Shown: piece by piece, positions 1 through 64,000 of the stretch
Position numbering within the stretch: position 1 is the first letter of the stretch
Layout: each line of letters begins with the position of its first letter
DNA from: Planococcus halocryophilus
Lineage (GTDB): Bacteria > Bacillota > Bacilli > Bacillales_A > Planococcaceae
DNA: 64,000 nucleotides
NCBI RefSeq assembly: GCF_001687585.2
Contig: NZ_CP016537.2
Span: forward strand, 1,894,001-1,958,000
Direction: 5' to 3'
Notes under the pieces: model-generated
Databases searched by the model: none
What the model was told of the DNA's origin: nothing
The model's input: only the letters and a program-made list of their open reading frames with translations
Made by a program: the position numbers and the translations under genes

Positions 1-189
1 ACCGTCTTTATATTCAACGGTGTAATTTGAATTTGCCTCTATGTACTCCCCTAAAATATAAGGCAAAATATATTGCTCAGTCCAAGGCTTACCACCAATC
101 ACCAGCGGTTCAGTTGCTTCATCCCCAGAACTACATCCATATAAAGCTGCTGACGCAATCAAAGTCATTCCCACTATTTTTTTATTCAT
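1..189 (-). CDS. Osmoprotectant ABC transporter substrate-binding lipoprotein (5' part only)
   Basis: Only the first 63 residues lie in the window; the gene runs off the left edge. A lipoprotein signal peptide ends in a lipobox-like stretch followed by Cys-Ser-Ser-Gly at about residues 19-22, so the mature protein would be tethered outside the membrane. The mature start, with GGKPWTEQYILPYILGEY, is typical of the OpuC/OsmF (QAT) family that binds glycine betaine, choline or carnitine for an ABC importer. The ATG at 189 follows an AGGGGGG ribosome site at the usual distance. The exact substrate cannot be read from this fragment, and the remaining transporter genes should lie to the left. Confidence 0.72.
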   Translation of the reverse strand, partial: MNKKIVGMTLIASAALYGCSSGDEATEPLVIGGKPWTEQYILPYILGEYIEANSNYTVEYKDG

Positions 190-227
190 GTTTTTCCCCC
201 CTATTTTTTTGGTATTTTAATGCACCT

Positions 228-1577
228 CTATAGCATTGAGGCAATATCAGAAGCTGCAGTTGGATAAGCAAAAATCATCTGTTTTAATTCATAAGTTGTT
301 AAATTAAATTGAATCGCTAAAGCAAAATGATTAATGAGTTCATCTGCTTCTTGGCCTATTAAATGTGCGCCGAGTATTTGGTCGGAATCCTCATCAATAA
401 TTATTTTCACCATCGCATGCTTTTCATTTGTACGTTTATAGGTATACCAACTTGAAATATCTTTTTGCAGAACTTTATAGTTATAACCTCTTTCTTTCGC
501 TTGATCTTCAGACATTCCTACAGCGGCTAATTTGGGAATAGTGAAAACAACCGTTGGCATCACTTTGTAACTTGGTGTTTTTTGATTGCCTTTTAATAAA
601 TTCGATGCGACTACATGAGACTCCATTGAAGCAATAGGCGTTAACGGCAGTCCTTCTGTTGCTGCCGCATCTCCTGCAGCATAAACACGCGAGTTACTTA
701 CACTTTGAAGGTATTCGTTCACAGTTATGCCTCCAGATTCGCGTTCTACATTAGCTTTTTCCAATTGCATATCATCAATATTTGGAACTCTTCCTGCCCC
801 GTGTAGAACAAGGTCGCAATCTAGTTCAAGTGATTCAGTTCCATTTTCACCAGTAACCTTGAAAGACGAGCCTATTTTCTCGATAGATTTCACTTCCGTA
901 CCAAGATGAATATGAATGCCAACTTCTTTTGATCTTTCTAATAACACGTCCACCAAATCCGACTCAAAATTCTCAAGTGGTCGCTTTCCTCTATGAATGA
1001 TGTGTACTTCAGCACCTGCACGCGCGGCTATATGAGCAAATTCGAATGAAATGTACCCTCCACCCACAAAAACTAATCTCGCTGGTAACTTATCGAGTTC
1101 TAAAAATTCATCGCTCATTGTAAGATGTTCTGCACCGTTAATGGGTAAAGATACTGGCTTTGCGCCATTCGCGATTAGTATCTTTTCACTAGACAATTCA
1201 TCTTCTCCAACTTGAATTTTGTCTTCACCGATAAAAAAAGCTTCTCCGTGAAACGTGACAATTCCAGCTTTTTGAAAACCTTTCAACCGATTTTCAGGTA
1301 CAGGCTCTGTGAAAGTTCGCTTGAATTCCATTAATTCGCCCCAGTCTATTTTAGGTGCCCCTGTAATTCCCTTTCCTTTCATGCGGTCGGCCCCGTCAAT
1401 TATACTTGCAGCTCCAACCAATATTTTTTTTGGATCACATCCCCTTAAAGCGCAAGTACCCCCAAATGGTCTTGAATCAATTATCGCGACTTCCCACCCA
1501 GCTTTTTTGCACTTCATGGCTGCTGCCATACCAGCTGATCCTGTTCCAATTACGATTAAATCAAAATTCTTTTGCAT
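228..1577 (-). CDS. Class I pyridine nucleotide-disulfide oxidoreductase (glutathione/mercuric reductase-like)
   Basis: A 449-residue flavoprotein. The N-terminal FAD-binding GxGxxG motif (IGTGSAGMAA) comes first. The redox-active CxxxxC pair in GGTCALRGCDPKK follows at about residue 40. A second Rossmann motif (VFVGGGYISFE) binds NAD(P)H, and a GDAA motif near residue 300 contacts FAD. The C-terminal dimerisation domain is complete, although the usual HPT catalytic motif reads AYPTAAS, so the conserved His is replaced by Tyr. Homologues are loosely annotated as glutathione or dihydrolipoamide reductases; the true substrate is unknown. The longer reading frame to 1607 is rejected because AAGGAG sits correctly for the ATG at 1577. 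Confidence 0.87.
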   Translation of the reverse strand: MQKNFDLIVIGTGSAGMAAAMKCKKAGWEVAIIDSRPFGGTCALRGCDPKKILVGAASIIDGADRMKGKGITGAPKIDWGELMEFKRTFTEPVPENRLKGFQKAGIVTFHGEAFFIGEDKIQVGEDELSSEKILIANGAKPVSLPINGAEHLTMSDEFLELDKLPARLVFVGGGYISFEFAHIAARAGAEVHIIHRGKRPLENFESDLVDVLLERSKEVGIHIHLGTEVKSIEKIGSSFKVTGENGTESLELDCDLVLHGAGRVPNIDDMQLEKANVERESGGITVNEYLQSVSNSRVYAAGDAAATEGLPLTPIASMESHVVASNLLKGNQKTPSYKVMPTVVFTIPKLAAVGMSEDQAKERGYNYKVLQKDISSWYTYKRTNEKHAMVKIIIDEDSDQILGAHLIGQEADELINHFALAIQFNLTTYELKQMIFAYPTAASDIASML

Positions 1578-1711
1578 CAATGGCATCTCCTTTTTGTATT
1601 TAAACATCCGAATTTTTACAGCTAGCTTTGGCGATATACTTTTATACCCTTTCCCATAATTTTCACTCTTATTTTTCTCGCATGGTAAACTGTAAGTAAA
1701 TGAAAATACTT

Positions 1712-2050
1712 TTAATTGTTATTCTTTTTAGAATATTCGATATTTATCGAACATATTCCTGCTGAGTACGTAAATCTGTTTAATGTTGAAAATGATTCGT
1801 CCTTATACGCTGCTTTAACGGCCAACTTTTGTACATACGCTAACTTCTTGTTTTTCAAATCCAATATTTCAGTTAACGAATAATAATTTTCTTGAATCTT
1901 CATTAGTGGCAATCCTTGGATCTTTTTCTCAATAGGCATGCTTTTACATAATGCACGATGTTCGAAAATGTTATAAGCTTGATAAGGAATCTTCAGCTCA
2001 TGTAATTTACTTTCTGCTTTTCTACACTTTAAAATCATTACCATTTCCAT
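1712..2050 (-). CDS. Hypothetical protein with a glutaredoxin-like N-terminus
   Basis: A 112-residue protein I do not recognise firmly. Residues about 5-65 (ILKCRKAESKLHELKIPYQ, later GLPLM and LTEIL) resemble a glutaredoxin/NrdH fold: a CxxC-type start, a helix, a strand and a cis-Pro-like loop. Only the second cysteine of the usual CxxC is present, so classical disulfide chemistry would not work. The C-terminal 45 residues match nothing I know. No strong ribosome site precedes the ATG at 2050, and an in-frame TAA lies just upstream. It may be a decaying or divergent thioredoxin-fold gene. Confidence 0.4.
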   Translation of the reverse strand: MEMVMILKCRKAESKLHELKIPYQAYNIFEHRALCKSMPIEKKIQGLPLMKIQENYYSLTEILDLKNKKLAYVQKLAVKAAYKDESFSTLNRFTYSAGICSINIEYSKKNNN

Positions 2051-2108
2051 TTACCATATAATCCCCATTTTTCCCAGTGTATAATTTTCTTTTAAGGAGA
2101 TGATTATA

Positions 2109-2384
2109 GTGAAAAAAATAGCCTTATCACTTATTGCTGGTATTTTATTAGGAACTATCACGACTATTTTATTTTTTGATTATGAAACACCTTGGACAAC
2201 ATATACATACTCAGGAACTGATTCGCATAGCGAGCCGACCATTACTAAAGCTATTGATATCGATTATTTATTTTATATGACAATTTTTTCTATAGTCAGT
2301 GCAATTGTTGTTTACTTAATTTGGATTTATGTGGAAAATAAGCGACATGAGAAATTTCTACATGAATTCCATAAAAATAAATAA
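2109..2384 (+). CDS. Small two-helix membrane protein
   Basis: About 91 residues. A first transmembrane helix (residues about 5-25) is followed by a roughly 35-residue polar segment containing the only Asp/Glu-rich stretch. A second helix (about residues 54-74) leads into a basic, His- and Lys-rich cytoplasmic tail. The GTG at 2109 is preferred to the ATG at 2100 because AAGGAG lies nine bases before it. The gene stands alone and ends at a strong terminator. I cannot assign a function. Confidence 0.62.
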   Translation: MKKIALSLIAGILLGTITTILFFDYETPWTTYTYSGTDSHSEPTITKAIDIDYLFYMTIFSIVSAIVVYLIWIYVENKRHEKFLHEFHKNK

Positions 2385-2391
2385 AACAATA

Positions 2392-2429
2392 AAAACCTTC
2401 TGAGCTAGTTGTTCTCAGAAGGTTTTTTT
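2392..2429 (+). terminator. Rho-independent terminator
   Basis: Perfect stem AAAACCTTCTGAG / CTCAGAAGGTTTT with a short loop and a run of seven T, eight bases after the stop of the small membrane protein. The A-rich left flank means it could also act on minus-strand transcripts. Confidence 0.85.
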
Positions 2430-2509
2430 GGATGAAAAGCTGGTTTTTAAATGACGCTATTCTGTTTCTCTTTTGAACTTTAAATAGTCTCTCCTAGTTT
2501 GATAAATTC

Positions 2510-2665
2510 CTACAAAATAAGTATGACAGATAAAAGTATTTTTACTTCTAGTGATAGTTGTGGCGTAAAAAATAGCATTATTATTACACTGACTGCAAAA
2601 AAGCTTAAGATCACAGTTCTTTTAAACTTCCCTTTCACGTCTAACTTGTTATAAGAAAAAGGCAT
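2510..2665 (-). CDS. Small hydrophobic membrane protein
   Basis: A 51-residue protein with a basic N-terminus (SYNKLDVKGKFKR) and two closely spaced hydrophobic segments (residues about 15-30 and 38-51) ending right at the C-terminus. The start at 2665 is set by a GGGGGAAGG ribosome site; the longer frame would run into the amine oxidase gene upstream. The 37-bp gap to that gene suggests one transcript. Function unknown. Confidence 0.5.
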   Translation of the reverse strand: MPFSYNKLDVKGKFKRTVILSFFAVSVIIMLFFTPQLSLEVKILLSVILIL

Positions 2666-2702
2666 TTTCCTTCCCCCTCTATACGATGAGAAAATCAATA
2701 GA

Positions 2703-3803
2703 CTACTTTCGTAAAGCAATTATCCGGGCTACAGCAGTTTCAGCAGAATGCAGTGCGCCTTCGAGATGGCCACTAAATTGAGCATTGGTTTCTGTTCCAG
2801 AAAAAATCAACTTTTCTTCCCATAAGCCCGAAATCGGTGGTTGACCATAGCTTGCGTAATTTTTAAATGGGCTCGAGTCTTCTAAAACTGCAGTTTCAGC
2901 ATCATTGGACCAATCTTTATACAAAATGGCTAGTGGATTTTCAGCATCCCTTCCAAAAAGCTTGACCAATTGATTCGTTACCAATTCCGCGATTTTTTCT
3001 TGTCCCATCTCTTGGCGTACTTCTGAAGTTATTCCGAAAAAGCCAAATAACGCTCCTGCTCCATCAATAGGTGAAGCATCATAAATTTCTTGCAGTGGAC
3101 CTGCTGAACTTAACACAAGACCGGACAATCCAGAATCTCTCCAAAATGGTCGTTCATACACAGCTACTGCTTTAGCTTGAGAACCCATCCATGTCGGTTT
3201 TCCCGTAATATCCGCCATAAGTTCTGCAGGTAAAGCCGGTGAAAATTCAATATGACTTGCAACAAGACGAGGCGGCAATGCCATAATGACATGAGCAGCT
3301 GTAACTTGTTTTCTCTCCCCCTCAGCTTTTTCTACTTCAACTGTAATTTCCCCTGCTTGATCTAAAAAAATTTTACTGACTCGCGTTTCAAGCTCAATAA
3401 TAGAAGAAGGAATGGTCTTTGCTAATGCATCTATTAACGACTTCATTCCCCCGGTAATCCGAACTCCTCTTTCATGAACGTTTTCTTGCATTAAACAGCG
3501 TTCAGGTGGCTTTCTTTGAAATCGTTCAACTAGTAAGTCTCCGTCATTTTGTTGAACAAAAGTTTCTAGACCGAGTTTACTCACAAATCCTGCAATCTTC
3601 GGCTCATATTGAGGCCAAAACCATGTTGGTCCAAGATCAAATCTACCTAAATTTTCTTGGTTTGGTACAGATGCACTTAAAATTCTGCCCCCTAATCTAT
3701 CTCTTGCTTCGATAACTTTACAGGCTATTCCTTGCTCAGTTAGCAATGATGCAGCGTGTAAGCCACTTAAACCTGCCCCTATAATAATAACTGGTTTTTG
3801 CAT
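2703..3803 (-). CDS. FAD-dependent flavin monoamine oxidase family protein
   Basis: A 366-residue amine oxidase-fold protein. The N-terminal dinucleotide motif IIIGAGLSGLHAA leads into the family signature EARDRLGGRI at about residue 36. The C-terminal FAD motif (LIFSGTETN, then GHLEGALHSAE) is intact. This superfamily oxidises primary or polyamines, or amino acids, to imines with release of hydrogen peroxide. At 366 residues it belongs to the short bacterial group, and its substrate cannot be predicted. A ribosome site (AGGAGG-like) precedes the ATG. It is the first gene of a likely two-gene unit with the small membrane protein. Confidence 0.88.
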   Translation of the reverse strand: MQKPVIIIGAGLSGLHAASLLTEQGIACKVIEARDRLGGRILSASVPNQENLGRFDLGPTWFWPQYEPKIAGFVSKLGLETFVQQNDGDLLVERFQRKPPERCLMQENVHERGVRITGGMKSLIDALAKTIPSSIIELETRVSKIFLDQAGEITVEVEKAEGERKQVTAAHVIMALPPRLVASHIEFSPALPAELMADITGKPTWMGSQAKAVAVYERPFWRDSGLSGLVLSSAGPLQEIYDASPIDGAGALFGFFGITSEVRQEMGQEKIAELVTNQLVKLFGRDAENPLAILYKDWSNDAETAVLEDSSPFKNYASYGQPPISGLWEEKLIFSGTETNAQFSGHLEGALHSAETAVARIIALRK

Positions 3804-4111
3804 ACACTTTCCTCCTATTACCTATTTTAAAATTATATTTTCTAACTTTAGTTTTTTCATCATTAATGTACAGCCATTCTAATACATTACCTTTTTTTTG
3901 ATAAAGTTCCTACTTATTTCTCTCTGAATAATTGCTTTTCAGGTCCGTTACTAGCCTTCTGCTTAAATATTATACAGCTTCATTTAGTTGACAAGAGCTA
4001 TGTGCTTTGTTCACACTTAACTTTTCATATTGTAGTTATCAAGAAACGCATAATAGGAATTTATATAGTATAATGGAAGTATATTGATATTTTTTTAAGA
4101 AGGTGAAGAAC
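3804..4111. other. Divergent intergenic region, promoter for the signalling operon
   Basis: AT-rich 300-bp gap between divergent genes. A TATAAT at 4069-4074 lies just before the response-regulator operon and is a candidate -10 box; no convincing -35 hexamer stands 17 bases upstream. No other feature seen. Confidence 0.35.
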
Positions 4112-5722
4112 TTGTCTCGTATAAATTATAAATTAATGCTCTCTGAACGAATGGAAAAAGACTTTTCAAAATGGGTTAAACAGCAAGAGGTTCCAGAACG
4201 AGATATGCATCGTTTTTTACATACGATGAAAGGTACAGCTGGTACGATTGGGCTGATGGATCTGTCTGTATTTTGTGGCACACAATTAGAAGCTTTTGCT
4301 GAGGACAGCGACACTTTATTACCAGTTGACTCCTTACAAGATTTGATGGCTGTATTAAGAAGCTATTTCCTCGAAGAAGACGCTCCTGCTAATGATGAAA
4401 TAGCAGTAAATCTCAGAAAAGACATATCTACAAACGATTTGTTTGTTCTAGTTATTGATTCTGATGCGGAGTTAGCTTCTTATATTAAAGAATCTTTAGA
4501 AGAACACGGCATTCAAGTAATTATTGCGCTTGACGGAAAAAAAGGAATTGAATTATTTTACACTCTTAAGCCTCAGATGGTTATTGTAGACTTACAACTG
4601 CCAGATGTAGATGGATTTGAGTTGGTTTCTAGAATTTATGAACCTGCTAAAAATCAATATGTTCCTCTTGCAATTGTAAGCACGGATGATCAAATTGAAA
4701 ATCACATTAAAGCGATGGAGATAGGGGCAACGGACTTTCTTTCCAAGCCTTTGAATATGTCACTTTTCGTCCCCTATGTGTTAAATCGTCTACGTCTTCA
4801 AAAAATGATTTTGCAAGAAACACTTTACGACGAATTAACGGGTGCAGGAAACAGAAAATACTTTAATGATGTATTGTTACAAATGACTACTTTGTCTGAG
4901 AAAACCAAGAAAACTTTTACACTTGTCTTATTCGATTTAGATCATTTTAAAAAAGTAAATGATAGTTATGGACATCCTATAGGAGATGAAGTTTTACAGG
5001 CTTTTAGCCAACTACTATTGAAGATGAAACGAGAATCGGATTACTTTTTCAGATATGGCGGCGAAGAGTTTGCTTTAATTCTTCCAGATACTTCAGCACA
5101 AACTGCTGTAGCTTTAGTAGAACAAATTCGGGTAGACTTTGCCGAAATTGCCTTTACCGATCAATCGAATAATCTGTTTCACGTTACATTTTCAGCTGGT
5201 ATAAGTGAGTATCTTCAAAAACAAAGTACGTTAATCGATAAAGCAGATCAGGCTCTGTATCAAGCGAAAAAGAATGGTCGCAATCAGACAATGATGTATG
5301 AAATCGCTACGCATGACTTAAGACGCCAGCTTAACATCATTATTGTTGATGATGATTCACTAGTACGGAAGTTGTTAATAAAACAATTTGCAGGTTGGAA
5401 GCCTGCTGAATTTGATATCAACATAAAAGAACACGCAGATGGTGTCAGCTTTATCGAGTCGGACTGGTACAAGTCAGAGGAAAATTACATGATTTTACTT
5501 GATGGGGTGATGCCGAAAATGGATGGTTTAGAAGTTTTAAGTCATGTGCGGAGCCAATATCCAAATGAAAATATTGTTATTTCGATGCTTACATCACGTT
5601 CAAATGAATCAGATATCGTACTTGCTTTACGAAGTGGAGCAGATGATTATATACTGAAGCCATTTTATGCACAAGAAGTTGTGGCGCGTGTCCAACGACT
5701 TACAATGAGGCTGTTTAAATGA
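4112..5722 (+). CDS. Hpt-REC-GGDEF-REC hybrid diguanylate cyclase
   Basis: About 536 residues in four modules. (1) A Hpt-like helical domain holds the phospho-accepting His in LHTMKGTAGTIG near residue 37. (2) A receiver domain spans about 112-225, with the phospho-Asp in VDLQLPDVDG near 160. (3) A GGDEF domain spans about 235-400 with an intact active-site GGEEF near 318 and an RESD allosteric I-site five residues before it. (4) A second receiver spans about 415-535 with VDDDS and the Asp in LLDGVMPKMDG. It should make c-di-GMP under phosphorelay control. The TTG at 4112 is preferred over the GTG at 4103 because AAGGTGA is correctly spaced for it. The stop overlaps the next start by four bases. 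Confidence 0.92.
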   Translation: MSRINYKLMLSERMEKDFSKWVKQQEVPERDMHRFLHTMKGTAGTIGLMDLSVFCGTQLEAFAEDSDTLLPVDSLQDLMAVLRSYFLEEDAPANDEIAVNLRKDISTNDLFVLVIDSDAELASYIKESLEEHGIQVIIALDGKKGIELFYTLKPQMVIVDLQLPDVDGFELVSRIYEPAKNQYVPLAIVSTDDQIENHIKAMEIGATDFLSKPLNMSLFVPYVLNRLRLQKMILQETLYDELTGAGNRKYFNDVLLQMTTLSEKTKKTFTLVLFDLDHFKKVNDSYGHPIGDEVLQAFSQLLLKMKRESDYFFRYGGEEFALILPDTSAQTAVALVEQIRVDFAEIAFTDQSNNLFHVTFSAGISEYLQKQSTLIDKADQALYQAKKNGRNQTMMYEIATHDLRRQLNIIIVDDDSLVRKLLIKQFAGWKPAEFDINIKEHADGVSFIESDWYKSEENYMILLDGVMPKMDGLEVLSHVRSQYPNENIVISMLTSRSNESDIVLALRSGADDYILKPFYAQEVVARVQRLTMRLFK

Positions 5723-6771
5723 ACATTTATTTCTTCTGGGTTCTTATAGCTTTCTTATTTCTGGGCCAACTTATTTTATTGCTAGCTTTATCTTTGCGAA
5801 AACTACTAATTAATAAGAAAGAACAGACGATTAGTCAACAATATGACATGTTAAGTGAATCATTCAGCTCGTATATGATGGACCCTACTGATAACGGATT
5901 TATTGAAGAAATTAGCCTTGCTTCTGACCAAACCATCGTTTTGGAACGTTTATTAAATCACTATGTAGCTGTCTCTAAAGGAAGTGTGAATTCTCCACAA
6001 GTCGCACAATTAACCGAGAAATATTTAACAGAGCGCTATAAAAAACAACTCCAGCGTAATAATTGGGCAATTCGAATGAATACATTGTATTTTATTGAAG
6101 ATTTCCATATGAAGTCACTCACTCCTTTACTTAAAGAAAAACTACACAAGTCACTTCGGTTAGATCGAGAAACGCAACAACTTATTCGAACCTTAACTTC
6201 ATTAAACGAACCGATGACTCTTTCTGTATTAGCTCGCTACGTCGATGCACCTTTTCGTTTGTACATCGATGTGCTTAAAAGGCTTGAATTGAACATCCAA
6301 TTAGAGGAATTAGATGCTGCTTTAAAAAATGAACAAAATAATAAAGTTCTTAAGTATGCCGCTGTTTCTTATATTGGAATGACAGGATTATTGGAATTTC
6401 TCCCTCGCATTGAAGAAGAATTATTAAGTGATGATGAAGAATTAAGAATTCAAGCATTAAAATGCATTCAACATTTGCAATATATATCCTCACCTAGCTT
6501 GTTAACACCTTTCTTCCACTCTACTTCTTGGCAAGAACGGATGTTTGCCACGCGTATTGTTGGAAAACTTCAGTTATCTAGATACCAAGAAGTGTTGAGT
6601 GAACTACTTGGTGATTCTGTTTGGTGGGTTCGTTATTCATCTGCCGAAGCGTTGACACAATTTGCAGATGGTGACATTTTACTGAGCCACTTATCAGAAA
6701 ATCATCCAGATCGATTTGCGCGAGACATGGCCACACAATGGGAAGCGTCCCTTTTAGGAAGTGAAGAATGA
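5719..6771 (+). CDS. Membrane-anchored HEAT-repeat protein
   Basis: A 350-residue protein. One N-terminal transmembrane helix (residues about 5-26) is followed by a soluble alpha-helical solenoid. Repeats are clearest at about 215-330 (LLEFLPRIEEELLSDDEE..LRIQALKCIQHL and VRYSSAEALTQFADGD), typical HEAT/PBS-like units. Such scaffolds mediate protein-protein contacts. Its start overlaps the cyclase stop (ATGA) and its stop overlaps the glycosyltransferase start, so all three genes are translationally coupled. It is a likely assembly or regulatory partner of the polysaccharide synthase. Confidence 0.85.
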   Translation: MNIYFFWVLIAFLFLGQLILLLALSLRKLLINKKEQTISQQYDMLSESFSSYMMDPTDNGFIEEISLASDQTIVLERLLNHYVAVSKGSVNSPQVAQLTEKYLTERYKKQLQRNNWAIRMNTLYFIEDFHMKSLTPLLKEKLHKSLRLDRETQQLIRTLTSLNEPMTLSVLARYVDAPFRLYIDVLKRLELNIQLEELDAALKNEQNNKVLKYAAVSYIGMTGLLEFLPRIEEELLSDDEELRIQALKCIQHLQYISSPSLLTPFFHSTSWQERMFATRIVGKLQLSRYQEVLSELLGDSVWWVRYSSAEALTQFADGDILLSHLSENHPDRFARDMATQWEASLLGSEE

Positions 6772-8168
6772 TGCATAGCTTTTTCTTACTATTATCCACT
6801 TTTATCATTGCTTATCTACTTTTTTCAAGTTTAAGTTATTTAGGTCTCTTTGCTATTGCCTTCCGTAAGGTGAAAAACGAAAACAACCTTGTTCACCGCG
6901 AATCTACAGAAGTACTTTTAAAAAACCAAAATACGTATCCTGTCTCAATTCTTGTTCCTGCTTATAACGAAGAAGTAGGTGTTGTTAGCACGGTGCGCTC
7001 TTTATTGGCTTTAGACTATCCTCAAAAAGAAATAATTGTTATAGATGATGGTTCAAAAGATATGACATCTGAACAAATGATAAAAGAGTTCAAAATGGCT
7101 CATATTCCATTCGCATTTCGGACGCACATCCCTACTGCCGAGATTATTGCTATCTATCAATCATCTATATTTCCATATGTCCGCCTTATTAAAAAGGCTA
7201 ATGGTGGCAAAGCAGATGCGCTGAATGCAGGTATTAATTTGTCTTCGTTTCCGTATTTTTGTGCAATTGATGGCGACTCTATTTTAGAAAATGACGGACT
7301 TATTAAAACGATGAAACCAATAATTGAGTCTGACGGACAAGTTATTGTAACTGGAGGATCTGTTCGAATTGCCAATGGTTCTACCATCTCGAGAAGTAAA
7401 GTAGAAGTTATAGATCTACCAAGACACCCGGTTGTTATTATGCAAATCGTAGAATATTTCCGTGCGTTTTTGATTGGTCGTTTAGCCTTAAGTCGACTAA
7501 ATATTTTACTTATTGTTTCTGGTGCATTTGGCGTTTTTAACAAAGAACGTGTAATCCAAGCTGGTGGTTATAATAAAAATACAGTTGGCGAAGATATGGA
7601 GTTGGTGGTAAGGCTGCATCGGTTACTCAGAGAAGAAAAATCTAAACAACGGATTGAGTACGTCCCTGATCCCGTATGCTGGACTGAAGCACCTGAATCA
7701 TTAGATGTGCTTAAATCGCAGCGCATACGTTGGCAGCGCGGATTATTTGAAACTTTATGGACTCATCGAAAAATGATGTTCAACCCAAAATACGGTGCTG
7801 TTGGTATGTTTTCTATGCCCTATTTCCTTTTTATTGAGCTTCTTGGTGCAGTATTTGAGTTTTTAGGTTACTTTATTATTTTTGGTGGTTTTTTCTTCTC
7901 ATTGGTTGACCCAAATATTGCCTTAGTTATGTTTATAGTAACTATCTTATATGGCTCTTTCATTTCAGCATTAGCTGTTTTATTAGAAGAATTAACACTT
8001 CATAAATATCCAAAAGTGTCCCATTTAATGCGTCTCTATTTTTGGGCTTTAACAGAAGCCTTTTGGTACCGTCCTCTTATGGTAATATGGAGAATTCAAG
8101 GAATTTTCGCGGCTTTCCGTAAAAAAGCTCATTGGGGCGATATGAAACGTAAAGGCATTTCAACTTAA
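6768..8168 (+). CDS. Processive family 2 glycosyltransferase (BcsA/IcaA-like)
   Basis: A 466-residue membrane synthase. An N-terminal transmembrane helix is followed by a GT-A domain with the standard acidic motifs: IDDGS near residue 85, DGDS near 168, GED near 272 and the processivity motif QRIRW near 318. Three or four membrane helices follow at about residues 340-430. This layout is that of enzymes that polymerise and extrude beta-linked polysaccharide (cellulose, PNAG, hyaluronan types). No PilZ domain is visible, so any c-di-GMP control would act through partners such as the cyclase and HEAT protein encoded just upstream. The product polymer is unknown. Confidence 0.92.
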   Translation: MMHSFFLLLSTFIIAYLLFSSLSYLGLFAIAFRKVKNENNLVHRESTEVLLKNQNTYPVSILVPAYNEEVGVVSTVRSLLALDYPQKEIIVIDDGSKDMTSEQMIKEFKMAHIPFAFRTHIPTAEIIAIYQSSIFPYVRLIKKANGGKADALNAGINLSSFPYFCAIDGDSILENDGLIKTMKPIIESDGQVIVTGGSVRIANGSTISRSKVEVIDLPRHPVVIMQIVEYFRAFLIGRLALSRLNILLIVSGAFGVFNKERVIQAGGYNKNTVGEDMELVVRLHRLLREEKSKQRIEYVPDPVCWTEAPESLDVLKSQRIRWQRGLFETLWTHRKMMFNPKYGAVGMFSMPYFLFIELLGAVFEFLGYFIIFGGFFFSLVDPNIALVMFIVTILYGSFISALAVLLEELTLHKYPKVSHLMRLYFWALTEAFWYRPLMVIWRIQGIFAAFRKKAHWGDMKRKGIST

Positions 8169-8186
8169 ATTAGGAGGCAGATTATC

Positions 8187-8543
8187 ATGAAAAAAATACT
8201 AATAGCAGATGATGAAGATATTTTACGAATCCTGATAGCTGACACTCTCGAAGACGACTTTGATATTGAAGAAGCTGAAGATGGCAAAGAAGCGCTAGAA
8301 AAAATCAGAGAAAACGATTATGACTTAATTGTTCTTGATTATATGATGCCTCATTTGACGGGTTTAGAAGTATTAGAAGAAGTAAGAAAAGATCAAAACC
8401 AGACAAAAGTGTTAATGTTAACAGCAAAAGCCCAAGATGCGGACAGAGAAAAAGCCATTTCAAAAGGTGCAGATTATTTTATGTCAAAACCATTTAGTCC
8501 CATGGAACTTTTGACACTTGTTGAAAATATATTGGCATCCTAA
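8187..8543 (+). CDS. Single-domain response regulator
   Basis: A 118-residue stand-alone receiver domain. All conserved residues are present: the acidic pair DDED at residues 8-11, the phospho-Asp in LIVLDYMMP near 52, Thr in MLTAKA near 80 and Lys in MSKPFSP near 102. There is no output domain, so it works by protein contact, like CheY or a Spo0F-type relay protein. It lies 18 bp after the glycosyltransferase with an AGGAGG site. The hybrid kinase encoded convergently next door is its most likely phosphate source, and the Hpt-containing cyclase a likely downstream partner. Confidence 0.93.
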   Translation: MKKILIADDEDILRILIADTLEDDFDIEEAEDGKEALEKIRENDYDLIVLDYMMPHLTGLEVLEEVRKDQNQTKVLMLTAKAQDADREKAISKGADYFMSKPFSPMELLTLVENILAS

Positions 8544-8582
8544 AAAAACGTACAAGCTCTTTGAGAGCTTGTACGTTTTTTT
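8542..8582. terminator. Bidirectional terminator between convergent genes
   Basis: A long perfect hairpin (AACGTACAAGCTCT / AGAGCTTGTACGTT) flanked by A-run and T-run, between the response regulator and the histidine kinase. It can stop both transcripts. Confidence 0.92.
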
Positions 8583-8596
8583 GATGAGCTTTAAAA

Positions 8597-11458
8597 TTAT
8601 ACTTCAGTTTCTTGATAATCTTTCGATGCGTAATAAATGGCACCATCACGATGTTGAGAGTCTAATAATTTCTTCATCACTTTTGATAAATTTGTCGGTG
8701 CATATGGTTTTGTTAAATAATGACTGATTTTGTCGATTTTTTTCGCGTCAGACGAAGGGTCTAAAGCCGATGAAATGACAATAGGAATATCTTTAGTTAA
8801 CGGATCTTCTTTCATCATATCGACAAGATCCCAACCACTCAACTCTTCACCTAACATGATATCAACTACTGCTCCAACAAGCGGCGTACGCTTTGCTTCT
8901 TTAAATGCTTCTTTAGGACTCGTGTGATAAATCACTTTAAATCCATTAACTTTCAATTCTTCAGAAAGTAATAGCGCAAGACTCATATCATCTTCTACAA
9001 TCATAACAGGTGGGTTTTCTTCTGAACCTTCATGATTTGTATATTCTTGATGTTGTGAAACGAGCGGTAGCTCGAAATGGACAGATGTACCTTGTTCTTC
9101 TTTTGATTCTATCCAAATTTCCCCATTATGTTGGAGGATGATTTCCTGGCATATTGCTAGACCGAGACCTGTCCCCCCTATTTTCCGTCGTGAGCTGTTA
9201 TCTATACGCTGGAATTTCGAGAATAATTTCGGAATATCTTCTTCAGGAATACCAATCCCTTCATCCTTTATTGTTACACGAAGATTATTTAAATCATTTT
9301 TCATTGATATGGTTACACTACCGCCTTGAGGAGAAAACTTAATGGCATTACCAACCAAATTCATTAATACTTGAGCTATTCGCTCTCGGTCACCTTCTAC
9401 AACTACATCCGTAGCATCATCGATAAAGACGATTGAATGCATGTTTTCTGTACGGAATTTTTCAACCGTTTCGATAATCAACTCATTAACTGGCAATTTA
9501 TCCATACGGTACACTTGGTCGCCAGATTCCATTCGTTGTAAATCGAGAAAATCATTTATTAAGTTTGTTAAACGTTTTGCTTCTTTATAAATCGTTTTCA
9601 AATAACGTTCTTGTTTTTCTGGTTTAAGTTGTTTATTTAACAATAGCTCTGTAAATCCAAGTACACTGGATAACGGCGTACGAAGTTCATGACTTACGGT
9701 GCTGACTAGTTCAGACTTCATCTTATCGACTTCATGTTCTCTCGTAATATCTCGATGCACAAAAATGGTTCCTTTTTTCTCATTTTCCACCATAACAGGC
9801 GTACTATAAACATCGATAACGCGTTCATATGGCTCTTTAACAGTGTAGCGGAATGTATTGGCTTCTTTGTCTTTTTCTTGAATACAATTGCTTAAGAACG
9901 CAAACATTAACTCCGGAGATGTAGTTTGTTCAGCCATTCGTTTGACCCATATATCTTGGGAAATTGAAGCATCTAGTGGTCCGTTACCGCAGTTCAACAT
10001 GGTACACATCGTAGCGTTACGTTGAACCATAACTCCGTCTTTCGAGATAAATTGAATACCTTCATTGATATTATTGATAATACGTTCGTTCAGCGTTCGC
10101 TCATGTACAGCTGCTTCATACAATTGAATTCGATCGATGGCTAAATGAATGCGTTTTAATAATCCACTAATATCTAGCTCTTCATCTGCAGAAAAAATTC
10201 TTCCTATGCGAGATAAACCAATTAATGCAACACTATCTTGATTTTCGTCTTTCACCGCAGAGTATAAATCATGGATATATACTGTATCTATTGCAAAACC
10301 TTTTTCTAATTGCGCTTCTCTTTTAACCGTAAATGTATCACTTTCTTCTAAACGCGATAACAGATACCCACTTCTTTCATCTTTTAATTGCTTAAACATT
10401 TCAGGTGTAAAGCCTTTTAATGCATACTCTCCAGATTTAGGTAACCATAATACACTAGTATCAATTTCATAAGTTTCACTAAAGTACTCAAGAGTCGCTT
10501 CTATCAGCTTTTGTTTATCTAAAGTAAAGGACAGAATATGATTTAAATCGTTGTATCGAATCAAGCGATCTTTAGTTTGTTCCGTTTCTTCTAACGAATA
10601 TTTCAATTTATTTTGCTGTTCTTGTAATTCACTTTTGCTCAGCGTTAAAGCTTCATTTTGGGAAGTAAGTTTTTCTTGGTTCGTTTGAATTGTATTAATC
10701 ATATTATGAAAAGTCATCGATAAAATCCCTAGTTCATCTGAGCGTTTAAGTGGTGTATAAGATACCTCATCACCTTTAACAAACCCTTCAATTGATTCGC
10801 GCATACCTTCTATTGGCTTCACAATATCATTGAGTGCTCTTAAAATGATTAATGCTGTTATTATAAATAAGAGAATAAATAACAGTATGAATACAAAAGA
10901 TAAGCTCTCAGCTTTTGCTAACATGTCTTCGTTTACTTGTTGAAGTGCTTGTCTAGTAACCTCCTCGTATTCTTCTGAAAAAGTTACAAATTCATTTACG
11001 GTTGTATTCGTACCTCCGCGAGATAACTCTCGTAAACCTTCATAATCCTCATTACGAACAAGAGCCACTGCAGCAGGAAATATATCTTCTTCAAATGAAC
11101 GAGTAAAATTACTTAACTCAATAATTTGTACTCTTTCTTGTCTCGTTATTGATAAGTTATTCATTTTAGCAATAGAGTCTTTTAAGCTTTCTAATTCTGT
11201 AAAAGCCATTTCTAGCTCTTGTTCATTTTGAAAAGCATAAAAACCTCTTGTTCTAAAAAACAACTGATTTAATGACTGAGAAAGCTCTTTAAACGTCTCC
11301 TGCTTCTCTTGAAGTTCTGTATATTCCGCTTCTAATTCTTGTTGTTGAGCGTGCATATAAAAATAAATCCCAATAATCATTAATGTACAAATAAGTACTG
11401 AAGAAAAAGTTAGCTTCAAATACTTGTACCTAATTCCTTTTTCTTTTAAATTCCACAT
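8597..11458 (-). CDS. Hybrid sensor histidine kinase (sensor-HAMP-GAF-PAS-HisKA-HATPase-REC)
   Basis: A 953-residue membrane kinase. TM1 (about 18-33) and TM2 (about 190-212) bracket a helical extracellular sensor of about 160 residues resembling CHASE3. A HAMP segment, a coiled coil (about 265-300), a GAF-like region (about 315-460) and a PAS-like region (about 470-580) follow. HisKA has the phospho-His in SHELRTPLSS. The ATPase lobe shows N-box NLVGNAIKFSP, G1 DEGIGIPEED and G2 GTGLGLAI. A C-terminal receiver has its Asp in VVDIMLGEE. AGGAGG precedes the ATG. Its position beside the Hpt-GGDEF protein and the lone receiver suggests one phosphorelay controlling c-di-GMP and polysaccharide synthesis. 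Confidence 0.93.
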   Translation of the reverse strand: MWNLKEKGIRYKYLKLTFSSVLICTLMIIGIYFYMHAQQQELEAEYTELQEKQETFKELSQSLNQLFFRTRGFYAFQNEQELEMAFTELESLKDSIAKMNNLSITRQERVQIIELSNFTRSFEEDIFPAAVALVRNEDYEGLRELSRGGTNTTVNEFVTFSEEYEEVTRQALQQVNEDMLAKAESLSFVFILLFILLFIITALIILRALNDIVKPIEGMRESIEGFVKGDEVSYTPLKRSDELGILSMTFHNMINTIQTNQEKLTSQNEALTLSKSELQEQQNKLKYSLEETEQTKDRLIRYNDLNHILSFTLDKQKLIEATLEYFSETYEIDTSVLWLPKSGEYALKGFTPEMFKQLKDERSGYLLSRLEESDTFTVKREAQLEKGFAIDTVYIHDLYSAVKDENQDSVALIGLSRIGRIFSADEELDISGLLKRIHLAIDRIQLYEAAVHERTLNERIINNINEGIQFISKDGVMVQRNATMCTMLNCGNGPLDASISQDIWVKRMAEQTTSPELMFAFLSNCIQEKDKEANTFRYTVKEPYERVIDVYSTPVMVENEKKGTIFVHRDITREHEVDKMKSELVSTVSHELRTPLSSVLGFTELLLNKQLKPEKQERYLKTIYKEAKRLTNLINDFLDLQRMESGDQVYRMDKLPVNELIIETVEKFRTENMHSIVFIDDATDVVVEGDRERIAQVLMNLVGNAIKFSPQGGSVTISMKNDLNNLRVTIKDEGIGIPEEDIPKLFSKFQRIDNSSRRKIGGTGLGLAICQEIILQHNGEIWIESKEEQGTSVHFELPLVSQHQEYTNHEGSEENPPVMIVEDDMSLALLLSEELKVNGFKVIYHTSPKEAFKEAKRTPLVGAVVDIMLGEELSGWDLVDMMKEDPLTKDIPIVISSALDPSSDAKKIDKISHYLTKPYAPTNLSKVMKKLLDSQHRDGAIYYASKDYQETEV

Positions 11459-11658
11459 GCAGTTCCTCCTAGATGTTCAGCTAATTTTTCTTTATAATTA
11501 CTTATTAGAAATATCATAATTACTTTACTTGCAATAAACTAATCTTCTTTAATAACAGTATACGTCATTAGCATTTCAAATAATTACTTTTACAAATAAA
11601 AAATTATGAAATTTTTTACAGAGATATTATATAAATGGACCATTATGATAATACAGTA

Positions 11659-11723
11659 AAGCACCTTCTTTTTAGTCAATTTTCATGATGGGCTCATGAC
11701 AATTGACTAAATTGAAGGTGCTT
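11659..11723. repeat. Long nested inverted repeat between the kinase and the glycan operon
   Basis: Three nested arms: AAGCACCTTC/GAAGGTGCTT, TAGTCAATT/AATTGACTA and TCATGA/TCATGA, giving a hairpin of about 25 paired bases. It lies about 40 bp after the minus-strand glycosyltransferase stop. There is no good T-run on either strand, so it is not a textbook terminator; it might still end the upstream operon or protect its 3' end. Confidence 0.7.
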
Positions 11724-11761
11724 GGATTGGTTCTATTTACATCATTTTCGGTGAAATTTAT

Positions 11762-12736
11762 TTAAGCTAACTTTTTTCGCGGTTTCACAAAAATAGAATC
11801 TCTCTTGTCTTTAAAATAGTAGCGAGCTTTCCAAAATTTTCTCCATATTCGTTTAACAAATTCACTTTCCAGTAAAAACATTGCATACTCTTTGTTAAAT
11901 GCTTCTTTAAATTTTTGCTGTCTTATTAATAAATAGAAATAATTTTTCTTTTTTGTTCTTTCAATCATTTCATTGTATTGCAAATTTGTATGACTATTAA
12001 TCTTATCCAATAATTTTGCAGTTCCATCATTTTGTTTCGTCGAGTTTATGGTGTTAGTTAATGTCTTTTCAGACCATGCCCCTTTCACATCGACACGGTA
12101 AACAGACATTTCCTCATCCATGTAATGGACCTGCCCATTATGCGCTAAATGTATCGCTAAAGGATAATCTCCATACCCTGCATCAAAATAGAAGCCTGGC
12201 ACATCATCTGCTTTTACTCGACGATATACCATGGAATTGGTTGGAAATAGCTCGCCACCACCTAAAATAGTTTCTTCAGCAGAAAACATTCGACTCTTTC
12301 GACTTGGCCTTACTTTTCCGACGACCTTGTTTAAGGCTTCTGAATATTGATAGGCAGAATGAACACATAAGTCGCATTCTGGATTTGCTTCTAAATAATC
12401 CACTTGCTTTTGCAATTTGTATGGATCGGTCCAGAAATCATCTCCTTCACAAATAGCTATATATTTCCCCTTTGCTCTACGCTGATTGATTTGTAACATT
12501 GTTGCTCCTTGAGAAAATAAATTGTGTTTTTGGTAGAGAGGCTTTATTAAATCAGGGTACTTTTCTTCATATTCTCTTATTATCGCTGCTGTCTTATCTG
12601 TAGAAGCATCATCATGAATCAAGATTTCAAAGTCAAAGTTTGTTTTTTGCATTAAAAAACTTTCGATTGCTTCCGCTATATATTTTTCGTGATTGTAAGC
12701 TAGACAATCTACACTTACTAAGGCATCTTTATCCAT
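11762..12736 (-). CDS. Family 2 glycosyltransferase
   Basis: A 324-residue GT-A enzyme. It has the family 2 opening VDCLAYNHEKYI, the nucleotide-sugar motif ILIHDDASTDKT near residue 40 and the metal-binding EGDDFW near 98. There are no membrane helices, so it transfers single sugars in the cytoplasm, probably to a lipid-linked or protein acceptor. The ATG at 12736 is chosen because AAAGGGTGA is well spaced; the GTG nine bases upstream overlaps that site. It is the last gene of a four-gene unit (GNAT, SDR, WbqC, GT2). The basic C-terminal tail after about residue 290 may contact the membrane. Confidence 0.85.
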   Translation of the reverse strand: MDKDALVSVDCLAYNHEKYIAEAIESFLMQKTNFDFEILIHDDASTDKTAAIIREYEEKYPDLIKPLYQKHNLFSQGATMLQINQRRAKGKYIAICEGDDFWTDPYKLQKQVDYLEANPECDLCVHSAYQYSEALNKVVGKVRPSRKSRMFSAEETILGGGELFPTNSMVYRRVKADDVPGFYFDAGYGDYPLAIHLAHNGQVHYMDEEMSVYRVDVKGAWSEKTLTNTINSTKQNDGTAKLLDKINSHTNLQYNEMIERTKKKNYFYLLIRQQKFKEAFNKEYAMFLLESEFVKRIWRKFWKARYYFKDKRDSIFVKPRKKLA

Positions 12737-12771
12737 AACCTTCACCCTTTATTGTCATTATTTATCGATGT

Positions 12772-13515
12772 TTACTCAATTGTTGCATTTACTTGGAAAA
12801 GTTCAGAAAAGTTATTTAAAACAGTGAAATCAATTAACATAGCATCGATTTCTTCGAGACTATTAAACATCATGACATCAATTATTGATAAGTTAGGTAC
12901 AAACTCTCTTGTCTCTCTTTGCTGGTAACTTATATGACTTGTTTGGATAATTTTCAATTCAATTCCTTGTGCTTGAAAATCTAGAGGTGAATACAGCAGA
13001 AGTCCTCCTGCCGCATTTAAATATTCTTCAGCTGAAAAAAGCCCACAAATTTCCAATATTTTATCTTGTCCTCGAAGATGCTCATTTTTTTCTAATTCAG
13101 AAGAAAGAATGATTTCTGTCTGTATGTTTAAATACGCACAGATTTCTTTAATTGAATTTGTTAAGTATGTCGCTAAATTGGGTTCGCTATCATTTATTAT
13201 TTTTTCAACTAAGCTAAATACATCTTGAAAATAAGGCGCTTTGCCATATGCTTCTTTAATGGTTTTTAATAACTTTTTTTTATAAATAAGATCATGATCA
13301 ATTTCAATTTCATTAATGCGTTTGTTTTGACTAACTTTAAACGTTCTTAACGAAATTGGTTTTGCTTCTCCATTGACTAAAATATTATTTTTATTGATCC
13401 AGCCTCTTTTTTTATAATTCACATCATCGTATATCACGTATTTATCAACTGCTTTAATCAATTGCCAATAACCGATATAAGGAAAGAAATATGGTTGCAT
13501 GATACCTACTTTCAT
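12772..13515 (-). CDS. WbqC family protein
   Basis: A 247-residue protein with the family's N-terminal signature MQPYFFPYIGYWQLI and the motifs YDDVNYKKRGWINKN and AGG near residue 165. WbqC-like proteins occur in O-antigen, capsule and glycosylation clusters and are linked to building or attaching modified sugars, although their chemistry is poorly defined. It lies 35 bp from the glycosyltransferase and about 60 bp after the SDR, in one operon. Length is normal for the family. Confidence 0.85.
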   Translation of the reverse strand: MKVGIMQPYFFPYIGYWQLIKAVDKYVIYDDVNYKKRGWINKNNILVNGEAKPISLRTFKVSQNKRINEIEIDHDLIYKKKLLKTIKEAYGKAPYFQDVFSLVEKIINDSEPNLATYLTNSIKEICAYLNIQTEIILSSELEKNEHLRGQDKILEICGLFSAEEYLNAAGGLLLYSPLDFQAQGIELKIIQTSHISYQQRETREFVPNLSIIDVMMFNSLEEIDAMLIDFTVLNNFSELFQVNATIE

Positions 13516-13574
13516 AACCTCATCCCCTTTTACTTTAAGCCGTTTCTCATTTTCATGTAGTTGCTAAATATTGT

Positions 13575-14348
13575 TTAACGTGCGCCCATACCACCATCAA
13601 TTCGATATTGACTGCCTGTTATAAACTGAGAATCATCACTTGCTAAAAACAAAATAAGTTTTGCTACTTCAGACATTTCTCCGTATCTTCCTAGAGGAAT
13701 ACGAGAAGATATGACTTTCCTAACTTCTGATGGATTTTCACTATTTATACCTTCTTCATTTTTCCTCATCATGGTCGAATCTAGTGGTGCAGGATGAATA
13801 GAATTCACTCTAACTGAGTGGTATCCTGCTTCTAAAGCTGCTGTCTTTGTCAAACCAACAACTGCATGTTTTGTAGCCGCATAAAGTGAATTCCCGCTAC
13901 TTCCCATTAAGCCTGAAACCGAAGAAGTATTAATAATGCTGCCACACTTTTGTTGAATCATTACTGGCATGACTTTTTTTAAGCCAAGAAAAACGCCTTT
14001 GACATTAACATTCAAAATCGCATCAAAATCTTCGACTGTTTGTTCGATCAGTGGTGCCACTTTGCCTAAGATTCCGGCATTGTTGACGAATATATCAATT
14101 CTTCCCCATTTTTTTATGACTTTATCGACATAAGATGCTACCTCATTTTCGGAAGTAACATCTGCAACGACTCCAAACACTTCACCAATATGAGTTAGAG
14201 AATTTTCACAATTATGAAGAGCTTGCTGATCGCGATCTACCAGAGCTACTTTCGCTCCTTCTTTTAAAAAAACTTCTGCAACAGCTTTCCCCAAGTCACC
14301 TGCAGCACCTGTAATTATCGCTACTTTTCCTTTTAATTTATCCGACAT
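13575..14348 (-). CDS. SDR family NAD(P)-dependent oxidoreductase
   Basis: A 257-residue classical short-chain dehydrogenase. It has the cofactor motif TGAAGDLG near residue 13, NNAG near 88, catalytic Ser in NTSSVSG near 140 and the YAATK catalytic pair near 153. The C-terminus (ITGSQYRIDGGMG) is complete. The start at 14348 is set by GGAGGAG; the longer frame to 14384 would overlap the upstream acetyltransferase. In this operon it may reduce or oxidise a sugar intermediate rather than a fatty acyl group, which is an inference from context. Confidence 0.88.
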   Translation of the reverse strand: MSDKLKGKVAIITGAAGDLGKAVAEVFLKEGAKVALVDRDQQALHNCENSLTHIGEVFGVVADVTSENEVASYVDKVIKKWGRIDIFVNNAGILGKVAPLIEQTVEDFDAILNVNVKGVFLGLKKVMPVMIQQKCGSIINTSSVSGLMGSSGNSLYAATKHAVVGLTKTAALEAGYHSVRVNSIHPAPLDSTMMRKNEEGINSENPSEVRKVISSRIPLGRYGEMSEVAKLILFLASDDSQFITGSQYRIDGGMGAR

Positions 14349-14383
14349 GTATACTCCTCCAAACAAACAACTATCAAAAATCA

Positions 14384-14950
14384 TTAACTATCTGTCTTCC
14401 AATATCCGATTTCTTGGCATAATTGCTCATACTCTGCTTTTAAAATACTAACAATGACTTGGTCGTAATATCGGTTATTACGAAACGCATAATCCCGCTT
14501 TCTGCCTTCTTCCACCCATCCGCATTTTTTTATAAACAAATTATATGAAGGTACATTATGTTCTAGAATATCTCCTTCTAGGCGGTGCAACTGAAGTTCC
14601 TCAAAAGCATATTTCATCGTGGTCATTACTGTATCGCGACCATATCCATGTCCACGCATATTCTTTTTCCCGATCAAAATTCCGTGATGCGCAGAACGAT
14701 TTCGATAATCAATGTTTAAAATATTAGAGATTCCGATAAATCCATCTTCTTCTGTTTCAATTGCCAAACGTAGATTTCGGTTATCAAACTCCAATCGATC
14801 AAACCAGCGATTTTGTTGCTCGGACGATATCGGGATTGTCCACCCTCCGAGTAAGGGTGCTATTTCTGGATCATTATAATAACTTCTCAATTCTTCCATG
14901 TCTGTTCTCTCTAGTGCGCGAAGCGTTACTTTTTTTCCCTTAACATTCAT
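14384..14950 (-). CDS. GNAT family N-acetyltransferase (RimJ/RimL type)
   Basis: A 188-residue acetyltransferase. The N-terminal KKVTLRALERTDMEEL segment and the acetyl-CoA loop GKKNMRGHGYGRDTV near residue 93 match the RimJ/RimL group, as does the ending HRLEGDILEHNVPSYNLF..KCGW. It is the first gene of the GT2-WbqC-SDR operon, and is followed after 35 bp by the SDR. A sugar amino group is a plausible acceptor in that setting, as in nucleotide-sugar N-acetylation, but that is inference. Confidence 0.85.
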   Translation of the reverse strand: MNVKGKKVTLRALERTDMEELRSYYNDPEIAPLLGGWTIPISSEQQNRWFDRLEFDNRNLRLAIETEEDGFIGISNILNIDYRNRSAHHGILIGKKNMRGHGYGRDTVMTTMKYAFEELQLHRLEGDILEHNVPSYNLFIKKCGWVEEGRKRDYAFRNNRYYDQVIVSILKAEYEQLCQEIGYWKTDS

Positions 14951-15342
14951 ATTCTCATCACCCTTCTTTTACTTATTATTTTTAGTGTGTGTATTTAACA
15001 GTAAAACACTATTAACATCAGCTCCCTTTAACCGAACCCCACTAACTAGTGTTAAACAAGTCAGCTGAACAAAAAGACTCTATCGAAGCCTTTTGACCTA
15101 TAAATAATAGCATTTTTTTAAACCGCCACTAAAAATCTACATTAATTTCTAATCTCAGTTCTATAATACCATATTATCTGAAAATTAAGACATAATTTCA
15201 TAAAATATTTTCTATTTAGCATCTTATATTCTTTTTACTGGAAGTTAATTGGTTCTAAAATTACATGGTTTTTATTTCATAAAAAAAGACGTATAGAAGG
15301 CGAAATACATTCTTCTTTACGTCTCTTATATATATCAATGGT
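14951..15342. other. Intergenic region with no recognised gene
   Basis: About 390 bp of AT-rich sequence that should hold the promoter of the glycan operon. No clear -35/-10 pair or open frame is visible. Its right part holds the terminator of the next minus-strand gene. Confidence 0.4.
15281..15323 (-). terminator. Terminator after the amber-truncated SDR
   Basis: Read on the minus strand, an imperfect stem (GACGTAAAGAAG / CTTCTATACGTC) is followed by seven T. It lies just after the ancestral TAA stop of the SDR gene, not after the amber codon. Confidence 0.75.
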
Positions 15343-15375
15343 TTACCTTCTAAATCCACCTTCGGAATGGATAAT

Positions 15376-16116
15376 CTAACCTGTAATCCATTCCGCATCA
15401 TCACTTACTAAAAACTTAATCGTTTTCGCAACATCTTTAGGTTCGCCTAGCCGACCGAAAGGAAAGCTTGGCTCCAATTCACGCTTGATTTCTTCAGTCA
15501 TCCACCCTGTATCAGTTGGACCTGGATTTATCGCATTAACCGTTATTCCGATCGGAGCAACTTCTGCAGCCAAGGTTATGGTTAATGCATCGATGGCACC
15601 TTTAGTCGTGGCGTAGGCTAGTTCTCCTGGCATTGGCCCTTGAAATTGACCAGAAGTAATATTGACAATTCTCCCGCCCATTTTTTTCTTAAAACGCTTC
15701 GCAAAACCACTACTGAGAAGAGTGGTAGCTCCAATGTTCACCATATAATGCTGAGTAAGTTCTTCGGCAGTCAAATTTGTATAGTTATTGTTCGTAGAAT
15801 AAGCTGCATTGTTTATCAAAATGTCTGGTTCACCTACATCTTCTACCACTTTATCTAAAAGGGATTCTAAATGATGAAATTGACTTAAATCTATTTCTTC
15901 ACAAGCTACTTTTACACCCGTTTTCTTTAACTCTTCTTTTAACCTCATTGGTTCATTTAATTCGAGCCCCCAAGGCATTTGTTTATCATACTTTGTCCAG
16001 TAAGTGAAAAAGATATGGTAGCCGTTTTTAGCTAATTCTCGGCAAATCGCAGCTCCAATTCCTTGAAGTCGACTCACCCCTGTTACTATTGCGACTTTCC
16101 CTTTCAATTGATTCAT
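15376..16116 (-). CDS. SDR family oxidoreductase ending at an in-frame amber codon
   Basis: A 246-residue short-chain dehydrogenase. Cofactor motif TGVSRLQGIG near residue 11, NNAAY near 94 and catalytic YATTK near 157 are intact. The frame stops with TAG at 15376-15378, directly after AEWITG. If that codon were CAG, the frame would continue for 11 more residues (IIHSEGGFRR) to a TAA at 15343-15345, giving the ending this family normally has. The gene therefore looks truncated by one C-to-T change. The missing tail normally packs near the cofactor and dimer face, so activity may be affected. Start chosen by AGGTGG before the ATG at 16116. Confidence 0.82.
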   Translation of the reverse strand: MNQLKGKVAIVTGVSRLQGIGAAICRELAKNGYHIFFTYWTKYDKQMPWGLELNEPMRLKEELKKTGVKVACEEIDLSQFHHLESLLDKVVEDVGEPDILINNAAYSTNNNYTNLTAEELTQHYMVNIGATTLLSSGFAKRFKKKMGGRIVNITSGQFQGPMPGELAYATTKGAIDALTITLAAEVAPIGITVNAINPGPTDTGWMTEEIKRELEPSFPFGRLGEPKDVAKTIKFLVSDDAEWITG

Positions 16117-16181
16117 TAAGTCCACCTCAATACGAAACATTGTCGTCTGTAATGTGTAATCTGTTCATCTGTCTATAACAA

Positions 16182-16565
16182 TTAATACATTGGATTTCCT
16201 GATTTCGAGGTTTGTGGAATTTTTTGAATGGCATCCCAGTGCTCCACAATTTTTCCCTGCTCATCGAAACGGAAAAAGTCCATAGTTATATATTCTTCTG
16301 CATCCGGCCAAACTTGATGGGTATGAAGAGACACTAAATCACCTTCTGCAATCACCCGAACAAAATTAATACTTTTATTTGGATAGTCTTTATGCATTTT
16401 CTCAAAGTATCTTATAAATCCTTCTTTGCCGTTTCCGACATCCGGATTGTGTTGAATGTATTCTTTTCCTACATAGCTTTGAACAGCTTCAGCAGGCTTA
16501 CCCAAATAAGCCGTTTCATAAAAATCCTTCGCATTCTTTTTATTCGTTTCCAAATCATACTTCAT
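16182..16565 (-). CDS. NTF2/SnoaL-like fold protein
   Basis: A 127-residue member of the SnoaL-like polyketide-cyclase family. The core reads YIQHNPDVGNGKEGFIRYF near residue 35, with HTHQVW and FRFDEQGKIVEHWD later; the paired His and Asp residues line the pocket. Proteins of this type bind or modify small hydrophobic molecules and are often of unknown role in Bacillales. The second ATG is chosen because AGGAG is eight bases upstream of it. It lies between the SDR and the deoxyribosyltransferase-like gene, all on the minus strand. Confidence 0.82.
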   Translation of the reverse strand: MKYDLETNKKNAKDFYETAYLGKPAEAVQSYVGKEYIQHNPDVGNGKEGFIRYFEKMHKDYPNKSINFVRVIAEGDLVSLHTHQVWPDAEEYITMDFFRFDEQGKIVEHWDAIQKIPQTSKSGNPMY

Positions 16566-16611
16566 GACCATTTCTCCTCTCTATCTTTGCTTTTTCTTAA
16601 GTACTAATTTG

Positions 16612-16995
16612 TTATTCTGAGCAAACGGTTAATATTAAGTCGTCTATCGTTCCGATTACTTTTTGAACTTCTGGCAACTGATAAAAAGTACTCGTTAGTG
16701 CAAGATCATCAATCTCATTATCCGGAGAATAAAGAAAAACCTTCTTTTTAGCAGCAATAGCCATCCCTAATTCTATGTGACTTCCTTTTCCGCCTGGTAG
16801 CAAAACAATCACAACATCTGAATTCATCACAGCATCTTTTTCTTTAGTCCCGATTTCTGTTAATGCTTCTAAAGTAGAAGGACGTTCATTTTTAGTCCAA
16901 TCGTAGGAATGCACAAACCCTTTCATCGTTAGTTCATGACTAACATACTGTACTTGTTCTTTGTTTTTAAAACTTGATGCAACATAAAATTTCAA
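16612..16995 (-). CDS. Nucleoside 2-deoxyribosyltransferase-like protein
   Basis: A 127-residue protein with the family opening KFYVASSFKN, a conserved HSYDWTKNE segment near residue 32, a central NSDVVIVLLPGGKGSHIELG block near 63 and a final FYQLPEV. The GxGSHxELG motif holds the likely catalytic Glu of nucleoside deoxyribosyltransferase folds. Such proteins swap or cleave the base of nucleosides or nucleotides, and some are regulators of nucleotide pools. A TTG start at 16995 is favoured by the AAGGGGGAAAG site; the GTG at 17019 lies before that site. Confidence 0.8.
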   Translation of the reverse strand: MKFYVASSFKNKEQVQYVSHELTMKGFVHSYDWTKNERPSTLEALTEIGTKEKDAVMNSDVVIVLLPGGKGSHIELGMAIAAKKKVFLYSPDNEIDDLALTSTFYQLPEVQKVIGTIDDLILTVCSE

Positions 16996-17120
16996 ATTCT
17001 TTCCCCCTTGACCTTTCACTCATTCTATCATTAGAAAAATAGACTTTTCTAAAATTCATCGATGTTGATCGGTACAATGAAATTGTTAGTAGAGTGCTTA
17101 GATAACCCATAAAAAACTAT

Positions 17121-17153
17121 AAAAAGCCGCAATTTTAATTAGCGGCTTTTTTT
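17121..17153. terminator. Rho-independent terminator
   Basis: AAAAAGCCGC / GCGGCTTTTTTT with an 11-base loop. Flanking A and T runs allow action in both directions, although no plus-strand gene precedes it. Confidence 0.8.
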
Positions 17154-17249
17154 AGATGCAGCAAAATTAACATCAATTTATCTAGTGTGCGTTGATGACT
17201 ACTCTTTTTAGTTTATACATGAATTTTCAATTTACTTTAATTGGTTTCG

Positions 17250-17744
17250 TTAAATGTAACGTTCCAATTCTTTTTGTTGACGCAGGTGATGCCGAGAATG
17301 CATTTCAACTAGTTCAACCCATTCCATCGCATTTAACCAGCCAAATCCACCATGTTCAACTTTATAATTTGGATTCACCGAATCTATTATCACTTCCCAC
17401 TGTTCTAGTCTTTCGATAACTTCGTCGATTCTCTTGGCGAGTACTTCATTACTATCCGTATTGTTAGGAGGGGCATTCATTTCGTCCGGTAGTCTGATTT
17501 TCACAGGTGGAAATCCACCGTGTTTTATTAATTGCTCCCCTATTCGCGTTTTCCCTAAAGGTTGTTCTTCTGATAAGCTAGTACAAGCTTCTGCATTGTC
17601 GAGATATTCATGTGCTACTAAAATAATATGGTCATACATTTGCCCAATCGACCAAACGCCTTTTTCTTGAATATGTGTTAGCTGCTCCGGAGAATAGTTG
17701 CTAAGATCATTTCTGAATGCTGAAAGTAATTCTTTGCCGCTCAT
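17250..17744 (-). CDS. DinB superfamily protein
   Basis: A 164-residue four-helix-bundle protein. The three metal-binding histidines of the DinB/YfiT fold are visible: His in MYDHIIL near residue 38 and the pair in HSRHHLRQ near 151. The family includes thiol transferases (BstA/YfiT type) and many proteins of unknown substrate. The start at 17744 has a clear AGGAGAAAT site. The frame stays open for a further 38 codons upstream and contains a second plausible start (TTG after GGAGG), so a longer product is possible; that extension is unlike known DinB proteins. Confidence 0.82.
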   Translation of the reverse strand: MSGKELLSAFRNDLSNYSPEQLTHIQEKGVWSIGQMYDHIILVAHEYLDNAEACTSLSEEQPLGKTRIGEQLIKHGGFPPVKIRLPDEMNAPPNNTDSNEVLAKRIDEVIERLEQWEVIIDSVNPNYKVEHGGFGWLNAMEWVELVEMHSRHHLRQQKELERYI

Positions 17745-17924
17745 ATAATTTCTCCTCTCGATTAAATTGATTAATTTATCATTATCAAGAACTGCGTTAA
17801 CTGCCAAATCAATATATTCTAGAATTTGTTCAAATGTATAAACTTCCAACTCTTCCTCCAAACTTTTATCTGAGTAACAAAAGTCTAATAGCGTTTCTTC
17901 TCTAAATTTTTGAAGGTTTTTAGA

Positions 17925-18995
17925 TTACACGAGCACCTTGATTTGAGAAGCTGCTAATTCTTTTAACTCTCTACATAGCATCTCCACTCTTTTTTCAATT
18001 GCTTCCTTATTGCCATACCGAATTTCGGTTTCTTTTGCCACGTCTTCTGAAAGTAAGCGAAAATGACTATGTGCGGTTTCAAGCAATTGAAGCAATTGCT
18101 CTCCTCTAATTTCACCGACTATTTGTTGGTTTCCAGCACTGTATCCTTCTATAAATCCTTTAGCTATCATTCTTAAATTCCCTTTACACTCGTGAAAACG
18201 ATGTTTTTTATAACGTTCTGTATCGGCCAACGCGACAAAGTATGTTTCATACAAATTCATAAAATTCCCAGCCATTCCTCTAGCATAATAAACGCTTGGA
18301 TAAGGATCAATTAGACATACATTTTCACCACTGCATAAAATATTCTCCGGAGAAACATCTTGATTTCCTAAGAGTGGTTTTATGAATGCCTTTTTTCTCA
18401 GGTTTACAGCTAATTGAAGTGCTTTCTTTACTATGATGTCATCATAGTCTAGATACGCTAGGCAAAGAGCTTGATAATCCGCTAAATGCTCTTCGCTTTC
18501 TTCATATATGAACTCGCTAACATCACCGTTTAAAGCACCGTGCAATCCTTTCTCTTCGGACCAAGCTAAATAACCAAACCCAGCCAACCCATGAGGAATC
18601 TCTTCAGTTGCCTTGTGAATTGCACCTGTTTGTAAACCTATTTTATAAGCTCTTTCTAGCGTTATCGTATGCAAATCAATTTGACTGCCACCATAAGTTT
18701 CTATCGTATAAGTTAACTCAGGTGTGACATGGTAGTCAAAGAATAACGGTGCCGCCCCTTCGTGTGCTTTGTTTACAGTCTGATAGTAAAGTTTTGTTCC
18801 AGCATACTCTGCTTTTAATGCAGCTTCATCAAATGATACTTGCTTTCCGTAAGCTATCGTCTTCGGTATTCGTAAAACTAATTGTTGTTCGCCTCGATTT
18901 ACTTGCCAAGCGTAATGCCATGCGCCTTCACCAAGAAATTCCCCTAACATAAGACCTGCATGCTCCAGCGCTGCTTCCAATCTCATTTCCCTCAC
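17925..18995 (-). CDS. APH-like phosphotransferase
   Basis: A 356-residue protein of the aminoglycoside/choline kinase fold. The N-lobe carries FLGEGAWHYAWQV as a glycine-rich loop and LRIPK with the ATP-binding Lys. The catalytic loop reads GNQDVSPENIL near residue 210, so the usual HGD is replaced by NQD. LIDPYP near 228 is the magnesium-binding motif. The replaced His is a departure from active antibiotic kinases, but the catalytic Asp remains. Its neighbours are a nucleotidyltransferase 22 bp upstream and another APH-like kinase, all on one strand. Substrate unknown. Confidence 0.8.
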   Translation of the reverse strand: MREMRLEAALEHAGLMLGEFLGEGAWHYAWQVNRGEQQLVLRIPKTIAYGKQVSFDEAALKAEYAGTKLYYQTVNKAHEGAAPLFFDYHVTPELTYTIETYGGSQIDLHTITLERAYKIGLQTGAIHKATEEIPHGLAGFGYLAWSEEKGLHGALNGDVSEFIYEESEEHLADYQALCLAYLDYDDIIVKKALQLAVNLRKKAFIKPLLGNQDVSPENILCSGENVCLIDPYPSVYYARGMAGNFMNLYETYFVALADTERYKKHRFHECKGNLRMIAKGFIEGYSAGNQQIVGEIRGEQLLQLLETAHSHFRLLSEDVAKETEIRYGNKEAIEKRVEMLCRELKELAASQIKVLV

Positions 18996-19017
18996 TATAC
19001 TCCCTCTTTCTACTTAG

Positions 19018-19737
19018 TTATTCTTTACCGTTTGAAAACCCTTCGAACAAACGCCCACCGTATGGCTCCAGTACCCTATCAACAAGTTGAACAACTTTTA
19101 GTTTCTCACTAGTTTTATAGTATTCATCAAAAGCGCTTACAAAGTCATGGGCAAATTCGACATCATAAGCTTTTAATGAACGGACAATCCATTTTGAATT
19201 GCCGATCCACCTTTTATTAACCCTTAAAACAAACTCACTTACTAGCTCAGCTAAGATACCTGCAATAAAAATCCCTTCTGCCCGGTCATTGCAGCCGATA
19301 AAGTCATCGAGCGAATCTGTTAAGAAGTATCGTTTTTCAACAATCGTTTTAGCTGACCATTCTTTCGGCCCTTTTTCTAGCAGTTTTCTTGCTTCTTCTT
19401 TTATCGCTGAAATCATTCCATCGTCTTTTAAAATCACACCTTCAACTACCATTTGAGGCATTGATGGCCTAGCTCTTTCATAATCACTCAAAAAATAAGA
19501 TTTGTATGATATTTGGTTATGAACAAACAATTCAATCCGCCACCCATACTCAAAAAATGACTCCCGATAAGAAATAGACAGATTTTTCTCAAATACTACA
19601 AGATCTAAGTCGGATGTTTCCGTACTTTCGCCACGAACCACACTGCCAGCTAACAAAGCTCCTTGACAATGAGGAAAATGCTTATTTATAAATAGTTGCG
19701 CTGTGTCGAATGGATCAAGTTTTTTATCATCTACCAC
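19018..19737 (-). CDS. Nucleotidyltransferase-fold protein
   Basis: A 239-residue protein with the minimal nucleotidyltransferase motif GSVVRGE..TSDLDLVVFE at about residues 32-49. The GS and the paired Asp residues that bind Mg-NTP are intact. The C-terminal half is helical. The layout resembles streptomycin/kanamycin adenylyltransferase relatives, but no antibiotic specificity can be read. A GTG start at 19737 follows AAGGTGG. It lies between two APH-type kinases, which suggests a shared small-molecule modification role. Confidence 0.8.
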   Translation of the reverse strand: MVDDKKLDPFDTAQLFINKHFPHCQGALLAGSVVRGESTETSDLDLVVFEKNLSISYRESFFEYGWRIELFVHNQISYKSYFLSDYERARPSMPQMVVEGVILKDDGMISAIKEEARKLLEKGPKEWSAKTIVEKRYFLTDSLDDFIGCNDRAEGIFIAGILAELVSEFVLRVNKRWIGNSKWIVRSLKAYDVEFAHDFVSAFDEYYKTSEKLKVVQLVDRVLEPYGGRLFEGFSNGKE

Positions 19738-19787
19738 TGCTTAGGCCACCTTTATATTGTTTGTTCTATCCAAATCTATGAATTTTA

Positions 19788-20651
19788 TCAATTTAGGATT
19801 CTCTTCAAGATAGCTAAATTCTCTTTTAGAAAAGCAGCGTTTTTTTCAACGCCTCGACGCTTGCACCAGCCGATGCTATTAAAGGCATCTAAAAATTGAT
19901 AAAACGGCAGTACCTTTTCCAAATCCAACAATGGTTTAATGGTGCGATAACCAGCTTGATACGCATGATACAAATCAGCGTCAAAGCTTAGAAAATCTCG
20001 ATACAATTTTGTAAAATCAATATCTATTGATCCAAATCGAACACTTTCGAAATCAATCATCCCTAAAACCTTTTCACCATCCACAATGATATTGCCTGGA
20101 CGAAAATCCATGTGGATAAAGCTAGGACCGTCCGGAGCAGGTAACTGTTGTTTTAATTCAATAAATTTCTTCATACTTTTCGCATACAACTCGTCTTCCA
20201 CAATTTCTTTTACGTCTTCTGCAAAATCAAGAAATTTAGATTCGATAAAACTGAGCCAATTGGGAAACTCATTTTCAATTCTTGTTGTCTCTTGGTCAAC
20301 CGGTGGACAAATCGCATGCATTCGGGCATGTAAAATTCCCACTCGAAACGCCACTTCTGACGAAACGTCCGTAGTTAAAGGCTTTCCTTTTAGTTCAGTC
20401 AACAAAAAAGCACCTGGACATTCGCTATCACCAGACCAGTAATCTAGCATTTGGGGTACCGGTACTTTACCTGTCAACAATTTATAAGCATCCAATTCTC
20501 GTTGATACTTCAATTTTGTATAAGGAATTTTCACATAGACATTTTCCCCTGTATGTAACGCACATTTGTATACGGTTGAACTAAAAGAATCTTCTACTTT
20601 GTTTATCGCAGCTGGGTGAAATGCAAATTTCTCTAGCACTCTTTTTATCAC
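19788..20651 (-). CDS. APH family phosphotransferase
   Basis: A 287-residue aminoglycoside-phosphotransferase-fold enzyme with intact motifs. VYVKIPY holds the ATP-binding Lys near residue 42, FIHMDFRPGNIIV is the catalytic loop near 180, and MIDFESV is the Mg site near 200. The Arg after HMDF matches several Bacillales resistance and homoserine-kinase-like members. It is the first gene of the kinase/nucleotidyltransferase group. It may phosphorylate an antibiotic, a sugar or an amino alcohol. Confidence 0.84.
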   Translation of the reverse strand: MIKRVLEKFAFHPAAINKVEDSFSSTVYKCALHTGENVYVKIPYTKLKYQRELDAYKLLTGKVPVPQMLDYWSGDSECPGAFLLTELKGKPLTTDVSSEVAFRVGILHARMHAICPPVDQETTRIENEFPNWLSFIESKFLDFAEDVKEIVEDELYAKSMKKFIELKQQLPAPDGPSFIHMDFRPGNIIVDGEKVLGMIDFESVRFGSIDIDFTKLYRDFLSFDADLYHAYQAGYRTIKPLLDLEKVLPFYQFLDAFNSIGWCKRRGVEKNAAFLKENLAILKRILN

Positions 20652-22704
<2,053 letters not shown>

Positions 22705-22783
22705 TCATTAACTAGTGATTTTAAAATTTTTTCACAGTATATCTTTTAGAATTGCGACTAACAATTTTATATTGGTGTACTCT

Positions 22784-22818
22784 AAAGCCCCAGTGAATCC
22801 ATTTCACTGGGGCTTTTT
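22784..22818 (+). terminator. Terminator of the M4 protease gene
   Basis: Perfect stem AAAGCCCCAGTGAA / TTCACTGGGGCTTT with T5, about 80 bp after the stop. Confidence 0.93.
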
Positions 22819-22853
22819 ATCGCAGGTCTTAGTAATTCTTTTTTTACATTTTA

Positions 22854-22916
22854 TTGACAGTAATTGTTTCTCTATGCTACCATTTGAGTTAACTTAAATT
22901 CTAATTAGGTTAACTA
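22854..22916 (+). promoter_or_regulatory. bioY promoter overlapped by a BirA-type operator
   Basis: TTGACA at 22854-22859 and TACCAT at 22878-22883 are separated by 18 bases. Two copies of GTTAAC, at 22888-22893 and 22909-22914, are separated by 15 bases and cover the expected transcription start. Paired GTTAAC boxes at this spacing are the known Firmicute biotin-repressor (BirA) operator, so repression by biotinyl-AMP-bound BirA is the natural reading. Confidence 0.8.
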
Positions 22917-22933
22917 TAATGAAGAGGTGTATT

Positions 22934-23485
22934 ATGACAACAGCAAATGTAAAACTAAGAATGATGATTGTAACATCATTATTCGCAGCCATCATCGGCA
23001 TTTTCGCACAAATCACTATCCCGCTCCCACTTGTACCTATTACTGGACAAACTCTTGCTATTGGATTGGCTGCTACAATTTTAGGTGCTAAATATGGAAC
23101 GCTGTCTGTTTTAGTTTATTTAGGACTAGGTGCAATCGGTATACCCGTATTCGCACAAATGTCAGGTGGTCTTGGTAGCTTATTTGGACCAACTGGCGGC
23201 TATTTAATCGGATTTCTACCAGCCGCTTTTATTATTGGCTATTACCTTGAGAAAACGAGCTATACGTTTATGAATGCTCTGATTGCGAATGTAATTGGTA
23301 TGTTTATTACATTAACATTCGGTACGATTTGGTTAATGATGTTCGCTAATCTTTCATGGACTGGTGCATTTATGGGAGGATTTTTCCCCTTTATATTAGT
23401 TGGACTTATTAAAGCCGCACTTGCTGCATGGATTGGTATTTTAGTTAGAAATCGTTTGGAATCAGCGAAGCTTCTTTATATTTAA
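22934..23485 (+). CDS. bioY: Biotin transporter substrate-binding component BioY
   Basis: A 183-residue membrane protein with about six transmembrane helices. The family signature is clear: QITIPLPLVPITGQTLAIGL near residue 28 and the glycine-rich GGLGSLFGPTGGYLIGF near 78. BioY binds biotin as the S component of an ECF transporter and may work alone or with shared EcfAAT. The ATG at 22934 follows GAAGAGGTG; the earlier ATG at 22919 lies before that site. A BirA-type operator in front supports biotin-controlled expression. It is a single-gene unit with its own terminator. Confidence 0.95.
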   Translation: MTTANVKLRMMIVTSLFAAIIGIFAQITIPLPLVPITGQTLAIGLAATILGAKYGTLSVLVYLGLGAIGIPVFAQMSGGLGSLFGPTGGYLIGFLPAAFIIGYYLEKTSYTFMNALIANVIGMFITLTFGTIWLMMFANLSWTGAFMGGFFPFILVGLIKAALAAWIGILVRNRLESAKLLYI

Positions 23486-23500
23486 AAATTTTATCAAGCA

Positions 23501-23536
23501 AAAAACAGTCGATCCCATTAGAGATCGACTGTTTTC
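23501..23536. terminator. Bidirectional terminator between bioY and corA-like gene
   Basis: AAAACAGTCGATC / GATCGACTGTTTT with an 8-base loop, flanked by A and T runs, between two convergent genes. Confidence 0.92.
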
Positions 23537-23550
23537 AATTATGTACATTT

Positions 23551-24489
23551 CTAAAAAATTCTTCTTTTCCACAATGCCCAACCAATCATTGCAACAAAAA
23601 CTAAAGAAATCCCAAGTGTACTCATCCAAGAAGACGGATTATCATCGGTTATTGGTAAAGCTACATTCATTCCGAAAAAGCTAAATACGAGTGTAGGAAG
23701 AGTTAAGAATACAGTAAACAAAGTGAGAGTTTTCATCGTATTGTTTAACTCATTCGAAATCAGCGAAGAATAAGAACTCGTGATACTATCCAAAATTCTC
23801 GTATACAATTCGGTCGTTTCAATTCCTTGATTGTTTTCAATTTTCACATCTTCAAGAAGATCTTTATCATCCTCATACAGTTTGATGGAATGAACACGAA
23901 ACAGTTTCGTAACGACATCCCCATTCGACTTTAACGACGTGAGGAAATAAACTAAGCTTTTTTCGATTTCCATCAAGTCATACAACTGCTTGTTCGTAAA
24001 CGACTCGCGCAAATTACTTTCAATTTTAAGACGCTGTTTGTTGAGTGTTTTTAAATTGTCCAAGTACAAGGTTGAAATTGACAATAATACCTCTAAAGCA
24101 AATCGACTTCTCATTAATGTACTAACATTTTTCTTAATGAGCCCTGTTAAAAAGCTGTTTGGTTGATGACATATAGTGACTATGTAGTCGCTTCCGATAA
24201 TAATCCCGATTGGAATGGTGATATACGAATTAAATCGGTCGTTTGTCGTATCTGGTATCGGAAAATCATTAATAAGCAATGTACTATTTGTTTCCTCATC
24301 ATATTCAATTCGTGCGGTTTCTTCTAAATCTAAAGGATCTACTAAAAAGTCCATAGGGATATTAAAATGCTGAGACACTTTTTCAAGCTCTTCTTGTGAT
24401 GGTGCCGTAATATTGATCCAGCAGTTCTGGTCAAAACTCTCTATGGTTTCTAGCTTTCCATTAAGTGAAGATTTATAAATATGGAACAC
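23551..24489 (-). CDS. CorA family magnesium/divalent metal transporter
   Basis: A 312-residue protein. The large N-terminal cytoplasmic domain and long helix are followed by two C-terminal membrane helices (about residues 250-272 and 286-305). The selectivity motif GMN, in FFGMNVALP, closes the first helix. It would form a pentameric Mg2+ (or Co2+) channel. The GTG start at 24489 is preferred because AAAGGGGG lies before it and the frame then begins FHIYKSS, as in Bacillales homologues; the longer frame to 24516 overlaps that site. Confidence 0.9.
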   Translation of the reverse strand: MFHIYKSSLNGKLETIESFDQNCWINITAPSQEELEKVSQHFNIPMDFLVDPLDLEETARIEYDEETNSTLLINDFPIPDTTNDRFNSYITIPIGIIIGSDYIVTICHQPNSFLTGLIKKNVSTLMRSRFALEVLLSISTLYLDNLKTLNKQRLKIESNLRESFTNKQLYDLMEIEKSLVYFLTSLKSNGDVVTKLFRVHSIKLYEDDKDLLEDVKIENNQGIETTELYTRILDSITSSYSSLISNELNNTMKTLTLFTVFLTLPTLVFSFFGMNVALPITDDNPSSWMSTLGISLVFVAMIGWALWKRRIF

Positions 24490-24620
24490 CCTATATCCCC
24501 CTTTCAACTTTATCAAAGTCTCACTAATTCAAGCGTACTTGAAAAATGCTTTAAGAAAAAATTTTTTTACAAAACTTATATATATACCCTAATTGTGGCT
24601 GTATTAATCTCACATGCCGC

Positions 24621-24659
24621 AAAAAACCGAAACCCAGGATTGAATCTTAAGGTTTCGGA
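24621..24659 (-). terminator. Terminator of the broken heme-protein gene
   Basis: On the minus strand CCGAAACC and GGTTTCGG pair around a loop of about 15 bases, followed by six T, 18 bp after the ancestral stop of the pseudogene. Confidence 0.75.
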
Positions 24660-24676
24660 ATACGGATGTTTTAAAT

Positions 24677-24912
24677 TCATTTATCGTTCCAATAATTATT
24701 CGCAGCTGCTACCGTTTGAAAATGAATAGCCACCACTTGGGATGCTAAAGTTAAACTATCTGCATTATTTGCATAATCTGGACGAAGTTTTTGCGTATAT
24801 TTTCATCGGGTTCAGTCATTCCTATAGCTTTTCGTGCGAGTTTAACGGCAAGTTCATAACCTTCTTCAGAGGTGTTCGTTATTAAAGTTGGCAACCATGA
24901 TTGTTAACTCAT
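24677..24912 (-). pseudogene. Broken hexameric tyrosine-coordinated heme protein (HTHP) gene
   Basis: Reading from an ATG at 24912 with a perfect AAGGAGG site gives Met-Ser, an immediate TAA, then SWLPTLITNTSEEGYELAV and KLARKAIGMTEPDENIRK. Then the frame shifts by one base at a run of five A, and continues as LRPDYANNADSLTLASQVV and AIHFQTVAAANNYWNDK. The whole matches the small HTHP family, whose members form heme-binding hexamers with peroxidase or catalase-like activity. The span is 236 bp, one short of 79 codons, so a single lost base plus one nonsense change explain it. Ribosome site and terminator are intact. Confidence 0.78.
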
Positions 24913-25082
24913 TTCGGTTCCTCCTTAAAATTATTCGATTAATTTTTTTAATGCTATTTATAAATATAATACGCCCTTAAGTTATCTCACTATTTAAATT
25001 CACATTTTCCCCCTTGTTAAAATTCGAATATTCTGTATACAATTAGTTCCACGATAAAAATAATTGCTTAGGAGTGATTCAG

Positions 25083-25466
25083 TTGATCAACAAGTTAGGG
25101 CAAGTGATGTTGTATGTGCAAGATCAAGACAAAGCAGAGGCATTTTGGAAAGACAAAGTTGGATTTAAAGTAATTGCTTACGGAGGTTCTGAAGAAATGG
25201 GGATTAAATGGATTGAAATTGCCCCAACTGAAGATGCCGCAACGACGCTCGTTTTGCATGACAAAGCAGTTATTTCAAAAATGTCACCCGACCTAAATCT
25301 AGGTACACCATCATTGATGTTCTACTCGGATCATATTGAAAGGTTGCATGCAGAATTTAAAGGGAAAAATATCGAAACAGGTGAATTGGTAGACATGGGT
25401 ACCGGAAGGAGCTTTAACTTCGCCGACGATGAAGGGAACTATTTCGCTGTGATGGAGACCGTTTAA
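25083..25466 (+). CDS. VOC (glyoxalase/bleomycin-resistance fold) family protein
   Basis: A 127-residue protein with two beta-alpha-beta-beta-beta units. It opens with GQVMLYVQDQDKAEAFW and ends with FADDEGNYFAVMET, as in the common Bacillales VOC proteins. The metal-site position near the N-terminus is Gln and the C-terminal one is Glu, so metal binding is possible. Substrate unknown. The TTG at 25083 is chosen over the GTG at 25074 because GGAGTG lies before it. The monooxygenase gene follows after 35 bp, probably in the same transcript. Confidence 0.86.
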   Translation: MINKLGQVMLYVQDQDKAEAFWKDKVGFKVIAYGGSEEMGIKWIEIAPTEDAATTLVLHDKAVISKMSPDLNLGTPSLMFYSDHIERLHAEFKGKNIETGELVDMGTGRSFNFADDEGNYFAVMETV

Positions 25467-25501
25467 CTACAATTTTCATTAAACTTTTATGGAGGTATTG
25501 T

Positions 25502-25804
25502 ATGAACAAGTTTGGTTTATATGGAAAGTTTAAAGTACAAGTCGAAGATCGCGAAACCTTAGTAGATATTTTGTTAGAAGCTGCATTATCAATGCAAAGT
25601 TTGGATGACTGTGAAGTCTATTTAATAAGCACTGCTGAAGAAGAACCTGATTCCGTATATGTTTATGAAGTTTGGAAAAGTGAAAAAGCACATCAAGCAT
25701 CATTGTCACTAGATTCAACAAAATTGTTGATACAGCGAGCAAAGCCTATTATTACAGGAATGGAAAGAATCAACACTTTGCATCCTAGAGGTGGAAAAAG
25801 CTAG
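25502..25804 (+). CDS. Antibiotic biosynthesis monooxygenase (ABM/YgiN-like) domain protein
   Basis: A 100-residue ferredoxin-like protein with the ABM pattern: a first strand with GKFKVQVEDRETLVDILLEA, a central VYVYEVWKSEKAHQASL, and a helix before the C-terminus. These small dimers oxidise quinols or act on polyketide-like rings, or have no known role. TGGAGG precedes the ATG. It is paired with the VOC gene and closed by a terminator. Confidence 0.85.
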   Translation: MNKFGLYGKFKVQVEDRETLVDILLEAALSMQSLDDCEVYLISTAEEEPDSVYVYEVWKSEKAHQASLSLDSTKLLIQRAKPIITGMERINTLHPRGGKS

Positions 25805-25828
25805 ACAGATTAATGCTATTACCTTTTT

Positions 25829-25860
25829 AGAAGTGCGGTTTTTGCTGCACTTCTTTTTCT
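25829..25860 (+). terminator. Terminator after the ABM gene
   Basis: AGAAGTGC / GCACTTCT stem followed by TTTTTCTT, 25 bp after the stop. Confidence 0.8.
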
Positions 25861-26085
25861 TATTCCAAACTATTGGGCGTTAATAGAACCTAATAAAGCG
25901 AGAAATCCAGCCAAAAAAAAGTTAATCGTTTTTTATATGTGTTTGACGGTAAATTTTCTGTGTTCGAATGACAACAGAATCTTGAAATGGATATTGTGAG
26001 CTAACAAGTGATTCCTCGTTGATCATATCTATGCATTTTTATATTTTCCACTCAACATTCTACGGTCGAATTACAAGAAAATGCG

Positions 26086-26211
26086 TTTGTTTGCGGGATA
26101 AGAAGGCTTGTTTGCGCGATCTCATAGTTTGTTTGCAGTTTCACTTTGTTTGTTTGCGCGATAACGGCGTTTGTTTGCAGTAAACCCAAGTTTGTTTGCA
26201 AAATCGATTTC
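26086..26211. repeat. Six-copy 21-bp periodic repeat
   Basis: TTTGTTTGC (one copy CTTGTTTGC) begins at 26086, 26107, 26128, 26149, 26170 and 26191, exactly 21 bases apart each time, with the other 12 bases variable. Read on the minus strand one frame stays open through all copies and encodes a heptad with a constant Gln-Thr-Asn/Ser; another gives Ala-Asn-Lys heptads but has one stop. The tract lies directly after the stop of the small lipoprotein. Confidence 0.93.
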
Positions 26212-26213
26212 TT

Positions 26214-26354
26214 CTAGTTAAACCAGCCGTTATCTACTCGCAGTTTCAACAAATAAAATACCACTCCTACTAATTCTTTTGCTGGGTATCCGGTAGAACA
26301 AGAAGCCAGAAGAAATATAAAAGCGAGTAACATTAGGTGTTTTAGAAACTTCAT
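26214..26354 (-). CDS. Small lipoprotein
   Basis: A 46-residue protein with a short basic start, a hydrophobic helix and a lipobox ending LLASC at about residue 18. The mature part is only about 29 residues (STGYPAKELVGVVFYLLKL and a short tail). The ATG at 26354 follows AGGGAGATG; the longer frame to 26420 has no support. It ends with TAG, after which the same frame stays open through the six-copy heptad tract, so a longer ancestral protein is possible. Function unknown. Confidence 0.6.
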   Translation of the reverse strand: MKFLKHLMLLAFIFLLASCSTGYPAKELVGVVFYLLKLRVDNGWFN

Positions 26355-26439
26355 CGTTCTACATCTCCCTAAACAAATAAAATTCCCACACATTAAATCT
26401 TCTCTATTTAATATGGTCACCTTCTACGCCACGCCTTCT

Positions 26440-26937
26440 TTACCCTAGTTCGTTCAAATACAATTGGTATCGTTCCCAAACGGCAGGAACGATTTGGCCT
26501 TTCTTATTCAGATCCTTTAATTCTTTTAACGTAACCCATTTCGCATCACATACTTCACCCGGTTGCAAAATCAATTCACATATTTCAACATCTCTTGTGC
26601 TCCTGAATACATAACTGTCTAAGAAATAATTGCCTTTTTTAATTTTTCCTAAATACCGAAGCTCTTGTGGAGTTACAACAATCCCCGTTTCTTCTTCCAG
26701 TTCCCGAATAGCGCCTTCCGCACTGCTTTCTCCAGCTGTCATCGATCCGCCTGTACTTTCCCAAAGCAATGGATATGTCTTAAGAGTATCTCTTTGCGTC
26801 AATAAAATTCGCCCGTCAGCATTTATCATAAATATTTCCACAACCACATGGAATTCACTAGGTGGAAGTACAGTTCCTCTAGTATGAAACTTACCTAACG
26901 GGTTTCTACATTCATCTACTAAATCCCAAATTTCCAA
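26440..26937 (-). CDS. Nudix hydrolase
   Basis: A 165-residue protein with a complete Nudix box: GGSMTAGESSAEGAIREL followed by EEETGI at about residues 63-85, matching Gx5Ex7REUxEExGU. The N-terminus (LVDECRNPLGKFHTRG) resembles the isopentenyl-diphosphate-isomerase-like branch and other sanitising Nudix enzymes. It hydrolyses an unknown nucleoside-diphosphate-linked substrate. A TTG start at 26937 follows AGGGGGC. The phosphatase gene lies 44 bp upstream on the same strand. Confidence 0.88.
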   Translation of the reverse strand: MEIWDLVDECRNPLGKFHTRGTVLPPSEFHVVVEIFMINADGRILLTQRDTLKTYPLLWESTGGSMTAGESSAEGAIRELEEETGIVVTPQELRYLGKIKKGNYFLDSYVFRSTRDVEICELILQPGEVCDAKWVTLKELKDLNKKGQIVPAVWERYQLYLNELG

Positions 26938-26981
26938 TGAACATGCCCCCTATTCGAGTTAAATTCTTAGCTGACTGTAAT

Positions 26982-27797
26982 TCAGCCATTACTTGGACGA
27001 GTTGAATCAGCATCTACATTTATGAACCAAGATAAGATTGTCGTACTATCACGGACATTTTTCTCTTTAATTTCTTCTAGCAAGGCAAGTACACCTTGCT
27101 TGTTCGAAAGGGTTTCAAATGGTTTTTTAACTTCGTTTGGATCCCCAAAGTTGGTGTTTGGACATTCAACAAGCCCATCAGTAGTCAACAATATTTGATT
27201 TTTTCCTTTTCTTAATTCTTTGGTTCCAACACTGTAACAAGGAACCGGTAGCTCAAACGTATTTACTTGTCCAACCCATTCATAAAAACTGCGATGATTT
27301 TGTTGAGTTTCATTCAAAGCTACTAGTTCTGGATGAAATAGATAAAGAAGACAATCCCCGATGGATAACCACCAGAGAAACTTGCCTTTCCGAACTACGC
27401 ATAAAACCGCTGTTTCTCCTTGTACTTTCCTACACGACTCTTTAAAGTCGGAACTTTCAAAAGTCATTAGTAACGTTTCTGCTGTTTGTTCGAATGCCTG
27501 TTTGGTCGGCAACTTCAATTTTTTTTGGATAACACCTTTTAATACGTTGACTGTAGATATCACTAATTCGGCACTTTCTGCCGATTGATGCGCATCTAAA
27601 AGAACAACAAATTCCCAATCTTCCTTTTCATTAGTCCAAACGAGACAAGCATCTTCATTTTTATATTGACCTGCTGTTGAATTACCCCCGAAACGACCTA
27701 TAGTTACATGTTGTATTTGGCGGACATCAATCTCATCAACATAGTGAGACTGACTCCCCACCCAACTGAATTCGTTATTATGAAGACCATTACTCAT
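26982..27797 (-). CDS. PP2C-like serine/threonine phosphatase
   Basis: A 271-residue protein. RFGGNSTAGQYKNEDACLVW near residue 33 holds the first metal-binding Asp. FVVLLDAHQSAESAE near 63 stands where active PP2C enzymes have DGHG. LSIGDCLLYLF near 145 and LLTTDGLVE near 200 match later motifs. The replaced glycines in DAHQ suggest altered, though not clearly lost, catalysis. Its ATG overlaps the ancestral TAA of the upstream LRR-like gene by eight bases, so the two were translationally coupled. GGAGG lies nine bases upstream. Confidence 0.78.
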   Translation of the reverse strand: MSNGLHNNEFSWVGSQSHYVDEIDVRQIQHVTIGRFGGNSTAGQYKNEDACLVWTNEKEDWEFVVLLDAHQSAESAELVISTVNVLKGVIQKKLKLPTKQAFEQTAETLLMTFESSDFKESCRKVQGETAVLCVVRKGKFLWWLSIGDCLLYLFHPELVALNETQQNHRSFYEWVGQVNTFELPVPCYSVGTKELRKGKNQILLTTDGLVECPNTNFGDPNEVKKPFETLSNKQGVLALLEEIKEKNVRDSTTILSWFINVDADSTRPSNG

Positions 27798-28194
27798 ATG
27801 GATCGACCTCCGTGTAGTCTTTGATTCTTTTGCACAGTTCAATCACTTCTCCACTATCTCCCATCCAGTTTACCGTAAATCTCTTCCAAAGAGATCAATT
27901 GGCTAAGATCAATTGTCAAGGAGGGGGAAGCATCATTGACTATCAAAGCTTTAAGAGACTTCAAGTGAAAGGCTCCGTCAAAATTCTTCACACTCGGTCC
28001 TTCTAGTATTAAAGCTTCGATGCTTGGACATTCATGTAAGAAGTCTATTTGTGATTCTCCATAGCGATAGGTTATTTCTACATTTCGGATTTGGTTTGTC
28101 TGATGTAATGAATCGATTCTTGCACATAATTTTTGCCGATTAATACGGTGATTCCATTCCTATCATTTCTTAAACGAACTTTACTTTTTTCCAT
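27790..28194 (-). pseudogene. LRR-like gene with two compensating frameshifts
   Basis: From an ATG at 28194 with AAGGAGG, the frame runs MEKSKVRLRNDRNG..LIGK, then needs a +1 base at a run of five A. It continues with leucine-rich text (CPSIEALILEGPSVKNFDG, FHLKSLKALIVNDAS, LISLEEIYG). A second shift, one surplus A at about 27872, restores NWMGDSGEVIELCKRIKDY and a TAA at 27790-27792 that overlaps the phosphatase start. The total span is exactly 135 codons. It was probably a leucine-rich-repeat or immunity-like partner of the phosphatase. The two single-base changes in A runs could also be sequencing errors. Confidence 0.72.
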
Positions 28195-28296
28195 AGGTCC
28201 TCCTTAATTATCTTTTGTCTCTTATTATCTGAATCAAAACTGTTACGTTAAATATAATTAGAACTAAATATAATAGCTAGATAATTTTGGAAAAAA

Positions 28297-28387
28297 GAGT
28301 TCGTCAAAGTACACTTTCTCAGACACAAAGAAAGAGAAGAAACTCATGCTTGAGCTTTTTCTCTTCTTATAACCTGTGATATATAAA
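28297..28387 (+). repeat. Dispersed hairpin element, copy A
   Basis: Left box GTTCGTCAAAGTACAC, then a hairpin AAGAGAAGAAACTCA / TGAGCTTTTTCTCTT, then a right box ATAACCTGTGATATATAAA. It lies 56 bp after the minus-strand stop of the peptidase gene. Confidence 0.85.
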
Positions 28388-28442
28388 TTTTAATCTCTTA
28401 AAATCTTCTCGGATAATTACATTGAAATGGTGATGAATTATT

Positions 28443-29333
28443 TCAGTCTTTATAAGAACTTAGAAACATACTTTCTAATTCAAGAACTGTTAACCCGGTG
28501 ATTTCAGTGAAACTATCTTCAAAATTCCGAGTTTCATCCACTGATTCGATAATTTTTTTAATCACTTCTTCCCCATATTCCAGTGTTAAAAACTCGAAAG
28601 CATAATAGCTTTGCAAATACGGATCACCCATAAGGTTTTTCCGAGCTTCCTCCCATTGTTCGGTGCTCTTTAGTTGCTCAAATGCAAGCTTCTCAAAATA
28701 CGGGAAGTAGACTTCTTTAGGATCACTTCCTACGTATTCAGCTGCCCCTTCTATAAACCACATGGGATAATCAGCTGGATTTTTCGCTTTCCGAGCAAAT
28801 ACGTAATGAGTGTATTCATGCAACACCATTTTTTGAAAAGCGTATAGGGCATATTTGTCTTCTGCTAGTATCATTTCCTTCTTAGCGTTATGAAAAGCCA
28901 ACACTTTATGGAAATCAGAATAGAATCCATCTACATCATTAAGTTCAGAGAATCCTCTCAACTCCTCCAGATCCTCAAAGACCAGCAAATCTATCGGTTC
29001 CAAAATGGTTTCACCGAAGAGATTTTCATTTTTTGAAATGGCAAAGTCCAGTGTTTCTTTGGTAATTGGCAAAAGGGCAGAGAAATTGTTTTCGTAGTAG
29101 ATGGAAATGTGTCGATAGTCCTCCTGTATGGAGGATTCTTTTAATTTCTTTTCACTTTCTCCATTCGCATTTTGAGTTAGCAAGGCCATCACAGATTCAG
29201 TATATGTGAAATTTGTTTCAAGTGTTTCTTCTAAAAATTTATGTAAAAAGAAACTTCCACCTAGTAGCAGTAAGAAAATGAAGAAAAAAATTAGTGTCGA
29301 AATGAGAAAGAAAATTTTAATCGGTTTCTTCAT
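28443..29333 (-). CDS. Membrane-anchored gluzincin metalloprotease
   Basis: A 296-residue protein. One N-terminal transmembrane helix (about residues 8-30) anchors an extracellular domain. The zinc motif VLHEYTHYVF near residue 165 and the downstream WFIEGAAEYVG near 188 form the HExxH..E signature of the gluzincin/peptidase MA group. A helical C-terminal half follows. Its target is unknown; similar proteins cut surface or secreted proteins. It is a single-gene unit flanked on both sides by the dispersed hairpin elements. Confidence 0.83.
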   Translation of the reverse strand: MKKPIKIFFLISTLIFFFIFLLLLGGSFFLHKFLEETLETNFTYTESVMALLTQNANGESEKKLKESSIQEDYRHISIYYENNFSALLPITKETLDFAISKNENLFGETILEPIDLLVFEDLEELRGFSELNDVDGFYSDFHKVLAFHNAKKEMILAEDKYALYAFQKMVLHEYTHYVFARKAKNPADYPMWFIEGAAEYVGSDPKEVYFPYFEKLAFEQLKSTEQWEEARKNLMGDPYLQSYYAFEFLTLEYGEEVIKKIIESVDETRNFEDSFTEITGLTVLELESMFLSSYKD

Positions 29334-29480
29334 TGAATACCCCTTTGTATAATAATTATTTCACTTTTTCTTTTTCTATTGTATTATATATTCGGGAAAA
29401 AATGGTGCTTTTTGTAAATAATCTTATCACTCGAAGTGATAAGGAATAGTCCATGTAAAATTCATAAGTTTTCTAAAGTA

Positions 29481-29571
29481 ACTGTTCGTAAAAGTACACT
29501 TTCCCAGACATCAAAAAGAGAAAAAGCTACCTGTCGCTTTTTCTCTTCCAATAATGGGGCATATGTTAACT
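29481..29571 (+). repeat. Dispersed hairpin element, copy B
   Basis: Left box GTTCGTAAAAGTACAC, hairpin AGAGAAAAAGC / GCTTTTTCTCT, right box CATATGTTAACT. It ends 58 bp from the stop of the MFS gene. The best-preserved copy together with copy E. Confidence 0.92.
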
Positions 29572-29629
29572 GATTTTTATTTATTGAAATCAAAAAAACA
29601 CCCTGCTACTTGCAGGATGCCAATATCTT

Positions 29630-30862
29630 TTATAAATTTGATCCCTCATACGCCTCAGAACCTGAAAAGCTACCTTTCCGATCCAATCGATAGCTGGCAA
29701 ATGCCAGGGTAGAGGCAATCAATGCGCAAAATGCACCGACCAATGAAAGTTGGACGAGGCTTCCGTTTGCTACGACATACCCTCCAAGTGTCGCTCCCAG
29801 TGCTATGCCGACGTTAACCGCTACAGGTGTTAAAGACGATGCGAAATCTTTGGCTGCCGGGAAATGGACCGTGGCCAAATTCATCAAGTACAATTGAATG
29901 GTCGCGTTCATAGCATAGATCATTACTGCCATCAGCATGAGGCTAACAAGTCCGGCATATGTCGACTCCATCGTGAAATACAACGAACCTAAAATAGCGG
30001 CTTGGACGATAAAGACATAGCGGAGTTTGCTTACACCGTTGCGACTGGCGATTTTTCCGGCCAACACATTACTAAAGATTGAAAATGCTCCATAGGCAAG
30101 CAAGATTGCACTTACATAACCTGTTGGAATCGCCAGTCCTTCTTCCAATATCGGTGTAATGTATGTGTAGATTGTATACGTTCCGGCGATTGAAAATGTC
30201 GGGATAAAGAAAGCCAGAATCATGCGTGGGTTAGTCAGTAAACCGAGCTGTTCTTTCGCCGACGCTTTCTCCACTTTCAACTCTCTCGGCAAGATAAAGA
30301 TGCTCATGATTAAACTAGTTACGCCCAATAACGTTGTAAACCAGAAGGTCAATTGCCAGTTGCCGAGTTGCCCGATAAGTGTCCCTAAAGGAACTCCGAT
30401 GACATTCGAAATCGTGAAACCGGCGAAAATTAACGCGATGACGGGACCTTTCTTGCTATCCGGCATAATGTCACTGGCAATGCTCATCGACAAAGCCACC
30501 AATACACCGCTGACTACTGCTGTAAGAATTCTGGAAACGATTAAAAGTTCATAGGTTTCGGATAAAGCACTGATTACATTTCCAACAATGAACAGAGAAA
30601 TCAATATCAGCATCAATGGGTATTTAGGAAAGCGGCTGACATAAGCCGTCATTACAGGCGTTCCAATGGCGTAGGCGATGGCAAATCCGGATACCAGTGT
30701 ACCCGCGACAGCAAGACTGATGTTCAAATCAGAAGAAACTTCAGTTAAAAGGCCAACAATCACAAATTCGCTAGTACCCATAACAAATGTTAAAAGCGTC
30801 AGCGTGAAGGCCAGTACTTTTTGTTTCGTATTCATTAAATCTTTTTTTACATCTTTGGTCAT
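29630..30862 (-). CDS. MFS drug/sugar efflux transporter (DHA1, YdhP/AraJ-like)
   Basis: A 410-residue protein with 12 predicted helices. Helix 1 carries FVMGTSEFVIVGLL, typical of the DHA1 YdhP/NepI/AraJ efflux branch, and the loop 4-5 motif (TAVVSGVLVALSMSIASD) agrees. It exports an unknown small molecule by proton antiport. An ArsR-type repressor gene lies directly upstream on the same strand, and palindromes between the two are likely operators. The base composition is visibly richer in GC than the flanking spacers, which hints at separate origin. Confidence 0.9.
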   Translation of the reverse strand: MTKDVKKDLMNTKQKVLAFTLTLLTFVMGTSEFVIVGLLTEVSSDLNISLAVAGTLVSGFAIAYAIGTPVMTAYVSRFPKYPLMLILISLFIVGNVISALSETYELLIVSRILTAVVSGVLVALSMSIASDIMPDSKKGPVIALIFAGFTISNVIGVPLGTLIGQLGNWQLTFWFTTLLGVTSLIMSIFILPRELKVEKASAKEQLGLLTNPRMILAFFIPTFSIAGTYTIYTYITPILEEGLAIPTGYVSAILLAYGAFSIFSNVLAGKIASRNGVSKLRYVFIVQAAILGSLYFTMESTYAGLVSLMLMAVMIYAMNATIQLYLMNLATVHFPAAKDFASSLTPVAVNVGIALGATLGGYVVANGSLVQLSLVGAFCALIASTLAFASYRLDRKGSFSGSEAYEGSNL

Positions 30863-30944
30863 GAAAAATTCACTCCTAATTGTTGGTTCTCCTTATCACA
30901 TGAATGAATAGTTTCATTCCTATTTAAAGTGGATTTTATAAATA

Positions 30945-30969
30945 TAGATATATCTAAAAATATCGATAT
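30945..30969 (-). promoter_or_regulatory. Palindromes upstream of the MFS gene (candidate ArsR operator)
   Basis: TAGATATATCTA and ATATCGATAT stand side by side in the 136-bp gap between the ArsR stop and the MFS start. The second shares the ATATCGA half-site with the palindrome in front of the ArsR gene. Confidence 0.55.
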
Positions 30970-30998
30970 GCCAAATTAAAAAAAGACATGGCATTGCC

Positions 30999-31322
30999 TT
31001 AGATTTCTTCGTTGATGAATTCTACAATTTTTGCCAATGTCTCTTCATTTCGTCGGTAATAGGTCCATTGCCCGTAACGCACGGCTTCCAGTAAACCTGC
31101 TTTTTGCATGAGTGACAGATAATGGGAAACCGTTGATTGAGATAGATTCACTTTTCCTTGAATATCCCCGACACACACGCCACCTTCTATGCTAACCTCC
31201 TTGGGCAAATGCGCTTGCTGTGCTGGAAAATTCTTCTCCGGTTCCCTTAGCCATTTCAAAATATTCAAGCGGGTTTCATTTGACAATGCTTTGAAAATAT
31301 CTAATACATTTAAATTATCCAT
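30999..31322 (-). CDS. ArsR family transcriptional repressor
   Basis: A 107-residue winged-helix protein. It has LSNETRLNILKWL at about residue 13, and the recognition helix NLSQSTVSHYLSLMQKAGLL near 58. There is no CxC metal site in helix 3. Cysteine 50, in GGVCVGD, could be a redox or ligand sensor. It most likely represses itself and the MFS exporter: a perfect ATATCGA-N6-TCGATAT dyad lies just upstream and a related palindrome stands before the MFS gene. Confidence 0.9.
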   Translation of the reverse strand: MDNLNVLDIFKALSNETRLNILKWLREPEKNFPAQQAHLPKEVSIEGGVCVGDIQGKVNLSQSTVSHYLSLMQKAGLLEAVRYGQWTYYRRNEETLAKIVEFINEEI

Positions 31323-31333
31323 GTATGCATTTT

Positions 31334-31353
31334 ATATCGATTTACTTCGATAT
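31334..31353 (-). promoter_or_regulatory. Perfect dyad in front of the arsR-type gene
   Basis: ATATCGA, six bases, TCGATAT, starting 12 bases upstream of the ATG. It matches the dyad size expected for an ArsR-family operator. Confidence 0.65.
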
Positions 31354-31476
31354 GTCAATGTATTCGATTTAAAATTGACTTCTTGAATCTCAGAAAATCA
31401 GGATGATTATTGCAAAAAGTATCACAGGTTTCTGAAACTTAATGTTTATTTAAAACTAGCTTCTAATGACTTTTTG

Positions 31477-31570
31477 AGAGAGCGTAAAAGTATACTTTTA
31501 TAGGTGAAAAATAAGAAAAGAAGCAACATTTATCGCCTCTCCCTTTTCTTTTAGTCATGATATGTAAACT
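31477..31570 (+). repeat. Dispersed hairpin element, copy C
   Basis: Left box GCGTAAAAGTATACTTTT, an imperfect hairpin (AAGAAAAGAAG with CTTTTCTTTTAG), right box GATATGTAAACT. It ends 49 bp from the stop of the signal-peptidase-like pseudogene. Confidence 0.75.
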
Positions 31571-31619
31571 GTCTACAAATTAAAATTTACTTTCGTTTTC
31601 CATTTAATCAAGAGGCAGT

Positions 31620-32120
31620 TTATTCAATATAACTGATTACTTTTCCTTCAATAGATTCTTTTGGAATCAGTGAAATTGCGATGTCAACCCGGCTTCGCCA
31701 CCAGTTATATCCAGAAAGGAGAAAACTATACTCCGGTAATGTAAACTCTGGCATTGTAAAGTTGTGATTCTTCTGTTTTAACTGTTTTACCAGGTAATGC
31801 AATCACTCACACCAATTGATTTACAGGATTTCCTTGACTATATTCTGCTTCTTGATCTTGTAGAATATTGATGTGAACCAAATCCTCGCGTGAAACCTCA
31901 TTGCTATGGTAGTAATTAGGGTCAACTACAACTTCTTCCGGAAACTGGTCATCCCTCTGCATCTCACATTAGTGAAGACTTCTATCTATTTTATATCTCC
32001 CCCTAGTTGATCTATTAACAATGGCGAAATCTGGTAAGAATCTTCATCCTTAATACTTTCTGGTGCACAACCGACGATTACGGAAATCAGTATGATGAGT
32101 ACGATATAAAATTTCAACAC
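31620..32120 (-). pseudogene. Decayed S26 signal-peptidase-like lipoprotein gene
   Basis: A GTG at 32120 with GGAGG opens a lipoprotein signal peptide (LISVIVGC) and a short mature piece, then TAG. Later frames carry PEEVVVDPNYYHSNEVSRED, VIALPGKTVKTEESQLY and finally PEYSFLLSGYNWWRSR..LIPKESIEGKVISYI. In order these match type I signal peptidases: the DxxVVD region, the RVIALPGETV box with the catalytic-Lys neighbourhood, and the GDN..S..D box, here degenerate. At least three frame breaks are needed. The full span is exactly 167 codons. I infer a recently broken gene. Confidence 0.62.
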
Positions 32121-32269
32121 TGAAGACACCTCCATTGGAAATCAGAAAAGTATAGATGTAAAACTTACAAACTTTATCTCATTCGACGAAAACACAAGTA
32201 TTGTGACAGTATAATTTTCAATGATCTGGACAGCCTTAGTTTCTTTACTTAAATCAAAGTATATTTTCC

Positions 32270-32663
32270 TTACGGTTTAAAGTGCGGTTTTGTAGCTCGA
32301 GCAATTCCCAGCATATAGCTGTCGTCGCCATCAACAGTAAGATCGGAATTTAAATCTTCTTCACCATAATTTCCCTGAAACTCTATTAATGCGGTAATAT
32401 AATTTCAGAAGTACTAACTTCTACTTCAATCATCCGGTCATGAAGCTATGCATTAAACTTAATGATAAACTGACCATCTTCCTCTCTGGTTTCTATAATT
32501 TCTACATCTAAGAACGTGTGATTTGACTCTAAATATTGAGGTGGTATAGAGGTAGAATTTTCCGACTAGTTATTTGCAGCCGTTTTTACATCAGCCCCAT
32601 CTTGAGTTTGACTGCAGCAAAAAGCAAAACGATTAATTGATATAAGGTAATTAACCTACTCAT
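32270..32663 (-). pseudogene. Decayed lipoprotein gene
   Basis: An ATG at 32663 with GGAGTG starts a hydrophobic leader. A frame change then leads to a lipobox-like AFCCSQ, TAG, and text such as SIPPQYLESNHTFLDVEII, ETREEDGQFIIKFNA, a second TAG, RMIEVEVSTSEIILPH and, after another shift, ALIEFQGNYGEEDLNSDL to a TAA at 32270. The conserved text with stops and shifts shows a broken secreted protein of unknown role. Confidence 0.55.
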
Positions 32664-32800
32664 TTCATTCACTCCGCTTCCTAATACCTTATATAAAACG
32701 AAGATTGACTCAAGCTGTTATTGCGTCTTTTATCTATGCTTTGATAACCAGATATATCCATCATTATTTATTTCGTTGAACTTTCTTAAACTCCTTTTTC

Positions 32801-32892
32801 AGCGTTCGCAAAAGTACGCTTTTTCAAACGCAAAAGAAGAGGAAAACCTACCTGTCGCTTTTCCTCTTCCGATAATTCCTCATATGTTAACT
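32801..32892 (+). repeat. Dispersed hairpin element, copy D
   Basis: Left box GTTCGCAAAAGTACGC, hairpin AAGAGGAAAA / TTTTCCTCTT, right box CGATAATTCCTCATATGTTA then ACT. It lies 92 bp from the stop of the cupin gene. Confidence 0.9.
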
Positions 32893-32983
32893 AGTCATCA
32901 TCGATTTACATATAATTAGGGACGGTCTCTATCCATTAAATGGGGTTCGGTTCAAACATGAATTACAGCTTCTCTTCCCTTTT

Positions 32984-33319
32984 TTATAATATATCGTCAA
33001 GTTCAGTATCCGTGTAAATTAAAATCAACACCTTCGCCGGTTCTTCGCCGATATTTTTCACAAAATGAGGGACACTGGCGTTCCAAATGAATGAATCGCC
33101 TTTTTCAGCAATCCCAGGATCCTCACCTTGTTCAGCGAGCATTCTGCCCTGCAGGACTAAGTGGCATTCTTCACCTTCATGGGAATGCGGTTCGCCGATG
33201 GAGGCGCCCGGAGGAAATTCTACTATCATCATCCGCAATCCGCCTTTTGACGTTAAATGCTCGACTTTCAGATTATTAAATGATGATTTTGTTCGGGCAT
33301 CTTTGCGGACAATCCCCAT
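32984..33319 (-). CDS. Cupin domain protein
   Basis: A 111-residue single cupin barrel. Motif 1 (GEPHSHEGEECHLVLQG near residue 42) gives His, His and Glu metal ligands, and motif 2 (PHFVKNIGEEPAKVL near 83) gives the last His. It would bind a divalent metal; possible roles run from dioxygenase to small-molecule sensing. AAGGTC lies before the ATG. It stands alone between hairpin copy D and the FMN reductase region, with higher GC than the surrounding spacer. Confidence 0.86.
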   Translation of the reverse strand: MGIVRKDARTKSSFNNLKVEHLTSKGGLRMMIVEFPPGASIGEPHSHEGEECHLVLQGRMLAEQGEDPGIAEKGDSFIWNASVPHFVKNIGEEPAKVLILIYTDTELDDIL

Positions 33320-33428
33320 TTGCTGACCTTTTTCCTATCAACGGGGCTGGAGCGTATTCACTTGACCAGATGATTTTCAAAGAAAAACAAGCTGGGACTG
33401 GGAAAAGTTCAGGGTAATGAGTGAGAAA

Positions 33429-33457
33429 GATGACTCCGGCGACGGGGTCATTTTTTT
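33429..33457 (+). terminator. Orphan terminator
   Basis: ATGACTCCG / CGGGGTCAT with seven T on the plus strand, but no plus-strand gene precedes it. It may mark a deleted gene. Confidence 0.65.
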
Positions 33458-33920
33458 ATAATCCGTTGCTTACACGAGTCATAATAATACTGTAGATTCA
33501 TACGCATCAATTAACTCTTTTTATCTAAGCAGGTTTGCTGCCTGTTTGATTTCCACTTCTTCTTTGAAATGTCTACAGAACGAATTCAAAAGATCGCTTA
33601 TAATGATGAATTTCTAATTAATTTCACCCGATATAAGTAGTGGCCTCAATAATAGCCTTTCAATCTTCAATAAGGTCGAAATCGGCTTCGTCTGTTGACT
33701 TTGTTCTGGCCAGTGGATCAATCGCCTTTATCTTCTCACACAGCACCTATCCAATAGGTGAATCACTGAATGTTTAATCACATGCGAAGGTGAATATACT
33801 AAAAATAAGGCAAAAACCGAGATTTTTTCTTAGTAGAGGGATCTAAAAACTGCTTTTTCTCTTTCATTGAGAAAAAGCAACGGGCAACATGGATGGAAAT
33901 CTAGTTTCTCAACAAGCTGA
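33458..33920. other. Gene-free stretch with decayed coding text
   Basis: About 460 bp with no intact gene. On the minus strand near 33650-33750 a short coding-like stretch (EKIKAIDPLARTKSTDEAD) ends at stops in every frame. At 33852-33879 a hairpin of TGCTTTTTCTC / GAGAAAAAGCA resembles the core of the dispersed elements, without their boxes. Confidence 0.4.
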
Positions 33921-33949
33921 AAAAAACCGCAGGAAACCTGCGGTTTTTT
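33921..33949. terminator. Terminator downstream of the FMN reductase gene
   Basis: AAAAAACCGCAGG / CCTGCGGTTTTTT, a symmetrical hairpin that works in both directions, 112 bp after the reductase stop. Confidence 0.9.
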
Positions 33950-34060
33950 GCTTCTTTCTTTTTGTCAAAAAGCTATTCGTATGCCTCATTAAGTTTATCG
34001 ATTGTTTAAGATCAACTTTCCAGACTGCCTCAACAAAAGCAGGTTAATTTATTATTCTTC

Positions 34061-34624
34061 TTATTGAGTGCGCAGCGGCTCAAACGCGTTGGTCCAGGCA
34101 TTGACTTGATCGAGCAATGTCGTAACCGAACCTTCATGTATATCCGCCGGCTTGAATTCACTCATATTGACGAAATCCGTAAACAACGACATCGCAGGGT
34201 GGGTTCTGACGGTAGGCACTTGCAGTTCCCATAAGATAACGCGTAAAGCTTCAGCCCCCCGCACACCACCTGTTGAGCCATAGCTGACGATGCCCGCTGC
34301 TTTATTGTTCCACTCTACATACAGGTAATCGATGGCATTTTTTAATGCCGAGGTCACGCTGCGATTGTATTCCGGACAAATAAAGACATAGCCATCCAGC
34401 TCCGCAATTTTTTGAGACCAGGGAATCGCTTCCGGGGTTTGGTAATCCTGGCTTAAGACCGCTGCGACCGGCTCTGCGTACATCGGCAAATTGTAATCTT
34501 TCAGATCCACGATTTCGTATTCTGCGTCTCCGCGTTTGTCCGCAATGTTTTTTACCCACTGGGCGACCTGCAGGCTGTTGCGACCTGGACGTGTACTTCC
34601 AGTAATGATGCCAATTTTCGTCAT
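34061..34624 (-). CDS. NADPH-dependent FMN reductase / NAD(P)H:quinone-type flavodoxin-fold protein
   Basis: A 187-residue flavodoxin-fold enzyme. The FMN phosphate loop is GSTRPGRNS near residue 9, and PEYNRSVTSALKNAIDYL near 84 is the family's signature around the flavin ring. SYGSTGGVRG near 115 closes the site. It transfers electrons from NADPH to FMN, quinones or azo compounds. AAAGGAGG precedes the ATG and a good sigma-A promoter lies upstream. GC content is clearly above that of the spacer around it. Confidence 0.92.
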   Translation of the reverse strand: MTKIGIITGSTRPGRNSLQVAQWVKNIADKRGDAEYEIVDLKDYNLPMYAEPVAAVLSQDYQTPEAIPWSQKIAELDGYVFICPEYNRSVTSALKNAIDYLYVEWNNKAAGIVSYGSTGGVRGAEALRVILWELQVPTVRTHPAMSLFTDFVNMSEFKPADIHEGSVTTLLDQVNAWTNAFEPLRTQ

Positions 34625-34693
34625 GAATATGATCCCTCCTTTAATTTGAATGGTTCCAATTATCTTAGGACTCTCATATATAGATGTGCTTTC

Positions 34694-34722
34694 ATTATAA
34701 GAGAAATGGACCTCGGAATCAA
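34694..34722 (-). promoter_or_regulatory. Sigma-A promoter of the FMN reductase gene
   Basis: On the minus strand TTGATT, 17 bases and TATAAT, ending about 70 bp before the ATG. Near-consensus housekeeping promoter. Confidence 0.75.
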
Positions 34723-34936
34723 ATCTAAAAATTCAGAATACTCTTCCGTGTATGGACTTCTTCGAAACCATTTCTACTTTAATTCTCAGAGTAGAACTAA
34801 ACAGAACTCCTCTGCTCAATTCCTAGGTTTTTGATGTATGAGATTTTTTAAATTTTGTCGTACTCTACTTTCCACTTTCTTTTTATTCGGGTATTAATTA
34901 AAAAAGCACTTATATCGATGCTGACTTACTTTTAGT

Positions 34937-35027
34937 AACCTTTCGTAAAAGTACACATTCCCAGACACCAAAAAGAGAAAAAGCTACCTGTCGCTTTTTC
35001 TCTTCCTCTAATCCCTCATATGTTAAC
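34937..35027 (+). repeat. Dispersed hairpin element, copy E
   Basis: Left box TTTCGTAAAAGTACAC, hairpin AGAGAAAAAGC / GCTTTTTCTCT with the same loop TACCTGTC as copy B, right box CATATGTTAACC. Confidence 0.92.
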
Positions 35028-35225
35028 CCTCTTGTCTAAAAAATGAAGAATCCTCTTATCAATTGCTTCATTTTCCTACTGATTAATCTTAAATTGAATG
35101 GCAATTAACATTTCTTTAGATTCGGTATTCATATGGAGTGATTTATTTATTTGCAGAAGCGAATCATTTGTGAACCATACATAAAAGAAATCAAAAACAT
35201 AGTGTCCATATCTATTTTTCTTCAC
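35016..35225 (-). pseudogene. Short decayed gene fragment
   Basis: A frame from a GTG at 35225 reads VKKNRYGHYVFDFFYVWF, then INKSLHMNTESKEMLIAI, to a TAG at 35076-35078, and continues after it with ENEAIDKRILHFLDKRVNI. The final TGA lies inside the right box of hairpin copy E. No ribosome site precedes the GTG, and the frame is broken further upstream. It looks like the 3' end of a lost gene; I do not recognise the family. Confidence 0.4.
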
Positions 35226-35444
35226 AAACAAATAATTTCAACTTTTGAACTCTTTCATCAATCAGTCCTTTTTCTTTACATAAGATGATAAATCACTTTT
35301 TAATAAATAAGGTCTGCAACAGGATGAAGAAAAAGACGAACTCCTTTTAACACCCGTCACTAAAATGGGTTTAAAAGTAATTTAAACAACTATAAAGAAC
35401 TATACAAAGTTATATATTTTTAATCTATAATAACTACTTATGCA

Positions 35445-35460
35445 CTACCTAATTAGGTAG
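35445..35460. promoter_or_regulatory. 16-bp perfect palindrome upstream of the c-di-GMP operon
   Basis: CTACCTAATTAGGTAG stands about 100 bp before the hypothetical gene at 35558, in a long AT-rich spacer. Size and position suit an operator for a dimeric regulator such as TetR or MarR type; none is encoded next to it. Confidence 0.45.
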
Positions 35461-35557
35461 ATAGCTAAAAAATATTAGTTTATTCTGAAATATACAAAAT
35501 ATATATCTTAGCAGATTGTATCTGTGCCTGTTATTTTCTTAGATTCGAGGTGAATAT

Positions 35558-35983
35558 ATGTTTAGATTTAAGCGTTCGTCTTCTTCAACTAACCTAGATC
35601 TTACCGAGTTAAAAACGTTCGTCAGCAAAACTTTGGAAGTCATGCTAATCTCACGAGAAGAAACCATATATCCTATAAGGAAATATGACTTACTACTGGT
35701 ATTTACTTGGGAAAAGAATTGCATTGAGGGTTCCATATTTCAATTATCGAGATACCAATCATCAAAAAATAGCTCGAGTTACATACTGAATGCGCCATTA
35801 TTCTTAGAAAAACGGGATTTCTATAGAGAAGCTAAGTCTATTGTTTTCATCGATACCGAAAAAGTAAGCAGATTGACAGCACAAAATCTACTCGCTTTTC
35901 AAACGATTTGTAAACTAATAGATATTTTCGATATAGAAGCTACTTCCTCAAATCGTTACAAATGCATTTGGAAAGAGGACTAA
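35558..35983 (+). CDS. Hypothetical protein
   Basis: A 141-residue protein I do not recognise. A Ser-rich start (FRFKRSSSS) is followed by mixed alpha/beta text with no signal peptide or membrane helix. GAGGTG precedes the ATG. It lies 163 bp before the PAS-GGDEF-EAL gene on the same strand and could be part of that transcript. Confidence 0.6.
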   Translation: MFRFKRSSSSTNLDLTELKTFVSKTLEVMLISREETIYPIRKYDLLLVFTWEKNCIEGSIFQLSRYQSSKNSSSYILNAPLFLEKRDFYREAKSIVFIDTEKVSRLTAQNLLAFQTICKLIDIFDIEATSSNRYKCIWKED

Positions 35984-36146
35984 GTTTCTTGTGACTGCTT
36001 TGGGCATTCCTGGCCAAAAAAATTATTTTCAAATTATTTCAAAATAATGAAAACCTTTTAAGTACTTCATCTGAAAAGTCGGACCATAAGCTAATTGAAG
36101 TTCGGCCGGTAAAAGAAACCAAAGCATAGAAAAGAGGCGTGAGAAG

Positions 36147-38216
36147 ATGTTGGGGAATAATGAGCTTCAAACTCAGGACTTGATAAACACGATGGATGAA
36201 TTCTTGATTATCATGGATACAAATGGAATCATTCTTCACGCAAATCAGCCATGGATCGATTTTTGCATCACCCACGATGAAAGTAGTTGCTTTTGGAAGA
36301 CAGGTGCTAATTATTTTGAACAATTGAAAAAAAAGGATAAAGAAACTGAATTCCAATTAATTCAACAACTATTAACAAATGAGATCAACGAACAAAAACA
36401 AGTAGAACCATTTTTTATGGAAAATGGCGTTACCCAGTGGCTTCAAACAAAAGTGAAGAGAATTCTATATCCATTTGAGCAGACATACGCCGTCATTGTT
36501 TGCCATAAACCTGTAAGTCCTTACGCCATCCAGCCCCTGACTGCAGAAATTATTTTAGAAAGCATGACCCAAGGATTTATCTTATTGGATGATCAGTTAC
36601 AAATCGTTTATATAAATGAGATTGCTGAGAAACTGTTTCATTGCCAACGAAGAAATATAGTTGGAAGAGAATTGTTGGAGGGGTTCCCAAAAGTAGCTGA
36701 CACGTCATTCTATCAGAACTTCAAGCAAGCTTTGCGAGAAAACGTCGTTCTGGAGTTTATCGATTACTACAAGCCACTAGATACCTGGTTCGAGGTGAAA
36801 GCGTGTCCACTAAAAACAGGTGGATTGGCTTTATATTTTCAGGATGTGACCGAAAGAAAGAGGACCGAAGTACAACTGGTCGAATCCACATACTACGACT
36901 ATTTAACGGGATTACCGAATCGTAGATTGATCATTGAAACAGCTCAGTCGCTGATTGAACAGCGGAAAAAGTTTTCGGTATTTCATTTCAACATCGATAA
37001 TTTAAATTACATTAACGCTATACACCACTTCGATACGGGAGAACGTATAATGAAGAACTTTGCGGAAGAATTGAACGGATTTTCAAGTAAAACCTGCCAT
37101 GTCGGCCGGCTGGATGGGAATGAGTTCATTATTTTACGAGAAGTCGCTCCAAATGAAGAGATGGCAGATATCGCAGAACAGATGGCGGAGGTTTTCGCTC
37201 ACCCAGTGGAGCTTAAAACTTCCCAAAAAATCCATGTCAGTGTTAGCATAGGCATTGCTTGCTTCCCTTTTGATGCCCAAACACTAGAGGAGTTGATTTC
37301 TTGTGCCGACATCGCAATGCATGAAGCCAAAGAGGTGCCCGGCTCCTTTCATTCTTTCTTCAACCCACTGATGAGAACTTCTTATAACCGGAAGTCAGCT
37401 ATTGAAAAAGGATTGAAAGGTAACTTAAAAGAAAATGGCTTTTATTACGTTCTGCAGCCACAGGTTGATGGAAATACGGGTCAGTTGGTTGGCGCAGAAG
37501 TGCTTTCTCGTTGGAACCACCCTGAATTCGGAGAAATTTCACCACCTGAATTTATCCAAATAGCTGAAGAGTCCGGTGAAATTTTCTCTTTAACGTCTCA
37601 TTTGCTTGTCGAAGTATTTACTCAAATTAAAGAGTGGCAAAACAGATTTGGCTGGAACCTTAAGACCGCTATCAATATGACACCTTCTCTTCTCAGCGAT
37701 CCGACTTTTTTCGACAATTTTTTCGAACTACTAGAATGTTTTAAAATCCCTTCGCACCTTATTGAAATCGAAATTACCGAACAGGCTGAGCTAACCTATT
37801 CATCCAAAACACTCGAGAATTTACTTCTCTGCAAATCTAAAGGCATCTCCATTGCCATTGACGATTTTGGCACTGGATTCTCTATGATTTCTTATTTGAC
37901 TCATTTTCCTATCAATAAAATCAAAATAGACAAATCCTTTGTTCAGAAAATCGGTCAAAATCGGAAATCGGAAGCTGTCTTAACATCCTTAATCCACTTG
38001 GCACACAGTATTGAATGTGATTTAGTGGCTGAAGGCGTAGAGACATTAGAGGAATCTCTATTCTTGCAAGAGAACGGGTGTCCGGTACATCAAGGCTATT
38101 TTTATGATAAGCCTTTGGCACCAGACGCTTTTGAAAGAAACTATGTACAAGATTTCATTAAAAATAAAAAGATGGAAGAACTACCATATGACCATACTTC
38201 CCTTATAGAAAGATGA
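36147..38216 (+). CDS. PAS-PAS-GGDEF-EAL protein (probable c-di-GMP phosphodiesterase)
   Basis: A 689-residue soluble protein. Two PAS-like sensor regions (about 10-120 and 135-245) precede a GGDEF domain whose active site reads DGNEF near residue 317, so it should not make c-di-GMP. The EAL domain (about 425-670) reads EVLSRW in place of EALxRW but keeps the Asn in INMTPS, Glu in EIEITE, DDFGTG, KIDKSFV and AEGVET. Hydrolysis of c-di-GMP to pGpG is therefore likely, with the degenerate GGDEF possibly sensing GTP. It overlaps the next gene by four bases. Confidence 0.9.
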   Translation: MLGNNELQTQDLINTMDEFLIIMDTNGIILHANQPWIDFCITHDESSCFWKTGANYFEQLKKKDKETEFQLIQQLLTNEINEQKQVEPFFMENGVTQWLQTKVKRILYPFEQTYAVIVCHKPVSPYAIQPLTAEIILESMTQGFILLDDQLQIVYINEIAEKLFHCQRRNIVGRELLEGFPKVADTSFYQNFKQALRENVVLEFIDYYKPLDTWFEVKACPLKTGGLALYFQDVTERKRTEVQLVESTYYDYLTGLPNRRLIIETAQSLIEQRKKFSVFHFNIDNLNYINAIHHFDTGERIMKNFAEELNGFSSKTCHVGRLDGNEFIILREVAPNEEMADIAEQMAEVFAHPVELKTSQKIHVSVSIGIACFPFDAQTLEELISCADIAMHEAKEVPGSFHSFFNPLMRTSYNRKSAIEKGLKGNLKENGFYYVLQPQVDGNTGQLVGAEVLSRWNHPEFGEISPPEFIQIAEESGEIFSLTSHLLVEVFTQIKEWQNRFGWNLKTAINMTPSLLSDPTFFDNFFELLECFKIPSHLIEIEITEQAELTYSSKTLENLLLCKSKGISIAIDDFGTGFSMISYLTHFPINKIKIDKSFVQKIGQNRKSEAVLTSLIHLAHSIECDLVAEGVETLEESLFLQENGCPVHQGYFYDKPLAPDAFERNYVQDFIKNKKMEELPYDHTSLIER

Positions 38217-39130
38217 TGATGTCCATGAAAGCACAGTTCGATACCTTCTTGTCAACGAGTTCGGAAATAAGTGAGTCCATTCTTAATTCTTTAAGAGATC
38301 AAATCTGCTTAATCAATCAAGATGGAATCATTTGTTTAACAAACAAAGAATGGACTCGATTTGCGCTAAGCAATGGCGCAACGCTATCTAATGTTGGAAT
38401 TGGGGCAAATTATCTGCAACACTGCGAAAAAGAACCTGCGGTGTTTCAAGGACTACAGGCAATTTTGGCTGGAAAAGCTAACCTTTTCAATTTTGAGTAC
38501 CCGTGTCATTCCCCTTCCACAAAAAGATGGTTTTTGATGCAAGCCACACCTCTTCAAGCAAACAATCAAGCCCTTAGAGGGGTAGTCATTCGCCATGTGG
38601 ATATTACTAAACAAAAGCTCATGGAGTTACAACTGAAGGAATATGCAGATAAGGATTCTTTGACTTCTCTGTTTAATCGACGCTATTTCGAAGAACAATT
38701 AATCAAAGAAGTGACTCTATCCCGGCAACGCGGACTGTATCTATCTTTACTCTACATCGATGTAGACAACTTTAAAGAAATAAATGATGGTCACGGACAT
38801 CCTGCAGGTGACCGTGTACTACAAGAACTGGCTCTCCGAATTTCAGATGCAACAAGACCCTGTGATACAACAGCACGTATAGGCGGAGACGAATTTGCGC
38901 TCCTTTTGCCAGATACCGATAAAATGGAACTAACACTGCTAGCAAACAGGTTAATTCTAGATATTCAACAACTAAAAATTCCGGAACTGATCCATCCTAT
39001 TGACATCACAGTATCAATAGGGGGAAAGAGTTTTGTAAGCGACTTTTCAATTAACACTATGGCCCACTGGGTAGATAAGGCACTATATTTAGCTAAAGAT
39101 AAGGGTAAAAACCAAGTCGTCATACTTTAA
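38213..39130 (+). CDS. PAS-GGDEF diguanylate cyclase
   Basis: A 305-residue soluble protein. A PAS-like domain (about 20-130) precedes a GGDEF domain with intact ARIGGDEF near residue 224 and an RPCD I-site five residues before the motif, so it should make c-di-GMP with product inhibition. Translational coupling (ATGA overlap) to the EAL protein pairs synthesis with breakdown in one transcript. Several in-frame ATG codons near the start make the exact N-terminus uncertain. Confidence 0.9.
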   Translation: MMMSMKAQFDTFLSTSSEISESILNSLRDQICLINQDGIICLTNKEWTRFALSNGATLSNVGIGANYLQHCEKEPAVFQGLQAILAGKANLFNFEYPCHSPSTKRWFLMQATPLQANNQALRGVVIRHVDITKQKLMELQLKEYADKDSLTSLFNRRYFEEQLIKEVTLSRQRGLYLSLLYIDVDNFKEINDGHGHPAGDRVLQELALRISDATRPCDTTARIGGDEFALLLPDTDKMELTLLANRLILDIQQLKIPELIHPIDITVSIGGKSFVSDFSINTMAHWVDKALYLAKDKGKNQVVIL

Positions 39131-39189
39131 ATGCTCACGTAAATTCTATATAGGTGAACATATGAAAACAGCTTAGATAATAATCTTGC

Positions 39190-39352
39190 TGTATGGACTC
39201 TCGACTCCCACCATACTCACGGGTGGGGAAAGCCATCACAGCTAATACGAATATGACTCCGTTAACAATATGGTAAAGGCTGCCTCCGTGATTATCGAGA
39301 TTGCACGGTTAGCGGCCACCAAACACAAATAGTCAGCTATTTAGATGTTATG
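39190..39352. ncRNA. Unassigned structured-RNA-like segment
   Basis: About 160 bp, richer in GC than its surroundings and not coding in any full frame. It can form several helices: CCACC/GGTGG near 39207-39225, CCGTG/CACGG near 39285-39307, and AAATAGTCA/TGACTATTT near 39327-39359. It is followed by a strong terminator. It lies between convergent genes, so it is not an obvious leader. I could not match it to a riboswitch class; a remnant of a mobile element is also possible. Confidence 0.35.
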
Positions 39353-39370
39353 ACTATTTCCCTTTCTCTA

Positions 39371-39419
39371 AAAAGGACCTCTGAAGGAAGTTGTCACTTC
39401 CCTCGGAGGTCCTTTTTTT
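39371..39419. terminator. Strong bidirectional terminator
   Basis: GGACCTC..GGAAGT / ACTTCC..GAGGTCC with flanking A and T runs, between the GGDEF and TerC genes. Confidence 0.88.
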
Positions 39420-39446
39420 CTATGGAAAATGTTAGGACGTGCAGAC

Positions 39447-40205
39447 TTAGATTTCTATTGCTCTTTTTTTCTTAATACTAATCCATGCTCCAACGAGGAC
39501 AATTCCTAACAAGACCGCCCAAAAAATGAGTTTCCACTCCGTGGAGTGAGCAAAATCATATGGCAGTATCCCCAGATTTTTATGGGATAGCGTGAGCACG
39601 GTTAATTTTACTCCAACCCAACCGACAATCACAAAAGCGGTTGTTTCCAACTGGGGATAGTCAGCCAATAATTTGACGAATTTATGGGCTGCAAAACGCA
39701 TGATGACAATCCCTACTAAACCACCCGCAAGCATGACACCAAATTGCCCCCCATTGATGCCGCCAATTTCTAAATTCCCTAGATGTGGCAATGTGATGGC
39801 AAAAGCTACTGCAGCTAACATGGAATCAATCGCAAACGCAATATCCGCGAGTTCCACTTTTAATACCGTTAGCCAAAATCCAGCCTTTTTTGTTGCTTTT
39901 GGCTCGATGGTCGGTGCTTTTACTTTCCGCTGATCGTAAATATGCTTAAAAGCGATAAACAGCAAGTACGCTGCCCCTAGAGCCTGAATCTGCCATACAT
40001 CTACCAACAAGGTGATCATGAACAAGGCCGCAAAGCGAAAAACAAACGCTCCCACCAATCCATAAAACAACGCTTTTTTCTGTTGCTTCTCTGGTAAGTG
40101 CTTGACCATCACCGCCATAACGACTGCATTATCTGCAGCTAATAACCCTTCTAGCGCTACCAACACTAGCAATACCCATACATACTCCAATAAAATGGCT
40201 TCCAT
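39447..40205 (-). CDS. TerC family manganese exporter (YkoY/MeeY-like)
   Basis: A 252-residue membrane protein with about seven helices. It has the TerC signatures LEGLLAADNAVVMAVM near residue 18 and KVELADIAFAIDSMLAAVA near 117, with the conserved acidic residues in the membrane. The closest known role is that of Bacillus YkoY/YceF (MeeY/MeeF), which load secreted enzymes with manganese and export Mn2+. A yybP-ykoY riboswitch in its leader supports the manganese assignment. AGGAGG lies before the ATG. Confidence 0.92.
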   Translation of the reverse strand: MEAILLEYVWVLLVLVALEGLLAADNAVVMAVMVKHLPEKQQKKALFYGLVGAFVFRFAALFMITLLVDVWQIQALGAAYLLFIAFKHIYDQRKVKAPTIEPKATKKAGFWLTVLKVELADIAFAIDSMLAAVAFAITLPHLGNLEIGGINGGQFGVMLAGGLVGIVIMRFAAHKFVKLLADYPQLETTAFVIVGWVGVKLTVLTLSHKNLGILPYDFAHSTEWKLIFWAVLLGIVLVGAWISIKKKRAIEI

Positions 40206-40233
40206 CTTACATCCTCCTCTTATTTTTTGCCAA

Positions 40234-40366
40234 CAAAAAAGACCCTTGCCTAATAAAAGGCAAAGGTCTCGCTAAGCAAAATTGTTTGCTATCACAACCG
40301 ATGGCTACTAACCATGTAATGACGACTGTGAAATAGGTTTCCCTATAGCTACTCCCCTTTGACGTG
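40234..40366 (-). promoter_or_regulatory. yybP-ykoY (Mn2+) riboswitch with terminator
   Basis: On the minus strand the leader reads AAAGGGGAGTAGC, a GGGAAACC hairpin, a variable region and AGCGAGACCTTTGCC, the conserved blocks of the yybP-ykoY class. The last block pairs either with the opening CAAAGG (aptamer P1) or with AGGCAAGGGTC, which forms a terminator followed by six T. Manganese binding should favour P1 and let transcription reach terC. A TGGTATACT extended -10 lies just upstream at about 40395-40403. Confidence 0.93.
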
Positions 40367-40617
40367 ATGTCAAAGTCTATTGAGTTGTGTGATTAGTATA
40401 CCACCTGATGATCTGCCTACTAGCTAGGAAATGTGTCTAAAAAAAGATTTCTTTCAAGAGCTTCTACGCATACTTATATGGGAAACCATTGAAGTCTTTA
40501 GTGGGCAATAACTTAATGCTAGAGTAAGTTTCGTTGTGTATATTTCCGATGTTTTAGGAATACATATAGACAGTAAACATTAAAACATCTAAACAATAGC
40601 TGAAAGGAGATAAAAAC

Positions 40618-40884
40618 ATGTTAAAAAACTGAGGATTCACTGAATGAAAGCGAATTCCCCGATTCATGGACTTCTTTATCTGAATATCCGTGGCTTATGA
40701 AGCAGGCCGATGACAACGCGTATACGTTTCAAGTAGCTACAGATAATGACGAAAAACGGATTTCACTACTCCTAAATGAAGTGGGCCAACCACAATATAA
40801 ATCTATCTTCGTAAAACAATCCATTTGGAAGTGATTGACCTCAATGGAGACGGTGAAATTTTGAACGACATCGTAGAAAGTTAG
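40618..40884 (+). pseudogene. Decayed gene with an ASP-rich EF-hand-like tail
   Basis: AAAGGAG and an ATG at 40618 are followed at once by TGA. In another frame the text EDSLNESEFPDSWTSLSEYP, LMKQADDNAYTFQVATDND and GQPQYKSIFVKQ is clearly coding-like. A further shift gives EVIDLNGDGEILNDIVES and TAG. The DLNGDGE piece resembles a calcium-loop. Family unknown; at least two frame breaks. Confidence 0.5.
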
Positions 40885-40899
40885 CCACTCAATTCATTT

Positions 40900-40977
40900 C
40901 ACATTCGCAAGAGGAGGAGAGTTAGCAATAACATTTACATCGCTTCTTCTCTGCTGATAACTTATGATATGTAAACT
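40900..40977 (+). repeat. Dispersed hairpin element, copy J (left box eroded)
   Basis: A weak left part (CATTCGCAAGAGGAGGAG), a loose GAGGAGGAG/CTTCTTCTC hairpin and a clear right box CTGATAACTTATGATATGTA then AACT. Confidence 0.6.
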
Positions 40978-41087
40978 AGACTATCTTTATAAAGTTGGTT
41001 TTCTTCTTGTAAAACTGATTCTGCTCTACACACCTATTTTAACCAAGCCTATGGTAATATAAGGATAAAAATAAAAGAGGTGCGCTG

Positions 41088-41285
41088 ATGAATAAAATTT
41101 TGGCATTCTCTATTATAGGAATGGGGGTAACTGGTGCCGTTTTAATCATCTCGGTTGCTCTATTATTCAACCCTCCAATAGGAAATGTATTGAAGATAGT
41201 TATTGCTGGTTCAACAACAGCTTTTGTTATATTAGCTGTCTCGGCTCTAGTACTTCATCGACGTTCAGATGAAATAAAAGAGTAA
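41088..41285 (+). CDS. Small two-helix membrane protein
   Basis: A 65-residue protein with two hydrophobic helices (about 4-27 and 34-56) and a charged C-terminal tail (HRRSDEIKE). AAAGAGGTG precedes the ATG. It stands alone, convergent with the ABC-2 permease. No family recognised. Confidence 0.6.
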   Translation: MNKILAFSIIGMGVTGAVLIISVALLFNPPIGNVLKIVIAGSTTAFVILAVSALVLHRRSDEIKE

Positions 41286-41314
41286 AGTATTCATGAAATT
41301 AATAAAAATAGATA

Positions 41315-42085
41315 TTAACTTCTCAGTCCACGGCCTTTTTCAATCAGATACCAATTTAAACCATAAAGTGAAATCACAAAAATTATCGAAATGAGAACAG
41401 AGAATAGAATTGGTACATCGATTACACCGAGGATCCCGAATCGGAATCCAGAAATCATATAAACAATCGGGTTGAACTGTGATACAATCTGCCAAAATGG
41501 TGGCAACATAGAGATGGAAAAGAATACGCCACCTAGGTAAGTCAATGGCTGAAGAACAAAAGTAGGAACGATAGACACATCATCAAATGATCTTGCAAAA
41601 ATGCCGTTCAACAGACCTGCCAAAGAGAACAAAATAGACGTCATTAAAAACGTTAATATGACAATACTCCAAGAATAGACTTGTAGCGGAACAAAAAGTA
41701 ACGAAATAATCGTGACCAGTATCCCTACCAGAGTACTTCTTCCTAGCCCTCCAATCACAAAGCCCCAAATAATAATATGGGTCGGGACGGGCGCGACCAA
41801 TAGTTCTTCAATATTCTTTTGAAACTTTTGTGAGAAAAATGATGACGAAACATTCGAGTAGGAACTCGTAATGACTGACATCATAATCAATCCAGGGACA
41901 ATAAATTCCATGTAGGAAAATCCTCCCATTTCACCAATCCTTTTACCAATTAAATTTCCAAAGATGATAAAGTATAAGGACGTTGTAATTACAGGAGGAA
42001 CCAATGTTTGGATCCAAATTCTAAGATAACGGTTCGTTTCTTTGACCGCCAAACCTTTTAATGCTGTTAAATATAGTTTAAACAT
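41315..42085 (-). CDS. ABC-2 type transporter permease (YadH/NodJ-like)
   Basis: A 256-residue permease with six predicted helices. The conserved ABC-2 stretch QKNIEELLVAPVPTHIIIWG near residue 90 and the NPIVYMISGFRFG segment near 207 match the YadH/DrrB/NodJ group. It exports lipids, polysaccharide or drugs together with the ATPase encoded 12 bp upstream. A complete two-gene exporter; cargo unknown. Confidence 0.9.
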   Translation of the reverse strand: MFKLYLTALKGLAVKETNRYLRIWIQTLVPPVITTSLYFIIFGNLIGKRIGEMGGFSYMEFIVPGLIMMSVITSSYSNVSSSFFSQKFQKNIEELLVAPVPTHIIIWGFVIGGLGRSTLVGILVTIISLLFVPLQVYSWSIVILTFLMTSILFSLAGLLNGIFARSFDDVSIVPTFVLQPLTYLGGVFFSISMLPPFWQIVSQFNPIVYMISGFRFGILGVIDVPILFSVLISIIFVISLYGLNWYLIEKGRGLRS

Positions 42086-42097
42086 GTGAATCCTCCA

Positions 42098-43012
42098 TTA
42101 AGCAGTTTCTTCTGTAAGTTTTAAAAATAATTCTTCTAATCGATTGGACTTATTACGCATCGACAATACTTTAATCCCTTGTTCGGTCAATTGGTTAAAC
42201 AGTTCGTTAATCCCTTGATCACGCCCTACTTCCACAGAAAGAGATCCTTCATCCATAAGTTCACTCTCATAGCCTTTAATCACTGGCATTTGTCCTGAAG
42301 ATTCAATATCTAAAATAATGGTTTCAAACTGAAGCTTAGCAAGCAATGATTTCATACTTGTATCCTCAATCAGTTGTCCCTTTTGAATGATACCAATATT
42401 GCGACATAACATCTCTGCTTCTTCCAAATAATGTGTTGTCAAAATTATCGTCGTACCGTTATCATTCAACTCTTTCAGAAACTTCCACATCTCTCGTCTC
42501 AATTCAATGTCCACACCTGCCGTCGGTTCATCAAGAATAAGTAGACGTGGTTCATGCATTAAGGCGCGTGAAATCATCAATCGACGTTTCATCCCTCCGG
42601 AAAGCATCCGTGCCTGAACATTTTTTTTCTCCCATAAATCAGACTGCTTCAAGTACTTTTCGCTGCGCTCTAATGCTTCCTTCCTTGACACACCGTAATA
42701 ACCTGCCTGGTTCACGACAATCTGTTGGACCGTTTCAAAAGGACTGAAGTTGAACTCTTGGGGGACCAGACCAATCTGTAGCTTCGCCTGCATTAACTGC
42801 GTGTCCATGTCATAGCCGAAGACTTTGACTTTTCCTGATGTCTTATTGATAAGAGATGTCACAATCCCAATGGTCGTAGATTTCCCAGCACCGTTAGGAC
42901 CTAAGAGAGCGTAGAAGTCTCCTTCTTCCACTTTCAAATCGATGCCACGCAAAGCCTCAACGCCGCCAGAATAGATCTTTTTCAAGTCGTTTATTTCTAA
43001 TGCATATGTCAT
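42098..43012 (-). CDS. ABC transporter ATP-binding protein (YadG-like)
   Basis: A 304-residue ATPase. Walker A GPNGAGKST near residue 37, Q-loop LVPQEFNF, signature LSGGMKRRL near 138, Walker B LLILDEPTAGVD near 155 and the H-loop LTTHYLEEAE are all intact. The C-terminal 80 residues form the accessory domain usual in this group. It powers the adjacent ABC-2 permease. Genes are in one operon with the ATPase first. Confidence 0.93.
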   Translation of the reverse strand: MTYALEINDLKKIYSGGVEALRGIDLKVEEGDFYALLGPNGAGKSTTIGIVTSLINKTSGKVKVFGYDMDTQLMQAKLQIGLVPQEFNFSPFETVQQIVVNQAGYYGVSRKEALERSEKYLKQSDLWEKKNVQARMLSGGMKRRLMISRALMHEPRLLILDEPTAGVDIELRREMWKFLKELNDNGTTIILTTHYLEEAEMLCRNIGIIQKGQLIEDTSMKSLLAKLQFETIILDIESSGQMPVIKGYESELMDEGSLSVEVGRDQGINELFNQLTEQGIKVLSMRNKSNRLEELFLKLTEETA

Positions 43013-43213
43013 TCACTTTATCTCCTAACTATCTTTTTAATTAGTTGTATTTAAATACCTAATTGCCAGTATGCCACTCGCTCATATTCGTAAAGCTTTG
43101 TGTATACATTTTTAAATGCGCCGATTGTGAAATTAAGCTAGACAACTGAAAAAGTCATTCGGGTACCTCACAATGTGTTTTCCGACCAAAGAAAAACATC
43201 AGAGTGATCACGA

Positions 43214-43610
43214 ATGACCTACACCCATCTTAACACGAAAGAACTGGTGATGATAGAATCCTACCACCATCTAAATATGCACATTTCAATCATCGCTGAG
43301 CGCTTGAATCGTTTCAGGCAGCCAACTTATAATATCATAAAATATCTAAAATCCTGGCATACAGCGCTCGGGTTTCACAAGCTACACGAGAGAAACAAGA
43401 AACGCTGCGGCTACTGAAAAATGGTCTTACAGAAGAAAAAATCGCTCATTTTCAAGACAAAATGGCACAAGTCTAGACAATAGCTGTCATTGTCGGTCGT
43501 GAATAAAAGGCAATCGACTGTTCCATGCGCACGCTCTATCACATGTTCAAAAATCGGATTTTTAATGTAGCTACTCTGCCGATGAAAGGGAAACTTGATT
43601 CAAAAAGACT
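43214..43610 (+). mobile_element. IS30-family transposase remnant
   Basis: The first 67 codons (TYTHLNTKELVMIESYHHL, then ISIIAERLNR) match the N-terminal HTH of IS30 transposases. After a break the text SRAQTLRLLKNGLTEEKIAH-like, an AVIVGRE piece and LPMKGKLDSKR-like ends follow in other frames. The catalytic core is absent. A dead insertion-sequence fragment. Confidence 0.65.
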
Positions 43611-43617
43611 TTCATTA

Positions 43618-43800
43618 TTAATTTTCATAAAAGAAAAAGACTAAGTAAGGAGTGATTTTATTGACTTCTGCTTCAGTTCCGACGAAAGCTGCCCATTCCT
43701 CTGGTGACCATTCATCCATTTTGCTGGTATCAAATTTCCTTCTGCCTTTTGTTAAATCTATCGAGATGAACTTTCGCTTCTTCGCATGAGAACGTTCCAT
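43618..43800 (-). CDS. Small hypothetical protein
   Basis: A 60-residue basic protein (MERSHAKKRKFISIDLTKG, then MDEWSPEEWAAFVG). A strong GGAGGAGGGAGG site fixes the ATG at 43800. The last 15 residues (ITPYLVFFFYEN) are unlike the polar rest, so the 3' end may have been changed by the neighbouring IS remnant. Function unknown. Confidence 0.5.
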   Translation of the reverse strand: MERSHAKKRKFISIDLTKGRRKFDTSKMDEWSPEEWAAFVGTEAEVNKITPYLVFFFYEN

Positions 43801-43877
43801 ACCTCCCTCCTCCTCTCTGAATACAAATCTCAGAACCACTTAACATTATTTTTCTATTAAGCCCGTCATGAGAGTGG

Positions 43878-43910
43878 ATTTAACTTCTGATAACCTATGA
43901 CATGTAAACT
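43878..43910 (+). repeat. Dispersed hairpin element, copy K (right box only)
   Basis: CTTCTGATAACCTATGACAT then GTAAACT matches the right box of the family; no convincing hairpin or left box remains. Confidence 0.5.
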
Positions 43911-44151
43911 TTTCCAGATTAATATTTGTTCGATAATTAAGTATTTCCCGAACATATAGCATTGAGAGAAGGTGGATAAACCATTTACATAATACCTTCC
44001 CTCCATACCTCTCTATTTCACAACTGACTCATAAGATGCTACGGTTTTGGCGTATTGAAAGTAATAATTCTCGTTTGGTTCCCCTACATTTTTGCTACTC
44101 TTATAACCGACTCCAATGTTCCATGCTTTTTAGAAGGTATTCAATTTGGTT

Positions 44152-44367
44152 TTAAAACTTACTTAAAATGTGTGTTATCCAGTAATAAAACCAACCCAAT
44201 CCCGCACATACTATTCCAATTCTGACAACGAAAAAAGGTATTTTAATGATTTTTAACATTCCCCTGGCTATCAACGGAAAAAGTATGCAGCCTCCCACTA
44301 AAATCCCAATATATATAACCATTCTATTAATCACACTCGTATCCACTTGCGAAAAATCTATTGCCAT
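44152..44367 (-). CDS. Small two-helix membrane protein
   Basis: A 71-residue protein with two hydrophobic helices (about 15-38 and 43-66) around a short basic loop. AAGGTGG lies before the ATG. Isolated gene; no family recognised. Confidence 0.6.
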   Translation of the reverse strand: MAIDFSQVDTSVINRMVIYIGILVGGCILFPLIARGMLKIIKIPFFVVRIGIVCAGLGWFYYWITHILSKF

Positions 44368-44466
44368 CTTTTCAATCCACCTTATTTATATCGGAAGGAA
44401 CATTCCATTTTTTCAACTACTTTTTAGGTGATTCATTTGAATTGCACTGTATCGAATTCACATATA

Positions 44467-44919
44467 CTATTCAAAAATATCGTTTTTCTTTCGAATTGAT
44501 GATCGTTTAATTCGTATTTTTGAGAAAACATTTACTAAGCACCTCAGCCTTTTCAACATTCCACGTTTAAACGAACCACTAATCTTATTTTCGTCAATTT
44601 CTCCTACGTAAAAGCTTCGTTTAAAGGAGCCATAGAATTTTTCTTTGCATATATAATGATCCTCGTTTTCTTTCGTTTGTTTTTTCTCCTCATATGCACT
44701 TTCTAATTCAAGGTAACCATCGCGGAATTCGACATTAATCTCTTTTTTGGAAAAACCAGGCACATACACTTTTAATTGGTGCCTACTCTCTCCTTCTCGA
44801 ATAGCGACTTTTGGGTAATGGATTCCCAAGAAAAAGGGGGCAAACAAATCCGTCTCAAATCTACTTTTAAACAGGCTTGGCATAAAATCGTCCCGTTTGC
44901 TCGATAAAAATTTTCTCAT
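44467..44919 (-). CDS. Hsp20/alpha-crystallin small heat-shock protein with an aberrant C-terminus
   Basis: A 150-residue protein. Residues about 35-118 form the alpha-crystallin domain: HQLKVYVPGFSKKEINVEF, DGYLELESAYEEK, FYGSFKRSFYVG and ENKISGSFKRGMLK. After GMLK, where the family normally has a short Val-Pro-Lys strand and an IxI tail, the frame gives a basic, unrelated tail (RLRCLVNVFSKIRIKRSS). A frame change at the AAAA of this codon pair is likely, which would remove the strand that binds partner subunits. AAGGAT precedes the ATG. Confidence 0.75.
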   Translation of the reverse strand: MRKFLSSKRDDFMPSLFKSRFETDLFAPFFLGIHYPKVAIREGESRHQLKVYVPGFSKKEINVEFRDGYLELESAYEEKKQTKENEDHYICKEKFYGSFKRSFYVGEIDENKISGSFKRGMLKRLRCLVNVFSKIRIKRSSIRKKNDIFE

Positions 44920-45316
44920 ACCAAATCTATCCTTCTCATTAGTGTGTTACTGTTTAAAGCCATTTAACGCCCACCGACAGTTTTGACCGGTTCGTAACGA
45001 CCTTCCTTCTCCCTAGAATAATGTATTTAATAAATTAAATACTAATATCAAAATATTCAGTTTTCAGTTACAATTTAGTAAAAGACAAAAAAACACCGAT
45101 ATTAACTTATAGTTACCAGTAAAATTCATGACATTCAATTCGATTTCAACTGATGATTGCCTTTCAAGGGCAATTCGTCTTAGTAGGTAACACTCACCCA
45201 CAATCGGCCATGAATCCTATATCTTTTTCTGCATGCAAATTTGAGCTAGAAAAAAGGGCATTCTTGAGAATATAGTCGGAGCAACTATATTCATGTTTTC
45301 TTTTTTCTCTCTGTGA
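44920..45316. other. Intergenic stretch without recognised features
   Basis: About 400 bp, AT-rich on the left and more mixed on the right, between divergent genes. No open frame with a ribosome site and no strong hairpin seen. Confidence 0.35.
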
Positions 45317-45391
45317 TTGTCTTGTTACACGAACCTTAACTGGGTTGCTTTAGGTGAAGGCGTTAGACAAAAGACATGGAAACACCTAATA

Positions 45392-45838
45392 ATGTTCCAT
45401 GCATTCATCACTACTGGAAAGGAGAGAAGGGCCATCGAACAGGTCGAGAAAAGTATCGAAATCGTCGCTGAGCAAGTAGCGCAGCTGTTACAAGCAGAAG
45501 TAGCACTAATCGGAGGGAAAGTTCTCTTTGACAAGAAACGCACCCTCAAAATTTGTACAGCCGGCCATTCGTTTGTCTGTACATTGGATTTGGATATTTC
45601 ATTTGAGTATTTTCATGAAGATGGCTCTGCCGTTAACCGGGCAGAAATTTTGTTGTTGCCCGAGGAAGTTCAACCTTTTCTAACGGCTTTAAATACATCG
45701 GTATATCCATTTCCGACCGTTTATCGCCAATGGATTCATTCAAATCCAAACCTAGCCAGTGTATGTTTAGTCGCCACGGAGCCGCCTGAACGTTTCGCTG
45801 AACGGCTAACGATGGCTTTACAGTTAGTGGGTTGCTAA
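45392..45838 (+). CDS. Conserved hypothetical protein, DUF1259-like
   Basis: About 148 residues from the ATG chosen; the frame opens upstream at 45317 and no start has a good ribosome site. Text such as EILLLPEEVQPFLTAL followed by FPTVYRQWIHSNPNLASVC and ERFAERLTMAL resembles the second half of DUF1259 (LppY/LpqO-like) proteins, and KICTAGHSFVCTLDLDISF is a conserved core. The residues before 45392 (ALGEGVRQKTW) look like a piece of a cupin-type protein. Function unknown. Confidence 0.5.
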   Translation: MFHAFITTGKERRAIEQVEKSIEIVAEQVAQLLQAEVALIGGKVLFDKKRTLKICTAGHSFVCTLDLDISFEYFHEDGSAVNRAEILLLPEEVQPFLTALNTSVYPFPTVYRQWIHSNPNLASVCLVATEPPERFAERLTMALQLVGC

Positions 45839-45938
45839 CTACACGATAGGACGTTACCTTCACTTGCTCCTCACAAATACGGACAGTGCGAGGCTACGAT
45901 GTGGTAATCAGACTACCATGCGAAAGGGGCTTTGAAAT

Positions 45939-46295
45939 ATGTTGCTTGAATACAACAAAACTTTCGAGGAAAACGTAATGGAATTGTTAGCTAGTATACC
46001 GAGCGTTCATACTACACCTTTCCTCAACGAACCGAAGAAACAGTGTAAAAAAGATGCCTACTATCACTTGTATGTATGGCAGATCCACGAAAAAATTGTC
46101 GGGCTTATTGGAATCGAAGTACATGCCTATACCTTCATAGTCCGTCACATGGTGGTTCATCCCTCTTTTCGAAATGAAGGAATCGGACATGCCATGGTCG
46201 CAGAGGTACAACGCATGCAAGAACCGCGGGCGATGACTTCCAGTGAGGAAACAAAGCAGTTCCTCACTAAGTGCTGGGGAAATCTATTTAACTAG
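45939..46295 (+). CDS. RibT-like GNAT acetyltransferase
   Basis: A 118-residue GNAT protein. It resembles Bacillus RibT in size and layout: a short N-terminal half, VWQIHEKIVGLIGIEV, then the acetyl-CoA loop VRHMVVHPSFRNEGIGHAM near residue 68, and an ending with ETKQFLTKC. RibT is normally the last gene of the riboflavin operon; here no rib gene is near. AAAGGGG precedes the ATG. Acceptor unknown. Confidence 0.72.
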   Translation: MLLEYNKTFEENVMELLASIPSVHTTPFLNEPKKQCKKDAYYHLYVWQIHEKIVGLIGIEVHAYTFIVRHMVVHPSFRNEGIGHAMVAEVQRMQEPRAMTSSEETKQFLTKCWGNLFN

Positions 46296-46329
46296 CGCGT
46301 CATTCACCATAACGCCCACTAAATTTCCT

Positions 46330-46367
46330 GAAAGAGCCAGAACTTCTATGGAAGTTCTGGCTCTTTC
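46330..46367. terminator. Strong hairpin after the RibT-like gene
   Basis: A perfect 17-bp stem (GAAAGAGCCAGAACTTC / GAAGTTCTGGCTCTTTC) with a 4-base loop, 34 bp after the stop. T-content after it is modest, but it is the likely terminator. Confidence 0.8.
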
Positions 46368-46640
46368 AATTTCACGAATAAACCCACCATACCTAAAGAT
46401 ACAGAAACTTATCACTAAGCTCCTCCCTGCGGGTATGGTATCGTCTCGTAACGCACGGCGACTCAATTTCTGATTTATTCGACACCTTACACGCTCTCAT
46501 TCGGATTACGCTCTCTCTACTACTCATCCTGGTTTAGAAATTCTACAAATGAAGCAATACATCCGCCTTCTAAGCCTATTGAATTGGAGGGAAGTTCAAG
46601 AAAGCCATCGTAATGGGTCGCTGTCACATCAGCGACTTCT
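46368..46640. other. Intergenic stretch without recognised features
   Basis: About 270 bp between convergent genes; no open frame with a start signal and no repeat copy seen. Confidence 0.3.
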
Positions 46641-47306
46641 TCACTGAACGCTAGTCATGTCCCGAAGAAAAGGAAGAAGAGGCAGGTAGTGTAGCGCTTC
46701 TCCCTTCTGTATAGATTTTTTCATGTCATAACCACCTGGACGTACTTGAAGTTGTAAATCTTTTTTATGATGACAAACAAAATGATAACTGTGTTGAAAG
46801 GCATCGAATCTCGGCTGATTTAATTGGAGGAGCTTTGTCAGATTGTCCGATAATTTCGTTCGTTCACTCGTATTTTCAATCTTCCCCAGTAATGTTCGAC
46901 AAGAATCAACAGAAATATACCATGGGAGTTGCGGAAGTAGGATCAATGAAGTTGCTTGGGCTAAAAAGTCATATAATCGCTTGATATTATTCATATATTG
47001 CCTCACTACGGCTGAAATAAAATGCACATCATGTGTTGTCGCCACTGAATTTCTCTGCGTGCCATGCTGGTGAAGCATGTCTATCAAGATGCTTAAGCCA
47101 TGAACATCATAATGAATGCTTTTACAAACATGGCTAAGACGCTCTTTGGCTGATTGGGAATACACATGCTCAGTTTCAAGAGCTTTGCTTGGCCAAGAGT
47201 TGATAATTGTTTCAAGATTGACGAAAATCGACAGTTCTAACAATGTTTTAGGTGTCGCCACTTCATTTTCATCTGGCTTCACAGAATTTTTATTGGTGCT
47301 ACTCAT
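46641..47306 (-). CDS. Hypothetical helical protein
   Basis: A 221-residue protein rich in His, Leu and Ser, predicted mostly helical, with no signal peptide or membrane helix. Residues about 15-30 (EVATPKTLLELSIFVNLET) and 60-75 (VCKSIHYDVHGLSILIDML) look conserved-protein-like. I do not recognise a family. Only a weak AGG stands before the ATG. A real but unknown gene, or a transferred one, is likely because the frame is long. Confidence 0.5.
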   Translation of the reverse strand: MSSTNKNSVKPDENEVATPKTLLELSIFVNLETIINSWPSKALETEHVYSQSAKERLSHVCKSIHYDVHGLSILIDMLHQHGTQRNSVATTHDVHFISAVVRQYMNNIKRLYDFLAQATSLILLPQLPWYISVDSCRTLLGKIENTSERTKLSDNLTKLLQLNQPRFDAFQHSYHFVCHHKKDLQLQVRPGGYDMKKSIQKGEALHYLPLLPFLRDMTSVQ

Positions 47307-47758
47307 TACCTGGTCACGCCTATTTGTCTATTGTTCTAGTTTATCCATCTGTTTGTTGAATAGGCATTTTGCGAGCAGGTGTAACGATGATAGAAGAAAT
47401 ACCCAAATCTATAATTTTTATATATTACCATTCATTATCGGTGACAAGTCCTCTTTTCTACTTTTTACCAAAGCATGGAGTACCGAATAAGTATTCAGAA
47501 ATATACTAAAATAATTGCAAAATGAAAATCGTGCTATATCTTAAGATGAAACCTTAGTTTTACATTCTCATCAACCCAAAAATCTCCAACTAAAAACTGA
47601 TCTTGTCATATGCGGTCGTTCTTATCAATACAAATCCTCCCAGGCTCTATAGTGAGCCGAGACTGAAGGGATTCGACAAATTTCCGTTTGTTAAAAATAA
47701 ATTTTTAACGAATACTTTATGAAATAGGAGATAATCTATTCTTTCACCTTTTATTCTG
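47307..47758. other. AT-rich intergenic region
   Basis: About 450 bp holding the promoter of the hypothetical gene at 46641-47306 and the 3' flank of the PAS-GGDEF gene. A small GTTAAAAAT / ATTTTTAAC hairpin at 47692-47711 may end the latter transcript. Confidence 0.35.
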
Positions 47759-49426
47759 TTAAAAGCGATTACTCATTTTGCTTCCTTGTTTTGCCCTTTT
47801 CTCTTCATACATCGCTTGATCCGCTTCCTTGAACATCGAGGAACTCGTTGCTTGTGGATGGGGCATGGCCAGCCCAATACTGGTCGAAATAGGCAGGATC
47901 ATCCCTTCAATTGCCCATGGCTTCTTCATTTCGTTTCTGATTTTCTCGATGATGGTCAGTGCACAATTTACGGAATCTACGTTGGCCAAGAGAATGATAA
48001 ATTCATCTCCCCCTAAACGCGCCACGACATCGCCTTCAAACACCGTCGCTTTTAAGCGTCTGCCAAATTCATAGATAATTGCATCGCCGGTCTCATGTCC
48101 CCACTGATCGTTGATCTGCTTAAATTCATCAACATCCAGAAGCATTACCGCAAAATGACCCCTTTTTTCATGAAACTCCCGTAATGCTAGTTCAAGTGAC
48201 TCCTGAAAGTAGCGGCGGTTTGGCAGGTTGGTCAACGGATCGTGATAGGCGAGTGTTTCTAATTCGGCTTCATATTTTTTCTGTAAGGTGATGTCCCGAA
48301 CGATAATTACCATATGGCTGTAAGACAGAGCCTCGTCAAAAACCGGTGTCGCGAGTAATTCCGACCATATCCAGTGACCCTGTTTGTGTTTAATGCGAAT
48401 ACGTCTTTTACAAATTCGTTTCGTTTGGATAGCTTCATTTAGCGCATTTTTCAACGCTTCTCTGTCCTCCATGTGGACATTGTAAAAAGGTTCATGAAGC
48501 AAGTAATGCTCGGGTTTAATTCCATAAAGCGCTTCCACAGAAGGAGAAATGAACAAGTATTCTTTCCACCGATTGATTAAAAGTATGACGTCATGGGCAT
48601 TCTCCGCAATAATCCGGAAGTTCTTTTCGCTTTCCATATACAATTCAGCCATGTGATCCAGTTCGCGCATATCTTTTAAAATAATATAAAAGCCCGTCGT
48701 TCGATTCCCTATCTTAATAGGGATACATTTTACCAGGACACTCCGTTGTTTGTTTTCTTTCTGAAGCACATTAACCCGGAAATCTGTGTATGTGCCCTCC
48801 GTTGCTTTCCGGAAATTTATGAGCGCTTTTCGCTGATCTTGAGGAGCTACAAAATTTAAGACCTTTTGTTTATACAACTCGTCTTCAGGTGATTGTCCGA
48901 TGACCAGTCCCATCGGATTGGCTCCTGTAATTCGGCCATTTAAATCTACAGTCAAAATAGCGTCCGCATGATGTTCAAACAATGACTGGTAATAAGAGCG
49001 ATTGGTCTCTAGATTCATTAATGCTTCTGCGCTGACCTGCTTGGCTTCAACTTCTCCTGTGATGTCCTGGACAATGCTCACAACGTGAGTGCATTGTCCA
49101 CCCGCATCGAACATGGGGGTGAGACGTGTTTTGGAATGCCGAAGTTTTCCATCGGGATCTATGTAGTTGTCCTCATAGCAAATGGACTCATAACTTGTTA
49201 ACACCTTCATGTATTGTGAATGAATCATCTCGGCCAACTTAACTGTTTGGGTTTCAATAAAAGTTTTCCCAATCGAATTATGATTTAAATCCGTTTTATC
49301 CATCGCAGCTTGGTTGATAAATTCATAAAAAAGACCCTCCTCATCAACCCGGACAATAAATACCATTTCTTGTATTCCGTTCATTAATGCCCGATCAATC
49401 GACAATGATGTCTTATCTTGAATCAT
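47759..49426 (-). CDS. Triple-PAS GGDEF diguanylate cyclase
   Basis: A 555-residue soluble protein. Three PAS domains (about 10-125, 140-255 and 265-380) with PAC-like ends (VSIVQDITGE, VIIVRDITLQKK) precede a GGDEF domain (about 385-545). ARLGGDEF near residue 479 is intact. The I-site position reads FEGD in place of RxxD, so product inhibition is probably absent. It should make c-di-GMP in response to ligand or redox cues at the PAS sensors. It lies upstream of, and on the same strand as, the hypothetical gene, with a 450-bp gap. Confidence 0.92.
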   Translation of the reverse strand: MIQDKTSLSIDRALMNGIQEMVFIVRVDEEGLFYEFINQAAMDKTDLNHNSIGKTFIETQTVKLAEMIHSQYMKVLTSYESICYEDNYIDPDGKLRHSKTRLTPMFDAGGQCTHVVSIVQDITGEVEAKQVSAEALMNLETNRSYYQSLFEHHADAILTVDLNGRITGANPMGLVIGQSPEDELYKQKVLNFVAPQDQRKALINFRKATEGTYTDFRVNVLQKENKQRSVLVKCIPIKIGNRTTGFYIILKDMRELDHMAELYMESEKNFRIIAENAHDVILLINRWKEYLFISPSVEALYGIKPEHYLLHEPFYNVHMEDREALKNALNEAIQTKRICKRRIRIKHKQGHWIWSELLATPVFDEALSYSHMVIIVRDITLQKKYEAELETLAYHDPLTNLPNRRYFQESLELALREFHEKRGHFAVMLLDVDEFKQINDQWGHETGDAIIYEFGRRLKATVFEGDVVARLGGDEFIILLANVDSVNCALTIIEKIRNEMKKPWAIEGMILPISTSIGLAMPHPQATSSSMFKEADQAMYEEKRAKQGSKMSNRF

Positions 49427-49523
49427 AAATACGCCCCCACACTGCTTCTTGATAAACCTATAGCTTTTTATACTTACTTATGTTAACAGATTATTCATTC
49501 TCAATAAACATTTATCCTATGAA

Positions 49524-49547
49524 AAAGTCCTTTTTAAAGGACTTTCC
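49524..49547 (-). terminator. Terminator of the MHYT-GGDEF-EAL gene
   Basis: On the minus strand AAAGTCCTTT / AAAGGACTTT and TTTTTC follow about 85 bp after the stop. Confidence 0.75.
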
Positions 49548-49629
49548 ACTTATTAACAATTAAATTGAGTGAATCTTATGAACTACTTTATTGTTTTACT
49601 CAGCTACTATCTTCTAGCAGTAGCCACAC

Positions 49630-52017
49630 CTAACGTACAGGTGCATAAAGTTCGGTGATTTTCTCGGGAACCAACGGTTTTTGGAAATAGTAGCCTTGTG
49701 CTTGGTGGCATCCCTTAGCTTTTAAAAAGGCTAACTGCTCGATGGTTTCCACGCCTTCCGCAATTACATTCAAGTCCAAATTTCGCGCCATTTGAATAAT
49801 CGTGTCGACTAAAGCGGCATCTTTTGCATCCGTCTGGATGTTCCGCGTGAAGTATTGATCAATTTTCAAGGTATCTACCGGGAAGAGTTTTAGGTAGCTT
49901 AGAGAAGAATACCCGGTGCCGAAATCATCAATGGACAAGTGAATGCCCATCTTTTTGAGTTGGTCCATTTTCGAAATTGCGAGTGCTGCTTCTTGGATAA
50001 TGCTTTCCGTTAACTCTAACTCTAGGTACTCAGGAGCTAATTTTGATTCAGTTAAAGCGGCTGTTACGATTTCCGCCATGTTCGGTTTTGAAAACTGTTT
50101 GGCTGAAATATTGACCGCCACCCGAAACGGATCTAATCCTGCATCCTGCCAAGCTTTGTTCTGATGACAGGCTGTTCGCAACACAAAATCTCCAATATTT
50201 AAAATCATGCCACTTTCTTCTGCAATCGGAATAAATTCAGCTGGCGAAATCATGCCAAACGTTGGATGGTGCCAACGAACTAATGCCTCTACGCCCACAA
50301 TTCTTTCTGTTTCGATGTCAATCTGCGGTTGGTAGTGAACCGAAAATTCGTCTCGCTCTAAGCCTTCTCGTATGCTCAGCGCAATTTTGGATTTACGTGA
50401 GAGCGATTGGTTCATTTCCTGCGTATAAAATTGCACATTGTTTTTCCCATCTTCTTTTACGCGCTTCATCGAAATACTCGCATTTTTCATCAATTCTTCT
50501 GTAGTATCTCCGTCTGCAGGGTACAAGCTCGCTCCGATAGATAATGTAATGAAAAGCGCTTCCTCTTTGAGGACAAATTGTTGGTTAAAAGCCTCAAGAA
50601 TCTGATGAGCTAAATCCTGTGCCTCTTTGTAGTCAACATTTTGAAGCAAAATCGTAAACTCGTCTCCACTCAATCTGGCCAATGTATCTGTTTTGATGAT
50701 GCACGACTCAATGCGTTTGGCCGCTTCAATTAGTAATTCATCGCCCACTCGGTGGCTGTAGGTGTCATTTACTAATTTGAATTGATCCAGGTCTAAATAA
50801 AGAATGGTAAAGATCGTTTCTTCCTCTTTTGCTTGATCGATGGTCGCTTGCACTCGGTCATTGAACAACCGGCGGTTGGGCAACCCGGTAAGGGAATCCA
50901 AGTACACCAAGTTGCTTATACGTAGTTCATTTGTGCGGCGCTCTGTTATATCTCGAATAATCATACTGCAATACTGGCCACTGTCGGTTTCCCAGTGCCC
51001 ACTTGTCAGTTCGAGAGGGAAACGACTGCCGTTCTTTTTTACCCCCGTCAATTCGATTACTTTGTCGTCTGTTGACATAAAATCGCTTTGATACGGGTGT
51101 GTCTCTTCTTTTGGTAAGATGGTTCTGATATCTTGTTGTTCGATTTCTTCTTTGGTATACCCAAATAAGTTCTCTGCCCCACGATTCCATTGAACGACCG
51201 TTTGTTGACTGTCAATCACGACAATCCCATCTGTGGCGGACTCAATCACTGACTGAAATTGACGCGTGTACTCATCTGTGATGGACTTGACTTTCTTATC
51301 ACTTCGCAGGCTAAGAATCGCCGCTAACAGAATTAACACCATTCCACCACTTACATTGAAAGCAATATAACTGCTGTCTAATGCTCCGCCAGACACGGCT
51401 CCTAGGTGATCCATTGACACGAAACGAGCTGCGGCCATTCCAGTATAATGCATGCCCGAAACACCAATCGTAATGAAAACTGCGCTGGCTATTTTTAACC
51501 AGAAAAAACCGGAACGGTCTCTGGAGTAAAACAGTAACAACATGGCGATGAGGGAAGCTACCAATGCAATGACCACTGACATCCCCCACAAGAACGGATT
51601 GTATTCAATCGTCGCTTGCATTTGCATGGCTGCCATTCCGGTATAATGCATGGAGACAATCCCAGCAGTGATCAAGATCGCCCCTGCAATCACTTCCAAT
51701 TTTCTGACGCGCGGTTTACTAATAATCGCAAAAGCTAACCCACTCGCTACTAATGCCGGAAGAATCGATAGGATCACCAAAGACTTGTTGTAAGTGACCG
51801 GCATCGGCATCTGATAGGCCAACATGCCAATAAAATGCATGGACCAAATCCCCAAGCCCATTACGAGCACCCCTAAAGACATCCATTTCCACCGCGTTTT
51901 GCCTGTCGTCCGAAACAAAGTTCCACTGATATTCAGTGCAATAAATGAAGAGATAAAGATAACGATAAAGGAAAGCAAGATTAATCCTGCGTCATAAGTC
52001 AATGGCATTTCTTTCAA
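49630..52017 (-). CDS. MHYT-PAS-GGDEF-EAL membrane protein (YkoW-like)
   Basis: About 795 residues. The N-terminus is an MHYT sensor with seven helices and the repeated motif MHFIGM / MHYTGM / MHYTGM, which is thought to bind copper and sense O2, CO or NO. A PAS domain (about 255-370), a GGDEF domain (active site SGDEF, no RxxD) and an EAL domain follow. The EAL part is intact: EALVRWHHP, NISAKQF, ELTES, DDFGTGYSS, KIDQYF and AEGVET. Phosphodiesterase activity is likely; cyclase activity is doubtful. Bacillus YkoW has the same layout. The start is uncertain between TTG 52017 and GTG 52026; AAAGGAT fits the TTG better. Confidence 0.9.
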   Translation of the reverse strand: MKEMPLTYDAGLILLSFIVIFISSFIALNISGTLFRTTGKTRWKWMSLGVLVMGLGIWSMHFIGMLAYQMPMPVTYNKSLVILSILPALVASGLAFAIISKPRVRKLEVIAGAILITAGIVSMHYTGMAAMQMQATIEYNPFLWGMSVVIALVASLIAMLLLFYSRDRSGFFWLKIASAVFITIGVSGMHYTGMAAARFVSMDHLGAVSGGALDSSYIAFNVSGGMVLILLAAILSLRSDKKVKSITDEYTRQFQSVIESATDGIVVIDSQQTVVQWNRGAENLFGYTKEEIEQQDIRTILPKEETHPYQSDFMSTDDKVIELTGVKKNGSRFPLELTSGHWETDSGQYCSMIIRDITERRTNELRISNLVYLDSLTGLPNRRLFNDRVQATIDQAKEEETIFTILYLDLDQFKLVNDTYSHRVGDELLIEAAKRIESCIIKTDTLARLSGDEFTILLQNVDYKEAQDLAHQILEAFNQQFVLKEEALFITLSIGASLYPADGDTTEELMKNASISMKRVKEDGKNNVQFYTQEMNQSLSRKSKIALSIREGLERDEFSVHYQPQIDIETERIVGVEALVRWHHPTFGMISPAEFIPIAEESGMILNIGDFVLRTACHQNKAWQDAGLDPFRVAVNISAKQFSKPNMAEIVTAALTESKLAPEYLELELTESIIQEAALAISKMDQLKKMGIHLSIDDFGTGYSSLSYLKLFPVDTLKIDQYFTRNIQTDAKDAALVDTIIQMARNLDLNVIAEGVETIEQLAFLKAKGCHQAQGYYFQKPLVPEKITELYAPVR

Positions 52018-52195
52018 GAGGTACACATCCTTTACACGTTCAAGAAAAAATTCCTTTTTTTCACTTTACGAGAAAAAATGTGGGAATAATTTGAATGATA
52101 TTTTATTTATTTTAGCATAAATATTGCGTGATTTGCTTTTTTTATCATGAAGTAAAAGAATATGGTTCCTTCTCACTTAACTATTTTGGAAACAC

Positions 52196-52283
52196 AGATG
52201 TAGGTGCCCACTTTACAGACATATAGAAAGAGAAAAAGCTGTCGATCGCTTTTTCTCTTTCTATAATGTGTCATATGTTAACT
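52196..52283 (+). repeat. Dispersed hairpin element, copy F
   Basis: A weak left box (CCCACTTTACAGACA), a perfect hairpin AAAGAGAAAAAGC / GCTTTTTCTCTTT, right box CATATGTTAACT. Confidence 0.85.
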
Positions 52284-52375
52284 AATAATTTTACTGCTAG
52301 CTATTTCAAATAAATCCAGCTCAATTTTATACGCATCTTTCAATTTTGATAACTGCATCGGCTAAATTTCACTCA

Positions 52376-52410
52376 AATAAAAAGAGTCCATCATAATCGA
52401 TAGACTCCTT
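52376..52410 (-). terminator. Terminator of the sortase gene
   Basis: On the minus strand GGAGTCTATC / GATGGACTC is followed by five T, about 52 bp after the sortase stop. Confidence 0.78.
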
Positions 52411-52462
52411 AACCATTCATTATAACTTCCTATTTTTAAAGGAACTCTATTTGACCTATCGC

Positions 52463-53203
52463 TTAATTTTCCACCAATTCGGTATAAACTACCAGTCGCT
52501 CTTCATAATGACCAATTGCTGTATTGAAAGTACCTGTACACGTAATCAAATTCAACTGTGGTGTTGAACTGTTCCCGAAAATTTCATTCAATGGAGCATC
52601 TTCTGGTGGATACGATTGTTTATCAACGACAATAAACGTTAGTTCTGTGCCGTCGGTGCCCGTAATGTGAATCTTATCATCCGGTTCTAACTCTTTCAGG
52701 TTGTAAAAAGTTCCCGGACCTGTGAAACCATCTACATGGCCCGCTAATACGGCATTGCCATTGTTTCCTGGCTTGGCTCCAAGATTGTACCAGCCAATCG
52801 TGTGGATATCTTCTGGTGCCGCCATGTTACCATCTGCCGTCTGGCCAACCTCAATGACTTCCGCCCGTGCATCAAGTGCAGGAATTTCAATCAATGCAGG
52901 AGTGATGCCCAATGGCGTTTCAATTACTTGTTGTTCTTTTAAAGAAGAGGACGACTGTATAGTAAGAACTTTTTGCTCTATTTTTTGCTCTGCTGTTAGT
53001 TTAACTGTACCATTTTGCTGTTTTTTTTGTTCTACTGGTTGTTCAACGCTGTTATTTTCTCGTATGATTTGTTCTTTCATTTGTTGAAAAGCAAGATCGC
53101 CTTCTAAAGGTGAAGACTCGGTAGCCTGAATAGGGTTGCCACTGAAGGTGACAAAAAGAAAGAGGAGATAGAAGAGGAAGGCTTTTTTGATGATTGAAGT
53201 CAT
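52463..53203 (-). CDS. Class F sortase
   Basis: A 246-residue secreted, membrane-tethered transpeptidase. A signal/anchor helix (about 6-25) is followed by a Glu/Gln-rich linker (about 30-95) and the sortase barrel. Catalytic residues are present: His in LAGHVDGF near 155, Cys in LITCTG near 220 and Arg in YEERLVVY near 237. Size and text match class F enzymes (srtF-like, formerly part of class E/D). It should cleave an LPxTG-like signal and attach the substrate to peptidoglycan. The neighbouring gene encodes a protein with such a signal. The ATG follows AAGGAGTG. Confidence 0.9.
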   Translation of the reverse strand: MTSIIKKAFLFYLLFLFVTFSGNPIQATESSPLEGDLAFQQMKEQIIRENNSVEQPVEQKKQQNGTVKLTAEQKIEQKVLTIQSSSSLKEQQVIETPLGITPALIEIPALDARAEVIEVGQTADGNMAAPEDIHTIGWYNLGAKPGNNGNAVLAGHVDGFTGPGTFYNLKELEPDDKIHITGTDGTELTFIVVDKQSYPPEDAPLNEIFGNSSTPQLNLITCTGTFNTAIGHYEERLVVYTELVEN

Positions 53204-53264
53204 TATAGTCACTCCTTTTATAGAAGATAAAGAGAGGAAATGATTCCTCTCTCTACTAATTTAT

Positions 53265-54668
53265 TTATTCCTGTAACGACTTTCTTCTTGTGAAAATCAA
53301 AGCGCCTGCAAGTGCCAATAATGGGAACGTTACTAGCATCCAGTTCATCGTTCCTGAATCTGCCATTCCGCCCATTCCCGTCTCTGGCATTCCTGGTGCT
53401 TCAGCAAATTTTTCAGGATTCTGTTGCACGATTGCTCCTGACAATGCTTGACCAATTGTGAACATCAACGCGTGACCTTCTGTAAAGGTTTCATAAACCG
53501 CTTGATAGTCACCTTCTACGTAGCTGTTTAAAATATCAATAGTAGTTTGTTCATGCTGTTGAAGCACAGCAATCGCTGTTTCTTTCGGAAGCTTTCCTTC
53601 TGTCGCACCACTCAATAGAGTGCCCAAATCAACTGCGAATGTGTTCAACAAGTTATCCATAATTTCATTTACTTTTTCCGTGTTGCCTTCAGCTACTGCT
53701 TTGCCTAGTGCTTCACTGTCTTCGTACTGTGTTGAAAAGATTTCGTTAAAAGCGTCAGCAGCCTCTTGACCGTAAAGAGATTTAACAGCAGCTGTCATTT
53801 GTTCCGCATTAGCTTCTTGCATTTCACTCACAGCTTCAAAAGCTTCTCCGCCTTCACCCGCAGCAGCTTTATATGCTTCTACAGAAGTGGCTGTCTGGTA
53901 ATAGAAGTGCGCTCCAAGCAACTGACTAAATGTCGCTCTTAAATCGGAAGCCGGTGTGACAGCTTTCGAGTCCTCAAATTTATCGGGCATTTGCGTCACA
54001 ATCGCACTCGATAATGCCGTACCGACTGTGAACATGCGCTCATAGCCTTCATTAAATTCTGCATATGCTTCTTCGAAGTTTCCTTCGATTGAATTAGTAA
54101 GGAATTGCATTACGTCTTTTTCATGTTCTTGAAGAACTGAAATTGCGGTATCTTTCGGAAGATTCCCGCCCGTTGCTTGGCTCAAGAGAGTTCCAAGATC
54201 AGTTGGGAATGTCGTCAGCAAGTCTTTTTTGACTTGATCGATTTTTTCCTGATCGCCACTTGCTACAGCAGCACCATAACCCGCGCTGTCTTCATATTGC
54301 GTATCAAAAATTTTATCAAATGCATCGGCTGCTTCTTGTCCGTATACGGATTTTACAGCTTCTGTCAATTGTTCGCCATTTATTTCAAGCTCTTCTTGAG
54401 CTTCTGCAAGTCCTTCACCTGTTGGACCGCCTTCTTTTGCTTCATGGTAAGACAGAAGCGCTACTTCCGACTGATAAATGAAATGTGTCGATAGTAAATT
54501 ACTCAAATCAGATCGTAACTGAGCTGCAGGTGTTTCAACTGTCGGTGCCATCTCAGGGACTTGCGTGTTTCCTGTCGATGCACTTACGGTTCCAATTCCT
54601 GCTGATGCTAGTAATACTGCGCTCAATGGTACGGCTACTACGGTTTTCTTCGCTTGTTTCCAATTCAT
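53265..54668 (-). CDS. LPxTG-type cell-surface protein with a duplicated helical domain (sortase substrate)
   Basis: A 467-residue secreted protein. A signal peptide (to about residue 31) is followed by two tandem copies, about 180 residues each (about 50-225 and 240-415). Both contain LLSTHF/LLGAHF, AVKSVYGQEAADAF, IF..QYEDS, DLGTLLS.AT..LPK and the HE ligand-like VLQEHE/VLQQHE. The end has MPETGMGGMADSG, a hydrophobic helix and RRKSLQE, a cell-wall sorting signal in which Met replaces the first Leu. The duplicated all-helical unit with repeated His/Glu/Tyr looks ferritin- or DUF-like; no function assigned. AAGGAGG precedes the ATG. The sortase gene follows 61 bp downstream. Confidence 0.88.
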   Translation of the reverse strand: MNWKQAKKTVVAVPLSAVLLASAGIGTVSASTGNTQVPEMAPTVETPAAQLRSDLSNLLSTHFIYQSEVALLSYHEAKEGGPTGEGLAEAQEELEINGEQLTEAVKSVYGQEAADAFDKIFDTQYEDSAGYGAAVASGDQEKIDQVKKDLLTTFPTDLGTLLSQATGGNLPKDTAISVLQEHEKDVMQFLTNSIEGNFEEAYAEFNEGYERMFTVGTALSSAIVTQMPDKFEDSKAVTPASDLRATFSQLLGAHFYYQTATSVEAYKAAAGEGGEAFEAVSEMQEANAEQMTAAVKSLYGQEAADAFNEIFSTQYEDSEALGKAVAEGNTEKVNEIMDNLLNTFAVDLGTLLSGATEGKLPKETAIAVLQQHEQTTIDILNSYVEGDYQAVYETFTEGHALMFTIGQALSGAIVQQNPEKFAEAPGMPETGMGGMADSGTMNWMLVTFPLLALAGALIFTRRKSLQE

Positions 54669-55198
54669 GTTCAATTTCCTCCTTGTTTTTTTGTTTCTTT
54701 GACGACTTTTTACAGCCCTACTACCACTAAACGTATAAAAGATAGATATAGATCACAATTTCATTCATTTTTTCTAATCAAATGAAATTAGTTAGTAAAA
54801 CATGATGATAAGCCATAATAAATTCCATATATATGTAAATTATTAGTAATAATATTACATTTTTAACATTCCCCACCGATTTATACCTAAACCTTTTTAA
54901 TTATATCTTTATCATTTATTAGTTTTTAATAATAAAAAATACTAATTATTCCTACCAATTGGATTAATAAAAGAAACTAGGGACTATAAATTTGTTCATT
55001 TTTATCGAAGAATTTTTGACTTACATGCTGACTTCAAGAAATCAAGGTTTTAACTCTCTAATGTCATGACAATTTTTTTCCAAGAAGCTCAAAGATCTGG
55101 TCACTGAATTATGGTTTGGAAAAGGTTTTATATTTTCAGTAATACAAGATCTACCATTTAATAGAATTGAATATGACGTTTAGTTAAAAAATAACCCA
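54669..55198. other. Long AT-rich intergenic region
   Basis: About 530 bp, extremely AT-rich on its left, upstream of the surface-protein gene. It must hold that gene's promoter; no clear hexamers, open frames or repeats seen. Confidence 0.35.
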
Positions 55199-55281
55199 TT
55201 GTAAAAATATACTTTTACAATAAAAAAGAAGAAGCTTATGTTATAGCTCCTTCTCTTACTATAAGTTATGATATGCAAACT
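55199..55281 (+). repeat. Dispersed hairpin element, copy G
   Basis: Left box TTGTAAAAATATACTTTT, a hairpin (AAGAAGAAGCTTAT / ATAGCTCCTTCTCTT, imperfect), right box GATATGCAAACT. Confidence 0.72.
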
Positions 55282-55500
55282 CTTTTTCATTTAAAAATCT
55301 CTTAGCATCGCCGAACAACGAAAACACCCATCAATTCTTTCCAAAGAAGACGATTTTCCCTATCTATAGGGAAAATGAATTAAACGTGGTAATCCCGTTA
55401 ATCAATAGGCGGTCACAGAACCTAAAGTAGCGAACAGCAAACGACGCGCTCATGGATGAATCATTGAACTTACAACTACAATCCGTCTAATCACAAAAAT

Positions 55501-55527
55501 AATCTATCCAAATGAAAAGGATAGATT
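55501..55527 (-). terminator. Terminator of the 35-residue membrane peptide gene
   Basis: AATCTATCC / GGATAGATT hairpin, followed on the minus strand by ATTTTTG. It begins 18 bp after the stop of the small gene. Confidence 0.65.
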
Positions 55528-55544
55528 AGATATTATTTTTATTT

Positions 55545-55652
55545 CTACATTAAAAACTCAAAATCAAACGCGATGTTAAAGATGACGACAGTGTGAAGAA
55601 CAATAAACCATAATGCCTGACGATTTAAACGCCATTCGTTTTCATAACTCAT
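55545..55652 (-). CDS. 35-residue membrane peptide
   Basis: A short gene with a strong AAAGGAGATG site eight bases before the ATG at 55652 and its own terminator. The product (MSYENEWRLNRQALWF, then IVLHTVVIFNIAFDFEFLM) has a polar, basic start and one transmembrane helix with an acidic end, like many single-pass micropeptides. No family recognised. Confidence 0.6.
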   Translation of the reverse strand: MSYENEWRLNRQALWFIVLHTVVIFNIAFDFEFLM

Positions 55653-56074
55653 AACTCTCATCTCCTTTTTGTGATTATACTCCCAAGTTTTTAAAATCAC
55701 AATAAAAAGTGAAATACTTTTTATGTTTCGTTAACATCTCATGGAAGAGACTCTCAAGCTTAACAATCAAGTAAACCAATAACGATAGTATAAGAGAAAT
55801 TAAGCTTCTTGAATTGAGTAATTTATTTATGGTACTTGATCTAGTAACTAACAATCTAAAGTGGTCTAAAGTTTTACAAGAAATAAGAAAGAAGCTAAAT
55901 CTAATACTTCTTCCCTTCCTCTAAACAGTAAAATGTAAAGCATTCACCAGGTGTTCCGTACAGCTTGTTATACAGTAAGTTTTAGATGTTCTTCATTTCA
56001 CTTAAAAAATATAGAAGATCTATTGCTATGTCTTTTTTCTGAAATACCAACTAGACCCGTTTCTCTCATTTTAA
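55653..56074. other. Gene-free AT-rich stretch
   Basis: About 420 bp between two minus-strand genes. No frame with a ribosome site, terminator or repeat copy seen. Confidence 0.35.
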
Positions 56075-57439
56075 TTAGCCGATAATCACTTTCTCTTTTG
56101 GATAATGATACTTTTCCTTGATCACTTTTCCTCTGATCAGGAAGAGGAACGAAAAGATGCCGATTCTCCCCACAAACATCAAAAAGATGATGATACATTT
56201 TCCAGCTGTGCTAAGATCCGCAGTGATGCCCATCGACAAGCCGGTCGTACCAAAAGCAGAGGATACTTCGAACACGATCTCGAGGATTGGAAAAGGTTCC
56301 AGATACGTCAACGTAATAACGGCTGTGGTACAAATCATCGCAGCTGTTGTGATGACGATGAAAGAACGTAAAATGTCGTCCGTATCAAGTTCTCTGCCGA
56401 ACACCTTTACCCCCGTTCTCCCTTTTGCAAAGTTATAAATGGTCAGCAGCATAATCGCAAACGTAGTCGTCCGGATACCCCCGCCCACACTGCTGGGTGA
56501 AGCACCGATAAACATTAATGCACAGAACAGAATCAAGGTTGGGTCGGACAATTCACTGACATCCATTGTGGCGAGTCCACCATTTCGAGTTGTAACGGAT
56601 TGAAAAAGGCTAAAGAAAATTTGTTCATGCCAGGATTTATCCGCTAAAAAATGATGCTGTTCCAAAATCATCATGAAAACGGCACCCACTGCAATCAACG
56701 CAAAAAAGGTGGTGACGGTCAGTTTCGTAAAGAGGGAAAAGCTATTTGTCCGCTTCCCTGGACGATGATCGCCCCATAAAAAATCCTGAAGTTCAATCAA
56801 TACCGGAAAACCGATAGCTCCCAGAATCAACAATGTCATGTTGACGGTCTGCACGAAGTAATCACTAGCGAATGGAACCAAAGAAGTGCCAGTTATATCA
56901 AAACCCGCATTCGTCGTGGCGCTGATTGCTCCAAAGTAACCTTGCAGAAGCGCTTCCTGCCATGTGTCAAAGTACTGAAGAAAATAAGTGCTTAAGACAA
57001 TGGTACCTATTAATTCAATCAGCAAAATGGTCTTGAGTATTTTCAGCATCAGTTTCACTAATCCGGACATCGACGTTTGATTTTGATCGATTTGAATCAG
57101 CTGCCTTTCGCGCAACCCGATTCTTCTTCTGAAAATAATCCAAATGAATGTGCCCAATGTCATTATACCGATTCCACCAAACTGCAGAACGAAAGTAAGA
57201 GCAATGATGCCAGCCGTATTGAAAGTCTCTGGTGTAGAGACAACGCCCAATCCCGTTACACTAATTGCACTCACTGTTGTAAACAATAGATCAATTAGTA
57301 ATAATTCCACTCCTTCATTGTGGAAGAAAGGCAAGCTGAGTAGCCCCATGGAAAAAATGACAGCTAGTGCGTAGTAAAGGACAATGAGACGGATGGCAGA
57401 CAAATGGGTCCACTTGAAGATGATATTTAAAATTTTCAA
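56075..57439 (-). CDS. ktrB: Ktr potassium uptake system membrane subunit KtrB
   Basis: A 454-residue TrkH/KtrB channel subunit with eight membrane helices in four pore repeats. The four selectivity segments are visible: TVSAISVTGLGVV, SATTNAGFDITG, SVTTRNGGLAT and SAFGTTGLSMG. It carries K+ (Na+-dependent in Bacillus) and needs the KtrA ring to gate it. A TTG start at 57439 follows GGGAGTA. ktrA lies 75 bp upstream on the same strand, behind a c-di-AMP riboswitch. Confidence 0.93.
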   Translation of the reverse strand: MKILNIIFKWTHLSAIRLIVLYYALAVIFSMGLLSLPFFHNEGVELLLIDLLFTTVSAISVTGLGVVSTPETFNTAGIIALTFVLQFGGIGIMTLGTFIWIIFRRRIGLRERQLIQIDQNQTSMSGLVKLMLKILKTILLIELIGTIVLSTYFLQYFDTWQEALLQGYFGAISATTNAGFDITGTSLVPFASDYFVQTVNMTLLILGAIGFPVLIELQDFLWGDHRPGKRTNSFSLFTKLTVTTFFALIAVGAVFMMILEQHHFLADKSWHEQIFFSLFQSVTTRNGGLATMDVSELSDPTLILFCALMFIGASPSSVGGGIRTTTFAIMLLTIYNFAKGRTGVKVFGRELDTDDILRSFIVITTAAMICTTAVITLTYLEPFPILEIVFEVSSAFGTTGLSMGITADLSTAGKCIIIFLMFVGRIGIFSFLFLIRGKVIKEKYHYPKEKVIIG

Positions 57440-57513
57440 AACTGTACTCCCATCTGCATGATTCCATGCTGAAAATAATGGTTTACCAGGTTAACAAAAA
57501 ATTAAGAGGCTTT

Positions 57514-58170
57514 TTAAAGTCCCTTTTCTTCAAAACGTTTTAAATCATTGCGGTGCCCCATGACCACGAGGATATCGTCCTTTTCCACCCGATCTTCCGG
57601 CATTGGGGCGACATTTACTTTTTCGTTGCGCTTGATGGCCAACACCGTGCAGTTGTATATGGCTTGAATGTCCAACTTGATCAATGTCTGATTCTCGCTC
57701 TTTTTGGAAGCCACTAGTTCAATGATGCTGTAATCTTCGGAAAGGTCGATGTAATCGATGACTTTTTCTGAATCCATGTGATGGGCCACCCGAATGCCCA
57801 TTTCGTTTTCAGGCTGGATCACCCGGTCAGCTCCGACCTTTTCCAAAATTTTTTGATGCTGGATATCCCTCGCTTTCACCCAGACAATTGGGACACCAAG
57901 TTCCTTCAACATCAACGTGCAATGAACGCTGGTTTGCATATTGTCTCCAATGGCCACCACTGCATGGTCAAAATTGCGGATGCCGAGCGCTTTTAAATTC
58001 CCTTCATCTGCCGCATTAACGATGGCTCTATGAGAAGAGAAATCTGTAATCTGTTCGACGCGATCCGGATTGGAATCCAACGCCAGGACTTCGTGACCTA
58101 ATTTATGAAGCTCTTTACAGATGCTACTGCCAAACCTCCCCAACCCAATGACTACAAATTATTTCTTCAT
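57514..58170 (-). pseudogene. ktrA: KtrA regulatory subunit with a stop at codon 4
   Basis: An RCK (RCK_N plus RCK_C) protein of the KtrA type. From the proper start, an ATG at 58170 after GAGGGAG, the sequence reads Met-Lys-Lys, TAA, then FVVIGLGRFGSSICKELHKL, the normal first strand and nucleotide loop. Everything downstream is intact (VLALDSNPDRVEQITDF, VWVKARD, GADRVIQPENEMG, and the RCK_C end). The first internal start, a TTG at 58143, would skip the beta-strand and first glycine of the nucleotide site, so ATP/ADP gating should fail. One base change (for example CAA to TAA) explains it. Reinitiation or a sequencing error are the alternatives. Confidence 0.85.
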
Positions 58171-58200
58171 GTCGCTCCCTCGTTTCTGTTTTTTCCATCA

Positions 58201-58391
58201 AAAAAAGACCCCTTTAAATAAAGTGGTCTCAGGCGCATGCTCGGACCCTTCTCTCCAATTACTACGTAACGCTTACGAGGTTAGCTGTCGGATTCCGGAC
58301 TGAGAGTATCCCTTCTTACCTGAGTAAGATTCACCCCAAGACAAGCAGATGCTTGTCTGAATTGGTTTCCCCGTTCATGTGTGATTCAGCG
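58201..58391 (-). promoter_or_regulatory. ydaO/yuaA (c-di-AMP) riboswitch with terminator, ktrAB leader
   Basis: On the minus strand the conserved blocks follow in order: CGCTGAATC, GAACGGGGAAACCAA, TTGGGGTGAATC, AAGAAGGGATACTCTCAG, CCGAATCCGACAGCTAACCT-like text ending CGTAAGCG. A terminator (GAGACCACTTTA / TAAAGGGGTCT and seven T) lies between the aptamer and ktrA. c-di-AMP binding should promote termination and lower K+ uptake, as known for Bacillus ktrAB (yuaA). Confidence 0.95.
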
Positions 58392-58428
58392 ATTAAAAGG
58401 TTCATGGGTATTTTTTTCAACAGACTAA

Positions 58429-58457
58429 AATCTACGCCTGTTCACTTACGTTGTCAA
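58429..58457 (-). promoter_or_regulatory. Sigma-A promoter of the ktrAB leader
   Basis: TTGACA, 17 bases, TAGATT on the minus strand; the start would fall about 30 bases before the riboswitch. Confidence 0.8.
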
Positions 58458-58667
58458 TGGTTTTTCAGCAGAAAATCCTTTTGCGGTTTCGATTCTTGAA
58501 CTAGTTTTTGAGAAAGGTTTTCCCTAGAATTTCTTCTTAATTAATAAAAGGATCGGTGTAAATGAATAATACAAGTTCAATCACCCTGTTCCTTAGAATT
58601 CTTTCCATACATGAAAGTCTTTTACGTATCACAAAAACTGCTTCAAGTCGCTTTTTCAGACCTATAG

Positions 58668-58786
58668 CGTTCCTAAAAATACACTTTTGCAAACAAAAAG
58701 GGAGAGTGTATGCTAAATAAAGTGCATCTTTTCTCCCTTTCCAATTATGCAGTGCAGATGCCGATAAAACGGTCATATGTAAACCA
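58668..58786 (+). repeat. Dispersed hairpin element, copy H (expanded)
   Basis: Left box GTTCCTAAAAATACACTTTT, hairpin AAAGGGAGA..GCAT / ATGC..TCTCCCTTT, then about 30 extra bases before the right box CGGTCATATGTAAACC. It ends 10 bp from the stop of the GNAT gene. Confidence 0.78.
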
Positions 58787-58796
58787 ATTTCACAGT

Positions 58797-59357
58797 TTAA
58801 ATAGCGTTTAACTTCTCCCACTCTTCTCTCAACACGCCCATTTTGATTGCATCAAAATACTGCCCTTCTACCGTTCGGGCATTTCTTATTCGTGCTTCTA
58901 GGATCATACCCATTCTTTCAGCGACCTTCATCATTCGTTCGTTTCCAGACCAAGTCGACATCCCCAGCCTATGCAAACCAGTAGATTTAAAAAGGAAATC
59001 AATCCAAAGCTTATAAGCTTCCGAACCATATCCCCCGTTCCAGTAACCTTTATCATAGATTACAATTCCAGTCTCAAGCCAGTTTGTATTTTTATCAATC
59101 CAATAAGCCCCGACATAACCGATAACTTTCTCCTCTGCTCTTATCAAAAGGGATGCTGGCACTCCTGCCGCAATCTCATCTTCATTCAACCAGTATTTAC
59201 GATGTTCTTCCTTCGTCATTTGCTGTTCGGGAATGTATGGTCCATTCCATTTTTTCGCTTCTTGTTCCTTTTCTTCAAATCTCCAATAATACAATTTATC
59301 CAAGTTTTCTTCCGTATTTTCTATTAATTCAATTTTTCTTCCGATTACCTCTACCAT
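58797..59357 (-). CDS. GNAT family N-acetyltransferase (RimJ/RimL type)
   Basis: A 186-residue acetyltransferase. The N-terminus (RKIELIENTEENLDKLYYWR) and the acetyl-CoA loop GYWNGGYGSEAYKLW near residue 110 match the RimJ/RimL group, followed by HRLGMSTWSGNERMMKVAER. It could modify a ribosomal protein, an antibiotic or a metabolite. It is a single gene with hairpin copy H directly 3' of it. Confidence 0.87.
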   Translation of the reverse strand: MVEVIGRKIELIENTEENLDKLYYWRFEEKEQEAKKWNGPYIPEQQMTKEEHRKYWLNEDEIAAGVPASLLIRAEEKVIGYVGAYWIDKNTNWLETGIVIYDKGYWNGGYGSEAYKLWIDFLFKSTGLHRLGMSTWSGNERMMKVAERMGMILEARIRNARTVEGQYFDAIKMGVLREEWEKLNAI

Positions 59358-59624
59358 ATTAATTGATCATCCTCTCTAAATTAGCTCGCGGTTTAAATAA
59401 ACAAGTGATTTTCGTTTAGTCACATTCTTTCATTCTTGAAAATTACACCATTGTTTTCTTTTTTTAATTTCGACTATTTACTTCCGATAAGTATTGATAT
59501 GTAAACCTATGTTATTAGGTATACTGACTGCCGGAACTAATTAAAAATTTTATCGTTATATGAAAAGGAATTTCCAATATTCTTTACGCAGAGCTGATTT
59601 TCAAATCAGTAAAATGTCAATACA
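59358..59624. other. Intergenic region
   Basis: About 270 bp with the promoter of the GNAT gene and hairpin copy L; nothing else seen. Confidence 0.35.
59470..59505 (+). repeat. Dispersed hairpin element, copy L (right box only)
   Basis: CTTCCGATAAGTATTGATAT then GTAAACC is a good match to the right box; the hairpin and left box have eroded. Confidence 0.55.
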
Positions 59625-60179
59625 CTAAAAATTTAGAAACTGTTCATATCCTTCGGTAAAAAAATTAAATCTACTTTCTTCTATATTTTCGGGAAGAATA
59701 AAAGTCAAAAAGTAATCTTCATCATATTTATAGGTAATTTTAAAAAGCCAATTTTCTTCAACTTTTTCATTGTTTTTATAGACAGACATTCGATGCTTTG
59801 ATATTACTTTTAGATCATCTACGTAACCAGCTTGCAATTCATCTTTAGCATGGATTTGGTTGATAGTCTGCTTATCATCCTCCGTTAATTCCAAACCCTC
59901 TTCTATTAATACATATTGCTGATCATACTCCTCACCTTTTTCTAAGTACTGTTCTACGATATAAATGCTATCTTTATTGTAAAAACCATAGTTTCTTGGA
60001 GTTAGTAGATATGATCCCTCAACCTCCCCGAATTCCGTAAGATCTTTTGCGCTTACCATTTCTTCAACATTGTCTTTACTAGGAGTGGGTTCATAATAAA
60101 ACATGAACAGGAATATGAGGTAACCTATAGTAATTAAAGCAATTAGTGACGAAAAGAAAATAAATAATCTCTTTTTCAT
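59625..60179 (-). CDS. Hypothetical secreted or membrane-anchored protein
   Basis: A 184-residue protein with one N-terminal hydrophobic helix (about 4-28, KKRLFIFFSSLIALITIGYL) and a charged extracellular part rich in Glu, Lys and Tyr. No lipobox or enzyme motif. AAAGGAGAG precedes the ATG. I do not recognise a family; it lies between hairpin copies L and I. Confidence 0.6.
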   Translation of the reverse strand: MKKRLFIFFSSLIALITIGYLIFLFMFYYEPTPSKDNVEEMVSAKDLTEFGEVEGSYLLTPRNYGFYNKDSIYIVEQYLEKGEEYDQQYVLIEEGLELTEDDKQTINQIHAKDELQAGYVDDLKVISKHRMSVYKNNEKVEENWLFKITYKYDEDYFLTFILPENIEESRFNFFTEGYEQFLNF

Positions 60180-60308
60180 AGCATCTCTCCTTTAGAGCTT
60201 CGTATTTCAGCTACTCTTCTTCTCCTCAACATACCATATAAACCCATTCAAAAAACAGGAAGTTCTTACAATCCAGTCTAGTCTTTCTTCTTTGCCATAT
60301 ATTTATTA

Positions 60309-60415
60309 ACCGTTCTTAAAAGCACACCTAAATGAACGAAAAAAGAAGATGCTTAGAACCAGCATCTTCTCCAGTTTACTTTTATAGACTTCCGATAAGC
60401 TGCGATATGTAAACT
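60309..60415 (+). repeat. Dispersed hairpin element, copy I
   Basis: Left box CGTTCTTAAAAGCACAC, hairpin AGAAGATGCT / AGCATCTTCT, about 20 extra bases, right box CCGATAAGCTGCGATATGTA then AACT. Confidence 0.82.
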
Positions 60416-60535
60416 CTTATCTACGCAAAATAAAATCTTAAATCCTTATAGTATAGACTTTTGAATGTATCATTTTTCTTATTGCACTGCTAACTTCTTT
60501 AAATTAGCGTTTCTGGCTGTATCTCACTTTCTATC

Positions 60536-60582
60536 AAGTTACATTCAAACGAAGAAAAAGGCGACCTAACTGGTCGCCTTTT
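60536..60582. repeat. Half copy of the 32-bp palindrome and an adjoining terminator
   Basis: AAGTTACATTC at 60536-60546 equals the right arm of the 32-bp family; the left arm is lost. Ten bases on, AAAAGGCGACC / GGTCGCCTTTT (60556-60582) forms a symmetrical terminator. Confidence 0.7.
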
Positions 60583-60683
60583 ACGTTGTTAATTTAATTA
60601 TATCACTCTAAATTTAGAACTATAAGTCTTTAAATAATCAGTTTTTCTAGTAATCTTAAAAGAGATTGAATGGAGGCAAATTG

Positions 60684-61205
60684 ATGATAGATTATCGAAT
60701 ATTACCGAGAGAGAATTTTTCCGAGAAAATTGGGGAACTTGTTTCCATGTTGGAGCATACAAGAGAGGTTACATTGAGTGATGTTTCTGGTTTAAGTCAA
60801 AGCGATCTAGATTATGTACCCGACGGGAGTTCGAATTCCATTGGTTCTCTTTTACTCCATATGGCATCTATTGAGTTTGTTCATCAAATTGTTTCAAACG
60901 AAAATCGAGATCTAACAGAAAATGAATATATCAAATGGAGAACAGCCTTAGAACTTGGTGCCAAAGCAAGAGAAAATGTCAAAAAGCATTCACTTGATTA
61001 CTACTTGAAAGAATTACATCAAGTCAGAAAAGATACATTAACATTGCTGAAATCTAAGCAAGACAGTTGGCTAGCAGAAGAAAAGCAATGGAGTAACGGT
61101 ATTTCACATAATAATTATTATCTATGGTTCCATGTCATCGAGGACGAAATTAGTCATCGTGGGCAGATCAGAATGATTAAACGATTGTTGAAAGATGACC
61201 AATAA
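60684..61205 (+). CDS. DinB family protein (DUF664/DUF1572-like)
   Basis: A 173-residue four-helix-bundle protein. Metal-ligand histidines are visible in LLLHMASIEF near residue 55, and the pair in HVIEDEISHRGQIRM near 152-160. Roles vary: thiol transfer or unknown. GGAGGC fixes the ATG at 60684. It is followed after 33 bp by a full 32-bp palindrome. Confidence 0.86.
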   Translation: MIDYRILPRENFSEKIGELVSMLEHTREVTLSDVSGLSQSDLDYVPDGSSNSIGSLLLHMASIEFVHQIVSNENRDLTENEYIKWRTALELGAKARENVKKHSLDYYLKELHQVRKDTLTLLKSKQDSWLAEEKQWSNGISHNNYYLWFHVIEDEISHRGQIRMIKRLLKDDQ

Positions 61206-61238
61206 ACTTTGACTAGAGTTGGTATTTGAAAGAGGTTT

Positions 61239-61270
61239 GAATGTAACTTACTTACTATTAAGTCACATTC
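61239..61270. repeat. 32-bp palindromic site, copy 2
   Basis: GAATGTAACTTA, eight bases, TAAGTCACATTC (one mismatch). The pairing extends three more bases each side. It lies 34 bp after the DinB stop. Confidence 0.9.
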
Positions 61271-61396
61271 AAAACCAAGCTTCATTATTGGTGTACTATT
61301 CTTGAAATGCCTAGGAAAGGGCAATGAGAAATGCTATAGTCAAAAGGGCCGGAAATTTTATTAAATGGGCCATAGCTATTTCAGGAGGCGTTCATT

Positions 61397-61453
61397 ATGA
61401 CAAACAACATCACCGTTACCATCAATGAGTACAAGGGGATAACGCCTAATTAA
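61397..61453 (+). CDS. 18-codon open frame with a strong ribosome site
   Basis: AGGAGG and an ATG open a short frame (MTNNITVTINEYKGITPN) before TAA, 42 bp upstream of the acetyltransferase gene. It may be a leader peptide or the stump of a deleted gene. A GAAATGCTAT / ATAGCTATTTC hairpin lies just upstream (61325-61383). Confidence 0.35.
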   Translation: MTNNITVTINEYKGITPN

Positions 61454-61495
61454 CGTTTCTATTTCGCGTTCCCCGAAAATCGAAAGGGGAAAATT

Positions 61496-61951
61496 ATGAA
61501 TACAGAAAATGTGAAAATTGTCGAATTAAACACAGAAAACTGGTATGACTGCTGTGAACTAGAGGTATCAGAAGAACAAACGCAATACATGGAACCAAAT
61601 GCCGTATCGATCGCTCAGTCAAAGTTTGAAACTAGCTTAAAACCTTATGCCATCTATACAGGCGATAAAGCGGTTGGCTTTTTGATGTATAACTCTGTTC
61701 CGGAGGAACTTGACGGCTATTGGGTATACCGAATAATGGTAGACAAAGCCTTCCAAGGCCAAGGAATTGGGAAAGCTGCCACCAAACTGATGATTGCTGA
61801 GATGGCCAAATCACTGAATGCCACAAAAGTTGTGGTCGGCTATCACCCAGACAACTTGAATGCCCATCATTTATATGCGAGTTTGGGATTTGAGGACCAT
61901 GGAGATCGGTTTGGCAAGGAAATGGCCGTTGTAAAACAGCTAATCGATTAA
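61496..61951 (+). CDS. GNAT acetyltransferase (spermidine/spermine acetyltransferase-like)
   Basis: A 151-residue GNAT protein. VYRIMVDKAFQGQGIGKAAT near residue 77 is the acetyl-CoA loop, and the ending (VVVGYHPDNLNAHHLYASL, GF) fits the PaiA/BltD diamine and polyamine group. AAAGGGG lies before the ATG. A terminator and a 32-bp palindrome follow it. Polyamine detoxification is a reasonable guess, not shown. Confidence 0.86.
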   Translation: MNTENVKIVELNTENWYDCCELEVSEEQTQYMEPNAVSIAQSKFETSLKPYAIYTGDKAVGFLMYNSVPEELDGYWVYRIMVDKAFQGQGIGKAATKLMIAEMAKSLNATKVVVGYHPDNLNAHHLYASLGFEDHGDRFGKEMAVVKQLID

Positions 61952-61978
61952 TAAATTAAATCTATATCTTAGTGAAAG

Positions 61979-62004
61979 GGCCTTTTTAAAGGGCCTTTTT
62001 CTTT
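61979..62004 (+). terminator. Terminator of the acetyltransferase gene
   Basis: GGGCCTTTT / AAAGGGCC stem with a T-rich tail (TTTTTCTTTT), 28 bp after the stop. Confidence 0.75.
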
Positions 62005-62032
62005 TATAAAAAATCAGTATTTCCTTTGTTCT

Positions 62033-62064
62033 GAATGTAACTTAATTGCTAATAAGTTACATTC
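62033..62064. repeat. 32-bp palindromic site, copy 3
   Basis: GAATGTAACTTA, eight bases (ATTGCTAA), TAAGTTACATTC: perfect 12-bp arms. It lies 14 bp from the minus-strand stop of the TraB-like gene. Confidence 0.95.
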
Positions 62065-62078
62065 GAACAAGCGAAAAT

Positions 62079-62768
62079 TTATTTCTCAAATGGATTGATT
62101 ACCGTCCATCCTTTCCCTTCGAATAGTTTTTTCAGCATCCAAAGATGATCGCCGCCTACAATTAGTAAAATTCGCTCTTTTGGTTTCTCTAAAATCTCAC
62201 TAATGTTTTTGACAATGGTCAGTTCTCTTTCCATCCATTTGCTTAAGAAAGATACACCGATATTCTGTCCATTTTTTTCAACGGCTAAGAAAGAGAGATA
62301 CATCTCTTCCAAGTCCTTGGTCAATTCTGGGTTATTGAGTTTGCGATACGCCTCAAGTAATGTCTGGTCAGGATTAATTCCACCACTTTTTTTGCCAAAT
62401 GCCTCTACCGCTTGCCAAATGTTAGGATAATCTTCTTGGATTGATTGATTAAGTGTCACCATTTCCTCTTGAGTTAATGGCCCAGCCCAATTAACCGCAA
62501 AAACTGCTTTACGGTCCAGTTTAGTGGCTAATCTGAATCCTACTTGTTCGATTTCGTGCATCTCATAATCTTCTTCGCTCTTGGTAAAGCCTTTGTCTAA
62601 CTCCTCTTGCTCGCTTTTTTCCCATTCCAAAGCAATTTTGCCTGGGTTAAATGCTGCGAGAAAATCCACTAATTCTATAATTTCATTCTGCTTGTCCATC
62701 AAAACGTCCTTTTGGTAAGCAAAATGATGGGTACCTACCAAGACAATTTCCACTTTCTTTTCCATCAT
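62079..62768 (-). CDS. TraB/GumN-like (DUF5694) family protein
   Basis: A 229-residue cytoplasmic protein of the TIKI/erythromycin-esterase-like fold. It has LVGTHHFAYQKD near residue 8, IALEWEKSE near 45, and the late motif ILLIVGGDHLWMLKKLFE near 203. The GTHH, E and GxxH residues form the presumed metal or catalytic site of this group. No substrate is known. The ATG at 62768 is set by AGGGGGAAAAG. A palindrome stands at each end of the gene. Confidence 0.75.
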   Translation of the reverse strand: MMEKKVEIVLVGTHHFAYQKDVLMDKQNEIIELVDFLAAFNPGKIALEWEKSEQEELDKGFTKSEEDYEMHEIEQVGFRLATKLDRKAVFAVNWAGPLTQEEMVTLNQSIQEDYPNIWQAVEAFGKKSGGINPDQTLLEAYRKLNNPELTKDLEEMYLSFLAVEKNGQNIGVSFLSKWMERELTIVKNISEILEKPKERILLIVGGDHLWMLKKLFEGKGWTVINPFEK

Positions 62769-62826
62769 ACTTTTCCCCCTACTCTCTTTTTTAGATAGCT
62801 CCATTTATTACAGAAATCCTCAAAGT

Positions 62827-62858
62827 GAATGTAACTTAATTCACAATAAGTTACATTC
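62827..62858. repeat. 32-bp palindromic site, copy 4
   Basis: GAATGTAACTTA, eight bases (ATTCACAA), TAAGTTACATTC: perfect arms. It lies 21 bp from the minus-strand stop of the immunity-like gene. Confidence 0.95.
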
Positions 62859-62879
62859 AGTTTCTTTTCATAGGTGATC

Positions 62880-63365
62880 TTATTTAAACTCCTCAGGACT
62901 CCATGTTGCTATTTCATTTCCTGGAACAGCTACAATTAACCAGTCGCCACCCCCATATCCGTCCCTATCTCCAACTTGCCAGCATTCATAGTTTTCATGA
63001 TGTCCATTCACATACAATACTTTTCCGGACTCAAGCGAAATATACAAATGCGGCGAATCGTCTCCTAACCAAACATCTTTAACTTTTTCTCGCCTGTTTC
63101 TTAAAAGCAATTGAAAAGATTCTTCATCATCTAGTTCTTCTAAGTTTTCTTTAGAAATCGTTGTTAATCTCTCATAATTAGTAATGATAGCGACTTTCCT
63201 TATCTCGATGGTTAACCACAACATGTCAGGCTCTTGTTCAGAGAAATGTGAAAAATAGACGCGCACTACCCCAGGGCTACTGCCAAACTGGAACCCATCA
63301 ATTTGACTCCCAATAAGCAATTTTTTTAAAGCTCTCTCTGCAAAGTTTTTATTTTCTCTGTTCAT
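62880..63365 (-). CDS. Hypothetical protein, immunity-protein-like
   Basis: A 161-residue soluble protein. DGFQFGSSPGVVRVYFSH near residue 23, then WLTIEIRKVAII, LYISLESGKVLYVNGHH near 108 and VAVPGNEIATW near 147. This alternating strand pattern, with a Trp-rich end, recalls small immunity proteins (DUF6188-like) of polymorphic toxin systems. No toxin gene is in view. AAGGTGGGGGG precedes the ATG. It sits between two perfect palindromes. Confidence 0.55.
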   Translation of the reverse strand: MNRENKNFAERALKKLLIGSQIDGFQFGSSPGVVRVYFSHFSEQEPDMLWLTIEIRKVAIITNYERLTTISKENLEELDDEESFQLLLRNRREKVKDVWLGDDSPHLYISLESGKVLYVNGHHENYECWQVGDRDGYGGGDWLIVAVPGNEIATWSPEEFK

Positions 63366-63393
63366 TTCCCCCCACCTTTATCCTTCTCTTAAC

Positions 63394-63425
63394 GAATGTA
63401 ACTTAACTGCACATAAGTTACATTC
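63394..63425. repeat. 32-bp palindromic site, copy 5
   Basis: GAATGTAACTTA, eight bases (ACTGCACA), TAAGTTACATTC: perfect arms. It lies 22 bp from the minus-strand stop of the last gene. Confidence 0.95.
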
Positions 63426-63447
63426 AGATCCCTTAAATTAGCGGCAT

Positions 63448-64000
63448 TTATTTGTTCCGGATTCTGGCCCATAAACTTCGCATGTCTTTTTTGGGCGTCA
63501 CCGGCTCAGGTTCGTTTTCTTCCTCCTGTGAGGACGGTTCTGGTGCATTTATATCTGGTTCTTCGGATACTGGTGCGACTAGCTGCTTCTGATGTTCCTC
63601 TATCCTATCCAATTTATGCTTCATCTCTTCCAAGGCTTCCACAAACAAAGAATCCCGTTTTCGAATCTCTTCTTTCAAACTTCGGTTCTCTTCTTCAAGG
63701 ACTTCCAATTTTTTCAAGTTAACGGCTGTCGCGACGTCGTCATGACGCCGCGACGGTGTGCTTGTGACTTCGTTTTCTGGCGTTATTGTAGATGCACCTT
63801 TTAAGCTATCAGCAGCTTCTCTTACAGCATTCTCGAACGTTATGTCACCGCTTTTTGTGACCGTCATAGACTCCCGTAGCGCCACAACCTCTGTGACGGT
63901 GTAAATACGGCTGTTATTTTTGTTTCTTTTGAAGAGAATTCCTTCTGATTCAAAGCGAAGGCTGTATTTTCTTAACGTTGAAGGAGAAATATTCAATTGC
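63448..64000 (-). CDS. MerR-type HTH protein with DUF3967-like coiled coil (5' end cut by window)
   Basis: The frame runs off the right edge; 184 codons are seen. It opens inside a helix-turn-helix (QLNISPSTLRKYSLRFESEG), then a proline/threonine-rich linker, a coiled coil (about residues 95-145, LKKLEVLEEENRSLKEEI) and an acidic Pro-rich tail ending WARIRNK. MerR-like HTH proteins with a DUF3967 tail occur in Bacillales, often on plasmids or integrated elements near replication or partition genes. The TTG at 63996 is not the real start because the HTH begins before it. Confidence 0.72.
   Translation of the reverse strand, partial: QLNISPSTLRKYSLRFESEGILFKRNKNNSRIYTVTEVVALRESMTVTKSGDITFENAVREAADSLKGASTITPENEVTSTPSRRHDDVATAVNLKKLEVLEEENRSLKEEIRKRDSLFVEALEEMKHKLDRIEEHQKQLVAPVSEEPDINAPEPSSQEEENEPEPVTPKKDMRSLWARIRNK

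Follow-up and report, generated by a model that had tools for sequence, protein, structure and literature searches.

Ordered palindromes in Planococcus as probable sites of a plasmid-encoded, lox-like gene-cassette system with orphan chromosomal arrays

Integrons and, more recently, the dif modules of Acinetobacter are the main known examples of gene-cassette systems based on a site-specific recombinase. In lox sites, which lie beside the recombinase gene, an 8-bp spacer separates two inverted arms of about 13 bp. According to the available part of PMC13141974, the dif modules occur uniquely in Acinetobacter. The sites described here, from the Gram-positive genus Planococcus, share the Cre/lox-type anatomy, with 12-bp arms, an 8-bp spacer and an adjacent recombinase gene in 38/38 small records (chosen for encoding one full-length recombinase). 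The window, i.e. the whole 64,000-nucleotide stretch of Planococcus halocryophilus that was analysed, carries the following features at one end:

60515..60546, + strand: decayed putative recombination site, spacer CTTTCTAT, 5/24 arm mismatches (left arm decayed, right arm good)
60666..61205, + strand: DinB-superfamily gene between the decayed site and site A (PF04978, E 6e-12; PF05163, E 2.5e-8)
61239..61270, + strand: site A, class A, spacer CTTACTAT, 1 mismatch
61271..62032, + strand: cassette 1, GNAT acetyltransferase gene at 61496-61951 (+) (PF00583, E 3.5e-16)
62033..62064, + strand: site G, class G, spacer ATTGCTAA, 0 mismatches
62065..62826, - strand: cassette 2, DUF5694 (TraB-like) gene at 62079-62804 (-) (PF18950, E 8e-31)
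62827..62858, + strand: site C, class C, spacer ATTCACAA, 0 mismatches
62859..63393, - strand: cassette 3, DUF6188-like gene at 62880-63365 (-) (PF19686 weak, below cut-off)
63394..63425, + strand: site T, class T, spacer ACTGCACA, 0 mismatches; array end adjoining the MerR-like gene
63448..64000, continuing to about 64029 outside the window, - strand: MerR-like HTH gene of plasmid type with a long C-terminal tail (PF13411, 24.6 bits)

The four 32-bp palindromes of 12-8-12 structure reported by the initial annotation are all present, while none is expected (100 shuffles); their arms, GAATGTAACTTA, are symmetric around the spacer. The full sites had been placed 14-34 bp from stop codons, and the measured distances agree: 33 bp from the DinB stop (61205) to the start of site A (from the sequence and the ORF list), 14 bp from the end of site G to the stop of the minus-strand gene at 62079, 21 bp from site C to the gene stop at 62880 and 22 bp from site T to the MerR-like gene stop at 63448. 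Each interval between sites of the window holds one gene, as had been proposed. The half-site noted at 60536 is real (60535-60546) but not isolated, being the better half of the decayed full site. Likewise, the spacers do differ between sites but are not freely variable: only a few classes occur, and their order is fixed (see below). The gene called TraB-like matches Pfam DUF5694, and the one called immunity-like has a DUF6188 match too weak to reach the cut-off. The sole match in an Rfam scan of the window was a riboswitch.

A search of the replicon for the 32-bp pattern, as the initial annotation had suggested, gave 33 sites in this genome, all in three clusters and none elsewhere at ≤3 mismatches. 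This distribution is not that of a genome-wide operator upstream of promoters, because 33/33 sites lie in the three clusters. Sites are present in 45/46 Planococcus genomes. Viral contigs were considered as carriers and rejected: 19 stretches match the inner arms and only two have a full-arm site (≤4 mismatches), one each.

The three complete cassettes of the window all recur elsewhere in unrelated surroundings. Cassette 1 is found again in unrelated flanks at 1969750-1970511 of the same genome (95.6%) and in G006 (94.8%). Cassette 2 has relatives in G045 (99.6% identical) and L120 (82.1%), both with unrelated flanks on both sides, and cassette 3 has six relatives (78-93.6%), four of which lack flank homology on either side. 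Site T and the MerR-like gene, whose product is 193 aa long in L039:3448-4029, have six counterparts of 87-89% identity in other genomes, five on small contigs, and the same T-MerR arrangement is also present on plasmids. No clean orthologous empty site was obtained for the window array, the G045 and G006 stretches being similar only in patches. The window array is best read as an orphan, a chromosomal copy without recombinase.

The candidate recombinase is a 187-aa tyrosine recombinase, consisting of the catalytic domain alone, that is encoded by small Planococcus plasmids. It carries a PF00589 Phage_integrase domain (76.5 bits vs a cut-off of 27.1, E 2.7e-21), and R47, K71/K74, H135, R138, H161 and Y170 do not vary among 10 aligned sequences (nine from this family and one of host Xer type); R-K-H-R-H-Y are the catalytic residues of tyrosine recombinases. 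Each of the 38 small records has a site upstream of the recombinase gene, at a distance of 127-1141 bp, and 108/108 plasmid sites counted (one of them, in L232, counted twice) are oriented opposite to the recombinase strand. Rep3_N/Rep3_C domains (Pfam) were found in two of three rep-like proteins scanned; a relative of one of these two Rep3 proteins occurs in 28 of the 38 records, none being found in the other 10. The initial annotation had suggested seeking a site-specific recombinase near the sites; a dedicated one adjoins the arrays on Planococcus plasmids and is absent from this genome. The palindromes are very probably the recombination sites of this enzyme. In related plasmids of Solibacillus, two Peribacillus species, Halobacillus and B. 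velezensis, one palindrome of similar form but different arm letters lies upstream of the recombinase gene, while most relatives have none (9/14 non-Planococcus loci and, in a second set, 24/25 scorable loci out of 30). The palindromes of B. velezensis pLOH112 were examined as a second cassette array and set aside, only three near-identical plasmids matching.

Cassette turnover was assessed on 411 sites from 103 loci after removal of duplicates (L130 overlapping L252; terminal or multimer repeats in L182, L216, L232 and L237; L236 inside L237). Homology ends at a site for 842 of 2761 unique ends (30.5%; 29.1% of 3036 before duplicate removal), vs a mean of 6.7% and a largest value of 8.6% in 200 shifted-site controls; the remaining ends, about 70%, lie elsewhere. 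The 272 cassettes have a median length of 497 bp, and exactly one ORF of at least 60 aa occupies 203 of these inter-site intervals; ORF orientation is mixed (175 against and 64 along the site direction). Among 151 homologous cassette pairs, 124 have no flank homology on either side (133/176 before duplicate removal), and nine plasmid-chromosome pairs reach ≥94% identity. With looser thresholds, 16 pairs of plasmids have backbone in common to either side of the array (zero under strict thresholds). In the 14 such pairs listed, homology stops in both plasmids at the first site on the recombinase side in 12 and at the last site on the far side in 10, and no array match reaches 150 bp. For example, L175 and L246 are 97.5% identical over 2813 bp starting at site T. 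A G001 contig resembles two plasmids fused at site A, but could be a misassembly because the two plasmids share 327 identical bp there. Taken as a whole, the turnover of genes exactly at the sites and the plasmid recombinase beside the arrays support the initial proposal of recombination sites that delimit single-gene cassettes.

Four classes of 8-bp spacer can be distinguished, and along an array they follow one another in the fixed order A-G-C-T. This order is kept in 67/69 adjacent pairs (shuffle mean 37.6, maximum 49), and the last site of the array is of class T in 28/31. Spacer positions 2-7 hardly vary in classes T and C, while position 8 is split about evenly between A and T; as the classes were defined after the arrays had been seen and sites were assigned to the nearest prototype, part of this within-class conservation is built in. 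Both spacer classes are kept in 62/124 moved pairs (65/133 before duplicate removal), vs 21.1 expected by chance (maximum 40). As only half of the moved pairs keep both, cassettes also change address: the spacer code is leaky. Spacers are never truly repeated within one plasmid (0 vs 5.9 expected), an effect carried by class order, as class A and G sites alone give 0 vs 1.04 expected. In chromosomal arrays, identical spacers coexist within a few kb, including in G045, which has a recombinase plasmid. A comparison bearing on where in the spacer the crossover falls shows a trend, though not a decisive one, in the direction expected: at 85% identity, position 8 is the same on the left in 22/32 and on the right in 35/65.

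From the observed anatomy, linkage, order and orientation of the arrays and the cassette boundaries at sites, we infer recombination itself, together with its binding, catalysis, spacer-matching and cointegrate steps, and the following model can be drawn. The plasmids hold an array of directly repeated sites upstream of the recombinase gene, usually with one gene between neighbours, the far boundary being, where recognised, the MerR-like gene. One recombinase subunit would sit on each 12-bp arm, with strands exchanged inside the 8-bp spacer, as in Cre/loxP. We propose that the intervening DNA is rarely deleted because neighbouring sites differ in their inner six spacer bases. Two arrays would pair at sites of a shared class, which would fuse their replicons; resolution at a further matching pair would then swap the cassette or block in between. 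Arrays captured by chromosomes, such as the one in this window, lack the recombinase gene and would constitute orphan cassette stores, on which a resident plasmid could act in trans. A self-encoded, lox-like gene-cassette system with a plasmid recombinase and orphan chromosomal arrays is, with good probability, the best explanation of the whole. Whether cassettes are exchanged at addresses set by the spacer is about evenly balanced. The fuller proposal is put forward more tentatively: natural recombinase-mediated cassette exchange, in which the inner six spacer bases are the address, four or more addresses stand in fixed order between the recombinase and MerR-like genes, cassettes are traded in register among plasmids and chromosomal stores throughout the genus, and polarity is set by the direction of replication.

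The alternative that survives best, although unlikely, is an integron-like single-strand route, in which the recombinase would act on a folded strand carrying the palindrome as a hairpin and cassettes would move as circles, with no need for spacers to match. Hairpins are predicted for the four window sites (with RNA parameters), cassettes lie between directly repeated sites, and spacer class changes in half of the moved pairs. Array orientation also follows the direction of replication at 50/52 chromosomal T sites from 12 genomes, which recalls the strand preference of integron arrays. However, six spacer positions are conserved and ordered, which a hairpin loop without pairing role would not need, and the recombinase scores far under the integron-integrase cut-off (TIGR02249, 32 vs 265 bits). 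Nor was a special site resembling attI noticed in the arrays.

Action of the host XerC/XerD on the sites, as on Acinetobacter pdif, is very unlikely. All 46 genomes of the genus encode at least two tyrosine recombinases, and the site-bearing G012 and G014 show only two. Against this, the sites are symmetric with an 8-bp spacer, unlike the dif of Planococcus (ACTTCCGATAATTTATATTATGTAAACT and near variants), and in all 38 small records, which were chosen for having it, the array has a dedicated recombinase next to it. This recombinase does not itself reach the XerC, XerD or XerS equivalog cut-offs (57 vs 335, 53 vs 330 and 30 vs 267 bits, respectively).

It is no more credible that the sites are mere short repeats serving ordinary homologous recombination, or a dispersed palindromic element. 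The arms are nearly invariant, both being perfect at 280/433 sites, but recombinase linkage, fixed orientation and ordered spacers would be left unexplained; for homologous recombination, 32-bp repeats whose spacers differ are very short, and no site of this genome at ≤3 mismatches lies outside the three clusters. Least probable of all are operators, centromere-like sites or terminator hairpins: sites do lie near gene ends (61.8% of the largest cassette ORFs stop ≤60 bp before the next site) and one of the four window sites scores terminator-like, but the other three do not, and the terminator or operator reading is judged unlikely from the clustering of sites, these scores, and the homology breakpoints and cassette mobility at sites.

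Among the matches listed in the PMC open literature, a scope outside which subscription papers and preprints fall, there is no description of this system in Planococcus; the available part of PMC9600348 mentions Planococcus and Rep_3 plasmids in sewage and, in that part, no recombinase. What emerges is an apparently independent cassette system, spread across nearly a whole Gram-positive genus, with a very small recombinase of its own and short symmetric sites. It makes testable the evolution of cassette arrays from a plasmid resolution site, given that single-site relatives exist, the use of spacer sequence as an address, and the cause of the agreement between array polarity and the direction of replication. 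Ordered gene assembly might also gain a compact tool in the recombinase and its graded spacers.

Like Cre/loxP and other recombinases that resolve plasmid multimers, the Planococcus system has inverted arms, an 8-bp spacer and a site beside the recombinase gene. Unlike them, its plasmids carry multiple heterospecific sites that delimit exchangeable genes, and its recombinase, only 187 aa long, has no room for an N-terminal domain. In engineered cassette exchange with heterospecific lox sites, ordered incompatible sites likewise permit exchange between them, whereas the Planococcus system is natural and leaky.

With integrons and CALIN, as presented in the available part of PMC8618304, it shares a tyrosine recombinase gene that adjoins an array of cassettes, mostly of one gene each, between directly repeated sites, and orphan arrays devoid of recombinase. 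It differs in that the recombinase is not IntI, the sites appear to depart from attC anatomy, cassette ORFs are not uniformly oriented and spacers form an ordered code. The Acinetobacter dif modules, as far as the available parts of PMC13141974 and PMC12907356 describe them, are similar in their small, often Rep_3 plasmids, their accessory modules between tyrosine-recombinase sites, their cointegrate intermediates (which we infer in Planococcus) and their chromosomal module copies; spacer identity matters there and may matter in Planococcus. In the same sources, however, pdif sites are asymmetric with 6-bp spacers, alternate in orientation, are acted upon by the host XerC/XerD and gain modules in C/D pairs, whereas Planococcus has symmetric 12-8-12 sites, all direct on its plasmids, a plasmid-borne recombinase of its own, and single cassettes between ordered spacer classes.

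Palindromes of the form GAATGTAACTTA-N8-TAAGTTACATTC are found in the window at 61239, 62033, 62827 and 63394, as reported by the initial annotation, where 0 would be expected. The half-site that it added to them is genuine but is actually the better half of a decayed fifth palindrome (60515-60546, 5 mismatches in 24 arm positions). These candidate recombination sites set apart genes encoding DinB, GNAT, DUF5694 (TraB-like), DUF6188-like and MerR-like proteins. The source chromosome (complete, 3.42 Mb) carries 33 sites when up to three mismatches are allowed (reversed control, 0), all of them within three clusters at 1.212-1.224, 1.621-1.632 and 1.955-1.972 Mb. Repeats of about 90 bp, probably the other repeat family of the initial annotation, lie near arrays (window region 60389-60479 and the array regions of loci L039 and L037), with pairs 79-85% alike. 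The features concerned, together with a riboswitch of the window, are:

Window 58255-58401, minus strand: c-di-AMP (ydaO/yuaA) riboswitch, 88 bits
Genome 1217527-1217621: ~90-bp repeat
Genome 1620311-1620402: ~90-bp repeat
Genome 1623238-1623327: ~90-bp repeat
Genome 1630881-1630970: ~90-bp repeat
Genome 1954389-1954479: ~90-bp repeat
Genome 1963259-1963344: ~90-bp repeat
Genome 1966810-1966898: ~90-bp repeat
Genome 1969575-1969664: ~90-bp repeat

Sites occur in 45 of the 46 genomes of the genus, at 1 to 59 per genome (all controls 0). A shorter form of the pattern matched 47 of 261 genomes of the family, i.e. these 45, P. lenghuensis (G062) and, with a single match, G186; the control pattern gave a single match in one genome (G199). 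A scan of named genomes with one site class retrieved 53 stretches, all from Planococcus/Planomicrobium save one Gracilibacillus contig. In several assemblies' site-bearing short contigs, the coverage given in the title is 181 to 776 versus 33 and 39 for large contigs of the same assembly, suggesting that they are probably multicopy plasmids.

All eight small contigs read whole encode, beside the array, a tyrosine recombinase of about 187 aa (178 aa in one, whose record breaks inside the gene). It matches the catalytic domain PF00589 (76.5 bits), which leaves little space for an N-terminal DNA-binding domain, and its catalytic residues are invariant in 10 aligned sequences (nine of its family and one host Xer-type protein). 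NCBIfam cut-offs rule out its being XerC, XerD, XerS or an integron integrase. The family is wide-ranging, with 2824 relatives at E ≤1e-10. At 60% identity or more, the recombinase is encoded in 18 of the 46 genomes of the genus, and every contig that carries it is 5 to 35 kb long. It is absent from the genome of the window, where the best match (E 6.6e-7) is a Xer-type protein; the arrays of this genome are therefore orphans. Rep_3 is a frequent plasmid type here: two of three rep-like proteins scanned belong to it, and a relative of one of the two is encoded in 28 of 38 recombinase records.

These 38 small records, each with one full-length recombinase, are for the most part complete small contigs or records of plasmids, one being a piece of a 35-kb contig. 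They belong to a set of 105 loci and 433 sites obtained after 21 redundant loci were dropped (103 loci and 411 sites once duplicates were also removed). In each of the 38, the recombinase gene has its nearest site 127-1141 bp upstream. The 108 sites (one of L232 entered twice in this count) are without exception oriented opposite to that gene; seven of the records have a single site. Spacers, the central 8 bp of the sites, were assigned to the nearest of four prototypes, which were picked after the first arrays had been seen:

T: ACTGCACW
C: ATTCACAW
G: ATTGCTAW
A: a looser class

The order A, G, C, T outward from the recombinase is obeyed in 67 of 69 adjacent pairs on plasmids, versus a mean of 37.6 and a maximum of 49 in 5000 within-plasmid shuffles, and T is the last site in 28 of the 31 plasmids having at least two sites. 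Among sites with at most two differences from their prototype, positions 2-7 are 94-100% fixed in classes T and C and 85-100% in G, a conservation partly built in by the prototype sorting. This does not apply to the free position 8, where T:A is 61:57 (class T), 52:48 (C) and 41:33 (G). The spacer thus looks like a six-base core that needs to match, followed by a free outer base. No spacer is truly repeated within one plasmid (5.9 in shuffles, with one or fewer in 0.86% of them), the one apparent repeat, in L232, being a 127-bp contig overlap; as counting only classes A and G yields 0 versus 1.04 expected, this signal rests on the class order. Repeated spacers do occur in chromosomal arrays. 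Spacers resembling T/G hybrids were also seen (e.g. ACTGCTAT and ATTGCACA/ATTGCACT; L182 14973, L240 11462, G045:C1:1179964).

In 23 of the 38 records, a MerR-like gene was recognised by its relationship to one of three queries, each time on the strand of the recombinase. Where a T site follows such a gene within 400 bp, it lies 21-22 bp from the stop codon in 16 of 25 loci, and 22 bp from it in the window. The T site and MerR-like gene of the window are 87-89% identical to six stretches of other genomes, five of which are on small contigs. Taken together, the arrangement and this identity indicate that, at its T end, the array of the window is laid out as on the plasmids. The Gracilibacillus boraciitolerans contig (L084) carries a T-C-G array adjoining a MerR-like gene whose match is split into two overlapping pieces. 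The presence of this array reflects either intergenus transfer or contamination.

Of 2761 unique ends of homology between loci, 842 (30.5%) fall at a site, versus 6.7% for shifted sites (largest of 200, 8.6%). Cassettes, defined as stretches of 120-2600 bp bounded by two like-oriented sites, number 272 (median 497 bp); a single ORF of at least 60 aa is present in 203 of them and none in 33. Among 151 homologous cassette pairs (at least 75% identity over 80% of both), flank homology was found on neither side in 124, on both in 2 and on one in 12; one side was unscorable in 13. Mobile pairs at 85% identity or more make up 43 families, counted on the locus set that still included the last duplicates. 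Pairs at 94% or more comprise 15 plasmid-plasmid, 17 chromosome-chromosome and 9 plasmid-chromosome pairs, "chromosome" meaning named contigs of at least 100 kb and fetched chromosome stretches. All three complete cassettes of the window recur: GNAT in the same genome (95.6%) and in G006 (94.8%), DUF5694 in G045 (99.6%), and DUF6188-like in G027 and G045 (93.6%).

Sixteen plasmid pairs share a related backbone on both sides of the array. Among the 14 pairs listed, homology breaks off at the first site in both plasmids for 12 pairs. It restarts at the last site in both for 10, and in the remaining four at or near that site in one plasmid and 250-435 bp further on in its partner. No array match reaches 150 bp in any of the 14. 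The backbones of plasmids L239 and L218 begin to match at site T of one and at site C of the other, as though the C-T cassette had been lost through C × T recombination. One contig of genome G001 reads as that genome's 8393-bp plasmid fused with a 7034-bp plasmid, with the change-over within 327 bp starting at the edge of site A; a misassembly is possible.

The system most likely works as follows. Judging by the site anatomy and known tyrosine recombinases, a recombinase dimer would bind both arms of each site, and the strands would be exchanged in the spacer core. As neighbouring sites differ in their core, an array would be fairly stable. Like cores on two arrays would pair, fusing the replicons, and resolution at the same or another like pair would exchange the intervening DNA. 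Such pairing predicts class-true exchange, and both spacer classes are kept in 62 of the 124 moved pairs versus 21.1 by permutation (maximum 40). The other 62 show either a leaky spacer code or the existence of a second route. Alternatively, cassettes may move by a circle-based, integron-like route.

In a hand count over 12 genomes where dnaA and dif were located, the T sites of chromosomal contigs share the same direction relative to replication in 50 of 52 cases, arrays of related species not being independent; the exceptions are G019:2979299 and G045:1784896. Thirteen genomes had been tried (no dif in G006), sites on other contigs were excluded, and the dif of G045, on the reverse strand, was used by position alone. 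The largest cassette ORFs run opposite to the site direction in 175 of 239 cases, and selection for co-directional genes may contribute to the polarity.

Outside Planococcus, a single palindrome upstream of the recombinase was found in plasmids of Solibacillus, two Peribacillus species, Halobacillus and B. velezensis (5 of 14 loci). All five start with (G/T)AATGTA as in Planococcus and differ in the inner arm letters; that of B. velezensis lies 535 bp upstream, with another gene between. Rummeliibacillus has, in addition, a degenerate palindrome. No such palindrome was found upstream of the recombinase in 9 of the 14 loci. The same holds, allowing at most one mismatch, for 24 of the 25 loci that could be scored among 30 from other family genera; one of these 24 (the P. 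lenghuensis plasmid) has a site with two mismatches. It is plausible that the system originated from a single resolution site adjoining a plasmid recombinase and multiplied later in Planococcus. The B. velezensis plasmid pLOH112 (L178) carries five 31-bp palindromes, approximately ACATATGCTTTA-N7-TAAAGCATATGT, between genes (3333, 4400, 4829, 5597, 6115), perhaps operators or another array. The Lysinibacillus capsici plasmid record NZ_CP106866.1 (L165/L166) consists of some six copies of a 13.5-kb unit related to Planococcus pNM8. Within its first 50 kb, each recombinase is preceded by one site, and the record has annotated drug-resistance genes.

The nearest known system is that of the dif modules of Acinetobacter Rep_3 plasmids, which share the plasmid type, the modular layout and the cointegrate logic but differ by the use of host XerC/XerD, asymmetric sites, 6-bp spacers and alternating modules (PMC13141974). 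Dif modules are reported on chromosomes too (PMC12907356). Integrons share the cassette idea, whereas their enzyme differs by the NCBIfam cut-offs and their site anatomy by published description (PMC8618304). The Planococcus system works like dif modules and integrons and, by the tests made, belongs to neither.
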